From: Hyphomicrobiales bacterium
GTDB lineage: Bacteria > Pseudomonadota > Alphaproteobacteria > Rhizobiales > Aestuariivirgaceae
Direction of reading: 5' to 3'
NCBI GenBank assembly: GCA_026982665.1
Contig: JALSGQ010000025.1
Coordinates: forward strand, 1-45,666
DNA length: 45,666 bases
Shown here in pieces: positions 1 to 45,666 of this stretch. Each line of letters opens with the position of its first letter. The first letter of the stretch is position 1. The position numbers were made by a program, and so were the translations under genes. The notes below the pieces were generated by a model, which was not told the DNA's origin, did no database searches, and saw only the letters and a list, made by a program, of their open reading frames with translations.

Positions 1-1
1 A

Positions 2-1078
2 ATGACGGCCGCCGATGCCCCGGCAGCCCCTCATGCCGATGCTCATGGTGCAACGGAAGCTGCCAGTTCTGCCTCTGGCGCTGCCAGTTCTGCCTCTGGC
101 GCTGCCAGTTCTGCCGCTGGCGTTGCCAGTTCTGCCGCTGGCGTTGCCGGACTGCCGCCTGCCACCGCCATGCGTCGCAACCTGTTGCCCGGCATGCATG
201 CCCCCATGCGCACCTTCCTGGTGGCGGTGGCGGTGATGGTCTATCTGGCCACGCTGGCTGCTGCCGCGGTGCTGCTGGTGCGCCTGGCCACGGCGGAATG
301 GACGGCCGGCGTGGTATCGGAAGCCACTGCCCAGCTTCTGCCGCAACAGGACGAGGATGCCGCCGCCCTGCTGGCGCGTGCAGAAAAGGCTGCCGCTGTC
401 CTGCGCGCCCAGCCCGGCGTGCAGGATGCGCGTGTCTTCGACATGCGGCAGACCCGCGCCCTGCTGCGCCCATGGCTGGGCAGCGCCGGGCTTGAGGCCG
501 ATCTGCCGCTGCCGGCGCTCATCGCCATCAGCCTCGACCCTCGCCAGCCGGCTGATGCGGCAACACTGCAACAGGCACTGGACGCCGCCGGCTTTGCCGC
601 CGTGCAGGTGGATGCACATGGCCGCTGGGTGCGCGAGCTGGCAGATCTTTCCAGCACCGCCCTGTGGCTGGGCATGCTGGTGCTGGCGCTGCTGGTGGTC
701 GCCCTGGTGCTGCTGGTAACCCAGGCCGCCCGCGCCGCGCTGCAGGCCAACCGCGAGACATTGCAGGTGCTGCACCTCATCGGCGCGCAGGATCGCTTCA
801 TCGCCCGCCTGGTGCAGCGCCATTTCCTGCGCACCTCCCTGCTGGCCGCGCTGGGCGGCGCGCTGGCCGCCATTGCCACCCTGCTGCTGCTGGCGCTGCT
901 GGCACCTGCCGCCGGCATGGGAGAGAGCATCATCAACCTGCTGTTCCGGGCCGGGCAGGACACGCTGCAAGCCTACGTCTTCTGGCTGCTCATCGTCATC
1001 ATCACCATGCTCATCTCGCTCACCACCGCGCGCATTGCCGCCATGCGCATCCTTGCCGACATGTTCCGCAACCACTGA
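2..1078 (+). CDS. ftsX: Cell-division ABC transporter permease FtsX
   Basis: FtsX is the inner-membrane half of FtsEX, which couples divisome assembly to activation of peptidoglycan hydrolases. The 358-residue product has the FtsX plan: an N-terminal cytoplasmic part, a first membrane helix at about 72-94, a periplasmic domain at about 95-218, and three more helices at about 220-242, 279-302 and 323-345. The stretch VLHLIGAQDRFIARL before the third helix is characteristic of the family. The first about 60 residues are unusually long and built of Ala/Ser repeats. The ATG at 2 is part of an ATGA, the usual overlap with an upstream ftsE stop, but ftsE is outside the window, so the start cannot be confirmed. 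plsC follows 39 bp downstream on the same strand. Confidence 0.85.
   Translation: MTAADAPAAPHADAHGATEAASSASGAASSASGAASSAAGVASSAAGVAGLPPATAMRRNLLPGMHAPMRTFLVAVAVMVYLATLAAAAVLLVRLATAEWTAGVVSEATAQLLPQQDEDAAALLARAEKAAAVLRAQPGVQDARVFDMRQTRALLRPWLGSAGLEADLPLPALIAISLDPRQPADAATLQQALDAAGFAAVQVDAHGRWVRELADLSSTALWLGMLVLALLVVALVLLVTQAARAALQANRETLQVLHLIGAQDRFIARLVQRHFLRTSLLAALGGALAAIATLLLLALLAPAAGMGESIINLLFRAGQDTLQAYVFWLLIVIITMLISLTTARIAAMRILADMFRNH
59..142 (+). repeat. Four tandem 21-bp repeats inside ftsX
   Basis: Units at 59-79, 80-100, 101-121 and 122-142. Units 1 and 2 are identical; units 3 and 4 differ at a few bases. Each unit encodes seven residues, AASSASG or AASSAAG/VASSAAG. Because the unit is a multiple of three, copy-number change would lengthen or shorten the cytoplasmic N-terminus of FtsX without a frameshift. 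Confidence 0.9.
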
Positions 1079-1117
1079 CGCCAACCGATGAAAGGCTGAC
1101 GACAGACCACACGGACA

Positions 1118-1981
1118 ATGCACGAGAACAACCGCACATCCGCCACCACGCCGCCGGCGTCGGCACCAGAGGAGCCACCCGCCATCCGGCGACGGCTGAC
1201 AGCCGCAATCGTGCTGCGCTCCGTGGCGCTGAACGCCGCCTTCTACATTTCCTACCCGCTGGTGATGATCGGCGGCATCTTCTTCCTTGCCCTGCCACGC
1301 CGCCATGCCATGGCCGCACTGCGCTGGTGGTCGCGCGTGTTCATAGCCATGTGCCGCCACCTGGGCGGCATCGAGCTGCGCATCGAGGGACGCGAGCATT
1401 TGCCAACAGAACCCACTGCCCTGCTGGTGGCCGGCAAGCACCAGTCGTTCTGGGAGACCTTTGCGCTGTTTCACCTGTTCCCCGATCCGGCCATCGTGCT
1501 GAAGCGCGAGCTGGGTTTCATTCCGCTGGTGGGATGGTTCCTGCGCAAGTTCCGCATGATCATGGTGGCGCGCGAGGCCGGGCCGAAGGCGCTGAAGGAC
1601 CTGGTGCGGCAGGGGCAGGAGGCCGTGGCCGCCAACCGCCAGATCATCATCTTTCCGGAGGGCCACCGCATGCATCCACTGGCCGCGCCAGACTACAAGC
1701 CTGGCGTGGCGGCGCTGTATGGCCGGCTGGGCGTGGCCTGCGTGCCGTTTGCGCTGAATGCCGGTGTGTTCTGGCCACGCCGCACCTTCTGGCGCTGGCC
1801 CGGCACCATCACCGTGCGCTTCCTGCCAGCCATCGAGCCGGGCCTGAACCGGCGCGATTTCATGCAGCGACTGCAACAGGCCATAGAACCCGCCACACAG
1901 GAGCTGGTGGAAGAAGGGCTGCGGCAACTGGACGATGCCGGTCTGCTGCACGAACCACCGCCACCGCGCGCAAGGACATGA
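1118..1981 (+). CDS. plsC: 1-acyl-sn-glycerol-3-phosphate acyltransferase (PlsC family)
   Basis: Transfers an acyl chain to lysophosphatidic acid to make phosphatidic acid at the inner membrane. The 287-residue protein has a hydrophobic segment at about 37-60. The catalytic motif I reads KHQSFWET (His108), so the acidic residue is Glu113 (HX4E) rather than the common Asp. Motif III is FPEGHR (179-184), where many members have FPEGTR. Substrate-pocket regions lie between them. It follows ftsX on the same strand, a frequent alphaproteobacterial arrangement. No clear Shine-Dalgarno precedes the ATG. It converges on the next gene across 43 bp. Confidence 0.87.
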   Translation: MHENNRTSATTPPASAPEEPPAIRRRLTAAIVLRSVALNAAFYISYPLVMIGGIFFLALPRRHAMAALRWWSRVFIAMCRHLGGIELRIEGREHLPTEPTALLVAGKHQSFWETFALFHLFPDPAIVLKRELGFIPLVGWFLRKFRMIMVAREAGPKALKDLVRQGQEAVAANRQIIIFPEGHRMHPLAAPDYKPGVAALYGRLGVACVPFALNAGVFWPRRTFWRWPGTITVRFLPAIEPGLNRRDFMQRLQQAIEPATQELVEEGLRQLDDAGLLHEPPPPRART

Positions 1982-2024
1982 CTCCTTCGCAGGCAATCAC
2001 CTGCATGCACGCAATGGCTGGCCG

Positions 2025-2345
2025 TCATTCCACCACCACCGCCGTGCCGGCAGCCGTAACCATCAGCATGGAACCACCCTGCCCCACGGCCTCGTAGTCG
2101 ATATCCACGCCGATGACGGCATTGCAGCCCAGCGCCTGTGCCCGCTCCGCCATCTCGCGCAGGGCCTCCTCCCGTGCATCGTTCAGCACCTTCTCGTAAC
2201 CGGCAGCACGCCCGCCGACGAAGTCGCGAATGGAGGCGAAGAGATCGCGAAACACGTTTGCCCCCATGATGGCCTCACCGGCGACGATTCCGCGATATTC
2301 GATGATGCGCTTGCCCTCGATGGAATTGGTGGTGGTGATGAGCAT
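2025..2345 (-). CDS. YbjQ/UPF0145 family protein
   Basis: A 106-residue protein of the YbjQ-like family, a small pentamer-forming domain of unsettled function sometimes called a heavy-metal-binding domain. The family pattern is clear: N-terminal [13 protein letters not shown], then a central [14 protein letters not shown] and a C-terminal [15 protein letters not shown] with the tail [13 protein letters not shown]. The start at 2345 is preferred over an in-frame upstream codon because GAGAGAGAAG sits just before it and the family begins at this Met. It is downstream of moeA on the same strand (50 bp gap) and may be co-transcribed. Function is not known. Confidence 0.82.
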
Positions 2346-2395
2346 GCTTCTCTCTCGCCTTTCGCAAGTCTGGCCCCAGGGAACACCCCCATCCC

Positions 2396-3691
2396 TCACT
2401 TCGGCCCGATGCCGAAGGCACCAAAGGGAATGAACCGCACCATGTCGCCGGGCGCGACGTGATCCGGTTCCTCGGTGATCTCGATCAGCCCCGTGGCCGC
2501 CACCGCCGAGGAGATGAGGCCGGAACCGTCCTTCATGAAGCGCCGCACCACCGTGCGCCCGTTCTCGTCCGTCTCCAGCCAGCCGCGCAGGAACTCCCGC
2601 CGCCCGGTCTTGCGCCGCTTCATCTCGAACCCGGCAGGCAAAATGATACGCTCCGGCTCCTTCCAGTCATGCCCGGCCAGGCCGGAGAGCAGCGGCCAGC
2701 CATAGACGAGAAAGGTAACGAAGGCCGCCACCGGGTTGCCCGGCAGCCCCAGGTACACCGTATCATCACCGATCTGCCCGAAGGCAATGGGCTTGCCGGG
2801 CTTGATGGCCAGCCGCCAGCCATGCAGCACCCCCAGCTTGCGCGCGGTTTCGGCCATGTAATCGGCCTCGCCGGTGGAAATGCCGGCGGAGGTGATGATC
2901 ACGTCGCATTCATCCGCCGCCCGGCGGAAGGTTTCTTCCACCGCGTCGCGCTCATCCGGCAGGATGCCGAAGTCGATCACCTCCACCGGCAGCCCGGCCA
3001 GCGCCCCGCGCAGGATGAAGTGGTTGGCGTCATAGATGCGCCCGTCCGTGAACGGCTCGCCGGGGCGGATGATCTCGTCCCCGGTGGACATCAGCGCCAC
3101 CTTCAGCCGTTCGAACACCATCACGCGCGCCGTGCCGGTGGAGGCTATGGCCGCCAGCTCCGGCGGGCGCAGCCGCTGCCCGGCCCGCACCACTGCTTCA
3201 CCAGCGCGCTGATCCTCCCCCGCCGGGCGCACGTTGATGCCTTTCGGCACCCCGGCGGGAAACCGTGCCACGCCAGCCGCCTCGTCGTATTCCACATCCT
3301 CCTGCATGATGCAGGTATCCGCCCCTTCCGGCATTGGCGCGCCGGTGAAGATGCGCGCCACCGCCCCTTCGGGCAGCGGCTGCGGCACGTCTCCGGCGAA
3401 GATGGTCATGGCCACGGGCAGGGCCGTTTCCGCATCCGGTGCAAGGTCGGCATGGCGCACGGCAAAGCCGTCCATCGCCGCGTTGTCGAAGGCCGGAATG
3501 TTGCGCGGGGCAATCACGTCTTCTGCCAGCACCCGCCCCAGCGCATCTGCAAGCGCCACCTCCTCCGTGCCCACCACTGGTGCCACGCGCTCCTTCAGCA
3601 ACCGCATGGCCTCCGCATGCGGCATCAGCTTCTGCGACGGCGCGAAGCAGTCGTTGGCCAGGCGGCGCGGTGATCCTGATGACGTGCTCAT
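2396..3691 (-). CDS. moeA: Molybdopterin molybdenumtransferase MoeA
   Basis: Inserts molybdate into adenylylated molybdopterin, the last general step of molybdenum cofactor synthesis. The 431 residues show the MoeA domains: a linker beginning with [14 protein letters not shown] and [15 protein letters not shown] (about 46-78), a beta-barrel region, then the MPT-binding fold with LMSTGDEI (about 200-207), [13 protein letters not shown] (about 267-279), KPGKPIAFG (about 298-306) and [13 protein letters not shown] (about 315-327), followed by a C-terminal barrel. The start overlaps the mobB stop by ATGA, so the two are translated from one message, matching their shared pathway. Confidence 0.95.
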
Positions 3692-4227
3692 GACTTCTCC
3701 AGCTTCAGCAGCGTGCTGATGAAATCGGCAATGACGGCAATGTCATCCCGATGAAACACCGGCAGATGCGGGTGCGTCAACGCTCCGCTGGCGGCAATGG
3801 CCACGATGCGCCCGTCCCGCTGCGCCAGCAGGGGCCGCCCGCTGGTTACGTCATGCACTTCCATCTTGGGAAAGTCGCCATCGCGGTTGCTTTCCACCAG
3901 CACCAGGTCGGCCTTGCCCAGATGCGGCAGCACCGCCTCGACGGGCGGACGCGGCTGGCCCTCCTCCAGCTCGTGAAACACCGCCCAGCGCCAGGGGCTG
4001 ACCACCGCCACATCACGCGCCCCCGCCTGCCGGTGCCGCCAGCTGTCGCGGCCCTCCTGATCCACCTCTATTTCGCAATGGGCATATTTCACCGTCGCCA
4101 CCCGCAGGCCGCGGCGGGAAAACTCCTCCACCAGCCGGCACACCAGCGTCGTCTTGCCGCTGTTCTTGTGGCCAACGAAGCCGAAAACGGGAATGCCATG
4201 AATGCGCTCGGGCATGGCGGGCACCAC
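3688..4227 (-). CDS. mobB: Molybdopterin-guanine dinucleotide biosynthesis adaptor MobB
   Basis: P-loop GTP-binding accessory protein for molybdenum cofactor maturation. The 179 residues contain a Walker A GHKNSGKTT at 19-27, then the family's KYAHCEIEVDQEGRDSWRHRQAGA segment, in which most relatives have KHAHH, and LVLVESNRDGDFPKMEVH where the usual sequence is VEGFK. The predicted start is a GTG at 4227; an ATG at 4215 is an equally possible start and neither has a good Shine-Dalgarno. It overlaps moeA by ATGA. No mobA is present in the window. Confidence 0.9.
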   Translation of the reverse strand: MVPAMPERIHGIPVFGFVGHKNSGKTTLVCRLVEEFSRRGLRVATVKYAHCEIEVDQEGRDSWRHRQAGARDVAVVSPWRWAVFHELEEGQPRPPVEAVLPHLGKADLVLVESNRDGDFPKMEVHDVTSGRPLLAQRDGRIVAIAASGALTHPHLPVFHRDDIAVIADFISTLLKLEKS

Positions 4228-4263
4228 AGGGGAGAAGAGCTCACATCAGCTGCCGGCGGCAGC

Positions 4264-4551
4264 TCAGGCCGGCACCTCGTCCGGCGTGCGCGCGGTGATG
4301 GCCAGCGCATGCACCCGCTCGCGCAGCAGCTCGGCCAGCGCCTCGTTCACCATGCGGTGGCGCTGCACCAGCGGCTGCCCGGCAAAGGCCTCCGACACGA
4401 TGATGACGCGAAAGTGCGATTCGCCGTCCGGATGCGCGCCGGAATGCCCGGCATGGCGATGCGATTCGTCGATCACCTCCAGGTGCTGCGGGTTGAAGGC
4501 AGCCTTCAGCGCCTCTTCCATCTGCCGCCCCACGGGGCCGAGATTGCTCAT
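4264..4551 (-). CDS. bolA: BolA family protein
   Basis: A 95-residue BolA protein. BolA proteins act with monothiol glutaredoxins in iron-sulfur handling, or as regulators of envelope genes. Features seen are HLEVIDESHRHAGHSG, ESHFRVIIVSEAFAGQP, the conserved QRHRMVNEALAELL and the C-terminal HALAITARTP. The ATG at 4551 is chosen because it lies at the family start and has CAGGGAG about 9 nt upstream; the open frame continues much further upstream but only as an artefact. It lies 77 bp downstream of accA and 36 bp before mobB. The only glutaredoxin here, grxC, is dithiol and distant, so the partner is elsewhere. Confidence 0.9.
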   Translation of the reverse strand: MSNLGPVGRQMEEALKAAFNPQHLEVIDESHRHAGHSGAHPDGESHFRVIIVSEAFAGQPLVQRHRMVNEALAELLRERVHALAITARTPDEVPA

Positions 4552-4628
4552 GACAAAACTCCCTGAAACCGATTCACCGGGATGCCTGCTCCTGCCATCA
4601 GGCAGTCTGTGCCCGGCAACCACGGGCA

Positions 4629-5594
4629 TCAACCCAGGTTCCGGCCAATGGCAAGGAACTTCTCCTTGCGCTGCTTGCGCACGGCCTCCGGCTCCATCTC
4701 CGCGAACTCCCGCAGCGAGCGGGCAATGGCCTCGCCCACCTGCTCGATGACGGCATCCGGCGCGCGGTGCGCCCCGCCCAAGGGTTCCTCGATGATCTCG
4801 TCGATGACGCCCAGCTCCTTCAGATCCTGCGCGGTGAGCTTCAGCGCCTTCGCCGCCGTTTCCGCCTTGGTCGAATCGCGCCACAGGATGGAGGCCGCCC
4901 CCTCCGGCGAGATGACCGAATAGATGGAATGCTCCAGCATCAGCACGCGGTTGGCCGTGGCCAGCGCCACCGCGCCGCCGGAGCCGCCCTCGCCGATGAT
5001 GGTGGCGATCAGCGGCGTGCCCAGCGTCAGGCAGCGCTCGGTGGAGCGCGCAATGGCCTCCGCCTGCCCGCGCTCCTCCGCGCCAACGCCGGGGTAGGCC
5101 CCCGCCGTGTCGATGAAGGTGAGCACCGGCATCTGAAAGCGCTCGGCCATGTCCATCAGCCGCACCGCCTTGCGATAGCCCTCGGGCCGCGCCATGCCGA
5201 AGTTGTGCTTCACGCGCGACTGCGTATCATTGCCCTTCTCCTGGCCGATGACCATGACAGGCTGCCCGCGAAACCACCCCGGCCCGCCGATGATGGCATG
5301 ATCCTCGGCAAACTTGCGATCACCGGCCAGTGGCGTGAAGCCCTCGATCAGCGCATTGATGTAGTCGAGCGCATGCGGGCGCTCCGGGTGGCGTGCAACC
5401 TGCGTCTTCTGCCACGGATCCAGCTTGCGGTAGAGGTCGGCCAGCGCCTTCTCCACCTTGGCCTGAAGCTGCGCCACTTCCTCGTCTATGTTGATGCTGT
5501 CCTCTTCCGCCTCCTCGGCGGAGAGGGAACGCAGCTCGGCGATCTTGCCTTCCAGCTCGGCGATTTTCGTCTCGAAGTCGAGGTAGGTCTTCAT
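4629..5594 (-). CDS. accA: Acetyl-CoA carboxylase carboxyltransferase subunit alpha
   Basis: Alpha subunit of the carboxyltransferase that moves CO2 from biotin to acetyl-CoA, giving malonyl-CoA for fatty acid synthesis; it works with AccD, absent here. The 321 residues begin [18 protein letters not shown], the standard coiled N-terminus, and carry [41 protein letters not shown] and [12 protein letters not shown], the carboxyltransferase core. Length is typical. The ATG at 5594 is preferred to an in-frame upstream Met because the family starts here, although the ribosome site is weak. Upstream on the same strand is xerD, a common alphaproteobacterial order. Confidence 0.96.
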
Positions 5595-5715
5595 GCGCCC
5601 GGCCCATGTGAAACGGTTGCCCCCGTCGGCATGCCCCTGAACGCGCACTGGCGCGCCGGAGCCTGCCGCCGATTGTGATGGGCGTGGCGGCAGCGCTTGT
5701 CAACTCTTCATCCGT

Positions 5716-6825
5716 TCATCCACGCACATCGCGCACACGGGCCAGCGGGTGATGCGCCTGCACCGTCTGCTGCAGCCGTTGCAGCCCCACGTGGGTGTAG
5801 ATCTGCGTGGTGGAGATGTCGGCATGGCCCAGCATCTGCTGCACGGCGCGCAGGTCGGCCCCGTTCTCCAGCAGGTGCGTGGCAAAGGCATGGCGCAGCA
5901 CGTGCGGCGACACCCGTTCCGGTGATATCCCTGCCCGCCCCGCCAGTTGCTTCAGAAGCTGGGCGAAGCGCTGGCGCGTCATGTGGCCGCTGCCGCCATG
6001 CGAGGGAAACAGCCAGCCCTGCTGCTTCAGCGAGCCTTTCCCGCCCTTCTGCTGTGCCACGGCATCCATTGCCTCGCGCAATTGTGCCAGCACTTCCAAT
6101 GCCCGCCCGGTGAGCGGCACCAGCCGTTCCTTGCCGCCCTTGCCCTTCACCCGCAACATTCGCGCGCGCGCATCCACATCGCGCTCCCGCAAGCCCACCA
6201 GCTCGGAGACGCGCAGGCCCGTGGCATACAAGAGTTCCAGCATGGCCAGCAGGCGCAGCGCCCGCAATCGCGCCTTCTCCGTGCCCGCCTGCTTGACCGC
6301 CTGCTCCGCCGCCTCGAACAGCCGCTCCACTTCCTGCATGGACAGCACCTTCGGCAGGCTGCGGGCCTTGCGCGGGCTGTCCACGTGCTGCGCCGGGTTG
6401 ACGTCGCTGAAGCCCTCGCCATGGAGAAAGGCATGCAGCTGCCGAACGGCGGAAAGCCTGCGCGCCTGCGTGGAGCGCGCCAGCCCCTGCGCCGCCAGTG
6501 CCGCGATGAAATCGTGCAGGTGCTCCTCCGCCGCCGCATCCACGCTCACGCCGCGCTGCGCCAGGTGATCGGCATAATCGGAAAGGTCGCGCCGATAGGC
6601 GGCCAGCGTGTTCTGTGCCGCGTTGCGCTCCGCCGCCAGCATCTCCAGGAAGCGCTCGATGAGCTGTTCGCTGCGCGCCCGCGCCTGCCGCCGCGCATCC
6701 GTTTCCTCCACCGCCGCCTCGGCCATGGCATCGGCGGTTTGCATCATGCCGGATGCCGGGTCCACCGCGGCAGCAGCCATGCCGGCCACCAGGCGCGCAT
6801 CAGGGCAGGTCCTTGAGCGGGGCAT
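5716..6825 (-). CDS. xerD: Site-specific tyrosine recombinase XerD
   Basis: Chromosome dimer-resolving recombinase acting with XerC at dif. The catalytic set is complete: Arg205 in ATGLRVSEL, a Lys in the KGKGGKERLVPL beta-hairpin (about 227-232), His308 and Arg311 in SPHVLRHAF, His334 in MLGHADISTTQIYTH and the Tyr343 nucleophile. An N-terminal SAM-like domain spans about 50-145. At 369 residues it is some 60-70 longer than typical XerD. The start at 6825 has an AAGGAG 7 nt upstream but overlaps the preceding small gene by 26 bp; an ATG at 6780 gives no overlap. Housekeeping neighbours (accA, aroK) argue for XerD rather than a mobile integrase. Confidence 0.88.
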   Translation of the reverse strand: MPRSRTCPDARLVAGMAAAAVDPASGMMQTADAMAEAAVEETDARRQARARSEQLIERFLEMLAAERNAAQNTLAAYRRDLSDYADHLAQRGVSVDAAAEEHLHDFIAALAAQGLARSTQARRLSAVRQLHAFLHGEGFSDVNPAQHVDSPRKARSLPKVLSMQEVERLFEAAEQAVKQAGTEKARLRALRLLAMLELLYATGLRVSELVGLRERDVDARARMLRVKGKGGKERLVPLTGRALEVLAQLREAMDAVAQQKGGKGSLKQQGWLFPSHGGSGHMTRQRFAQLLKQLAGRAGISPERVSPHVLRHAFATHLLENGADLRAVQQMLGHADISTTQIYTHVGLQRLQQTVQAHHPLARVRDVRG

Positions 6826-6949
6826 TGGAAAGCTCCTTCACCACCTCCTTCGGCTGGGGCGGCATGCTGGCCAGCATCCAGGCAGCCGCATAGACCCCTC
6901 CAATCAACCCGCCAATGATTAAGAGAAAGCGAATGGAATCCGGAATCAT
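6800..6949 (-). CDS. Small membrane protein upstream of xerD
   Basis: A 49-residue protein: an N-terminal MIPDSIRFLLIIGG, a single membrane helix up to about residue 28 (YAAAWMLAS), then a short cytoplasmic or periplasmic tail PPQPKEVVKELSNAPLKDLP. Small proteins of this plan, ending in a PPxPxEVVK-type tail, are in my recollection often found between xerD and aroK in alphaproteobacteria; the function is unknown. A short AAGG lies close to the ATG at 6949. Its end overlaps the longest xerD start by 26 bp, and codons near its end double as the xerD ribosome site. It diverges from aroK. Confidence 0.7.
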   Translation of the reverse strand: MIPDSIRFLLIIGGLIGGVYAAAWMLASMPPQPKEVVKELSNAPLKDLP

Positions 6950-6992
6950 GACCTTGTGCATTCCCCCTTGCCGGATGGTAAGCCACCGCGCT

Positions 6993-7022
6993 TTGACCCA
7001 CGCCCCATTCCCGCGCTATGCA
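6993..7022 (+). promoter_or_regulatory. Candidate sigma-70 promoter for aroK-aroB
   Basis: TTGACC at 6993-6998 and TATGCA at 7017-7022, separated by 18 bp. The predicted start of transcription (about 7029) is only a few bases before the ATG at 7032, implying a leaderless or nearly leaderless message. The -10 is a weak match. Confidence 0.4.
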
Positions 7023-7031
7023 CACGGGACG

Positions 7032-7646
7032 ATGTATTATCGCAACATGGAACCCTGCATGTCCGGCAACAACCTAAAGGATTGCATCGCTGCAATCAAC
7101 GCGCGGCTGGGGGCGCGCTCCATCGTGCTCATCGGCCTGATGGGCGCGGGCAAGACCACCGTGGGTCGCCGCCTGGCCCAGCGCCTTGACCTGCCCTTCG
7201 TCGATGCCGATCACGAGATCGAGCAGGCGGCGGGCAAGAGCATCGAGGACATCTTCGCCGAGGACGGCGAGGACTTCTTCCGCCGCGGCGAGGAGCGCGT
7301 CATCGCCCGCCTGCTGGAAGACGGCCCGCAGGTGCTGGCCACCGGCGGCGGCGCGTGGATGAACGAGAACACCCGCCGCCGGGTGAGGGAGCATGGCATC
7401 TCCGTGTGGCTGAAGGCGGATCTGGACGTGCTGATGGAGCGCGTCTCGCGCCGCCCCGGCAGGCCGCTGCTGAAGGCGCCCGACCCGCGCGCGGTGATGC
7501 GGAAGCTGATGGATGAACGCTATCCCGTCTATGCAGAGGCCGACATCACCGTGGAAAGCCGCAACCGCCCGCATCACGTGATGGTCAGCGAGATCATCCG
7601 CGCACTGTGCGAACAACTCGCCGAACGGAACGAACAGAGCCGATGA
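7032..7646 (+). CDS. aroK: Shikimate kinase
   Basis: Phosphorylates shikimate at O3 with ATP in the chorismate pathway. The core is unmistakable: SIVLIGLMGAGKTTVGRRLAQRL (Walker A), FVDADHEIEQAAGKSIEDIFAEDGEDFFRRGEE (shikimate-binding), TGGGAW, and SRRPGRPLL in the lid. Three in-frame starts are possible: 7032, 7047 and 7059, none with a convincing Shine-Dalgarno. 7032 is chosen because a candidate -10 lies 9 nt before it, as expected for a leaderless transcript; 7059 (MSGNN) would give 195 residues, closer to the family norm. The stop overlaps the aroB start by ATGA, so aroK and aroB form one operon. Confidence 0.93.
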   Translation: MYYRNMEPCMSGNNLKDCIAAINARLGARSIVLIGLMGAGKTTVGRRLAQRLDLPFVDADHEIEQAAGKSIEDIFAEDGEDFFRRGEERVIARLLEDGPQVLATGGGAWMNENTRRRVREHGISVWLKADLDVLMERVSRRPGRPLLKAPDPRAVMRKLMDERYPVYAEADITVESRNRPHHVMVSEIIRALCEQLAERNEQSR

Positions 7647-8797
7647 GCACGCAATCGATAACATCAGCGGCAGAGACCACCATCGTGCCCGTGGCCGCGC
7701 CCGGCTGGCCGGATTACGACATCCACATCGGCCCCGGCCTGCTGCCGCGCGCCGGGGAGCTGATCGCCCCGCTGCTGGCGCGTCCGCGCACCTTCATCAT
7801 CACGGATGAAAACGTCGCTGCGCTGCACCTGCACACCCTGCAACAAAGCCTCGATGCCGCCGGCATCGCGCACGATGCGCTGGTGCTGCCCGCCGGCGAG
7901 GCCACCAAGAGCTGGGACAACCTGCAACGGGTGGTGGAGGCCCTGCTTGCCGCCGAGCTGGAGCGCGGCGATCACCTCATCGCCTTCGGTGGCGGCGTCA
8001 TCGGCGATCTTGCCGGGTTTGCCGCCGCCATCACCCGCCGCGGCATGCCCTTCATCCAGATCCCCACCACGTTGCTGGCGCAGGTGGACAGCTCCGTCGG
8101 CGGCAAGACCGGCATCAACTCGCCAACCCACGGCAAGAATCTCATCGGCGCCTTTCACCAGCCCGCCATCGTCATCGCCGACACCGGCGTGCTGAAGACC
8201 CTGCCGCGCCGCGAGCTGCTGGCCGGCTATGCCGAGGTGGTGAAATACGGCCTGCTCGGCGATGCTGATTTCTTCGCCTGGCTGGAAGAGCACGGCGCGC
8301 AGGTGCTGGCCTTCGACGAGGCGGCGCTGACGCAGGCCATTGCCACCTCCTGCCGGGCCAAGGCCGCCATCGTCAACGAGGATGCGCGCGAGAAGGGCCG
8401 CCGCGCCCTGCTCAACCTCGGCCATACCTTCGGCCACGCATGGGAAGCAGCCCTTGGCTATGACGGCACGCTGCTGCACGGCGAGGGCGTGGCCATCGGC
8501 ATGGTGCAGGCCTTCCGCTTTTCCGAGCGGCTGGGGCTGTGCCCGCCGGGCCGGGCGCAGCGCGTGGCCGCGCACCTTGAAGCTGTGGGCCTGCCGACGA
8601 GCCTGAAGCGCTACCTCAACCGCCTGCCGGGCGCGGAAGACCTGCTGGCGCTGATGCGACAGGACAAGAAGGCGCAAGCGGGCAGGCTGGTGTTCATCCT
8701 CGCCCGCGACATCGGCGAGGCCTTCATCGCCAAGGACGTGGCCGAGAGGGAAGTGCTCGCCTTCCTGCAAGACGAACTGAACGTGGCGAATACCTGA
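7643..8797 (+). CDS. aroB: 3-dehydroquinate synthase
   Basis: Converts DAHP to 3-dehydroquinate, the second step of the shikimate pathway, using NAD and a divalent metal. The 384 residues include GEATKSWDN, the nucleotide and substrate signature FGGGVIGDLAGFAAA followed by IPTTLLAQVDSSVGGKTGIN, and LNLGHTFGHAWEAALGY with metal-ligand histidines plus LLHGEGVAIGM. Translation starts at 7643 inside the aroK stop (ATGA), so the two pathway enzymes are coupled. The stop codon lies within the -35 element proposed for uvrB. Confidence 0.95.
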   Translation: MSTQSITSAAETTIVPVAAPGWPDYDIHIGPGLLPRAGELIAPLLARPRTFIITDENVAALHLHTLQQSLDAAGIAHDALVLPAGEATKSWDNLQRVVEALLAAELERGDHLIAFGGGVIGDLAGFAAAITRRGMPFIQIPTTLLAQVDSSVGGKTGINSPTHGKNLIGAFHQPAIVIADTGVLKTLPRRELLAGYAEVVKYGLLGDADFFAWLEEHGAQVLAFDEAALTQAIATSCRAKAAIVNEDAREKGRRALLNLGHTFGHAWEAALGYDGTLLHGEGVAIGMVQAFRFSERLGLCPPGRAQRVAAHLEAVGLPTSLKRYLNRLPGAEDLLALMRQDKKAQAGRLVFILARDIGEAFIAKDVAEREVLAFLQDELNVANT

Positions 8798-8823
8798 CAC
8801 GCCCCCGCACGGGCTGCTATATC
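8794..8823 (+). promoter_or_regulatory. Candidate promoter for uvrB
   Basis: CTGACA at 8794-8799 and TATATC at 8818-8823 with an 18-bp spacer. The -10 ends 7 nt before the uvrB ATG, which would give a leaderless transcript; no Shine-Dalgarno is present in the 20 bp before the ATG. No LexA-type palindrome was recognised here. Confidence 0.45.
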
Positions 8824-8830
8824 TCGGCAC

Positions 8831-11167
<2,337 letters not shown>

Positions 11168-11221
11168 AAAACCGCCCCTGCATGACTGCATGCACCGGAG
11201 ATGATGGTGCCAGGCTGCAGC

Positions 11222-12505
11222 TCAGGCCATCTCATCCTTCACCTGCCACGGTGCAAGGCGCTCCAGCGCAATGATGTCGCGCGCTTCCAGCCGCGGACGG
11301 ATGACGGCGAAGCGCTCGCCATCCACCAGCACTTCCGGCACCAGCGCGCGGGTGTTGTAGGTGCATGACTGCACCGCGCCATAGGCCCCTGCAGTCATCA
11401 CCGCGAACAGGTCGCCGCGCTGCATCACCGGCAGATCGCGATCCCGCGCGATGTAGTCGCCCGTCTCGCACACCGGCCCCACCACGTCCACCACCTTGCG
11501 CGGCGCATCCACTGCCGGTTCGCGCACCGGCAGGATATGATGAAAGGCCTCATAGAGAGTGGGGCGAATGAGGTCGTTCATGCCGACATCGGTGATGACA
11601 AAAGTCTTGCTGCCCGTCTCCTTCACGAACAGCACCCGCCCCAGCAGCACCCCGGCATTGCCGGCGATCATCCGCCCCGGCTCCATGATCAGCTTCACGC
11701 CAAGGCTGCCCAGCAACCGCTTCACCATCGCCGCATAATCATCCGGGTGCGGCGGCATGTCGGTATCGCCATGATAGGGCACGCCCAGCCCGCCGCCGAG
11801 GTCGGCATGGCGAATGTCATGCCCATCGGCGCGCAGCAGGCGGATGAGGTCGGCCATCAGGGTGAAGGCCTGCTCGAAGGGTGCCAGGTCGGTGATCTGG
11901 CTGCCGATATGCATGGCCACGCCCTTCACCTCGATCCCCGGCAGGCGGGCGGCTTCGGCATAGGCGGCGCGCGCTTCCAGCCACGGGATGCCGAACTTGT
12001 CCACCGCCTTGCCGGTGGAGATCTTCTCGTGCGTCTTCGCATCCACGTCGGGGTTGATGCGCAACGCCACCGGTGCGCGCCTGCCCATGGCCTCGGCCAC
12101 CTCGGAAAGGCGATGCAGCTCGGCCACGCTCTCCACGTTGAAGCTCAGGATGCCGTAATCAAGTGCCGCGCGCATCTCCGCATCGGTCTTGCCGACACCG
12201 GAGAAGACGATCTTCTCTCCTGCCACGCCGGCGGCCTTTGCCCGCTGAAGCTCACCGCCGGAGACGATGTCCATGCCCGCCCCCATGTCGGCCAGCAGGC
12301 GCAGGATGGCCTGGTTGGAATTGGCCTTCATGGCATAGCAAACGAGGTGATCGGTGCCGGCGAAGGCCTCGTCGAACACCCGGAAGTGTCGCCGCAGGGT
12401 GGCGGCGGAATAGACATACACCGGCGTGCCCACCTCCCTCGCAATGCGCGAAAGCGGCACCCCCTCGGCGAACATTTCGCCATCACGATAGGTGAAATGA
12501 TGCAT
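11222..12505 (-). CDS. lysA: Diaminopimelate decarboxylase
   Basis: PLP enzyme that decarboxylates meso-diaminopimelate to lysine, the last step of lysine synthesis. The 427 residues contain the PLP-lysine motif CYAMKANSN (Lys60), HIGSQI, LGGGLGVPY, a phosphate-binding EPGR and the dimer-interface CETGDYIARDR with the conserved Cys, plus GAYGAVQSCTYN near the end. Length is normal. The small lipoprotein gene lies 9 bp upstream on the same strand, so they are probably one operon. Asd, an early enzyme of the same pathway, is 2.3 kb away on the other strand. Confidence 0.95.
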   Translation of the reverse strand: MHHFTYRDGEMFAEGVPLSRIAREVGTPVYVYSAATLRRHFRVFDEAFAGTDHLVCYAMKANSNQAILRLLADMGAGMDIVSGGELQRAKAAGVAGEKIVFSGVGKTDAEMRAALDYGILSFNVESVAELHRLSEVAEAMGRRAPVALRINPDVDAKTHEKISTGKAVDKFGIPWLEARAAYAEAARLPGIEVKGVAMHIGSQITDLAPFEQAFTLMADLIRLLRADGHDIRHADLGGGLGVPYHGDTDMPPHPDDYAAMVKRLLGSLGVKLIMEPGRMIAGNAGVLLGRVLFVKETGSKTFVITDVGMNDLIRPTLYEAFHHILPVREPAVDAPRKVVDVVGPVCETGDYIARDRDLPVMQRGDLFAVMTAGAYGAVQSCTYNTRALVPEVLVDGERFAVIRPRLEARDIIALERLAPWQVKDEMA

Positions 12506-12514
12506 TTCGTTCCC

Positions 12515-12736
12515 TCACCCCGCCACTGCGGTGTTGTCGCCACCAGCACCGGCATCTGCTGCCGCGCCCTTCACGCGCTCGCGCTCGCTCTTCACCAGCG
12601 GATCCAGCACGAAATCGCCATCACTCCGCGGCTGATACCCTTCCGGTGGCTCCGGCTTGGCAGCGGCACCACAGCCGCCGAGCAATGCAGCGCACACGAA
12701 CAGCACCGCCACCCTGGGGGAACGAAAGGAATGCAT
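12515..12736 (-). CDS. lptM: Small LptM/YifL-like lipoprotein
   Basis: A 73-residue predicted lipoprotein: basic start MHSFRSPRV, hydrophobic segment AVLFVCAALL, lipobox LLGGC with the acylated Cys at 22, then a short tail with KPEPPEGYQPRSDGDFVLDP. This is the plan of LptM (YifL), the small lipoprotein that helps LptD mature, and in alphaproteobacteria such genes often sit directly before lysA. Identification rests on size, lipobox and context rather than strong sequence identity. An AAGGGA is about 8 nt before the ATG at 12736. lysA follows 9 bp later. Confidence 0.68.
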   Translation of the reverse strand: MHSFRSPRVAVLFVCAALLGGCGAAAKPEPPEGYQPRSDGDFVLDPLVKSERERVKGAAADAGAGGDNTAVAG

Positions 12737-12902
12737 GGTTTTTTCCCTTGTGGCCATCTTCATGCCGCAGTTATTGGCCCTGTATGGCAAGGCGTCAAGC
12801 ATGGCCATGACAACAACCCGTCTGCACCCACGCCAGGTGCATGATTGACGCTTGCATCGCGAATCAGGCCTGCCCTGCGACAAGGTGCATGACTGCCATG
12901 GT

Positions 12903-12930
12903 TTGACATGCCATTTTCTGGAATTGTAAT
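12903..12930 (+). promoter_or_regulatory. Promoter of the cytochrome c' gene
   Basis: A perfect -35 TTGACA (12903-12908) and a -10 TGTAAT (12925-12930) with a 16-bp spacer; TAATAA at 12927-12932 with an 18-bp spacer is the alternative. Either gives a leader of about 125 nt. The flanks are AT-rich. Confidence 0.65.
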
Positions 12931-12938
12931 AATTACAA
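12924..12938. promoter_or_regulatory. Perfect 15-bp palindrome over the -10 (candidate operator)
   Basis: TTGTAATAATTACAA: two 7-bp arms around a central A. It covers the -10 and the probable transcription start, the position typical of a repressor operator. It resembles an FNR/CRP site (TTG...CAA) but the gap is nine bases rather than eight, so I do not assign it to that family. Confidence 0.5.
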
Positions 12939-13065
12939 AACGAAAAAATGATTTGCCTGCCACCATGCTGCCACGCACGCTGCAATGAGACTGCAATGAG
13001 CTTGTGGTGGCATGGCGAAACGAAAAACAGGTTTCAAGCAACCGAAGCAACAGGAGGAAGGGATC

Positions 13066-13563
13066 ATGATCCAGATGCGCAAAGGCACGAAGATGTTGCT
13101 GGCAAGTGCTCTTGGTGCCGCACTGCTGGGCGGCGCGGCAATTGCCGGCAGCCACGGCGGCGGCAACAAGATGGAGATGGCAAAGGGCGGTGGCGTCATC
13201 GAGGCCCGCGTGAAGGCCATGAAGGAGGCCAGCAACAACTTCACACCGCTGGTGAAAATGAGCAAGAACCTCATCCCGTTTGATGCCGCAGCGGTGAAGA
13301 AGCACGCGGATATCATCGCCGCCAAGCTTGAGGAATCAGCCAAGCTGTTCCCCGAAGGCTCGGACAAGGGGGATACCCGTGCCAAGCCGGAAATCTGGAG
13401 CAATCGCGCCGAGTTCGATGCCATCATGAAGACGGCCATCGAAAAGGCGAAAGCGCTGGCCAGCGTTACCTCGCCGGATCAGCTGACGCCTGCAGTGCGC
13501 GCCCTGGGCGGCGAGGGTTGCATGGCGTGCCACAAGAAGTTCCGCAAGCCGAAAGGCGAATGA
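13066..13563 (+). CDS. cycP: Cytochrome c' (PF01322-type)
   Basis: Periplasmic four-helix-bundle cytochrome with a high-spin heme; the family binds NO and CO and is linked to nitrosative stress. The 165 residues start at 13066, with an AGGAGG 8 nt upstream. Residues about 1-26 are a signal peptide (KGTKMLLASALGAALLGGAAIAG). The mature part has VIEARVKAMKEASNNFTPL, KLFPEGSDKGDTRAKPEIW, and a single heme motif CMACHKKFR at 152-156 near the C-terminus, as in all cytochromes c'. A strong terminator follows, separating it from the next cytochrome gene. Confidence 0.9.
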   Translation: MIQMRKGTKMLLASALGAALLGGAAIAGSHGGGNKMEMAKGGGVIEARVKAMKEASNNFTPLVKMSKNLIPFDAAAVKKHADIIAAKLEESAKLFPEGSDKGDTRAKPEIWSNRAEFDAIMKTAIEKAKALASVTSPDQLTPAVRALGGEGCMACHKKFRKPKGE

Positions 13564-13632
13564 TACACGGCCACCCCCTTCTGCGGGGCACGGCTGCATC
13601 CAGACGCACCCAAATCTTCCGGGCAGAAGCAG

Positions 13633-13666
13633 GGCGGCGCACACGGGCCACGGTGCGCCGCCTTTT
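13633..13666 (+). terminator. Rho-independent terminator after cytochrome c' gene
   Basis: Perfect 10-bp stem GGCGGCGCAC (13633-13642) with GTGCGCCGCC (13653-13662), 10-nt loop, followed by TTTT at 13663-13666. It lies 70 bp after the stop. Confidence 0.85.
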
Positions 13667-13749
13667 CGGCATGCCCACCGCACGGCCCACATACGCCATG
13701 TCTGCTCCTCGCGAGCGCTTGGCTGGCGACTGCATCCACAAGACCCCAC

Positions 13750-13776
13750 TTGCCAGCTTCCGCCTGACGGGATAAT
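13750..13776 (+). promoter_or_regulatory. Candidate promoter for the diheme cytochrome gene
   Basis: TTGCCA (13750-13755), 15-bp spacer, GATAAT (13771-13776). The -10 is a near-consensus and ends 9 nt before the ATG at 13786, which has no Shine-Dalgarno, so the transcript may be leaderless. The spacer is short for sigma-70. Confidence 0.4.
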
Positions 13777-13785
13777 CCCCTGCCC

Positions 13786-14700
13786 ATGCAACAAGGCACC
13801 GGCAAACAGCGGCGCAAGTGGCGCATCTGGCATCTCGTGCTGGCCATCCTGCTGCTGGCGGCAGGTGGCGTGGCCTATCTCTATCAGCAGCTCTCCCGGC
13901 CATTGCCGCCAGGCATCATCCCGGCCGGCTACACGCCCGATCTGCAAAACGGCCGCAACATGTATCTGGCCGGCGGCTGCCTGAGCTGCCATCGCGGCAT
14001 CGGCCCTCATGCCGAGCTGCCCGCCGGCGGGCGCAAGCTGAAGCTGCGCCGCGGCGAGATCACCGTGCCCAACATCACGCCCGACCCGGAAACCGGCATC
14101 GGTCGCTGGCGCGCCATCGACTTCGTCAACGCCATGCGCAAGGGGCTGGGGCCTGACGGCACCCATTACCTGCCAAGCTTCCCCTACACCTCCTATGCCT
14201 GGATGCGCACCGAGGACCTGCTGGATCTCTTCGCCTGGCTGCAGCAGCAACCCGCTGCCCGCAATCCCGTGCCGCGGGAGGGCACGTGGGGCCGTTACCT
14301 GCTGGCCTTCTGGAAGTGGCTGGCGCTGCCGCCACGTCCCTTCCGCGACGTGCCGGGCAAGGATGCCACGTGGAACCGCGGGGCCTACCTGGTGGTGGGG
14401 CCGGGACGCTGCGCGGAGTGCCACACCCCGCGCAACACCATCTTCCTGCTGGACCGCCGCCAGTGGCTGGCCGGTGCACCGCTCATCACCGGCCAGGGCC
14501 GCGCTCCTTCCCTGCGCGGCCTGAAGCGGCGCGGCCGCTACAAGGACGTGAACGACCTGATGCAGGCGCTCAAATACGGCGAGGCCATGGGTTATCAGGA
14601 TTTAAGTGCCGGCGGCATGGGCGAGGTGCAGTCCAACCTCTCGAAATTGCCTGATGAAGATCTGAAGGCCATCGCCACCTACCTGATGAGCCTGCAATGA
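13786..14700 (+). CDS. Membrane-anchored diheme cytochrome c
   Basis: A 304-residue protein with one N-terminal membrane helix (about 14-34, IWHLVLAILLLAAGGVAYLY) and two c-type heme motifs, CLSCH at 65-69 and CAECH at 209-213, each opening a cytochrome c domain. The segments GEITVPNITPDPETGIGRW and CAECHTPRN resemble diheme cytochromes of the alcohol/nicotinate dehydrogenase type, which pass electrons from periplasmic dehydrogenases to the respiratory chain. No dehydrogenase gene is adjacent, so the electron donor is unknown. It is separated from the cytochrome c' gene by a terminator and probably has its own promoter. Heme attachment would need the Ccm proteins, some encoded at 39-42 kb. 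Confidence 0.82.
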   Translation: MQQGTGKQRRKWRIWHLVLAILLLAAGGVAYLYQQLSRPLPPGIIPAGYTPDLQNGRNMYLAGGCLSCHRGIGPHAELPAGGRKLKLRRGEITVPNITPDPETGIGRWRAIDFVNAMRKGLGPDGTHYLPSFPYTSYAWMRTEDLLDLFAWLQQQPAARNPVPREGTWGRYLLAFWKWLALPPRPFRDVPGKDATWNRGAYLVVGPGRCAECHTPRNTIFLLDRRQWLAGAPLITGQGRAPSLRGLKRRGRYKDVNDLMQALKYGEAMGYQDLSAGGMGEVQSNLSKLPDEDLKAIATYLMSLQ

Positions 14701-14712
14701 GACTCTCCCGCG

Positions 14713-14741
14713 TTGACGCCATGCCGCAGGCTGGCTAAGAC
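14713..14741 (+). promoter_or_regulatory. Candidate promoter for asd
   Basis: TTGACG (14713-14718), 17-bp spacer, TAAGAC (14736-14741). Transcription from about 14748 would begin inside the hairpin at 14744-14775. The -10 match is poor. Confidence 0.3.
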
Positions 14742-14743
14742 AC

Positions 14744-14775
14744 GCGCGGGCTTCGCGGGCCGTCCGCGCCCGCGC
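14744..14775 (+). other. GC-rich hairpin before asd
   Basis: Outer arms GCGCGGGC (14744-14751) and GCCCGCGC (14768-14775), with an inner GCGG/CCGC pair (14755-14758, 14764-14767). No T-run follows on the plus strand, so it is either an imperfect terminator of the cytochrome gene or a structured asd leader. Confidence 0.5.
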
Positions 14776-14818
14776 ATGCATGCAAAACCATACAACCCTT
14801 CACCCGGAGCTTGAGGAC

Positions 14819-15856
14819 ATGGGCTACAAGGTGGCTGTGGTGGGCGCGACCGGCAACGTCGGGCGCGAGATGCTGAACATCCTGGCCGAGCGCGGCTTCC
14901 CGGCGGATGAGGTGCACGCCATTGCCTCGCGCCGTTCGCTGGGGCGCGAGGTGTCGTTTGGCGACGACATCCTGAAATGCCAGGACCTTGAGCAGTTCGA
15001 CTTCTCCACCGTGGACTTCTGCCTGATGTCCGCCGGAGCTTCCGTGTCGCGCGAGTGGGCACCGAAGATCGGTGCTGCCGGGGCCATCGTCATCGACAAC
15101 TCCTCCTGCTGGCGATACGAATCGGACATTCCGCTGGTGGTGCCGGAGGTCAACGCCCACGTGCTGGAAGACTGGGTGAAGGACGCAAACCGCCGCAACA
15201 TCATCGCCAACCCCAACTGCTCCACCGCCCAGCTCGTGGTGGTGCTGAAGCCCCTGCACGAGAAGTGGGGAATTTCGCGGGTGGTGGTTTCCACCTACCA
15301 GTCCGTTTCCGGTGCCGGCAAGGAAGCGATGGACGAACTGTGGAACCAGACCAAGGGCATCTACGTTACCGACATGCCGGAGCCGGTGAACTTCACCAAG
15401 CAGATCGCCTTCAACGTCATTCCGCACATCGACGTGTTCATGGAGGACGGCTACACCAAGGAAGAGTGGAAGCTCACCGCCGAGACCAAGAAGATCCTCG
15501 ACCCGAAGATCAAGGTAACGGCCACCGCCGTGCGCGTGCCGGTGTTCATCGGCCACGGCGAGGCGGTGAACATCGAGTTCGAGAACGAGGTGGACGAGGA
15601 TGCCGCCCGCGACCTGCTGCGCGAGGCCCCCGGCGTGCTGGTGGTGGACAAGCGCGAGGACGGCGGATACGTAACGCCGGTGGAAATAGCCGGTGAAGAT
15701 CCGGTATATGTCTCGCGCATCCGCACCGATGCCACCGTGGACAACGGCCTGGCGCTGTGGGTGGTGGCCGACAACCTGCGCAAGGGTGCGGCCCTGAACA
15801 CCGTGCAGATTGCCGAGGCGCTGATCAATCGTGGACTGGTGCAACCGCGCGGCTGA
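14819..15856 (+). CDS. asd: Aspartate-semialdehyde dehydrogenase
   Basis: Reduces aspartyl phosphate to aspartate semialdehyde with NADPH, the branch point to lysine/diaminopimelate, threonine and methionine. The 345 residues start MGYKVAVVGATGNVGREML (nucleotide-binding loop at 9-15), with the catalytic Cys134 in NPNCST, the substrate segment STYQSVSGAGKEAMDEL and RVPVFIGHGEAVNIEF carrying the conserved Arg and His. The start at 14819 is chosen over an in-frame ATG at 14780 because the family begins here and a GAG(G) site lies just upstream. It converges on ispG across 77 bp. Confidence 0.95.
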   Translation: MGYKVAVVGATGNVGREMLNILAERGFPADEVHAIASRRSLGREVSFGDDILKCQDLEQFDFSTVDFCLMSAGASVSREWAPKIGAAGAIVIDNSSCWRYESDIPLVVPEVNAHVLEDWVKDANRRNIIANPNCSTAQLVVVLKPLHEKWGISRVVVSTYQSVSGAGKEAMDELWNQTKGIYVTDMPEPVNFTKQIAFNVIPHIDVFMEDGYTKEEWKLTAETKKILDPKIKVTATAVRVPVFIGHGEAVNIEFENEVDEDAARDLLREAPGVLVVDKREDGGYVTPVEIAGEDPVYVSRIRTDATVDNGLALWVVADNLRKGAALNTVQIAEALINRGLVQPRG

Positions 15857-15933
15857 ACAATCCTGCCCGCTCCCCGTGGCGGTGCAGTCCCCGTGCGCTC
15901 ACGCCGTGCGGCAGGCTGAAGACGGGCAGCGCC

Positions 15934-17187
15934 TCACCCCTGTTGTCCGGCGTTTCCTGCCGCCGCCCCCCAGCGGCGCGCCACGTAGTCTTCCAGCAAC
16001 TGCAGGAACTGCGCATCGAGGTCTTCTCCGCGCAGGGTGGCGACCTTCTTTCCATCCACGAACACCGGGGCGGCGGGCTGCTCTCCGGTACCGGGCAGGG
16101 AAATGCCGACATCGGCGTGCTTCGATTCGCCGGGGCCGTTGACGATGCAGCCCATCACCGCCACCTGCAGCTCCTCGAAGCCGGGGTATTGTCTGCGCCA
16201 CTCCGGCGTCTTGCGGGCGAGGAAATCGCTCACCGTGCGCGCCAGCTCCTGAAAGCGCGTGGAGGTGGTGCGCCCACAGCCCGGGCAGGCAATGACATCC
16301 GGCATGAAGGCGCGCAGACCCAGTGCCTGCAATATCTGCTGCGCCACCATCACCTCGCGGGTGCGCGGCGCGCCCGGCTCCGGCGTGATGGAAACGCGGA
16401 TGGTGTCGCCAATGCCCTCCTGCAGCAGCACCGCCAGCCCGGCAGTGGAGGCAATGACGCCGGCATCTCCCATCCCCGCCTCCGTCAGCCCCAGGTGCAG
16501 GGCGTAATCGCCCGCTGCCGAGAGCATGCGATAGACAGCGATGAGATCCGGCACCTCGGAAACCTTGGCGGAGAGGATGATGTGCTCGCGCGCCATGCCC
16601 AATGCCTCGGCCCGGGCGGCAGAACGCAGGCAGGACTGCACCAGCGCCTCATGCATCACTTCGCGCGCATCCTTCGGCTCTTCTCGCCGGCCATTCTCCT
16701 CCATCAGCTCGTTGAGCAGCGCCTGGTCCAGCGACCCCCAGTTGGCACCGATGCGCACCGGCTTTTCGTGCTTCAGCGCAATGTCGATGATGGCGGCGAA
16801 GTTCCTGTCCTGCTTGTGCCCGAAGCCGACATTGCCGGGGTTGATGCGATACTTGTCCAGTGCCTCCGCACACGCCGGATGATCACGCAGCAGGATATGC
16901 CCGATGTAGTGAAAGTCGCCAATGAGCGGCACCTCGCACCCCCTGGCCAGCAGCCGCTCCCGGATGTGCGGCACGGCAGCCGCCGCTTCCGCCCGGTCAA
17001 CGGTAATGCGCACCAGCTCCGAGCCTGCCTCGGCAAGCGCGATGACCTGCTCCACCGTCGCATCCACGTCCGCGGTATCGGTGTTGGTCATGGACTGCAC
17101 GCGCACCGGCGCTCCGCCACCGATGACAACGCCGCCGACGTTCACCGCCCGCGTAGCCTTTCGATTATGCCGTGCCTGATGATGCAT
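15934..17187 (-). CDS. ispG: 4-hydroxy-3-methylbut-2-en-1-yl diphosphate synthase (flavodoxin-type)
   Basis: [4Fe-4S] enzyme that converts MEcPP to HMBPP in the MEP isoprenoid pathway. The 417 residues carry the cluster ligands Cys301 and Cys304 in CPGCGRTT and Cys347 in [10 protein letters not shown], plus the TIM-barrel signature [14 protein letters not shown] and [11 protein letters not shown]. The frame stays open 64 codons upstream without start signals, so 17187 is the likely start. No Shine-Dalgarno is seen; a candidate promoter -10 ends 7 nt upstream, suggesting a leaderless message. It diverges from serC. Confidence 0.95.
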
Positions 17188-17194
17188 GCACGCA

Positions 17195-17223
17195 CTATTG
17201 CGCCAGCCGGCACGGCGTTTCAA
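17195..17223 (-). promoter_or_regulatory. Candidate promoter for ispG
   Basis: Read on the minus strand: TTGAAA (17223-17218), 17-bp spacer, CAATAG (17200-17195), then 7 nt to the ATG. The -35 is good and the -10 weak. Transcription would begin at or next to the start codon. Confidence 0.35.
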
Positions 17224-17404
17224 GAGCACAAGCCGGCCCAGGTGCCCTCTCCCCTCCCGCCATGCGCAACCATGCCCCATCGTCCATGCCATCCATGAAT
17301 CATCCGGCCGCTGCCCGCACCTGCCGCCGCGGCAAACGCCCGCCGCATCGCGCCCCGCGCCCCGGCAAAAACGCCACACCAGCCATGCATCGGGCTTTCC
17401 GCCC

Positions 17405-17434
17405 TTGACGCACGAGCCGTTTTGGGCCTATGGC
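17405..17434 (+). promoter_or_regulatory. Candidate promoter for serC-serA
   Basis: TTGACG (17405-17410), 18-bp spacer, TATGGC (17429-17434). The predicted transcription start is about 17441, exactly where the two-hairpin serC leader begins, which supports both assignments. Confidence 0.5.
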
Positions 17435-17440
17435 GAAGGC

Positions 17441-17490
17441 GGGCCACCCCTCCCCAACGAGGGGCGAACATCTGCAAGGATGTGTTCATC
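17441..17490 (+). ncRNA. serC leader RNA (cis-regulatory motif)
   Basis: Two adjacent hairpins end at the serC start codon. Hairpin 1: CCCCTC (17447-17452) with GAGGGG (17459-17464), loop CCCAAC. Hairpin 2: ACATC (17468-17472) with GATGT (17479-17483), loop TGCAAG. The AAGGA ribosome site (17476-17480) lies in the loop and 3' arm of hairpin 2, so folding would hide it. This matches the alphaproteobacterial serC motif (Rfam serC family), whose last stem covers the serC ribosome site. The ligand or factor sensed is not known. Confidence 0.75.
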
Positions 17491-18660
17491 ATGACCATGA
17501 TCGAGAAACCGGCTGCGCGGCCGGAAAACCCGCGCTTCTCCCCCGGCCCCACCACCAAGTTCAAGGGCTGGAGCTTCTCCCTCCTGGAAAATGCGCTGCT
17601 CGGACGTTCTCACCGCTCGAAGGAGGCGGTGGAGCGCATGCAGTATCTGCTGAACCTCACCCGCGAGGTGCTGCAGGTGCCCGACAGCCATCTCATCGGC
17701 ATCGTGCCGGGGTCCGACACCGGCGCGGTGGAAATGGCCATGTGGAACCTCTTGGGCTCCCGCCCGGTGGAGGTGCTGGCGTGGGAGAGCTTCGGCAAGA
17801 TGTGGGTTGTCGACGTGCTGGAGCAGCTCAAGGTGGAGCAGGCCGAGGCCAAGGTGGCCGACTTCGGCGAACTGCCCGATCTTTCCTCGGTGGACTTCAG
17901 CCATGACGTGGTGTTCACCTGGAACGGCACCACCTCCGGCGCGCGGGTGCCCAACGGCGACTGGATCCCGGACGATCGCGAGGGCGTTACCATCTGCGAC
18001 GCCACCTCCGCCGCCTTCGCGCAAGAATTGCCGTTCGACAAGCTCGACGTGGTTACCTACTCCTGGCAGAAGGTGATGGGCGGCGAGGCACAGCATGGCA
18101 TCATCATCCTCTCGCCGCGCGCCGTGGAGAAGCTGGAGAGCTTCACCCCGCCCTGGCCGATCCCGAAGCTGTTCCGCCTCACCAAGGGCGGCAAGCTGAT
18201 CAAGGGCATCTTCGAGGGCCAGACCATCAACACCGTCTCGCTCATGGCCATCGAAGACCACATCGCCGCGCTGGAATGGGCGAAGAAGCTGGGCGGGCTG
18301 GATGCCCTCATCGCCAAGGCCAACGACAACGCGCAGACGGTGTGGGACTGGGAAGCGAAGACCGACTGGGTGGAAAACCTCGTTTCCGACCCGGCCATTC
18401 GCTCCAACACCTCCGTCTGCATGCGCCTGTCCGATGCCGGCAAGGAAGGGCTGACGGAAGAGCAGGCCAGCGCCCTGCCCAAGCGCATGCTTCAGCTGCT
18501 GGCGGAAGAAGGCGTGGGCTATGACCTCTCCGCCTACCGCACCGCGCCGCCGGGCTTTCGCATCTGGTGCGGTGGCACGGTGGAGAAGAGCGACATCGAG
18601 GCCCTGCTGCCGTGGCTGGACTGGGCCTACGCCACGGCGCGGGCGGAAATGACGGCCTGA
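17491..18660 (+). CDS. serC: Phosphoserine aminotransferase
   Basis: PLP enzyme that converts 3-phosphohydroxypyruvate to phosphoserine (serine pathway) and also acts in pyridoxal phosphate synthesis. The 389 residues begin near RFSPGPTTKFKGWS and include GIVPGSDTGAVEMAMW and the PLP lysine Lys194 in TYSWQKVMGGEAQHG. This is the longer alphaproteobacterial type rather than the 360-residue E. coli form. ATG 17491 follows an AAGGA held in the leader hairpin. serA follows after 133 bp and catalyses the preceding reaction, so the two form a serine operon. Confidence 0.94.
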   Translation: MTMIEKPAARPENPRFSPGPTTKFKGWSFSLLENALLGRSHRSKEAVERMQYLLNLTREVLQVPDSHLIGIVPGSDTGAVEMAMWNLLGSRPVEVLAWESFGKMWVVDVLEQLKVEQAEAKVADFGELPDLSSVDFSHDVVFTWNGTTSGARVPNGDWIPDDREGVTICDATSAAFAQELPFDKLDVVTYSWQKVMGGEAQHGIIILSPRAVEKLESFTPPWPIPKLFRLTKGGKLIKGIFEGQTINTVSLMAIEDHIAALEWAKKLGGLDALIAKANDNAQTVWDWEAKTDWVENLVSDPAIRSNTSVCMRLSDAGKEGLTEEQASALPKRMLQLLAEEGVGYDLSAYRTAPPGFRIWCGGTVEKSDIEALLPWLDWAYATARAEMTA

Positions 18661-18793
18661 GGCAACACGGGCACATCCCCATGCGATGAACACGAGCACA
18701 TGGCGCACCGCGGCAACCACAAGCGCCGCGGGCGCTACCGGCTTTTCCGAAACACCTTTCCGCTGTGCGGAACACCAGCAGGAGGCAGGAACC

Positions 18794-20383
18794 ATGGCAC
18801 CGAAGGTTCTCATTTCCGACAAGCTTTCTCCCACCGCCGTGCAGATTCTCAAGACGCGGGGCCTTGAAGTGGACTACGAGCCGGATCTGGGCAAGGACAA
18901 GGAGGCCTTCCTCGCCCGCATTGGCGAGTATGACGGCCTTGCCGTGCGCTCCGCCACCAAGGTTACGGCCAAGGCCATCGAGGCGGCGAAGAACCTGAAG
19001 GTCATCGGCCGCGCCGGCATTGGCGTGGACAACATCGACGTGCCGGCGGCCACGGCGCGCGGCATCATCGTCATGAACACGCCGATGGGCAACGCGGTAA
19101 CCACCGCCGAGCACGCCATCGCCATGATGCTGGCGCTGGCCCGCAACATCCCGCAGGCCGATGTCTCCACCAAGGCCGGCAAGTGGGAGAAGTCGAAGTT
19201 CATGGGCGTGGAGGTCTATCGCAAGACGCTGGGGCTGATCGGCTGCGGCAACATCGGCTCCATCGTCGCCAACCGCGCGCAAGGGCTGCACATGCGCGTC
19301 ATTGCCTTCGACCCGTATCTCACGGAAGAACGCGCCCGCGAGATCGGCGTGGAGAAGGTGGACTTCGACGAGCTGCTGGCGCGGGCCGACTTCCTCTCCC
19401 TGCACACGCCACTCACCGACAAGACGAAGAACATCATCGACGCCGCGGCACTGGCGAAGATGAAGAAAGGCGCGCGCGTCATCAACTGCGCCCGTGGCGG
19501 GCTGGTGGTGGAGAAGGACCTGTATGAGGCCATCAGGTCCGGCCACATCGCCGGGGCGGCGCTGGACGTGTTCGAGGAGGAACCGGCGCGGGAGAACCCG
19601 TTGTTCGAGCTCGACAACGTCATCTGCACGCCGCATCTTGGTGCCTCCACCACCGAGGCACAGGAGAACGTGGCCATTCAGATCGCCGAGCAGATTGCCG
19701 ACTACCTGCTCACCGGCGCGGTGTCCAACGCGCTCAACATGCCCTCCATCACGGCCGAAGAGGCACCGGTGCTCAAGCCCTACATCGAGCTGGCGGAGAA
19801 GCTGGGGCTGTTCATCGGCCAGATCATCGGTTCGGCCATCGAGGACGTTACCATCGAATATGCCGGCTCGGTGGGCGAGCTGAACATCTCCGCCCTGTCC
19901 TCCGCCCTGCTGGCCGGGCTGCTGCGCCCGACGCTTGGCGATGACATCAACATGGTCTCCGCGCCGGTGGTGGCAAAGGAGCGCGGCATGACCATCAACG
20001 AGGTGCGCCAGACCCAGCGCGGCGTGTATGAGGGCTACATCCGGCTGGAGGTAACCACCGAGAACTCGAAGCGTTCGGTGGCCGGCACGGTGTTCGCCGA
20101 CGGCAAGCCGCGCATCATCCAGGCCAAGAACATCAACATGGAGGCGGAGTTCGGCCCGCACATGCTCTACGTCATCAACGAGGATCGCCCCGGCTTCCTC
20201 GGCGCGCTGGGCACGCTGCTGGGCGAGGCGGGCGTGAACATCGCCAACTTCAACCTCGGCCGCACCGCGCCGGGCGGCGAGGCCGTGGCACTCATCGAGG
20301 TGGACGAGCCGCTGCCTGAAGACGTGCTTGAGAAGGTGCGCGCCCTGCCGCAGGTGAAGTGGGCCTCGGCCATGGAGTTCTGA
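18794..20383 (+). CDS. serA: D-3-phosphoglycerate dehydrogenase
   Basis: NAD-dependent oxidation of 3-phosphoglycerate to 3-phosphohydroxypyruvate, the first step of serine synthesis. The 529 residues are the long form: a split substrate domain (1-100 and about 285-315), a Rossmann domain with [10 protein letters not shown] (about 147-156), the catalytic Arg in NCARGG, Glu in DVFEEEP and His in CTPHLGAST, an allosteric substrate-binding domain (about 318-450), and a C-terminal ACT domain ([28 protein letters not shown]) expected to bind serine. An AGGAGG precedes the ATG. A terminator follows the gene. Confidence 0.96.
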
Positions 20384-20441
20384 CAACCGCAAGGCTGCCG
20401 GGGGCACTGGCCTTGCCTGCCTGATTGCGCTACAGAGAAAG

Positions 20442-20473
20442 ACGGCCCCGCGCCAACCGAGGCGGGGCCGTTT
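20442..20473 (+). terminator. Rho-independent terminator after serA
   Basis: Perfect 10-bp stem ACGGCCCCGC (20442-20451) with GCGGGGCCGT (20462-20471), 10-nt loop, then TTTCCTT. It ends the serC-serA operon 58 bp after the serA stop. Confidence 0.8.
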
Positions 20474-20519
20474 CCTTGTGATTGAATGCAGACGCCAACG
20501 AGGGGGCGGGGAGCAGGTC

Positions 20520-21812
20520 ATGACGAACGTGGTGGTCATCGGCGCGCAGTGGGGCGATGAGGGCAAGGGCAAGATCGTCGACTGGCTGTCCGAGCGCGCC
20601 GACGTGGTGGTGCGCTTCCAGGGCGGTGCGAATGCCGGGCACACGCTGGTGATCGACGGCGTTACCTACAAGCTCTCGCTGCTGCCTTCGGGCATCGTGC
20701 GGGCTGGCAAGATGGCCGTCATCGGCAATGGCGTGGTCATCGACCCGTGGAAGCTGGCCGACGAGATCGAGGGCATTCGCCAGCAGGGCGTGGAGGTAAG
20801 CCGCGAGAACCTGCGCATCGCCGAGAACGCCACGCTCATCCTGCCCCTGCACCGCGAGCTGGACGGCCTGCGCGAGCAACTGGCCGGCAAGGGAAAGATC
20901 GGCACCACCGGCCGCGGCATCGGCCCGGCGTATGAGGACAAGGTGGGCCGCCGCGCCATCCGCGTGCACGACCTGGTGAACGAGGAAACCCTGCCGCGCA
21001 AGATCGAGCGCCTGCTGGCGCACCACAACCCGCTGCGCCGCGGGCTGGGCGTGGAAGAGATCGACCCGGAGGAGCTGCTGCGGCAACTGAAGGACATCGC
21101 ACCGAAGATACTGCCCTACATGGATTGCGTCTGGCAGCTGCTGGACGAGCACAAGCGTGCCGGCAGGCGCATCCTGTTCGAGGGCGCGCAGGGCACGTTC
21201 CTGGACATCGACCACGGCACCTACCCGTTCGTTACCAGCTCCAACACCGTCGCCGGCAATGCCGCCACCGGCTCCGGCGTCGGGCCCTCCACGCTGGAGT
21301 TCGTGCTGGGCATTGCCAAGGCCTACACCACGCGCGTCGGTGCCGGCCCCTTCCCCACCGAGCTGAACGACGAGATTGGCCAGCGCATTGGCGAGCGCGG
21401 GCGCGAGTTCGGCACCGTTACGGGCCGGGCGCGGCGCTGCGGCTGGTTCGACGCGGTGCTGGTGCGCCAGGCAGTGAAGAATTCCGGCGTGGACGGCATC
21501 GCCTTCACCAAGCTGGACGTGCTCGACGGGCTTGACGAGCTGAAGATCTGCGTCGGCTACGAGCTGGACGGCGAGCGCATCGACCGCCTGCCCGCCGGAC
21601 AGGGCGCGCAGGCGCGGGTGAAGCCCATTTACGAGACCATGCCGGGCTGGCAGGAGAGCACCTACGGTGCACGCTCGTGGAACGACCTGCCGGCGCAGGC
21701 GGTGAAATACATCCGCCACATCGAGGAGCTCATCGAGTGCCCCATCACCCTGGTCTCCACCTCGCCGGAGCGCGAGGACACCATCCTGGTGAAGGACCCG
21801 TTCGAGGACTGA
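20520..21812 (+). CDS. purA: Adenylosuccinate synthetase
   Basis: GTP-dependent ligation of aspartate to IMP, the first committed step to AMP. The 430 residues begin [23 protein letters not shown], with the P-loop GDEGKGK at 12-18, and show [55 protein letters not shown] and [12 protein letters not shown]. The ATG at 20520 has GGGGAG about 7 nt upstream. It starts 46 bp after the serA terminator, so transcription is probably independent, although read-through is possible. Confidence 0.97.
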
Positions 21813-21852
21813 CGGACTTGCCGGAAGATGCCGCTGGTGGCATGCCGGGGCC

Positions 21853-22587
21853 ATGAACGACAACGCGCGCAATACAAGGGCCGACGACACCGAGCGCACC
21901 AGGCGCGGCACCGCCGATACCGCATCGCAAGGTGTGGCGGATCGCTGGGCGGTGCTGCTGGCCGGCCACCTGCGGCCGACACCACGGCTGCGCCAGCAGC
22001 TGGCGGGGCATCGCGTGATAGCCGCCGATGCCGGGCTGCGCCACGCCGAGATGCTGAAGGTGCATCCTGACCTGATCATCGGCGATTTCGATTCCGCACC
22101 GCCAGAGCTGCTTTCCCGCTATCAGCGCCTGCCGCGCATCGAACACCCCGCCGACAAGGACATGACCGACGGTGCCCTGGCCATCGAGCACGCGCTGCAG
22201 CAGGGCGCGCGGCAGCTGCTGCTGATTGGCGCACTGGGCGGCCCGCGCTCCGATCACGCCACCATGCACCTGCTGCAGCTGGCCGAGTTGGCATCACGCG
22301 GCATTCAGGCGCTGGCCAGCAGCGGGCTGGAAGAAGCGTGGGGGCTGGCAGCCGGCGAACACGCCATCGACCTGCCGCCGGGTGCCACCTTCTCCCTGCT
22401 CGCCTTCACCGACCTGCGGGATGTGCACCTGCACGGTGCGCGCTGGCCCCTGCAAGGCGACACGCTGCCCTTTGGCCACTCACGCCCCATGTCCAACGTG
22501 GTGCAGGAAGTTCCGCTGCGCATCCGTATCGGTGCCGGGCACGGCGTGCTGCTGGCTCATCTGCGCCCCTTGCGCCCCGCCGCCTGA
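21853..22587 (+). CDS. thiN: Thiamine pyrophosphokinase
   Basis: Transfers pyrophosphate from ATP to thiamine. The 244 residues contain the family signatures: VIAADAGLRHAEML, PDLIIGDFDSA, the acidic substrate loop KDMTDGALAIEHAL, and LLIGALGGPRSDHATMHLLQL. The C-terminal half (about 160-244) is the thiamine-binding beta domain, with the SNVVQEVPLRIRIGAGHGVL segment. About 30 polar residues precede the conserved core, so the true start may be later than 21853; no good ribosome site was found. It follows purA by 40 bp and may be co-transcribed. It converges on fur. Confidence 0.88.
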   Translation: MNDNARNTRADDTERTRRGTADTASQGVADRWAVLLAGHLRPTPRLRQQLAGHRVIAADAGLRHAEMLKVHPDLIIGDFDSAPPELLSRYQRLPRIEHPADKDMTDGALAIEHALQQGARQLLLIGALGGPRSDHATMHLLQLAELASRGIQALASSGLEEAWGLAAGEHAIDLPPGATFSLLAFTDLRDVHLHGARWPLQGDTLPFGHSRPMSNVVQEVPLRIRIGAGHGVLLAHLRPLRPAA

Positions 22588-22754
22588 TGTGCCTCATTGC
22601 CAATGCGCACCACCGCCGATGCATGCCATCCAACATGCACAGCCCCGCCATTGCCGCAAATCACGGCACATGCCCACCGGCAACAAGGCAACCTCGTTGA
22701 GATGAAGCACGGGAAAGAAGACAACCGGCCACAGCCCAGCCCCGGCCCGGCACA

Positions 22755-23216
22755 TCAGTCATCGTCGTGATCACGCTTCAGCTTCACGCCATACAGCTCC
22801 AGGCGGTGATCCACCAGCCTGTATCCGAGTTTCTCGGCAATCTGCCGCTGCAGCTCCTCGATCTCCTCGGAGGTGAACTCGATCACCTCGCCGGTGTTGA
22901 GATCGATGAGATGGTCATGATGCTCCTCGCTGGCCGGTTCGTAGCGCGCCCGGCCATCGCCGAACTCGTGGCGCTGCAGGATGCCGGCATCCTCGAACAG
23001 CTTCACGGTGCGATAGACCGTGGCAATGGAAATGCGCGAATCGATGGCGGTGGCGCGCCGATGCAGCTCCTCCACGTCCGGATGATCGGTGGATTCGGCT
23101 ATAACGCGGGCGATCACGCGGCGCTGTTCGGTCATGCGCATGCCCTTCTCCGCACACGCCTGCTCGATGAAATTCAGCACCTGCCTGCTGTCCTGCCTGT
23201 GCTCCTGCCCGGCCAT
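22755..23216 (-). CDS. fur: Fur family transcriptional regulator (Fur/Mur)
   Basis: Metal-dependent repressor of about the standard length (153 residues). The N-terminal winged helix has KGMRMTEQRRVIARVIAES and the recognition helix SRISIATVYRTVKLFEDAGIL; the dimerisation domain has the metal-ligand HHDHLIDLNTGEVIEF. The CxxC pairs of E. coli Fur are missing, as is usual in alphaproteobacterial Fur/Mur proteins, which may answer to manganese as well as iron. The ATG at 23216 is chosen by family alignment, with a GGGGGC upstream. It lies downstream of kpsF on the same strand. The acidic tail KRDHDDD is typical. Confidence 0.9.
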   Translation of the reverse strand: MAGQEHRQDSRQVLNFIEQACAEKGMRMTEQRRVIARVIAESTDHPDVEELHRRATAIDSRISIATVYRTVKLFEDAGILQRHEFGDGRARYEPASEEHHDHLIDLNTGEVIEFTSEEIEELQRQIAEKLGYRLVDHRLELYGVKLKRDHDDD

Positions 23217-23278
23217 CACGCCCCCACTTTCGACTTCGATGCCATGATACGGCTCCTGCAACCCGTCCAGCGCTCAAA

Positions 23279-23306
23279 GGTATAGCAACTCGTTTTCACC
23301 GCGCAA
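23279..23306 (-). promoter_or_regulatory. Candidate promoter for fur
   Basis: On the minus strand: TTGCGC (23306-23301), 16-bp spacer, TATACC (23284-23279), about 60 nt before the ATG. Arms CGTTTTCA (23291-23298) and TGAAAACG (23327-23334) flank and overlap it, 28 bp apart. No iron box was recognised. Confidence 0.35.
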
Positions 23307-23413
23307 TGCAACAGCCTGCCTCATGATGAAAACGGGCATGCAGCGCGCAAGCTCCCGATGCCTGCGCCCGGCTCGCAGGAAAACACCCCCCGCAACAAGA
23401 CCGCCTTTGCTGC

Positions 23414-24421
23414 TCAGGGCTGCCTGCGCTGCCCTTCCAGCCGCAGCAGGTCATGAATATGCACGATGCCGACGGGGCGATGCGCCTCATCGACGATGAA
23501 CAGCACCGTGATCTTCTTCTCGTTCATCAGCGCCAGCGCCTTGCCCGCCGGTGTGTCCGGCGGCAGCACCTTCGGGTCGGCAGTCATCACCTCGTGCGCC
23601 GTCAGGGCCATGAGATCCGGATGATCTTCCATCGCCCGGCGCAGGTCGCCATCGGTGATGATGCCCACCAGCCGTCCACCATCCACCACGCCCAGCACGC
23701 CGAAGCGCTTGTGCGTCATCTCCAGCAGCGCCTCGCGCATCGGGGTATCCGGCGTGCTCAGCGGCAGCTGATCACCCTCGTGCATGATCTCGCGCAACGG
23801 CTTCAGCATCGCCCCCAGGCTGCCACCGGGGTGCAGCTTGCTGAAGTCCTCCGGCTTGAAGTTGCGGGCCGAGAGCAGGGCCATGGCCAGCGCATCGCCC
23901 AGCGCCAGCTGCAGGGTGGTGGAAGTGGTCGGCGCCAGCCGCAGCGGGCAGGCCTCTTCCACCGGCGGCAGCAGCAGCAGGTGATCGGCGTTGCTGCCCA
24001 GCATGCTGTCAGCCTTTGCCGTGATCGCCACCAGCGGAATGCGGTTGCGCTTGGCATAGGTGATGAGCGCCCCCAGCTCCACCGTGTTGCCGGAGTTCGA
24101 CAGCATGAGGAGCACGTCATCGCGGGTGATCATGCCCATGTCGCCGTGCGCTGCTTCCGTGGCGTGCACGAACTGCGCCGGCGTGCCGGTGGAAGCCAGC
24201 GTGGCGGCGATCTTGTTGCCGATGTGCCCGCTCTTGCCAATGCCGGAGACGATGACACGCCCCTTGGCGTTGAGTATCAGCTCCACCACCGTGTCGAACG
24301 TGCGCCCCAGCCCGTTCGACAGCATGTCCACCAGCGCCTGCAGGCCGTTGATCTCCTTGCGGATGGTCTCCACGCCATGCTGCACGTGCACCAGGGGCCG
24401 CCCCTCATCCATTGCATTCAT
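23414..24421 (-). CDS. kdsD: Arabinose-5-phosphate isomerase (KpsF/KdsD)
   Basis: Interconverts ribulose 5-phosphate and arabinose 5-phosphate, the first step to KDO for lipopolysaccharide (or capsule). The 335 residues have a SIS domain (about 35-180) with VSGIGKSGHIGNKIAATLASTGTPAQFVHATEAAHGDMGMI and LSNSGNTVEL, followed by LHPGGSLG and two CBS domains (about 205-325). The ATG at 24421 has AAGGAG 7 nt upstream. No other KDO or capsule genes are nearby, so I cannot tell the KdsD and KpsF roles apart. It lies 90 bp downstream of the SDR gene on the same strand. Confidence 0.92.
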   Translation of the reverse strand: MNAMDEGRPLVHVQHGVETIRKEINGLQALVDMLSNGLGRTFDTVVELILNAKGRVIVSGIGKSGHIGNKIAATLASTGTPAQFVHATEAAHGDMGMITRDDVLLMLSNSGNTVELGALITYAKRNRIPLVAITAKADSMLGSNADHLLLLPPVEEACPLRLAPTTSTTLQLALGDALAMALLSARNFKPEDFSKLHPGGSLGAMLKPLREIMHEGDQLPLSTPDTPMREALLEMTHKRFGVLGVVDGGRLVGIITDGDLRRAMEDHPDLMALTAHEVMTADPKVLPPDTPAGKALALMNEKKITVLFIVDEAHRPVGIVHIHDLLRLEGQRRQP

Positions 24422-24511
24422 GATCAATCTCCTTCAGCACCAATCCGTCATCAAATCACTGGAGTTGCAAATGCCCGGTGTCTTCTCCATGCCCCCGTCC
24501 CGGCATCAGGC

Positions 24512-25174
24512 TCACCACGGCAGCTCATATCCTTCGGCATGCCAGAAAGTGCCGGTGTTGTCCATGTTCAGCGCCTCCATGCGCATGATGAGACCGCGTG
24601 CGGCGACATCGGCGGTGATGTTGCCACGCCCCTGCGTCATGTCCGTGCGCACGTAACCCGGATGCAGGGCAGCCACGGCAATGCCCCGCCCCGCCAGCTC
24701 GATGGAGAGGTTCTTCGCCGCCATGTTGGCCGCTGCCTTGGACATGCGGTAGGCATAGTTGCCGCCAGAGGCATTGTCCGCCAGTGAACCGACCCGCGAG
24801 GTAACGATGCCAACCCTGCTGCCCGCACCCAGGTTCTCCAGCAGCGCCCGCACCACCCTCAGCGGCCCCAGGGCATTGACGTTGTAGTGCGCAAGCGCAT
24901 CGTCGAAATCAAGCGTGGCCAGCGTATCGCCCTTGAGAATCCCGGCATTGCACACCAGCGCATCCACCCGCCGCCCGGCCAGCGCCGTGGCCAGCGGCTG
25001 CACGCCCTCCTCGCTGGAGACATCCACGCCTTCCACCACCTCTGCGCCCGTTGCCGCCAACGCTTCCGACGGCCTGCGCGCGGTCGCCACCACCTCTTCA
25101 CCCCGCGCGGCCAGCTGCCGCGCCATCTCCAGGCCAATGCCGCGCGAAGCACCCACGATCACCCACAGAGCCAT
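24512..25174 (-). CDS. Short-chain dehydrogenase/reductase
   Basis: A 220-residue classical-type SDR. The Rossmann motif is GASRGIG (8-14), then CNAGIL, and the catalytic Tyr-x3-Lys is YRMSK with Ser in TSRVGS. The tail HPGYVRTDMTQGRGNITADVAARGLI is typical of the CsgA/carbonyl-reductase-like SDR group that acts on small carbonyls. The substrate cannot be deduced. AGGGAGG precedes the ATG. It lies 28 bp downstream of the macrodomain gene and before kdsD, probably in one transcript. Confidence 0.82.
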   Translation of the reverse strand: MALWVIVGASRGIGLEMARQLAARGEEVVATARRPSEALAATGAEVVEGVDVSSEEGVQPLATALAGRRVDALVCNAGILKGDTLATLDFDDALAHYNVNALGPLRVVRALLENLGAGSRVGIVTSRVGSLADNASGGNYAYRMSKAAANMAAKNLSIELAGRGIAVAALHPGYVRTDMTQGRGNITADVAARGLIMRMEALNMDNTGTFWHAEGYELPW

Positions 25175-25202
25175 GCACGCAACCTCCCTTGCTGATCAGC
25201 TC

Positions 25203-25718
25203 TCATTCCTTGCTCTTCAGCGCCTGTTCATGCGCCTGCACACAAGCATCATCGAAGCAGCAGAAAATGACCTGCTCAAGACCATGTGAACCTGCCTGCA
25301 GGAAGGAGCGCACCGTGGCCACGGCAATGCCGGCTGCCCGCTCCTTCGGAAAGCCATAGACACCGGTGGAAATGGCCGGAAAGGCAATGCTGCGCACCTG
25401 GTGCGCCACCGCCAGCTCCAGGCTGTTGCGATAGGCAGCAGCCAGCAACGCCTCCTCCCCTGCCGTGCCGCCACGCCACACCGGCCCCACCGTGTGGATC
25501 ACCCACCGTGCCGGCAACCGATAGCCCCGCGTAATGCGCGCCTCGCCTGTCGGGCAGCCGCCAATCCTGCGGCATTCCTCCAGCAGCTCCGGCCCCGCGG
25601 CGCGATGAATGGCACCATCCACGCCACCACCGCCCAGCAGCGATTCGTTGGCCGCATTGACAATGGCATCCACTTGCAGTTTCGTGATGTCGCCCTTGCA
25701 AACCTCGATGCGGGTCAT
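25203..25718 (-). CDS. Macrodomain protein, O-acetyl-ADP-ribose deacetylase (YmdB-like)
   Basis: A 171-residue stand-alone macrodomain. It shows the full ADP-ribose-binding signature: [36 protein letters not shown], then [25 protein letters not shown], and the distal loop [13 protein letters not shown] with [10 protein letters not shown]. Family members hydrolyse O-acetyl-ADP-ribose or mono-ADP-ribosylation, and in E. coli YmdB also modulates RNase III. The ATG at 25718 follows GGAGG by 8 nt, and is preferred to an upstream in-frame start. It diverges from the N-formylglutamate amidohydrolase gene across 74 bp. Confidence 0.9.
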
Positions 25719-25792
25719 GAAAAGGCCTCCGATCTCGCAACCCGGAACGCCAGGTGCGTGCACACCCGGTTCACCTGTGGCATTTTGCCGTC

Positions 25793-26737
25793 ATGACGCA
25801 GAAGCGCAAGACACCCCGGTTCGACACCAACGCCCTGCTGGGCGGAGAAGACTGCACGCGCATTTTCACCCTGCACCCGCCACGCGGTGAAGAGCCTGTT
25901 GCCCCCATTCTCTTCAGCGCACCCCATTCCGGCCGCTGCTATCCGGTTGATTTCGTGCGCAAGGCGGCATTGCCGCTGAACGAGCTGCGCGGCTCGGAGG
26001 ATTTCGCCGTCGATCTGCTGTTCGCCGCCGCTCCGGCACACGGCATGCCGCTGCTGGTGGCGCAACGCCCGCGCGCCTGGCTGGACCTCAACCGCGAGCC
26101 GCACGAGCTCAGCCCCGAGATGTTCGACGGTCCCGTGCCGCCGTGGGCCGACACCACCAGCGAACGCGCCAGAAGCGGCCTTGGCGTCATCCCGCGGGTA
26201 ATCACCGAGGATCGCGCCATCTACCGCCGCCCGCTGAAGTGGGAAGAGGCGAAACAGCGCATCGAGCAGGCCTGGGGGCCATATCACCTGGCCCTGCAGG
26301 ATCAGTTGCAGGCGCTGCAACAGCGCTTTGGCGCAGCCGTGCTCATCGACTGCCACTCCATGCCGGAATCCGCCGCCCGCGCCATGACGCCACTGTCCCT
26401 GCGCCAGCCGGACATCATCCTCGGCGACGTGGAGGAAACCGCCTGCAATCCGCTGCTTACCGACACGCTGGACGAGCTGTTCTCCCGCGCCGGGCTGAAC
26501 GTGCGCCGCAACCGCGTCTATACCGGCGGCTACATCACCCGCCGTTACGGCCTGCAGGGATACGGTGCCCATGCGGTGCAGATAGAGATAAACCGCGGCC
26601 TTTACATGCAACCCGGGGCATTCGAGCTGACCGACGCCTTCTTCGCCCTGCGCGACATCATCACCGGCATCATGGCCGAGCTGCCCACCCGCCTCGCCCC
26701 GCTGTGGCACCAGCGCCCCGCCCAGGCGGCGGAGTGA
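25793..26737 (+). CDS. N-formylglutamate amidohydrolase family protein
   Basis: Zinc-type amidase family that hydrolyses N-formylglutamate to formate and glutamate (HutG role) or similar N-formyl compounds. The 314 residues show ILFSAPHSGRCYPVDF, SEDFAVDLLF, RAWLDLNREPHELSPEMF, GLGVIPRVITEDRAIYR, LIDCHSMPESA and NRVYTGGYITRRYG, all standard for the family, with the metal-binding His and Asp residues. No histidine-utilisation genes are near, so the physiological substrate is open. No good ribosome site was seen. It is followed after 104 bp by nrdJ. Confidence 0.88.
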   Translation: MTQKRKTPRFDTNALLGGEDCTRIFTLHPPRGEEPVAPILFSAPHSGRCYPVDFVRKAALPLNELRGSEDFAVDLLFAAAPAHGMPLLVAQRPRAWLDLNREPHELSPEMFDGPVPPWADTTSERARSGLGVIPRVITEDRAIYRRPLKWEEAKQRIEQAWGPYHLALQDQLQALQQRFGAAVLIDCHSMPESAARAMTPLSLRQPDIILGDVEETACNPLLTDTLDELFSRAGLNVRRNRVYTGGYITRRYGLQGYGAHAVQIEINRGLYMQPGAFELTDAFFALRDIITGIMAELPTRLAPLWHQRPAQAAE

Positions 26738-26764
26738 ACGATACCGCCCGTTCCCCCGGAAAAC

Positions 26765-26794
26765 TGGACGTTTGCACCCGCAACCGCCTATACT
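26765..26794 (+). promoter_or_regulatory. Candidate promoter for nrdJ
   Basis: TGGACG (26765-26770), 18-bp spacer, TATACT (26789-26794). The leader would be about 40 nt. No cobalamin riboswitch fits in the 104-bp gap. The sequence CAACCGCCTAT around this -10 recurs at 35479-35489, before the SH3-domain gene. Confidence 0.4.
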
Positions 26795-26841
26795 CGGGAG
26801 CATCGGCGCCGAATGCAGGCAGTGCACACGAAGGGCGCACC

Positions 26842-28803
26842 ATGCACCAGCAGGCAGACAGCATCGCGCTCGGCGGCATCTCCCGCAGGATATGGGACAT
26901 CAAGTATCGCTACCGGCTGGCCGACGGCACCATCATCGACCACACCATCGATGACACCTTCAGGCGCGTGGCCAGCGCTGCGGCATCCGTGGAGAAGGAA
27001 GAGCAGCGCGAGCGCTGGACGCAGGCCTTTCTCGACATCCTGCGCGGTTTCCGCTTCCTGCCCGGTGGCCGCATCCTTGCCGGGGCCGGCACCAGCCGCG
27101 ACGTTACCCTGTTCAACTGCTTCGTCATGGGCGACGTCGAGGATTCGATTGCCGGCATCTTCGATGCGCTGAAGGACTCCGCCCTGACGATGGAGGCCGG
27201 TGGCGGCATCGGGGTTGATTTCTCCACCATCCGCCCGAAAGGCACCGTCATCGAAACGCTGGATGCCACCGCCGCCGGGCCGGTGGCCTTCATGGACGTG
27301 TGGGATGCCATGTGCCGCACCATCATGGCTGCCGGCGCACGGCGCGGCGCGATGATGGGTGTGCTGGCCTGCGATCATCCGGACATCGAGGCCTTCATCC
27401 ATGCCAAGCGCCAGCCGGGGCGGCTGACCAACTTCAACATGTCGGTGCTCATCACCGATGCCTTCATGCAGGCGGTGGAGGATGATGCCGGCTGGCCACT
27501 GCGCCATGCCGGCAGGGTGGTAAAGACGGTGAGTGCCCGCGCCCTGTTCGATGCCATCATGCGCTCCACCTACGATCATGCGGAGCCCGGCGTCATCTTC
27601 ATCGACACCATCAACCGCGAGAACAACCTCTACTGGCTGGAACACATCCACGCCACCAACCCCTGTGGCGAGCAGCCTCTGCCCCCCTATGGGGCCTGCC
27701 TGCTGGGCTCGCTCAATCTCACCCGCTTCGTGCAGGATCCCTTCGGCGAGAAGGCCCGGCTGGACACGGAAAGCCTGTGCGCGGCAGCCCGCACCGCCGT
27801 GCGCCTGCTAGACAACGTCATCGACATCTCCCGCTATCCGCTGGAACAGCAACGGGCCGAGGCCCGCGCCAAGCGGCGCATTGGCCTTGGCATCACCGGG
27901 CTGGCCGATGCGCTGGTGATGCTGGGCCTGCGCTACGGCTCCGAAGAGGCGGCGGAAGCAGCCCGCAGCTGGATGGCCTGCATCGAGCGCGCGGCCTATG
28001 AAACCAGCATCGAGCTGGCGCGCGAGAAGGGGCCGTTTCCCCTGTTCGACGCCGAGCGCTACGCTGCCGCCGGGCATGCCGCCCGCCTGCCTGATGACCT
28101 CAAGGAGCTTATCCGCCGGCATGGCATCCGCAACGCCCTGCTCACCTCCATCGCCCCCACCGGCACCATCTCGCTGCTGGCGGGCAATGTCTCCAGCGGC
28201 ATCGAGCCCATCTTCGCGCTGGAATACGTGCGCCGCCTGCGCCTGCCGGACGGCTCCGCGCACGAGGAATTGCTGCAGGATCACGCCGTGGCCCTGTGGC
28301 GCGAGATGTTCGGCGATGCGCCGCTGCCGCGCGACATCTTCGTTACGGTGGACGACCTGCACTGGCGCGATCATCTGCGCATGCAGCAGGCCCTGCAGAA
28401 CCACGTGGATTCGGCCATTTCCAAGACCATCAACCTGCCCGAGGACATCTCCTTCGAGGACTTTCGCAGCGTCTATCAGGCCGCCTGGCGGGCGGGATTG
28501 AAGGGCTGCACCACCTACCGCCCCAACCCGGTAACCGGCGCAGTGCTCAGCCCCGTGCCGGACGCCACCTCCGAAGCCCCGGCCACTGGCAGGAAGACAC
28601 CCGCCGGCAAGATGAATGAAGCCCCCTTGCCGGAAACCGATCTTGCCAGCGATGCCTGCGACGCCACCGCCTGCACCCTGCCCGCACCACAGCCTCGCCC
28701 AGAGCCGGTGGCTGCCACCTGCCCGCACTGCGGCGAACCGACACTGGTGCACACGGAAGGCTGCCCCCGCTGCCTGTGCTGCGACTATTCCACCTGCGGC
28801 TGA
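26842..28803 (+). CDS. nrdJ: Adenosylcobalamin-dependent (class II) ribonucleotide reductase
   Basis: Reduces ribonucleoside diphosphates to deoxy forms using adenosylcobalamin, independent of oxygen. The 653 residues are a compact class II enzyme: FNCFVM (Cys93, redox pair), EAGGGIGVDFSTIRP, NPCGEQPLPPYGACLLGSLNLTRF with the thiyl-radical Cys275, Glu277 and second redox Cys286, SIAPTGTISLLAGNVSSGIEP, and a C-terminal tail (627-653) with seven cysteines in CPHC, CPRC, CC and a final CG, probably combining a zinc site and the re-reducing thiols. There is no N-terminal ATP-cone, so activity control is probably absent. ATG 26842 has a weak AAGG upstream. Confidence 0.93.
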   Translation: MHQQADSIALGGISRRIWDIKYRYRLADGTIIDHTIDDTFRRVASAAASVEKEEQRERWTQAFLDILRGFRFLPGGRILAGAGTSRDVTLFNCFVMGDVEDSIAGIFDALKDSALTMEAGGGIGVDFSTIRPKGTVIETLDATAAGPVAFMDVWDAMCRTIMAAGARRGAMMGVLACDHPDIEAFIHAKRQPGRLTNFNMSVLITDAFMQAVEDDAGWPLRHAGRVVKTVSARALFDAIMRSTYDHAEPGVIFIDTINRENNLYWLEHIHATNPCGEQPLPPYGACLLGSLNLTRFVQDPFGEKARLDTESLCAAARTAVRLLDNVIDISRYPLEQQRAEARAKRRIGLGITGLADALVMLGLRYGSEEAAEAARSWMACIERAAYETSIELAREKGPFPLFDAERYAAAGHAARLPDDLKELIRRHGIRNALLTSIAPTGTISLLAGNVSSGIEPIFALEYVRRLRLPDGSAHEELLQDHAVALWREMFGDAPLPRDIFVTVDDLHWRDHLRMQQALQNHVDSAISKTINLPEDISFEDFRSVYQAAWRAGLKGCTTYRPNPVTGAVLSPVPDATSEAPATGRKTPAGKMNEAPLPETDLASDACDATACTLPAPQPRPEPVAATCPHCGEPTLVHTEGCPRCLCCDYSTCG

Positions 28804-28913
28804 ACCGGCGTGGCCAAGTCAACGGGATGTCCACAAGGGCAGGCTGGCCATCCTCTCCCCCTTGCAGCCCCTTGGCCAGGAATCGCATCCGGCTCCGAAA
28901 ACCGGGAGCTGCC

Positions 28914-29681
28914 CTATTCCGGCACCTCGGTAATGTCCGGCGTCTCCCAGCGCAGGTGCTGGCCACCATCCAGCACGATCATCTGCCCCGTGAAGGCCGG
29001 GGCAGAGAGGATGAAGTGCACCGCCTCGGCAATCTCTTCCGGAGAGGTGCCACAGCCCATCAGCGTCAGCGAGCACTGCCTGATGAAATCCTCCTCCGTC
29101 ATCCGCTTGCTGGGCAGCGTCGGCCCGGGTCCGATGGCGTTCACGCGAATGCCAAGTGGTCCCAGTGCCTGCGCCAGCGTGCGCGTGGCGCTCCACAGGC
29201 CCGCCTTGCTCAAGGTGTAGGAGAAGAACAGCGGGTTGGGCTTCAGCACCCGCTGGTCGATGATGTTGATGATGTTGCCCGCCATCCCTTGCGGCTTTGC
29301 CCGCGCAAACGCCTGCGCCAGGAACACCGGCGCGCGCAGGTTCACCGCCATGTGCGCCTCGAACAGCTCCGGTGTCATGTCCGGCAGCTCGTCGCGCTCG
29401 AACAGCGAGGCATTGTTGATGAGCACCGCCGGCGCACCCAGTTTCTCCACCACCGCTTCCATGATGCGCCGCGGCGCCTCCACCTCCGCCAGATCGGCCT
29501 GCACCAGCGCCGCACGGCGGCCCTTCGCGCGGATCTCTTCCGCCACTTCCTCGGCTTCGGCACGCGAGCCACCGTAGTGCACCGCCACGTCATGCCCCGA
29601 CTCGGCCAGCGCCAGCGCAACTGCACGCCCCACCCGTTTTGCCGCGCCGGTTACCAGCGCCACCTTCGCCGCCTTGCTCAT
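28914..29681 (-). CDS. SDR, pteridine/dihydrofolate reductase-like (FolM type)
   Basis: A 255-residue SDR with TGAAKRVGRAVALALAESGHDVAVHYGGS (cofactor-binding, with the TGAAKR pattern of NADPH-preferring pteridine reductases), INNASLFERDE, and catalytic Tyr in YTLSKAGLW. The C-terminus PGPTLPSKRMTEEDF and TGQMIVLDGGQHL are also FolM/PTR1-like. The most likely role is reduction of dihydrobiopterin-type or dihydrofolate substrates; other SDR roles remain possible. The start overlaps the CCA-adding enzyme stop by ATGA. It ends 110 bp from nrdJ, converging on it. Confidence 0.75.
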   Translation of the reverse strand: MSKAAKVALVTGAAKRVGRAVALALAESGHDVAVHYGGSRAEAEEVAEEIRAKGRRAALVQADLAEVEAPRRIMEAVVEKLGAPAVLINNASLFERDELPDMTPELFEAHMAVNLRAPVFLAQAFARAKPQGMAGNIINIIDQRVLKPNPLFFSYTLSKAGLWSATRTLAQALGPLGIRVNAIGPGPTLPSKRMTEEDFIRQCSLTLMGCGTSPEEIAEAVHFILSAPAFTGQMIVLDGGQHLRWETPDITEVPE

Positions 29682-30982
29682 GCCTTCCCCTCTCCCTGTT
29701 CTTCCCCCTTCCCGTCGATCAACGCCCGCGCCTCCTCCTTCAGCAGCGCCAGCAGGCCGGCGCGATCCTGCGGCATGAAGCCCTGCGCCATCCAGCGCTC
29801 TTTCACCCTGCGCAACAGCGCGCCCACCGCCGCACCGGGCGCAATACCCAACGCCAGCACGTCGCGCCCCCGCAGCGGAAAGGCAGGTGGCCGCCAGCAC
29901 CGCAGCAGGTCGATCACCTGCCGCAATGCCGCCTCGCCCAGTTGCCCACGCGCCGCTGCCAGCCGCGCCACGTCGCGCGCGCCATCCACCCCGGCGCGAC
30001 AGGCCAGCACCTTCCAGCCCTGCGCATCATGCGGCAGCGCAGGCGCATCCGCCAGCACATCGCGCAACAGCACAAGGCGCTTCATCTCCTCCCGCGTCAG
30101 CCTGAAGGCCACCTTCAGCGAGTCGTGCAGCCCGCAGAAGGCCAGCAGCCGCAACAGCCAGTCAGGCTCCAGCCGCAGCGCCGCATCCTGCCGCATCATG
30201 CGCTCAAGCGCCGCCATGTCCTGCGCGCAATCGGGTGGGAACACCACATCGGCCACGCCTGCACGCAGCATCAGCTCCAGTGCCCGCGCCGCACCGGGAG
30301 CCGTCAGCAGCTTCTGCATCTCGGCCCTGATGCGCTCCTTCGAGATGCGTGCAAGCCCCGCGCACTCCCGCGCGATCACCGCCAGGGTTTCGTCATCCGC
30401 CGGCGCATCCGCCGCATACTGCGCCAGGAAGCGGAAATAGCGCAGGATGCGCAGGTAATCCTCGCGCATGCGCTCCGCCGCATCGCCAATGAACCGCAGC
30501 CGCCGCGTCCGCACATCGGCAAGGCCACCCACCGGATCATGCAGCCGTCCCCGTGCGTCCAGATACAGCGCGTTCATGGTGAAGTCGCGCCGTTCGGCAT
30601 CCGCTGCCCAGTCATCGGTGAAGGCCACCACCGCATGCCGCCCGTCGGTTTCCACATCACGCCTGAGCGTGGTGATCTCGAACGTCTTCCCACCCTTTGC
30701 CGCCAGCACCGAGCCATGCTCCAGCCCCACCGGATGCATGGAGAACCCGGCGCGGGCGAGCCGCCGCATCACCTCCTCCGGCGGCCAGGTGGTGGCGAAG
30801 TCGATGTCCCGCACCGGTTCGCCCAGCAGCGCATTGCGCACCGCCCCGCCGACAATGCGCGCATGCTCCTCTCCCAGAACGGAGAATACCTCCGCCACCA
30901 GCGGCGCTTGCAGCAGCGCCTGCAGGCGCTGGCGCTCCTCCGCCGTCAGCCCCTCGTCCTCTTGCCCCTCCACCCCCGTCAT
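29678..30982 (-). CDS. cca: CCA tRNA nucleotidyltransferase
   Basis: Adds or repairs the 3' CCA of tRNAs, a class II nucleotidyltransferase. Motifs: IVGGAVRNALLGEPVRDIDFATT (with the DxD metal-binding aspartates), HGSVLAAKGGKTFEITTLRRDVETDGRHA, AERRDFTMNALYLD and RFIGDAAERMREDYLRILRYFRF, followed by an alpha-helical C-terminal body. At 434 residues it is typical of the longer alphaproteobacterial type. The middle gene of a three-gene operon: its ATG overlaps the Nudix stop, and its stop overlaps the SDR start, both as ATGA. Confidence 0.94.
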   Translation of the reverse strand: MTGVEGQEDEGLTAEERQRLQALLQAPLVAEVFSVLGEEHARIVGGAVRNALLGEPVRDIDFATTWPPEEVMRRLARAGFSMHPVGLEHGSVLAAKGGKTFEITTLRRDVETDGRHAVVAFTDDWAADAERRDFTMNALYLDARGRLHDPVGGLADVRTRRLRFIGDAAERMREDYLRILRYFRFLAQYAADAPADDETLAVIARECAGLARISKERIRAEMQKLLTAPGAARALELMLRAGVADVVFPPDCAQDMAALERMMRQDAALRLEPDWLLRLLAFCGLHDSLKVAFRLTREEMKRLVLLRDVLADAPALPHDAQGWKVLACRAGVDGARDVARLAAARGQLGEAALRQVIDLLRCWRPPAFPLRGRDVLALGIAPGAAVGALLRRVKERWMAQGFMPQDRAGLLALLKEEARALIDGKGEEQGEGKA

Positions 30983-31563
30983 GCCAGTCGCTCCATCAGA
31001 TCATGCAACATCGCCGCCGTTGCCCCCCAGATGCACCTTCCCTGCCACGAAATCACCCAGTATTCGCGCCATTGCCCCCCTGCCCGCCGCCGTTCCCGCA
31101 CGAAGTTCGCGGCATCGAGAAAATGCGAAAGCGGTGCGGTGAACACCTCCGCCACCTCGCGCGCACATGGCCTGATGCAACAATGCGCCTCCACCAGCCC
31201 CAGCAGCGGTGCGATCACATGCCCGCTGGCCGTTTTGCGCGGCGCACCGAAGCCCAGCGGCTGCACCTGCTCCGGCGATATGCCCACCTCCTCTTCCGCC
31301 TCGCGCAGGGCCGCCGCCAGCGCATCCTCCCCCGCCTTCAGCCGCCCGCCGGGAAAGCAGATCTCCCCGGCATGGCTGGGCATGGTGGCGGGCCGCACGG
31401 TGAACAGGAAATGCAGCATGCCCGCAACCGGTATCAATGGCATCAGCACCGCCGCCGGGCGGCCCATGGCCGCATCCAGCACCGGCGGCTCGCCCGGCAA
31501 CCGCGCCCGCGCGCGCCGAAGAAAATCCTGTGCATCAGGCCTGTGCAGGTGCTGATCTGTCAT
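30979..31563 (-). CDS. Nudix hydrolase, CoA pyrophosphatase (NudL-like)
   Basis: The 194 residues contain a complete Nudix box GX5EX7REUXEEXGU, GGRLKAGEDALAAALREAEEEVGI (written here only as its pattern positions about 71-94), preceded by the CoA-pyrophosphatase-type SHAGEICFPGG that distinguishes the YeaB/NudL group from other Nudix enzymes. These cleave CoA and its derivatives to 3',5'-ADP and phosphopantetheine. It begins the cca operon and lies divergent to comF across only 23 bp, so the promoters of the two genes must overlap their coding starts. Confidence 0.86.
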   Translation of the reverse strand: MTDQHLHRPDAQDFLRRARARLPGEPPVLDAAMGRPAAVLMPLIPVAGMLHFLFTVRPATMPSHAGEICFPGGRLKAGEDALAAALREAEEEVGISPEQVQPLGFGAPRKTASGHVIAPLLGLVEAHCCIRPCAREVAEVFTAPLSHFLDAANFVRERRRAGGQWREYWVISWQGRCIWGATAAMLHDLMERLA

Positions 31564-31572
31564 GCCGGATGC

Positions 31573-31578
31573 TATAGC
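31573..31578 (+). promoter_or_regulatory. Candidate -10 for comF
   Basis: TATAGC ends 8 nt before the comF ATG, with no Shine-Dalgarno. No good -35 was found at 15-19 bp, so this is weak, but the position repeats that seen before uvrB and the diheme cytochrome gene. Confidence 0.3.
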
Positions 31579-31586
31579 ATGCCCGC

Positions 31587-32381
31587 ATGATGACCCTGCA
31601 ATGGCGCAATTGGCCGAGCTTCTGGCTCAGCGTTGGCACAGCCCGCGTGCTGGACATGTTGCTGCCGCCGCGCTGTGCGCTGTGCCGCGCACCGGTGGCC
31701 GAGGCGCACGCCCTGTGTGGTGATTGCTGGAGCGATCTGCCGTTGCTGGACGGCCCCGCCTGCCCGGCTTCCGGATTGCCGCTCATCGGCTCCCCGCAAG
31801 CCATTGCCGCCTATCGCAGCCTGCCCGCGCTCATGCAACGGGTGCCATGGCACAGCCTTGCCGCCACCTGCTTTCACGACGGCAGTGCGCGGCACCTGGT
31901 GCACCGGCTGAAATACCTTGATGACCACGCCCCCGCCCACCTCATGGCGCGGCTGATGCACCAGCGTCTGCGCGCCACGCTGCCGCCCGAGGCACTCGCC
32001 GAAGCCCTCATCGTGCCGGTGCCGCTGCACCGCCGCCGCCTGTGGCAGCGGCGCTTCAACCAGTCCGCCCTGCTGGCACAGCGCCTGTCGCAGCTGATGA
32101 ACACCCCCTGCCTGCCGGATGCGCTGCTGCGCACCCGCCCCACGCCACCACAGACCGGCCTCTCCGGCAGCGAACGCCGCCGCAACCTGCGCAACGCCTT
32201 CTCGGCCAACCCGCGCCACGCCGATGCGCTGAAAGGCCGCGTGATACTGCTGGTGGATGACGTCTTCACCACCGGCACCACCGCGCGAGCCTGCACACAC
32301 ACCCTGCTCAAGGCTGGTGCCGCCGGCGTGCACGTGGCGGTTTTTGCCCTTGCGAGCCAGCGCCGCGCCTTGCATATTTGA
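31587..32381 (+). CDS. comF: ComF family protein
   Basis: ComF proteins combine a zinc-ribbon with a phosphoribosyltransferase domain and in competent bacteria help DNA uptake; in most others the role is unclear. The 264 residues have the two CxxC pairs (Cys30, Cys33, Cys44, Cys47) around PPRCALC and LCGDCW, SARHLVHRLKYLDD, VPVPLHRRRLWQRRFNQSALLAQ, and the PRPP-binding signature VILLVDDVFTTGTT. Length is normal. It has no Shine-Dalgarno and probably a leaderless message. grxC follows after 43 bp. Confidence 0.9.
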   Translation: MMTLQWRNWPSFWLSVGTARVLDMLLPPRCALCRAPVAEAHALCGDCWSDLPLLDGPACPASGLPLIGSPQAIAAYRSLPALMQRVPWHSLAATCFHDGSARHLVHRLKYLDDHAPAHLMARLMHQRLRATLPPEALAEALIVPVPLHRRRLWQRRFNQSALLAQRLSQLMNTPCLPDALLRTRPTPPQTGLSGSERRRNLRNAFSANPRHADALKGRVILLVDDVFTTGTTARACTHTLLKAGAAGVHVAVFALASQRRALHI

Positions 32382-32424
32382 GGCAGATGCAGCATTGACG
32401 CCACACGAAGGGACATCAGGCATC

Positions 32425-32685
32425 ATGGCCGAGGTCATCATCTATGCAACGAAGTTCTGCCCCTATTGCGTCTCTGCCAAGCGCTTGCTGAAGCAGAAGG
32501 GGGTGCGCTTCAAGGAGATAGACGTAACCTTCAACCCCGGCCTGCGGGCAGAGATGACAAGGAAGGCCGGTGGCCGCCACACCGTGCCGCAGATCTTCAT
32601 CAACGGCCGGCACATCGGCGGCTGCGACGACCTCTACGCACTGGAGAAAAAAGGCCAGCTCGACCCGCTGCTGCAAGGTGCATAA
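32425..32685 (+). CDS. grxC: Glutaredoxin 3
   Basis: An 86-residue dithiol glutaredoxin that reduces disulfides and glutathionylated proteins. Redox motif CPYC at 12-15, TVPQIFINGRHIGGCDDL for glutathione binding (cis-Pro and GG). The ATG at 32425 is chosen at the family start; the frame is open further upstream. It lies between comF and the Nit amidase on the plus strand, in the order often found in alphaproteobacteria, and probably shares their transcript. Confidence 0.94.
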   Translation: MAEVIIYATKFCPYCVSAKRLLKQKGVRFKEIDVTFNPGLRAEMTRKAGGRHTVPQIFINGRHIGGCDDLYALEKKGQLDPLLQGA

Positions 32686-32724
32686 AACGGCTTGAACAGG
32701 CACGGCAACCGAGGGAGAGGCACC

Positions 32725-33585
32725 ATGAATGCCCCAAGACTCTCCGCCGCCTGCATGCAGTTGCGCTCCGGCACCGACATTGCCGCCAACCTGCGCACCG
32801 TGCGCACCCTTGCGCGCGAGGCCCGTGCCAGGGGCGCGCAATACATCCTCACGCCGGAAAACACCACCATCATGGAGGAAGACAAGGAGCGCCTGCGCGG
32901 CATCGTCGGCACCATGAAGGACGATGCCGCGGTGCGCACCCTCTCCGATCTGGCGCAGGAGCTGGAAGTGTTCCTGCACATCGGTTCGCTGCCGCTGCGC
33001 TCCGAGGAACCGGGCGAGAAACGGCTGGTGAACCGTTCCATCCTGTTCGGTCCCGATGGCCGCGCGCTGGCGATATATGACAAGATCCACCTGTTCGACG
33101 TGGATGTTCAGGGCGAACACCACCGTGAATCGTCATACATCCGCCCCGGCGAACAGGCGGTGCTGGCCAATGCCGGCGGCCTGCGCATCGGCTTCTCCAT
33201 CTGCTACGACGTGCGCTTCCCGGCGCTCTACCGCACGCTGGCGCTGGCAGGCGCGCAAGTGTTCGCCATTCCCGCCGCCTTCACCGTGCCCACGGGACGG
33301 GCGCACTGGCACGTGCTCACCCGCGCCCGCGCCATCGAGAACGGTGCCTACGTGCTGGCCGCCACGCAAGGCGGCCTGCATGAGAGCGGCCGCTTCACCT
33401 ACGGCCACAGCCTCATCATCTCGCCGTGGGGAGAGATCGTTGCCGAGGCGCAGGATGAGCCAACGGTGCTGCATGCCACGCTCGATGCCGCCCACGTGGC
33501 GCGCGTGCGCCAGCAGATTCCGGTGCTGCAACACGAGCGCCCCTTCAGCAAACCCGCCACACCGCGCGTGCTGCGCAAGGTCTGA
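32725..33585 (+). CDS. Carbon-nitrogen hydrolase (Nit1/deaminated glutathione amidase type)
   Basis: A 286-residue nitrilase-superfamily enzyme. Catalytic Glu in TPENT, Lys in YDKIHLFDVDVQGEH and Cys in SICYDVRFP, plus RARAIENGAYVLAATQ and GHSLIISPWGEIVA. This set fits the Nit1/YbeM group, which hydrolyses deaminated glutathione produced by transaminase side reactions. It is adjacent to grxC, so a glutathione link is reasonable. GGGAG lies before the ATG at 32725. The gene ends 118 bp before the converging sigma-54 regulator. Confidence 0.87.
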   Translation: MNAPRLSAACMQLRSGTDIAANLRTVRTLAREARARGAQYILTPENTTIMEEDKERLRGIVGTMKDDAAVRTLSDLAQELEVFLHIGSLPLRSEEPGEKRLVNRSILFGPDGRALAIYDKIHLFDVDVQGEHHRESSYIRPGEQAVLANAGGLRIGFSICYDVRFPALYRTLALAGAQVFAIPAAFTVPTGRAHWHVLTRARAIENGAYVLAATQGGLHESGRFTYGHSLIISPWGEIVAEAQDEPTVLHATLDAAHVARVRQQIPVLQHERPFSKPATPRVLRKV

Positions 33586-33638
33586 ACCACACGGACACGC
33601 CATCTGCCGCCGGCTGCCCCGGCTTTTCTGGCCCACCC

Positions 33639-33691
33639 CGCCATTTCATTTCCGGCAAGAGGCCGTTACCGGCCTCATTCGCCAAATGGCG
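33639..33691. other. Nested inverted repeats between convergent genes
   Basis: Outer arms CGCCATTT (33639-33646) and AAATGGCG (33684-33691) enclose GAGGCCG (33659-33665) and CGGCCTC (33670-33676). It may serve as a two-way terminator for the amidase and regulator genes, but neither strand shows a proper T-run. Confidence 0.45.
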
Positions 33692-33702
33692 ACTTCACGG
33701 CA

Positions 33703-35199
33703 TCAGGTGCCGGTATCAATGCCCAGCGCCTTGATCTTGCGATACAGGGTGGAGCGGCCAATGCCGAGCTTGCGCGCCACCTCCGACATCTGGCCGCGAT
33801 AGCGCTTCAGCGCCAGCCTTATCATGTCGGCCTCGATCTCCTGCAGGGTGCGCACATGCCCACCGTCGGTAACCGCCGGAATGCCCAGCGCCATGCCATC
33901 GCCAATCATCTCGGCGCTGCCCGTTCCTGCATGCTGCGCCGCAACCGCTCCCTCCTTTCCTTCTGCCGCCGGTGCCAGCGCCGATGCCGGCGCTTCGGCC
34001 AGCTCCTCGAACCCCTCCACCTGCGTGGCGATCTGCGGAAAGTCGTGCACGTCCAGCATGTCGGAATCGGCCAGCACGATGGCACGGAACACCGCATTTT
34101 CCAGCTGCCGCACGTTGCCCGGCCAGGAATAGCGCATCAGCATCTGCATCGCTCGCGGGGTTACGCCACGCACCTTGCGCCCCTCCTCGGCCGAGAAGCG
34201 GTGGATGAAGTGTTCCACCAGCGGTGCAATGTCCGCCTGCCGCTTGCGCAACGGCGGCACCATGATGGGAAACACGTTCAGGCGATAGAACAGGTCTTCG
34301 CGGAACTGCCCGTCCTTCACCATCTGGATCATGTCGCGGTTGGTGGCGGAGATGATGCGCACATCCACCTGCACCGGGCGGCGCGCTCCCACCGGGTCTA
34401 TCTCCCCTTCCTGCAGCGCCCGCAGCAGCTTCACCTGCATCTCCAGCGGCAGCTCGCCCACCTCGTCCAGGAACAGCGTGCCACCGGAAGCCTCCTGGAA
34501 CTTGCCGATATGCCGCGCCGTGGCCCCGGTAAACGCCCCCTTCTCGTGGCCGAACAGGGTGCTCTCCACCAGGTTTTCCGGAATGGCCCCGCAGTTGACG
34601 GCAACGAAGGCCCGGCCCGCGCGCTGCGACTCGCCGTGAATGGCACGCGCCACCACTTCCTTGCCAACGCCCGATTCACCCTCGATGAGCACCGGAATGT
34701 TCGACTGCGCGGCCCGCCTGCCCAGGCGCACCACCTGCTGCATGGCAGGGCTCACGGCAATGATGTCATCGAAGGTGAAGATGCCCTTCACCTTCTTGTT
34801 CAGGCGCCTGACCTCCTCGGTCAGGGCATTGACCTTCAGCAGGTTCTGTATGGAGACGCGCAGCCGCTCCGCGTTCACCGGCTTGATGACAAAGTCATCC
34901 GCCCCGGCGCGCATGGCCTGCACCACCGTCTCCACCGAGCCTTGCGCCGTCTGCACGATGACGGGCAGGGAGAGGTTCATGCCGGAAATCTTCTCCAGGA
35001 ACTCGATGCCATCCATCTCCGGCATCACCAGGTCCAGCAGGATGAGGCTGATGCGCCTGCCCGCCGGGCTGAGCAGGATGTCCAGTGCCTGCAGGGCGTC
35101 TTCCGCCGTCATGGCGTCATGCCCGAAGCGCCGCACCATGTCTTCCAGGATGCGGCGCTGAACCGGATCGTCCTCGACAATCAGAATGCTGGCTGCCAT
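33703..35199 (-). CDS. Sigma-54-dependent response regulator (TacA-like)
   Basis: A 498-residue NtrC-family activator. Domains: receiver (1-120) with the phosphorylated Asp56 in LILLDLVMPEMDG; AAA+ domain (about 145-380) with Walker A GESGVGKE (174-181) and the sigma-54-contacting GAFTGA (221-226), and GGTLFLDEVGEL; a low-complexity Ala/Glu linker; and a C-terminal Fis-type helix-turn-helix (about 455-495, ARKLGIGRSTLYRKIKALG). The receiver sequence, with DPVQRR and PVIVQTAQGSVETVVQAMRAGADDFVIKP, is like the alphaproteobacterial TacA group, a cell-cycle regulator downstream of CtrA. No histidine kinase is nearby. A CtrA-type box lies about 100 bp upstream. Confidence 0.85.
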   Translation of the reverse strand: MAASILIVEDDPVQRRILEDMVRRFGHDAMTAEDALQALDILLSPAGRRISLILLDLVMPEMDGIEFLEKISGMNLSLPVIVQTAQGSVETVVQAMRAGADDFVIKPVNAERLRVSIQNLLKVNALTEEVRRLNKKVKGIFTFDDIIAVSPAMQQVVRLGRRAAQSNIPVLIEGESGVGKEVVARAIHGESQRAGRAFVAVNCGAIPENLVESTLFGHEKGAFTGATARHIGKFQEASGGTLFLDEVGELPLEMQVKLLRALQEGEIDPVGARRPVQVDVRIISATNRDMIQMVKDGQFREDLFYRLNVFPIMVPPLRKRQADIAPLVEHFIHRFSAEEGRKVRGVTPRAMQMLMRYSWPGNVRQLENAVFRAIVLADSDMLDVHDFPQIATQVEGFEELAEAPASALAPAAEGKEGAVAAQHAGTGSAEMIGDGMALGIPAVTDGGHVRTLQEIEADMIRLALKRYRGQMSEVARKLGIGRSTLYRKIKALGIDTGT

Positions 35200-35587
35200 T
35201 TTTTCCTGCCGTTGTTGTTCTGTCTGTCCCGGGCCGTCATGGCCGTGTTCTGATCGCAGCGCCCCCGTGCCCTTGCCCTCGGCGGCAAGGTCGCACAGAC
35301 ATGGTTAAGAGCCGATTAAGCGCCAAGCCGGAATCGGCACAGCAACACGAGGTGGCAGCCCTGCCACTGCAGGGCATTGCACAACGCCATTGCCTGCCAT
35401 CCTGTGCCCGGAAAACATCACATGGGTTGCACCAGCGGCTGCCATGCCAGCGCCCCGATGCATTCCCATTTGTGCCACAACCGCCTATCATGCTGCATGC
35501 ACGGCATCCGCAGCGGATGAAGCCCCGCCACGGCAAGGCCGGAGAGAACCACGGGCAGAAGGCGGATTGGGGAGGAGCGCCTGTCTC
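35200..35587. other. Divergent intergenic region before the TacA-like and SH3 genes
   Basis: 388 bp without a gene. It contains a CtrA-type box at 35301-35319, a TGCATGCA at 35494-35501, the CAACCGCCTAT sequence (35479-35489) also present at the nrdJ promoter, and GGGGAGGAG before the SH3 gene at 35588. I see no RNA gene or further palindrome. Confidence 0.55.
35301..35319 (-). promoter_or_regulatory. CtrA-type box
   Basis: On the minus strand the sequence reads TTAATCGGCTCTTAACCAT: TTAA, seven bases, TTAA, and then the CCAT extension. This equals the CtrA site TTAA-N7-TTAA plus the TTAACCAT form. It faces the TacA-like gene, about 105 bp before its ATG. TTAA is rare at this GC content. Confidence 0.7.
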
Positions 35588-36334
35588 ATGCAGCAAACAC
35601 ACGACACCGGCAAGGCCTGGCGCAGGCTACTTGGCATCTTCGGCCTGCTGCTGCTGGTGGTGGCCACCATTACCCTGTGGCGGCTGGCACCTCTGCCACA
35701 AGGAACGGCACCAGAAGCGCCACGAACGCAGAAAACCGCCAGCCTTGCCGGCACCACCGCCCTTCAGTCGACAACTCTCGCCCGGGAAAATGCTGCCACG
35801 CATGACAGCGGCCCGAACACCGGCAACATGCACGGCAGGACACAGGGCCTCATCCTGCCCGCGGGCTTCATGCGCGCTCCCAGCGGCCGCCTGCTGCCGC
35901 GCTTCGCCACGCTGGCCCGGGCGCAAACGGCGGTGCGGCTGGGGCCGGGAACGGAATATCCCGTGGCCTGGATCATCCGCCATGCCGGCATGCCGCTGGA
36001 AGTGCTGGCGGAAGCCGGCTCCTGGCTGCGGGTGCGCGACCATGAGGGAGAAGAGGGCTGGCTGCCAGCCGATGCCCTTGGGGAAGCACGCCATGCACTC
36101 GTTGCCCCCTGGCGGCGCAATGCCCGGCTGCCCCTGCGCACGGCTCCACGGGAGGATGCACCGCTGCAGGCATGGGTCGGCAGCGGCGTCATCGTGCGGC
36201 TCAGCCAATGCGACGGATACTGGTGCAAGGTGCAGGCAGGCAATCGCGAGGCAACCATCACGGGCTGGCTGCAACAGGCGCAGCTGTGGGGCATCTATCG
36301 CCACGAGCGCATCCCTGCAACTGCCCCCCGCTGA
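35588..36334 (+). CDS. Membrane-anchored protein with two SH3-like domains
   Basis: A 248-residue protein: N-terminal basic segment, one membrane helix (about 13-33, LLGIFGLLLLVVATITLW), a Ser/Thr-rich linker, then two SH3-like domains of the SH3_4 type: about 109-162 (TAVRLGPGTEYPVAWIIR ... GWLPADAL) and about 174-238 (ARLPLRTAPREDAPLQAWVG ... GWLQQAQLWG). Such bacterial SH3-like proteins usually sit in the periplasm and may bind cell-wall or protein ligands; the role here is unknown. The start at 35588 has GGAGGAG about 11 nt upstream. It diverges from the TacA-like gene. Confidence 0.75.
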   Translation: MQQTHDTGKAWRRLLGIFGLLLLVVATITLWRLAPLPQGTAPEAPRTQKTASLAGTTALQSTTLARENAATHDSGPNTGNMHGRTQGLILPAGFMRAPSGRLLPRFATLARAQTAVRLGPGTEYPVAWIIRHAGMPLEVLAEAGSWLRVRDHEGEEGWLPADALGEARHALVAPWRRNARLPLRTAPREDAPLQAWVGSGVIVRLSQCDGYWCKVQAGNREATITGWLQQAQLWGIYRHERIPATAPR

Positions 36335-36450
36335 GCAAGACCCTCCCGGCATCGAGCTATCCTGCGCAAAAAGCCACGCAACCCGTTTGCCACCTCTTTA
36401 CCGCCGCCGTGGCAGCATGCATGCTCGCGGCAGCAGCAAGGGCAGACAGG

Positions 36451-37047
36451 ATGAGCACACACGAGCAAGTCAGCGGCTTCACCCTGCATCACGCTCCAGC
36501 GCCCGCGCGCGAGGAGAACATGCTGCTGGATGCCGCCTTCGGACTTGATCGCCGCACCCGCACCTCCTACCGCCTGCGGGAAGGCGCGCAGCCGCTGCCG
36601 GGGCTGTCCTTCCATGCCCGTGCGGCCGATGGCCGGCTGGCCGGGGTCATCTCCTTCTGGCCCCTGTGCACCCATCCGGGCGGGGCCGAGGCCTTGCTGC
36701 TTGGCCCGCTGGCCGTGCATCCGGACTTTCAGAACGCCGGGCTGGGCGGGCAGCTCATGCGCACCGGGCTGCAGGCTGCACGCAACACCGGCCATGCGCT
36801 GGTGCTGCTCATCGGCGACGCCCCCTATTACACACGCCACGGCTTCGCGCCGGTGCCGGCCGGCCAGTTGCTGCTGCCCGGCCCGTTCGACCCGCGCCGC
36901 CTGCTGTTCCTGGAGCTGCAACCCGGCGCATTGCGGCAGGCCCACGGCCTGCTGCTGCCCTGCTGGCGTCATGAACAGTTGCGGCAACGGAAACGGCAAG
37001 AGGACAAGCACCAGGGCCACGCCCCCGCTACCATCAACGACAGATGA
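36451..37047 (+). CDS. GNAT family N-acetyltransferase (YhbS-like)
   Basis: A 198-residue acetyltransferase. The acetyl-CoA motif is LGPLAVHPDFQNAGLGGQLMRTGL (residues about 88-111), preceded by the beta-strands HARAADGRLAGVISFWPL and followed by ALVLLIGDAPYYTRHGFAP, the strand and helix characteristic of the YhbS/YesJ group. The substrate is unknown. The start at 36451 has AGGG about 9 nt upstream; the frame is open further upstream without a start signal. It follows the SH3 gene by 116 bp and converges on the acyl-AMP ligase gene. Confidence 0.82.
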   Translation: MSTHEQVSGFTLHHAPAPAREENMLLDAAFGLDRRTRTSYRLREGAQPLPGLSFHARAADGRLAGVISFWPLCTHPGGAEALLLGPLAVHPDFQNAGLGGQLMRTGLQAARNTGHALVLLIGDAPYYTRHGFAPVPAGQLLLPGPFDPRRLLFLELQPGALRQAHGLLLPCWRHEQLRQRKRQEDKHQGHAPATINDR

Positions 37048-37122
37048 AATCCTGCCGATGGCACACTGTCCGGCAGAACACCCGCAACGGCACGGCCCCG
37101 GCCATTGAAGCAGAGCGCGCCA

Positions 37123-38889
37123 TTACGCCGACAGGGCCTGCGCCAGCAGCGGCATTTCGCCATCCACATACATCTGCCGCGCGCGAGCGCGTGCCAGCTT
37201 GCCGGAGGATGTCTGCGGCAGGCTGCGTGGCGGCACCAGCTCCACCCGGCACTCAACGCCCACCGCCGCATGCACGGCACGGGCCACGGCGCGACGCAGT
37301 TCGTCCTGCTGACGGGCATCGCGCAGGCGGCACTGCACCAGCACCACCACCTCCTCCGTGCCGTTTTCCGTCTCCACGCCAAAGGCCGCGGCATCGCCAC
37401 TGCGCAGTGGCTCCACCTGCTCCACCGCCCATTCGATATCCTGCGGCCAGATGTTGCGGCCATGATACAGGATCATGTCCTTGGCGCGGCCGGTGATGTA
37501 GATTTCGCCATCCAGCAGATAGCCGACATCGCCGGTATCCAGAAAGCCGCCCTCGCGCATCACCGCTCGGGTGGCATCGGGGTTGTCGAAATAGCCGGTC
37601 ATCATCGACGGCCCCATCACCAGGATGCGGCCGATCCCCCGCTCCGGCAGCTCCTTTCCTTCCGCATCCACCACCTTCAGCGCATGCCCCGGCAGCACCC
37701 GTCCGCAGGAGACGAAGGTGCGCGGCCTGCGGGTTTGCTCATTTGCCGGCTGCGCCACCTGCTTCTGATGGGCCAGGTCGCGGTCGATGGTATCGAGCTT
37801 CATCGGTGCATCCAGCGCCGCAAAACTGATGGCCAGCGACATTTCCGCCATGCCGTAACCGGGCAGGAAGGCACGTGCGTCAAACCCGGCCGGAGCCAGC
37901 GCCTCGGCAAACTGCTGCAGGATCTCCGGCCGCACCATGTCGCCACCAATGCCAGCCACGCGCCAGCGCGAAAGGTCAAGCTCCGCTGCCTTGTCCCTGA
38001 TGCGCTTCGCCGCCAGCGCATAACCGAAGGTGGGCGAGAAGCTGATGGTGCTGCCCAGCGCGCTCATCAGCGACAGCCACAGCGTCGGACGCTTGACGAA
38101 ATCCGGCGTCGCCAGGTAGTCGACGCTGGCCTGCCCCATCATCGGTGCCAGCAGGAATCCCACCAGCCCCATGTCATGATACAGCGGCAGCCAGGAGAAG
38201 GCGCGGTCATCGGCGCGCGCCCGCAGCCCGTCGCGCAGCATGGCGGTGGTATTGGTGGTAATGGCGCGCTGCGAGATGAGAATGCCCTTCGGTGCAGCGG
38301 TGGAGCCGGAAGAATACTGGATGTAGGCCGGGTCCATGGCCGTAAGCGGCCGCACGGCATCGGCCAGCTCGGGCAGTGCCGCCAGCTCGGTGTGAGACAG
38401 CAGCAACGGCAGCTCGGCCCGCGCCGCCGCTTCGCGCAGCTTGTCCATGTAGGATTCGGAGGCCAGCAGCGCATGTGCCTTTGCCGCCCGCAGCATGCCG
38501 GCCACCTTGTGCACGTAGCTCTCGTGCCCGCCGATCTGCACCGGCAGCGACACCGGGCACGGCAGCATGCCGGCATACTGGCAGGCAAAGAAGGTGATGA
38601 CGAACTCCGGTGCGGTTTCCGCCAGAATGGCCACCCGGTGCCCGCGCCGCAGCCCTGCCGCCCGCAGCCGCCCGGCGGTGATGATGGCCTGCTCGCGCAA
38701 CGTGGCATAGGGCAGCACCGCCGCCAGCTGCCCGCGCGCGGCATGGAAGTTCAGCCCCGTTGCTCCACGCGCGGCATGCTCCAGCCCTTCCACCAGCGTG
38801 GCAAAGCCGCCCATGCGCCGCTCGTGCCCGCTGTCGGTGGGGGTGTGATGCAGAATGCCTTCGTCCGTGCTGGTGCTGCGTTCGCTCAT
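37123..38889 (-). CDS. Fatty acyl-AMP ligase
   Basis: A 588-residue member of the FAAL (FadD32-like) group of the adenylate-forming superfamily, which activates fatty acids as acyl-AMP and hands them to an acyl carrier protein or polyketide synthase rather than to CoA. Motifs: YSSGSTAAPKG (AMP binding), WLPLYHDMGLVG, PGYGMAEMSLAISF (aromatic/acyl pocket), GFLDTGDVGYL, ITGRAKDMIL, and C-terminal Lys in LPQTSSGKLARARAR. The start at 38889 has GGAGG 10 nt upstream; a TTG at 38898 is less likely. No acyl carrier protein or polyketide gene is nearby. It follows ccmG on the same strand by 224 bp. Confidence 0.86.
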   Translation of the reverse strand: MSERSTSTDEGILHHTPTDSGHERRMGGFATLVEGLEHAARGATGLNFHAARGQLAAVLPYATLREQAIITAGRLRAAGLRRGHRVAILAETAPEFVITFFACQYAGMLPCPVSLPVQIGGHESYVHKVAGMLRAAKAHALLASESYMDKLREAAARAELPLLLSHTELAALPELADAVRPLTAMDPAYIQYSSGSTAAPKGILISQRAITTNTTAMLRDGLRARADDRAFSWLPLYHDMGLVGFLLAPMMGQASVDYLATPDFVKRPTLWLSLMSALGSTISFSPTFGYALAAKRIRDKAAELDLSRWRVAGIGGDMVRPEILQQFAEALAPAGFDARAFLPGYGMAEMSLAISFAALDAPMKLDTIDRDLAHQKQVAQPANEQTRRPRTFVSCGRVLPGHALKVVDAEGKELPERGIGRILVMGPSMMTGYFDNPDATRAVMREGGFLDTGDVGYLLDGEIYITGRAKDMILYHGRNIWPQDIEWAVEQVEPLRSGDAAAFGVETENGTEEVVVLVQCRLRDARQQDELRRAVARAVHAAVGVECRVELVPPRSLPQTSSGKLARARARQMYVDGEMPLLAQALSA

Positions 38890-39113
38890 CGGCTGCAAAC
38901 CTCCGGCTGCTGATGCCCGGTTTCATGCCTGCGCCCGAACTGCCGGGGCATGGCTGCTGTGGAAATGCGTGCAAGGGCACACCACCTCATGCCCGCAGCA
39001 TGAAGCGATACATCAGCCGCAGCACCAACGGAAATAAATCCGTGTTTCACTTTGTAACGAAAGGGCAGGCTGGCCGGAACGGCAACCGGTCAGGAACAGC
39101 GGGTGCCAGAATG

Positions 39114-39767
39114 TCAGGAGGCATCATCCGGCCTGCCGCGATCACGCTCCTTCAGCGCCTGGCGCAGCGATGGCAGCACCTTCTCCTGCCACGCGCGCGG
39201 GCCGAGCGGGCCGATGAACTTGTAGAGAATGATGCCGTTCTCGTCGATGAAGAAGGTTTCCGGGATGCCATAGACACCGAAGTCGATGCCCACCCGCCCC
39301 TTCAGGTCGACGCCGATGCGTTCGTAGGGGTTGCCCAGTTCCTTCAGCCAGTTGCGGGACTTCTCCGGCTGATCCTTGTAGGCAATGCCGTAGATGGGCA
39401 TTTCGCCACGCCGCGCCAGCTCCATCAGGAACGGATGCTCGTCGCGGCAGGCCACGCACCAGGAGGCGAAGAAGTTCACCATCTTCACCTTGCCGCCCTT
39501 CAGGTCGGCGGTGGACAATGCTCCCACCGGTCCGCCTCCCGGCTTCTCCACGCCATCAAGTGCCGGCAGCTCGAATGCCGGCACCGGCTTGCCGATGAGT
39601 ACCGAGGGCAACTTGCGAGGATCACCCTTGATCAGCCCCCAGGTGAAGAAGGCCGCCACCAGCACGAACAGCAGCAGTGGCAGCAATGCCGTCCAGCGCA
39701 CGCCGCCGCCGTCCTTGGCAGCCGCACCATGGTCGGAAGAGGTGGAAGGATCCGGCCCTGCCGTCAT
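39114..39767 (-). CDS. ccmG: Cytochrome c biogenesis thiol-disulfide oxidoreductase CcmG (DsbE)
   Basis: Periplasmic thioredoxin-like protein, membrane-anchored, that reduces apocytochrome c before heme attachment. The 217 residues have a membrane helix at about 25-46 (WTALLPLLLFVLVAAFFTWG), then KMVNFFASWCVACRDEHPFL with active-site CVAC, and GVYGIPETFFIDENG with the cis-Pro, the CcmG-specific signature. The start overlaps the ccmD stop by ATGA. It supports maturation of the c-type cytochromes at 13-14.7 kb. Confidence 0.94.
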   Translation of the reverse strand: MTAGPDPSTSSDHGAAAKDGGGVRWTALLPLLLFVLVAAFFTWGLIKGDPRKLPSVLIGKPVPAFELPALDGVEKPGGGPVGALSTADLKGGKVKMVNFFASWCVACRDEHPFLMELARRGEMPIYGIAYKDQPEKSRNWLKELGNPYERIGVDLKGRVGIDFGVYGIPETFFIDENGIILYKFIGPLGPRAWQEKVLPSLRQALKERDRGRPDDAS

Positions 39768-40009
39768 GACGATGAACCCTCCGTGGAATGCCGCGCTGGC
39801 GCATCCTGTCCGTTGCTGCCGGTGCCGGCGCGCGCACCTGCCGGCCTTGCCGCCGCCCGCCGCCTGGCACCCTGTTCCTCCAGCACCCGCAGCCGCCGCC
39901 GCACTGTCCGCATGCGCAGCAGCAGCAGCACGACGAGCAGCGCCAGCAGGGTGAACGCCACGGCATAGGATGCCAGCACGAAGCCGATATGTTTAGCCGC
40001 AAGATCCAT
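39764..40009 (-). CDS. ccmD: Heme exporter protein CcmD
   Basis: Small membrane protein that helps the CcmABC complex release holo-CcmE. The 81 residues have a membrane helix at about 8-32 (IGFVLASYAVAFTLLALLVVLLLLR) and a long basic/Gly-rich tail (RRRAAARPAGARAG...) that is longer than in E. coli. Identity rests mainly on position between ccmC and ccmG and the helix-plus-RMRTVRRRLRVLE pattern. The stop overlaps the ccmG start by ATGA. Confidence 0.85.
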   Translation of the reverse strand: MDLAAKHIGFVLASYAVAFTLLALLVVLLLLRMRTVRRRLRVLEEQGARRRAAARPAGARAGTGSNGQDAPARHSTEGSSS

Positions 40010-40125
40010 GCATCACACTCTTGTGTCCGCTCCGGCGGGAAGCACACCCGGCTCCCGCTTCTGAAGCATGCCCATGCCGCCCATGCCTGCGCCACCAGCA
40101 GCATGCAAGCCCGTTTCGCTGGCGC

Positions 40126-40854
40126 TCAGCCAGCCGCACCGGCCTGCGCCAGCTCCATCTGCCGCACGCGGCGTGCCAGCACCTCCGTCCGCAGTCCATA
40201 CAGCAGCAGGGTAATGAACAGCAGCGCAAATGCCCCCATGTTCCACAACAACGGCACCAGGATGGAGGGATCGATGGCCGGACCGTCCATGCGCAGCAGC
40301 GAAGCCGGCTGATGCAGCGTGTTCCACCAGTCCACCGAAAACTTGATGATGGGCACGTTGATGACCCCCACCAGTGCCACGATGCCGGCAATCCTTGCCG
40401 CCCGCCGCGGATCCTCCACCGCCTGCCACACGGCAATGTAGCCCAGATACAGCAGGAACAGCACGAACATGGAGGTGAGCCTGGCATCCCACACCCACCA
40501 CGTACCCCACATCGGCTTGCCCCACAGCGAGCCGGTGGTCAGCGAGATGAGGGTGAATACCGCGCCGATGGGTGCAGCCACCTTGGCCGCCGCATCGGCC
40601 AGCGGATGGCGCAGCACGAAGCCGAAGGCATGCGCCAGCGCCATGAACACGTAGATGCCCATGCCCAGCACCGAGGCCGGCACGTGCACGAACATGATGC
40701 GCACCGTCTCGCCCTGCTGATAGTCCTGTGGTGCCACCACCAGCCCCAGATACAGGGCATAGGCGAACACCATGACGGTGAGCGCCACCAGCCACGGCTG
40801 CACCACGCCCTGCAAGCGCAGGAAACGGTTGGGATTGGCCAGATAGTTGAACAT
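40126..40854 (-). CDS. ccmC: Heme exporter/heme-handling protein CcmC
   Basis: Membrane protein that presents heme to CcmE. The 242 residues have six predicted helices, the tryptophan-rich WW motif GTWWVWDARLTSMFVLFL (periplasmic heme-binding loop), and conserved His in MFVHVPASVLGM and FGFVLRHPLA. ATG 40854 follows a strong GGAGGAGG, preferred to an upstream in-frame Met at 40911. It lies 116 bp before ccmD. The family name WGTWWVWD is complete. Confidence 0.93.
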   Translation of the reverse strand: MFNYLANPNRFLRLQGVVQPWLVALTVMVFAYALYLGLVVAPQDYQQGETVRIMFVHVPASVLGMGIYVFMALAHAFGFVLRHPLADAAAKVAAPIGAVFTLISLTTGSLWGKPMWGTWWVWDARLTSMFVLFLLYLGYIAVWQAVEDPRRAARIAGIVALVGVINVPIIKFSVDWWNTLHQPASLLRMDGPAIDPSILVPLLWNMGAFALLFITLLLYGLRTEVLARRVRQMELAQAGAAG

Positions 40855-41053
40855 CCCGCCTGCCTCCTCCCCACAAGCCGAACACGCGGCTGCATGCGCC
40901 ACACCGGCCACCCCCTGCCGGCATCTGCCGGCATCTGCCGCTTTGGCCGCACCTGCCTTGTGCGCTCATCCTGTAGCGCAACGCCACCGGCCTGTGCAAC
41001 TTACGATTCGGATACTCCCTGCCGCCGCCGGGCGATGACGGCGAGCGCGAACA

Positions 41054-41722
41054 TCAGCGCAGGTGCGCCCTGAGCGCTGCCGCCGAGGCCAGCGGCGAGA
41101 CCACCAGCGCCAGCAGCACGATGGCCAGCAGCACCAGGTAGGAGGGCCAGGTGATGTCCGGCCCGCCGCTGCCACCGGTGGTAACGGAAACCCCGAAGAT
41201 CAGCAGCGGAATGTAGAGCGGCAGGATCAGCAGCGAGATCAGCAGCCCGCCCTTGCGCAGCCCCACGGTGATGGCCGCGCCCATGCTGGCCAGCAGCGAC
41301 AGCGCCAGCGAGCCGGTGGCCATGGCCAGCAGCAGCATCGGTGCCAGCGCCAGCTCCAGGTTCAGCAGAAAGCCCAGTGCCGGGGCGATGATGGCCAGCG
41401 GCAGCCCGGCGATGAGCCAGTGCGCCAGCGCCTTGGCCAGCGCCACCAGCTCCAGCGGCAGCGCACCGGTGCTCAGCACCTCCAGCGAGCCATCCTCGTA
41501 ATCCGCCGTGTAGATGCGGTCAGCCGACAGCAGGATGGACAGCAGCAGGGCAATCCACAACGCCCCGGGCGCGATGCGCTGCAGCAACGCCATGTCCGGG
41601 CCGATGCCGATGGGCAGCAGCACCACCACGGTAAGAAAGAAACCGATGGCCGTGCCGATGTTGCCACCGGCCCGCAAGCCCAGCCGCACATCGCGCGCGA
41701 TGATGGCAAGAAACGCCCTCAT
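41054..41722 (-). CDS. ccmB: Heme exporter permease CcmB
   Basis: Membrane subunit of the CcmAB ABC transporter that powers release of CcmE from CcmC. The 222 residues show six predicted helices and the CcmB pattern: RDVRLGLRAGGNIGTAIGFFLTVVVLLPIGIGPD at the start, ILLSADRIYTADYEDGSLEVL, and GGLLISLLILPLYIPLLIFG. The start overlaps the ccmA stop by ATGA. The gap to ccmC (199 bp) holds TGCCGGCATC twice in tandem (about 40917-40936) but no gene. Confidence 0.92.
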   Translation of the reverse strand: MRAFLAIIARDVRLGLRAGGNIGTAIGFFLTVVVLLPIGIGPDMALLQRIAPGALWIALLLSILLSADRIYTADYEDGSLEVLSTGALPLELVALAKALAHWLIAGLPLAIIAPALGFLLNLELALAPMLLLAMATGSLALSLLASMGAAITVGLRKGGLLISLLILPLYIPLLIFGVSVTTGGSGGPDITWPSYLVLLAIVLLALVVSPLASAAALRAHLR

Positions 41723-42459
41723 GCCCGCCCCTCCCCGGCCGCACCGTCATCATCGGCCTGAACGGCAGCGGCATCTGCACCGAACCAGTCGTCCTCGCCA
41801 TCGACAGCCGCAGGCTGCTCCGGCGGCCGCATTTCCAGCGTGCGGGTGGCCGGCATGCCGAAATCCACGTGGGTGCTGGCGATGATGATGCCCCCGCCTT
41901 CCAGGTGCCGGCGCATCAGCTCGCACAGGGCAGCCTGCGAATCCGTGTCCAGCCCCACCGTCGGCTCGTCCAGCAGCCACACCGGGCGCGGGGCCAGCGC
42001 AATGCGCGCCAGCGCCAGCCGCCGCTTCTGCCCGGCGGAGAGCACGCCGCCCGGCAGATGCCGCAGCGCCTGCAGGCGCAGCGCGGCAATGGCCTCCTCG
42101 AGCCGCACGTTTTCATCAGCAGCCAAGCTGCCTTCGCCCGCTCCCAGGAACGCCAGCCAGAAGCGCAGGTTTTCCTCCACGCTCAGCTGTGGCTTGATGG
42201 CGTTCTGATGGGCGATGAAATGGCATTGCTGGGCCAGTGGCGTATCCGCCCTGCCGCCCTGCAGCACCACCGTGCCGGACACCGGCGCGAGAAACCCGGC
42301 AACCAGCCGCAGCAGCGAAGTCTTGCCCACGCCATTGGGGCCGCGCAGCATCAGCATCTCGCCCGCCGCGACCTCGAACGACAGGCCGGAAAACAGCACC
42401 CGCCCGCCGCGCCGGCAGGCCAGTTCACGTCCGCACAGCCGCAAGGTCGGTTCAGTCAT
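41719..42459 (-). CDS. ccmA: Heme exporter ATP-binding protein CcmA
   Basis: ATPase of CcmAB. The 246 residues contain Walker A GPNGVGKTS, Q-loop region HFIAHQNAIKPQLSVEENL, ABC signature LSAGQKRRLALARI, Walker B WLLDEPTVGLD and switch His in IIIASTHVDFG. An acidic tail (PAAVDGEDDWFGADAA...) follows the fold and is unusual. Start at ATG 42459; a GTG at 42465 is possible, with no strong ribosome site. A hairpin (GCCTGC 42473-42478 with GCAGGC 42486-42491) lies 14-32 nt before the start. Confidence 0.93.
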   Translation of the reverse strand: MTEPTLRLCGRELACRRGGRVLFSGLSFEVAAGEMLMLRGPNGVGKTSLLRLVAGFLAPVSGTVVLQGGRADTPLAQQCHFIAHQNAIKPQLSVEENLRFWLAFLGAGEGSLAADENVRLEEAIAALRLQALRHLPGGVLSAGQKRRLALARIALAPRPVWLLDEPTVGLDTDSQAALCELMRRHLEGGGIIIASTHVDFGMPATRTLEMRPPEQPAAVDGEDDWFGADAAAVQADDDGAAGEGRA

Positions 42460-42516
42460 CGGCACCCACCACGCCTGCCTGGTGCGCAGGCATCATGTTG
42501 AAATCGAAACAGGCCG

Positions 42517-42546
42517 CCCCCACGCATGCCTGCATGCCGTGGTGGG
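42517..42546. other. Imperfect inverted repeat between nfeD and ccmA
   Basis: GCATGC (42524-42529) and GCATGC (42532-42537) with a CT spacer, extended by CCCCAC/GTGG-GGG arms with bulges at 42538 and 42543. No T-run, so a weak terminator of the qmcA-nfeD transcript at best. Confidence 0.4.
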
Positions 42547-42639
42547 GCAGCGCCTGCACAAAGTCAAGCACGGGGAAAACCGGACAGGAAAAAGAAACGG
42601 CTGACAGGGCATTGCGCATGCCGGTGCAGGTTGAGCCCT

Positions 42640-43113
42640 TCAGCCATCACCATCTTCATTCGCCAGCGCCACCACCTTCAGCGTCAGCGCCTTGTCATCC
42701 ACCCCCACCACGCGCACGTGCGTGCCCACGGCCATGTCCTCGCCCTGCACCCGCCACTCGGTATCGCCAATGCGGGCGCGGCCATGGCCATCCACCACGG
42801 CATCGGTAATCCGGCCTGTGCGGCCGATCATGGAGTGCAGGCGGCGGTTGAGATTGGGGTTTTCCGTCTCCTGCTCCAGGTCGCGGGTGATCATGGGCCT
42901 GAGGCCGAAGACCAGCGCGGCGGCAATGACCGCATAAAGCGCCAGCGCCCAATACCACGGCAGCAGGGGAAACAGCCAGGTGATGACGCCCATCGCCAGC
43001 GCCGCCAGTCCCAGCCACAGCAGGAAGATGCCGGGGATCAGCACCTCGCCGATGAGCAGCAGCATGCCGGCAATCCACCAGCCATAGGTGGAGAAGATCT
43101 CTTCCAGCCCCAT
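42640..43113 (-). CDS. NfeD family protein
   Basis: A 157-residue membrane protein of the short NfeD type (YbbK/QmcA-associated), partner of SPFH proteins. It has helices at about 10-30 (WWIAGMLLLIGEVLIPGIFLLWLGL), then 36-72, followed by an OB-fold C-terminal domain from about 95 (GRTGRITDAVVDGHGRARIGDTEWRVQGEDMAVGTHVRVVGVDDKALTLKVV). ATG 43113 has GGAG 7 nt upstream. It starts 1 bp after the qmcA stop, the usual SPFH-NfeD pairing. Confidence 0.88.
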   Translation of the reverse strand: MGLEEIFSTYGWWIAGMLLLIGEVLIPGIFLLWLGLAALAMGVITWLFPLLPWYWALALYAVIAAALVFGLRPMITRDLEQETENPNLNRRLHSMIGRTGRITDAVVDGHGRARIGDTEWRVQGEDMAVGTHVRVVGVDDKALTLKVVALANEDGDG

Positions 43114-43114
43114 A

Positions 43115-44107
43115 TCATGCTCCTCGCGTCGCCATGCCGCCGCCTGCCCCGCCAGCACCGGCGGAGCCGCCATTGCCACCAGACGCACCGCCCTTCTGCC
43201 CCAGCGCCTCCTGCGCCAGCTCGGCGATGCCGGCAATGGAACCGATGACGGAAGAGGCCTCCAGCGGCATCATCAGCACCTTCTGGTTGGGGGCAGCGGC
43301 CAGCTGTTCCAGCGCCTTCACGTAGTTGTTGGCAACGAAGTAGTTGATGGCGCGCACATCACCCTCGGCAATGGCCTGGCTCACCATCTGCGTGGCCCTT
43401 GCCTCCGCCTGCGCCAGCCGCTCCCTTGCCTCGGCTTCCAGGAAGGCCGCCTGCCGCTCGCCTTCCGCCGTCAGGATCTGCGCCTGCTTCTCGCCCTCGG
43501 CCTTGAGGATTTCCGATTCGCGCATGCCCTGTGCCTCCAGCACCGCGGCGCGCTTGTTGCGCTCGGCGATCATCTGCCGGCTCATGGCATCCACCAGCTC
43601 CTGCGGCGGCAGGATGTCGCGGATCTCGATGCGCGTAACCTTGGTGCCCCATTGCGCCGCCGCCTCGTCCACCACCTTCAGCACCATGGCATTGATCTGG
43701 TCGCGCCCGGCCAGCAGGCTGTCCAGGTCCATCGACCCCACCACCGTGCGGATGTTGGTGTTCACCAGCGTGGTCATGGCATATTCGAGGTTGTTCACCT
43801 CGTAGGTGGCGGCGGCCGGGTCCACCACCTGGAAATAGGCCACGCCATCCACCCGCACCAGCGCGTTGTCCTTGGTGATGGCCTCCTGCGAGGGCACCTC
43901 CAGCACCTGCTCCATCATGTTCACCTTGTTGGAGATGCGGTCGAAGAAGGGGATGATGATGTGCATGCCCGGCCCCAGCACCCGCATGAACCTGCCGAAG
44001 CGCTCCACCGTGTAGGCATAGCCCTGCGGCACGATGACCACGCCCATGTAGAGCACCAGCAGCACCAGGGCCGCGAAGATGATCAATACCGCAATGAAAC
44101 CTTCCAT
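43115..44107 (-). CDS. qmcA: SPFH/band 7 membrane protein (QmcA-type)
   Basis: A 330-residue stomatin/prohibitin-like protein: N-terminal membrane helix (about 4-24), then the band 7 domain (VPQGYAYTVERFGRFMRVLGPGMHIIIPFFDR ... SMDLDSLLAGRDQINAMV), a coiled coil rich in Ala/Glu/Arg (about 180-250, with AEGEKQAQILTAEGERQAAFLEAEA), and a Gly/Ala-rich tail. These proteins form large assemblies in membrane microdomains and are linked to protein quality control. The start at 44107 has AGGAGG 7-8 nt upstream. It is the first gene of the SPFH-NfeD pair. Confidence 0.92.
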   Translation of the reverse strand: MEGFIAVLIIFAALVLLVLYMGVVIVPQGYAYTVERFGRFMRVLGPGMHIIIPFFDRISNKVNMMEQVLEVPSQEAITKDNALVRVDGVAYFQVVDPAAATYEVNNLEYAMTTLVNTNIRTVVGSMDLDSLLAGRDQINAMVLKVVDEAAAQWGTKVTRIEIRDILPPQELVDAMSRQMIAERNKRAAVLEAQGMRESEILKAEGEKQAQILTAEGERQAAFLEAEARERLAQAEARATQMVSQAIAEGDVRAINYFVANNYVKALEQLAAAPNQKVLMMPLEASSVIGSIAGIAELAQEALGQKGGASGGNGGSAGAGGAGGGMATRGA

Positions 44108-44254
44108 ATGTTCATTCCTCCTGCGCCGTTGTGCGGTGCCGCGCCCATCATGCAATCCACAGTACGCAACAATGATTGCCATTTTGGTAACACGGCGTGC
44201 ATCAGCCGCAAAAAGCAACTGCGTGGCAGCACCGCCAGAAGGCTGAAAAAGGCC

Positions 44255-44283
44255 TTGATTCCCCGCCCCCGCTCCTGTTTTAT
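44255..44283 (+). promoter_or_regulatory. Candidate promoter for the TRAP solute-binding gene
   Basis: TTGATT (44255-44260), 17-bp spacer, TTTTAT (44278-44283). It would give a leader of about 230 nt that contains the 20-bp palindrome. Confidence 0.4.
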
Positions 44284-44407
44284 CGGCAGGTGCGCACCAG
44301 CAACGGGAGCGGGAGGGAGCATGTCATGCCGCGCATCCTCGCAAGAGCGCATGCCGTCTTCATGCACCACCGGCTCCATCCCTGCCTCATTGCCGGCGCA
44401 ACCAGCA

Positions 44408-44427
44408 ACTGCGGGCCTGCCCGCAGT
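44408..44427. promoter_or_regulatory. 20-bp palindrome before the TRAP gene
   Basis: ACTGCGGGCCTGCCCGCAGT: two perfect 9-bp arms with a 2-bp spacer, about 93 bp before the ATG. It may be an operator or, if transcribed, a tight hairpin in the leader. Confidence 0.5.
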
Positions 44428-44519
44428 CATCACCCACCCAGGCACGATACCAGCAACAACCAGCCCGCGATGCCTTGAACACACATCCGGGCATGATCAG
44501 CATCAGGGAGAGAGACACG

Positions 44520-45602
44520 ATGGATCGTCGCAAGTTTCTGAAGACCGCCGGTGTGGGCGCCGTGGCCGCCACCACGCTGGCCACCCCGGCCATTGCCCAG
44601 GGCAAGCGCCAGCTGAAGATGGTAACCTCCTGGCCGAAGAACTTCCCCGGCCTTGGCACTGCCGCCGCACGCATTGCCAAGCGCATCGAGGCCGCCACTG
44701 ATGGCCGCATCAGCATTCGCATCTATGCCGGTGGCGAGCTGGTGCATCCGCTGAAGACGCTGGATGCGGTGCAGGAGGGCACGGCAGACCTGTATCACTC
44801 CGCCGAATACTACTTCCAGGGCAAGGACAAGGGCTTTGCCTTCTTCGCAGCAGTGCCCTTCGGCTTCACTGCCACAGAGATGAATGCCTGGCTGTATCAG
44901 GGTGGCGGCCAGAAGCTGTGGGACGAGCTGGCCGCCGGTTTCGGCGTCAAGCCGCTTCCTGGTGGCAATTCCGGCGTGCAGATGGGTGGCTGGTTCCGCA
45001 AGCCGGTGGAGAGCATCAATGATTTCAAGGGCCTGAAGATGCGCATGCCGGGCCTGGGCGGAGCGGTGCTCAACGCTGTTGGTGCCACGGCGCTCACCCT
45101 GGCCGGCGCGGAGATCATGCCGGCGCTGCAGTCCGGCAACATCGACGCCACCGAGTGGGTGGGCCCGTGGAACGACCTCGCCTTCGGCTTCTACAAGGTT
45201 ACCAAGCACTACTACTATCCGGGCTTCCACGAGCCGGGCACCATGCTCTCCTTCGGCGTGTCGAAGAAGCTGTGGGATTCGCTCTCCGCTGCCGACAGGG
45301 CCATCTTCGAGAATGCCGCGCAGGCGGAAAATTCCTACGATCTGGCCGAATTCAATGCCAACAACGGCGCGGCCCTGCGCACATTGGTGGAGAAGCACGG
45401 CGTGCAACTCCACCAGTTCTCCGACGACATTTTCAAGGCTTTTGGCGAGGCCTCGAAAGATGTGCTGGCCGATGCCAGCAAGTCGTCGGAAATGGCGAAG
45501 AAGGTCTACGAAAGCTTCATGGATTTCCGCAAGAAGGTGATGGGCTGGACGGAGATCTCCGACGTTGCCTACGCCACCAAGCGCAAGCTCGCCGGCTGGT
45601 AA
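44520..45602 (+). CDS. TRAP transporter solute-binding protein DctP (TakP-like)
   Basis: Periplasmic binding protein of a TRAP transporter. The 360 residues start with a Tat-type signal MDRRKFLKTAGVGAVAATTLATPAIAQ (twin Arg at 3-4). The mature part begins TSWPKNFPGLGTAAARIAKRIE and has QVQMGGWFRKP-type loops, NIDATEWVGPWNDLAFGFYK, HEPGTMLSFGVSKKLW. These are the features of the TakP/DctP7 group, which binds 2-oxo acids or related carboxylates with a cation. The start at 44520 has GGGAGAG upstream. No DctQ or DctM gene follows before the terminator; they may lie beyond the window end. Confidence 0.88.
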   Translation: MDRRKFLKTAGVGAVAATTLATPAIAQGKRQLKMVTSWPKNFPGLGTAAARIAKRIEAATDGRISIRIYAGGELVHPLKTLDAVQEGTADLYHSAEYYFQGKDKGFAFFAAVPFGFTATEMNAWLYQGGGQKLWDELAAGFGVKPLPGGNSGVQMGGWFRKPVESINDFKGLKMRMPGLGGAVLNAVGATALTLAGAEIMPALQSGNIDATEWVGPWNDLAFGFYKVTKHYYYPGFHEPGTMLSFGVSKKLWDSLSAADRAIFENAAQAENSYDLAEFNANNGAALRTLVEKHGVQLHQFSDDIFKAFGEASKDVLADASKSSEMAKKVYESFMDFRKKVMGWTEISDVAYATKRKLAGW

Positions 45603-45619
45603 GGGCAGCAGGACAAATG

Positions 45620-45650
45620 GTGGCCGGAGCCGTTGCGCTCCGGCCACTTT
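45620..45650 (+). terminator. Rho-independent terminator after the TRAP gene
   Basis: Perfect 11-bp stem GTGGCCGGAGC (45620-45630) with GCTCCGGCCAC (45637-45647), 6-nt loop CGTTGC, then TTT. It starts 17 bp after the stop. The stem also reads well in the reverse direction. Confidence 0.8.
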
Positions 45651-45666
45651 CCCATTGATTTGATGC

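Follow-up and report, generated by a model that had tools for sequence, protein, structure and literature searches.

The serC leader RNA of Alphaproteobacteria: a proposed pseudoknot on the first transcribed nucleotides

Introduction

The serC motif (Rfam RF00517) is a short leader RNA described by Corbino et al. 2005 (PMC1273637), whose passages on the motif give (i) two stems, (ii) promoter elements directly before the motif, (iii) a ribosome site within the last hairpin, and (iv) a structure backed by in-line probing. As far as that account extends, the promoter, the start site, and the hidden ribosome site were already published for the family in 2005. The probed RNA came from A. tumefaciens and began at -46, and the passages on ligand testing report no effect of any of seven compounds, namely serine, threonine, PLP, and four related ones. 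Binding of a protein is proposed there as an alternative.

A 2020 review (PMC7266159) treats serC, where it deals with it, as a long-standing orphan candidate. The serC passages of the orphan-riboswitch literature describe no knot, the relevant portions of PMC3766115, PMC2873474, PMC2573895, PMC9481103, and PMC5770649 add nothing on serC structure, and the passages on serC start sites mention no mapped start. A literature search did not find a serC pseudoknot, which is no proof that none is in print. Greenlee et al. are said to have presented an updated serC motif in 2018, and the pseudoknot discussed below may already be shown in that update.

Locus and Gene Context

The window, the whole stretch of 45,666 bases analyzed here, contains a single Rfam family above threshold. 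cmscan places RF00517 on the forward strand at 17437-17488 with 65.5 bits (E 2.4e-12; gathering threshold 35), aligned to model positions 1-52 of 52. An earlier note on this DNA, made from the letters alone, had named a serC leader RNA of about 50 nt and suggested an Infernal search with the Rfam model; the end-to-end match bears out the identification, and 50 nt separate 17441 from the ATG at 17491. Both stems of the family are visible in the sequence and align to the model, and hairpin 1 is also backed by covariation in relatives.

The leader stands in front of serC (17491-18660, + strand), which encodes a phosphoserine transaminase of 389 aa (TIGR01365, 566.5 bits; cut-off 448.2), and serA (18797-20383, + strand), which encodes a phosphoglycerate dehydrogenase of 528 aa (TIGR01327, 697.4 bits; cut-off 454), as the family leads one to expect. 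The three proteins tested give the order serC, serA, purA. The leader region, as far as compared, is the same in a genome of the window's genus (G471) and in Thermopetrobacter sp. TC1 (L177, L199), and the window thus probably comes from Thermopetrobacter. The locus is an ordinary new member of a known orphan RNA family.

Distribution of the Leader

Of 385 alphaproteobacterial genomes, 115 carry RF00517 at E <= 0.001, at one place in each and above threshold in 111, and 264 encode a TIGR01365-type SerC that scores above the cut-off. Among 14 control genomes, Caulobacter vibrioides is the only carrier of RF00517. The first 25 nt of the leader (17441-17465, + strand) form a 5′ module for which an H-type pseudoknot is proposed below, and a model of this module alone, R1, scores 43.1 bits in the window's genome, its only match reported there at E <= 1. 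R1 matches 134 of the 385 genomes at E <= 1 and, within the order containing the window's genus, 165 of 188 at E <= 3, where a few weak matches are due to chance. Twenty genomes have an R1 but not an RF00517 match, and 18 of these R1 places lie upstream of serC; R1 thereby recovers leaders absent from the Rfam results, including some devoid of hairpin 2.

The gene downstream of the module is serC in 249 of the 254 loci tested (248 loci, as L276 repeats L219), the exceptions being L115, L133, L135, L323, and L324. The extrapolated distance from module to serC start is 9-126 nt in 247 of the 248 and 287 nt in L228. Removal of eight duplicates leaves the 240 distinct leaders used throughout; L115 (of 115 Rfam rows), L133 and L135 (of 20), L276, and L323 and L324 (of 18) were dropped before the counts, L176-L195, L325-L351, and L352-L367 lie outside the 240, L031 was kept out of the 25-mer alignments for a 1-nt stem bulge, and L031 and L112-L115 were kept out of one leader list. 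The comparison supports association of the module with serC alone, in what was searched.

A second target gene was considered on the basis of nine R1 matches away from serC (L133, L135, L352, L353, and L362-L366), which are the off-serC places examined, with the longest downstream frame read for seven. All have E >= 0.096 and no serC downstream by tblastn, and they are taken as chance. Occurrence outside the class was likewise rejected: 398 genomes of the phylum yield two matches (E 0.2 and 0.217), and serC adjoins neither of them.

This narrow distribution bears on whether the module is an operator for a metabolite-sensing RNA-binding protein, much as PyrR serves pyrimidine genes, with no direct ligand. 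Such an operator, the alternative that followed the negative ligand tests of 2005 (PMC1273637, in its discussion of serC), would agree with a module that is small and restricted to one class within the searched genomes, the two weak places above being the only ones beyond it. It is countered by the lack of a candidate protein and by the single Rfam match in each of the 115 genomes, which gives no sign of a regulon. We regard a protein operator as possible and rather unlikely.

Several serC genes have no recognizable module. Six non-alphaproteobacterial loci (L205, L207, L217, L230, L263, and L271), among 80 loci of a SerC-based set, have no R1 match upstream; their records are named Verrucomicrobia, Cyanobacteria, and Acidobacteriota, their SerC proteins are 58-61% identical to that of the window, and their serC has perhaps moved without its control RNA. 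A pattern search found no module at a Deinococcus serC (L341) or at an Agrobacterium plasmid serC (L338). The latter (Agrobacterium sp. T29 plasmid, NZ_CP040642.1) is a second kind of serC that adjoins an aminotransferase gene on a conjugative plasmid.

Upstream regions of module-less serC genes were read for 40 (L136-L175) of about 55 among the matches listed. These encode the same SerC type, in many cases retain a TTGAC...TA promoter a short way upstream, and, in related genomes, have other short upstream stretches in common. One, L139, holds a diverged module in leader position with GGG/CCC kept. Degenerate knots were otherwise dismissed here, as a strict scan gave none and a permissive scan gave eight versus 7.45 in shuffles, which is noise apart from L139.

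Doubled leaders occur in three genomes. The two serC genes of G843 differ from each other, and each is preceded by a leader of its own (L358, L359). In G948, two contigs have a common leader and differ further upstream (L356, L357), and in G777 the two matches are identical in sequence and lie at the ends of contigs (L354, L355); the latter two cases are more likely assembly effects.

Promoter and Predicted Transcription Start

The earlier note placed a -10 element at 17429-17434 and a start at about 17441, and both placements hold up as predictions. The -35 element TTGACG (17405-17410, + strand) is separated by 18 nt from TATGGC (17429-17434, + strand), the former matching the consensus at five of six positions and the latter, a weak match, at only three. 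Taken by itself, the sequence offers a weak promoter, and the output of a consensus promoter scan does not include the serC promoter of the window.

The placement draws on relatives. Of 114 homologues, 109 have a T at the position equivalent to 17406, 35 nt before the first G of the leader, and 93 have a -10-like hexamer whose end lies 7-8 nt ahead of GGG. The same spacing is seen in 196 of the 240 distinct leaders, a figure that leans towards the start-site reading because the scan could place the hexamer end only 4-11 nt upstream. Conservation jumps at one point in the 114 leaders, with a TTGAC-like -35, a pyrimidine (114/114), and then GGG (114/114); a pyrimidine occupies -1 in 239 of the 240. 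A pyrimidine-purine step at this distance from a -10 element is the usual bacterial start. Since the spacing and the step agree with that pattern, the invariant block of the 240 leaders is predicted to begin at +1, the first G of GGG at 17441 (+ strand), while the stem of hairpin 1 begins at 17447. The arrangement has the promoter directly upstream of the motif, as in RF00517, with a weak -10 whose placement is backed by relatives.

Hairpin 1 and the Proposed Pseudoknot

Hairpin 1 comprises a stem at 17447-17452/17459-17464 and a CCCAAC loop at 17453-17458 (+ strand). Among 119 distinct modules, five of its six pairs change on both sides. The earlier note had described a two-hairpin leader; both hairpins are present, and what it missed is a likely additional helix between the first three nucleotides, GGG at 17441-17443, and the loop CCC at 17453-17455, which would pair with 17443-17441. 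For hairpin 1 and this helix together, 224 pair cells of the 119 modules are changed two-sidedly versus 62.0 in shuffles, and control structures slid along the same modules reach at most 40. The covariation score is 0.582 versus 0.180 +/- 0.010 when shuffled, with 0 of 500 shuffles as high.

The putative helix is GGG/CCC in 238 of 240 distinct leaders and AGG/CCU in the other two, with one-sided changes in none (0/240). The compensatory loop-to-flank pairing that marks an H-type pseudoknot is found for pair 1-15 only (17441-17455), where two lineages have exchanged GC for AU. The putative pairs 2-14 and 3-13 are invariant, so covariation is blind to both.

The two AGG/CCU leaders, L219 and L322, precede serC genes whose products are 66% identical to each other. 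In a tree of 56 SerC proteins (59 loci were tried, three of which had no long enough SerC), L322 falls beside Devosia (100/99) and L219 belongs to a different group of 15 rows (99/93); they are united in 0 of 200 bootstrap trees, a bootstrap that had not fully settled. L219 (JAJRRE010000140.1) is from a metagenome-assembled genome and entered through SerC similarity, not through its leader. L322, which lies directly upstream of serC, entered through the Rfam model; its 33.2 bits fall slightly short of the threshold of 35 set for the family, and R1 reported only other, weak places in that genome. Two separate compensatory changes provide good comparative support for pair 1-15 as a predicted contact.

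Most search models themselves favor GGG and CCC, and knot variants are therefore under-sampled. The least biased set is the SerC-based one, in which 69 of the 80 loci have an R1 match and 11, read by eye, do not, one of the 11 having only 117 nt upstream. This set contains 68 GGG/CCC leaders and one AGG/CCU leader.

In the proposed geometry, modeled on H-type knots in general, two 3-nt linkers would flank an unbroken central strand. Apart from rare variants, hairpin 1 carries a CCCAAC or CCCACC loop, and the linker letters are near-invariant (A16 in 239/240, C18 in 238/240). Positions 6 and 25 are A/C in 223 of 239 leaders, G/U in seven, G/C in seven, and never A/U, a pattern suggestive of a wobble-like pair closing hairpin 1 at its base, as if selected. 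The G/U and G/C forms occur in L112-L114, L116-L118, L126-L131, and L134.

GGG and the loop CCC remain constant even between AT-rich flanks (e.g. L016 and L035), which suggests strong selection on the module. Three leaders from genomes of ~1.3-1.4 Mb (L016, L035, and L300) keep a G+C-rich stem and GGG/CCC amid strongly AT-rich flanks.

Single-sequence folding of the leader gives z = -0.51, with 51 of 200 shuffles folding at least as well, and the lowest-energy fold, from a program that cannot draw knots, places GGG elsewhere. The structure is supported by covariation, not by single-sequence folding.

These observations also frame the view that there is no pseudoknot, in which GGG is fixed by transcription initiation, AGG/CCU has arisen twice by coincidence, and the loop CCC is fixed by another partner, such as a small RNA or a protein. 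Such a view would account for the two pairs of three that never vary and for the position of GGG in the single-strand fold. It is at odds with the absence of one-sided changes in 240 leaders alongside two two-sided ones that both fall exactly on pair 1-15, in SerC groups distinct from each other, and with linker lengths that would suit an H-type knot, and we consider it very improbable.

Hairpin 2 and the Ribosome Site

Hairpin 2 (stem 17468-17473/17478-17483, + strand) is closed by a GCAA tetraloop at 17474-17477, and the Shine-Dalgarno sequence AAGGA (17476-17480, + strand) lies 10 nt before the ATG at 17491. The GNRA-type loop and the 3′ side of the stem together hold AAGGA, as the family description has it, and agree with the earlier note that the second hairpin would hide the ribosome site. 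The hairpin ends at 17483, which puts the start codon within the 11 nt allowed by the family.

By a rule of our own setting, a UGNRAG(G)-type hairpin covers the ribosome site in 219 of 240 leaders. The other 21, sorted by eye, include some with a different or slightly altered hairpin (e.g. L058, L116-L118, L124, L126, L245, and L273) and about nine with none evident over the site (L113, L114, L129-L131, L134, L139, L228, and possibly L112); the rest are ambiguous. The module persists in leaders with a lost or altered hairpin 2. Its presence in leaders devoid of hairpin 2 suggests that module and ribosome-site hairpin are separable, and the variability of the hairpin makes the module the constant part.

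A sensor module with a replaceable output hairpin fits this pattern, as does, equally, a 5′-end stabilizer with a separate translation brake. In the stabilizer variant, the knot would be a constant cap-like structure whose paired first three nucleotides block pyrophosphohydrolase and 5′ exonuclease, yielding a stable serC-serA mRNA, while hairpin 2 merely sets translation and nothing is sensed. The paired block does begin at the predicted first nucleotide and the module does outlast hairpin 2, as a cap would have it; stability would not obviously demand either the near-invariant linker or the association with one gene, and we judge a pure cap improbable.

Proposed Mechanism

Our best explanation, held at about an even chance on comparative grounds, is that the leader is a cis-acting translational control RNA for serC with the 5′-end knot as its sensor. 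Transcription would start at G17441 such that the mRNA opens with GGG, whose pairing with the CCC of the hairpin 1 loop would form an H-type pseudoknot. Strand 17447-17455 would then be paired without a break, first in the 6 bp of hairpin 1 and then in the 3 bp of GGG/CCC, with 3-nt linkers at 17444-17446 and 17456-17458. This 25-nt knot would act as the sensor, and the second hairpin, two nt after it, would cover the AAGGA of serC. An effector, for which a metabolite linked to the synthesis of serine is the likeliest candidate, would stabilize or loosen the knot and so set ribosome access. The output would be the amount of SerC and probably also of SerA from the same operon, and our guess at the direction is OFF when the product of the serine pathway is plentiful.

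The alignments support the identity of the RNA, the predicted start site, the pairing of hairpin 1, and probable knot pair 1-15; the other two knot pairs, switching, effector, and direction are what the model would add. At roughly even odds, translational control via the knot by a serine-pathway metabolite is favored over a protein operator and over an element that acts on stability alone. More generally, the serC element may consist of a 25-nt aptamer or protein site, a pseudoknot on the first transcribed nucleotides, and an exchangeable ribosome-site hairpin, a composite to which we give somewhat less than an even chance.

The proposal has consequences for ligand testing. The earlier note suggested in-line probing with serine, phosphoserine, and PLP, of which serine and PLP were already negative on A. 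tumefaciens RNA, and phosphoserine does not appear in the list of compounds given in the serC passages (PMC1273637). The first G of the leader lies at -46 (once, in S. meliloti) to -50 in 13 leaders, namely three named Rhizobiaceae and ten from f175, a family presumed to be the same. The RNA probed in 2005 may or may not have lacked GGG. If the knot is real, an RNA devoid of its native GGG would be unable to fold, and the earlier negative tests therefore merit repetition with GGG-bearing RNA. The extra helix, with its two natural compensatory changes, points to the likely sensor part and defines the RNA to make, with its native 5′ GGG. What the analysis adds is a testable structural claim on the family, perhaps already contained in the 2018 update, and a 25-nt module model that reaches leaders the two-hairpin Rfam search did not give.

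Comparison with Known Systems

The closest system is RF00517 itself (Corbino et al. 2005), with which the window leader shares the whole 52-position model, both stems, the promoter directly upstream, the ribosome site in a last hairpin with a GNRA loop, and the position upstream of serC and serA. It differs in the proposed contact between nucleotides 1-3 of the transcript and the hairpin 1 loop, whereas the 2005 text, in its serC passages, and the structure annotated in the Rfam match give two stems only. In some relatives, unlike the family description, hairpin 2 is missing.

The SAM-II riboswitch (metA motif, RF00521), as described in the corresponding passages of PMC1273637, is also alphaproteobacterial and short, consists of one stem and a pseudoknot, and has a possible start site a few nt before its first stem. 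In contrast to the serC leader, its minimal tested RNA is 68 nt and binds SAM, the likeness being one of description.

The preQ1 class I riboswitch (ykvJ motif) is likewise a very small stem-loop element, and later work established that its conserved nucleotides make up a pseudoknot, according to the relevant section of PMC7266159. Its tail after the stem-loop takes part in the fold, whereas serC would use the 5′ end of the transcript; it controls other genes and measures 34 nt, compared with 25 for the serC module.
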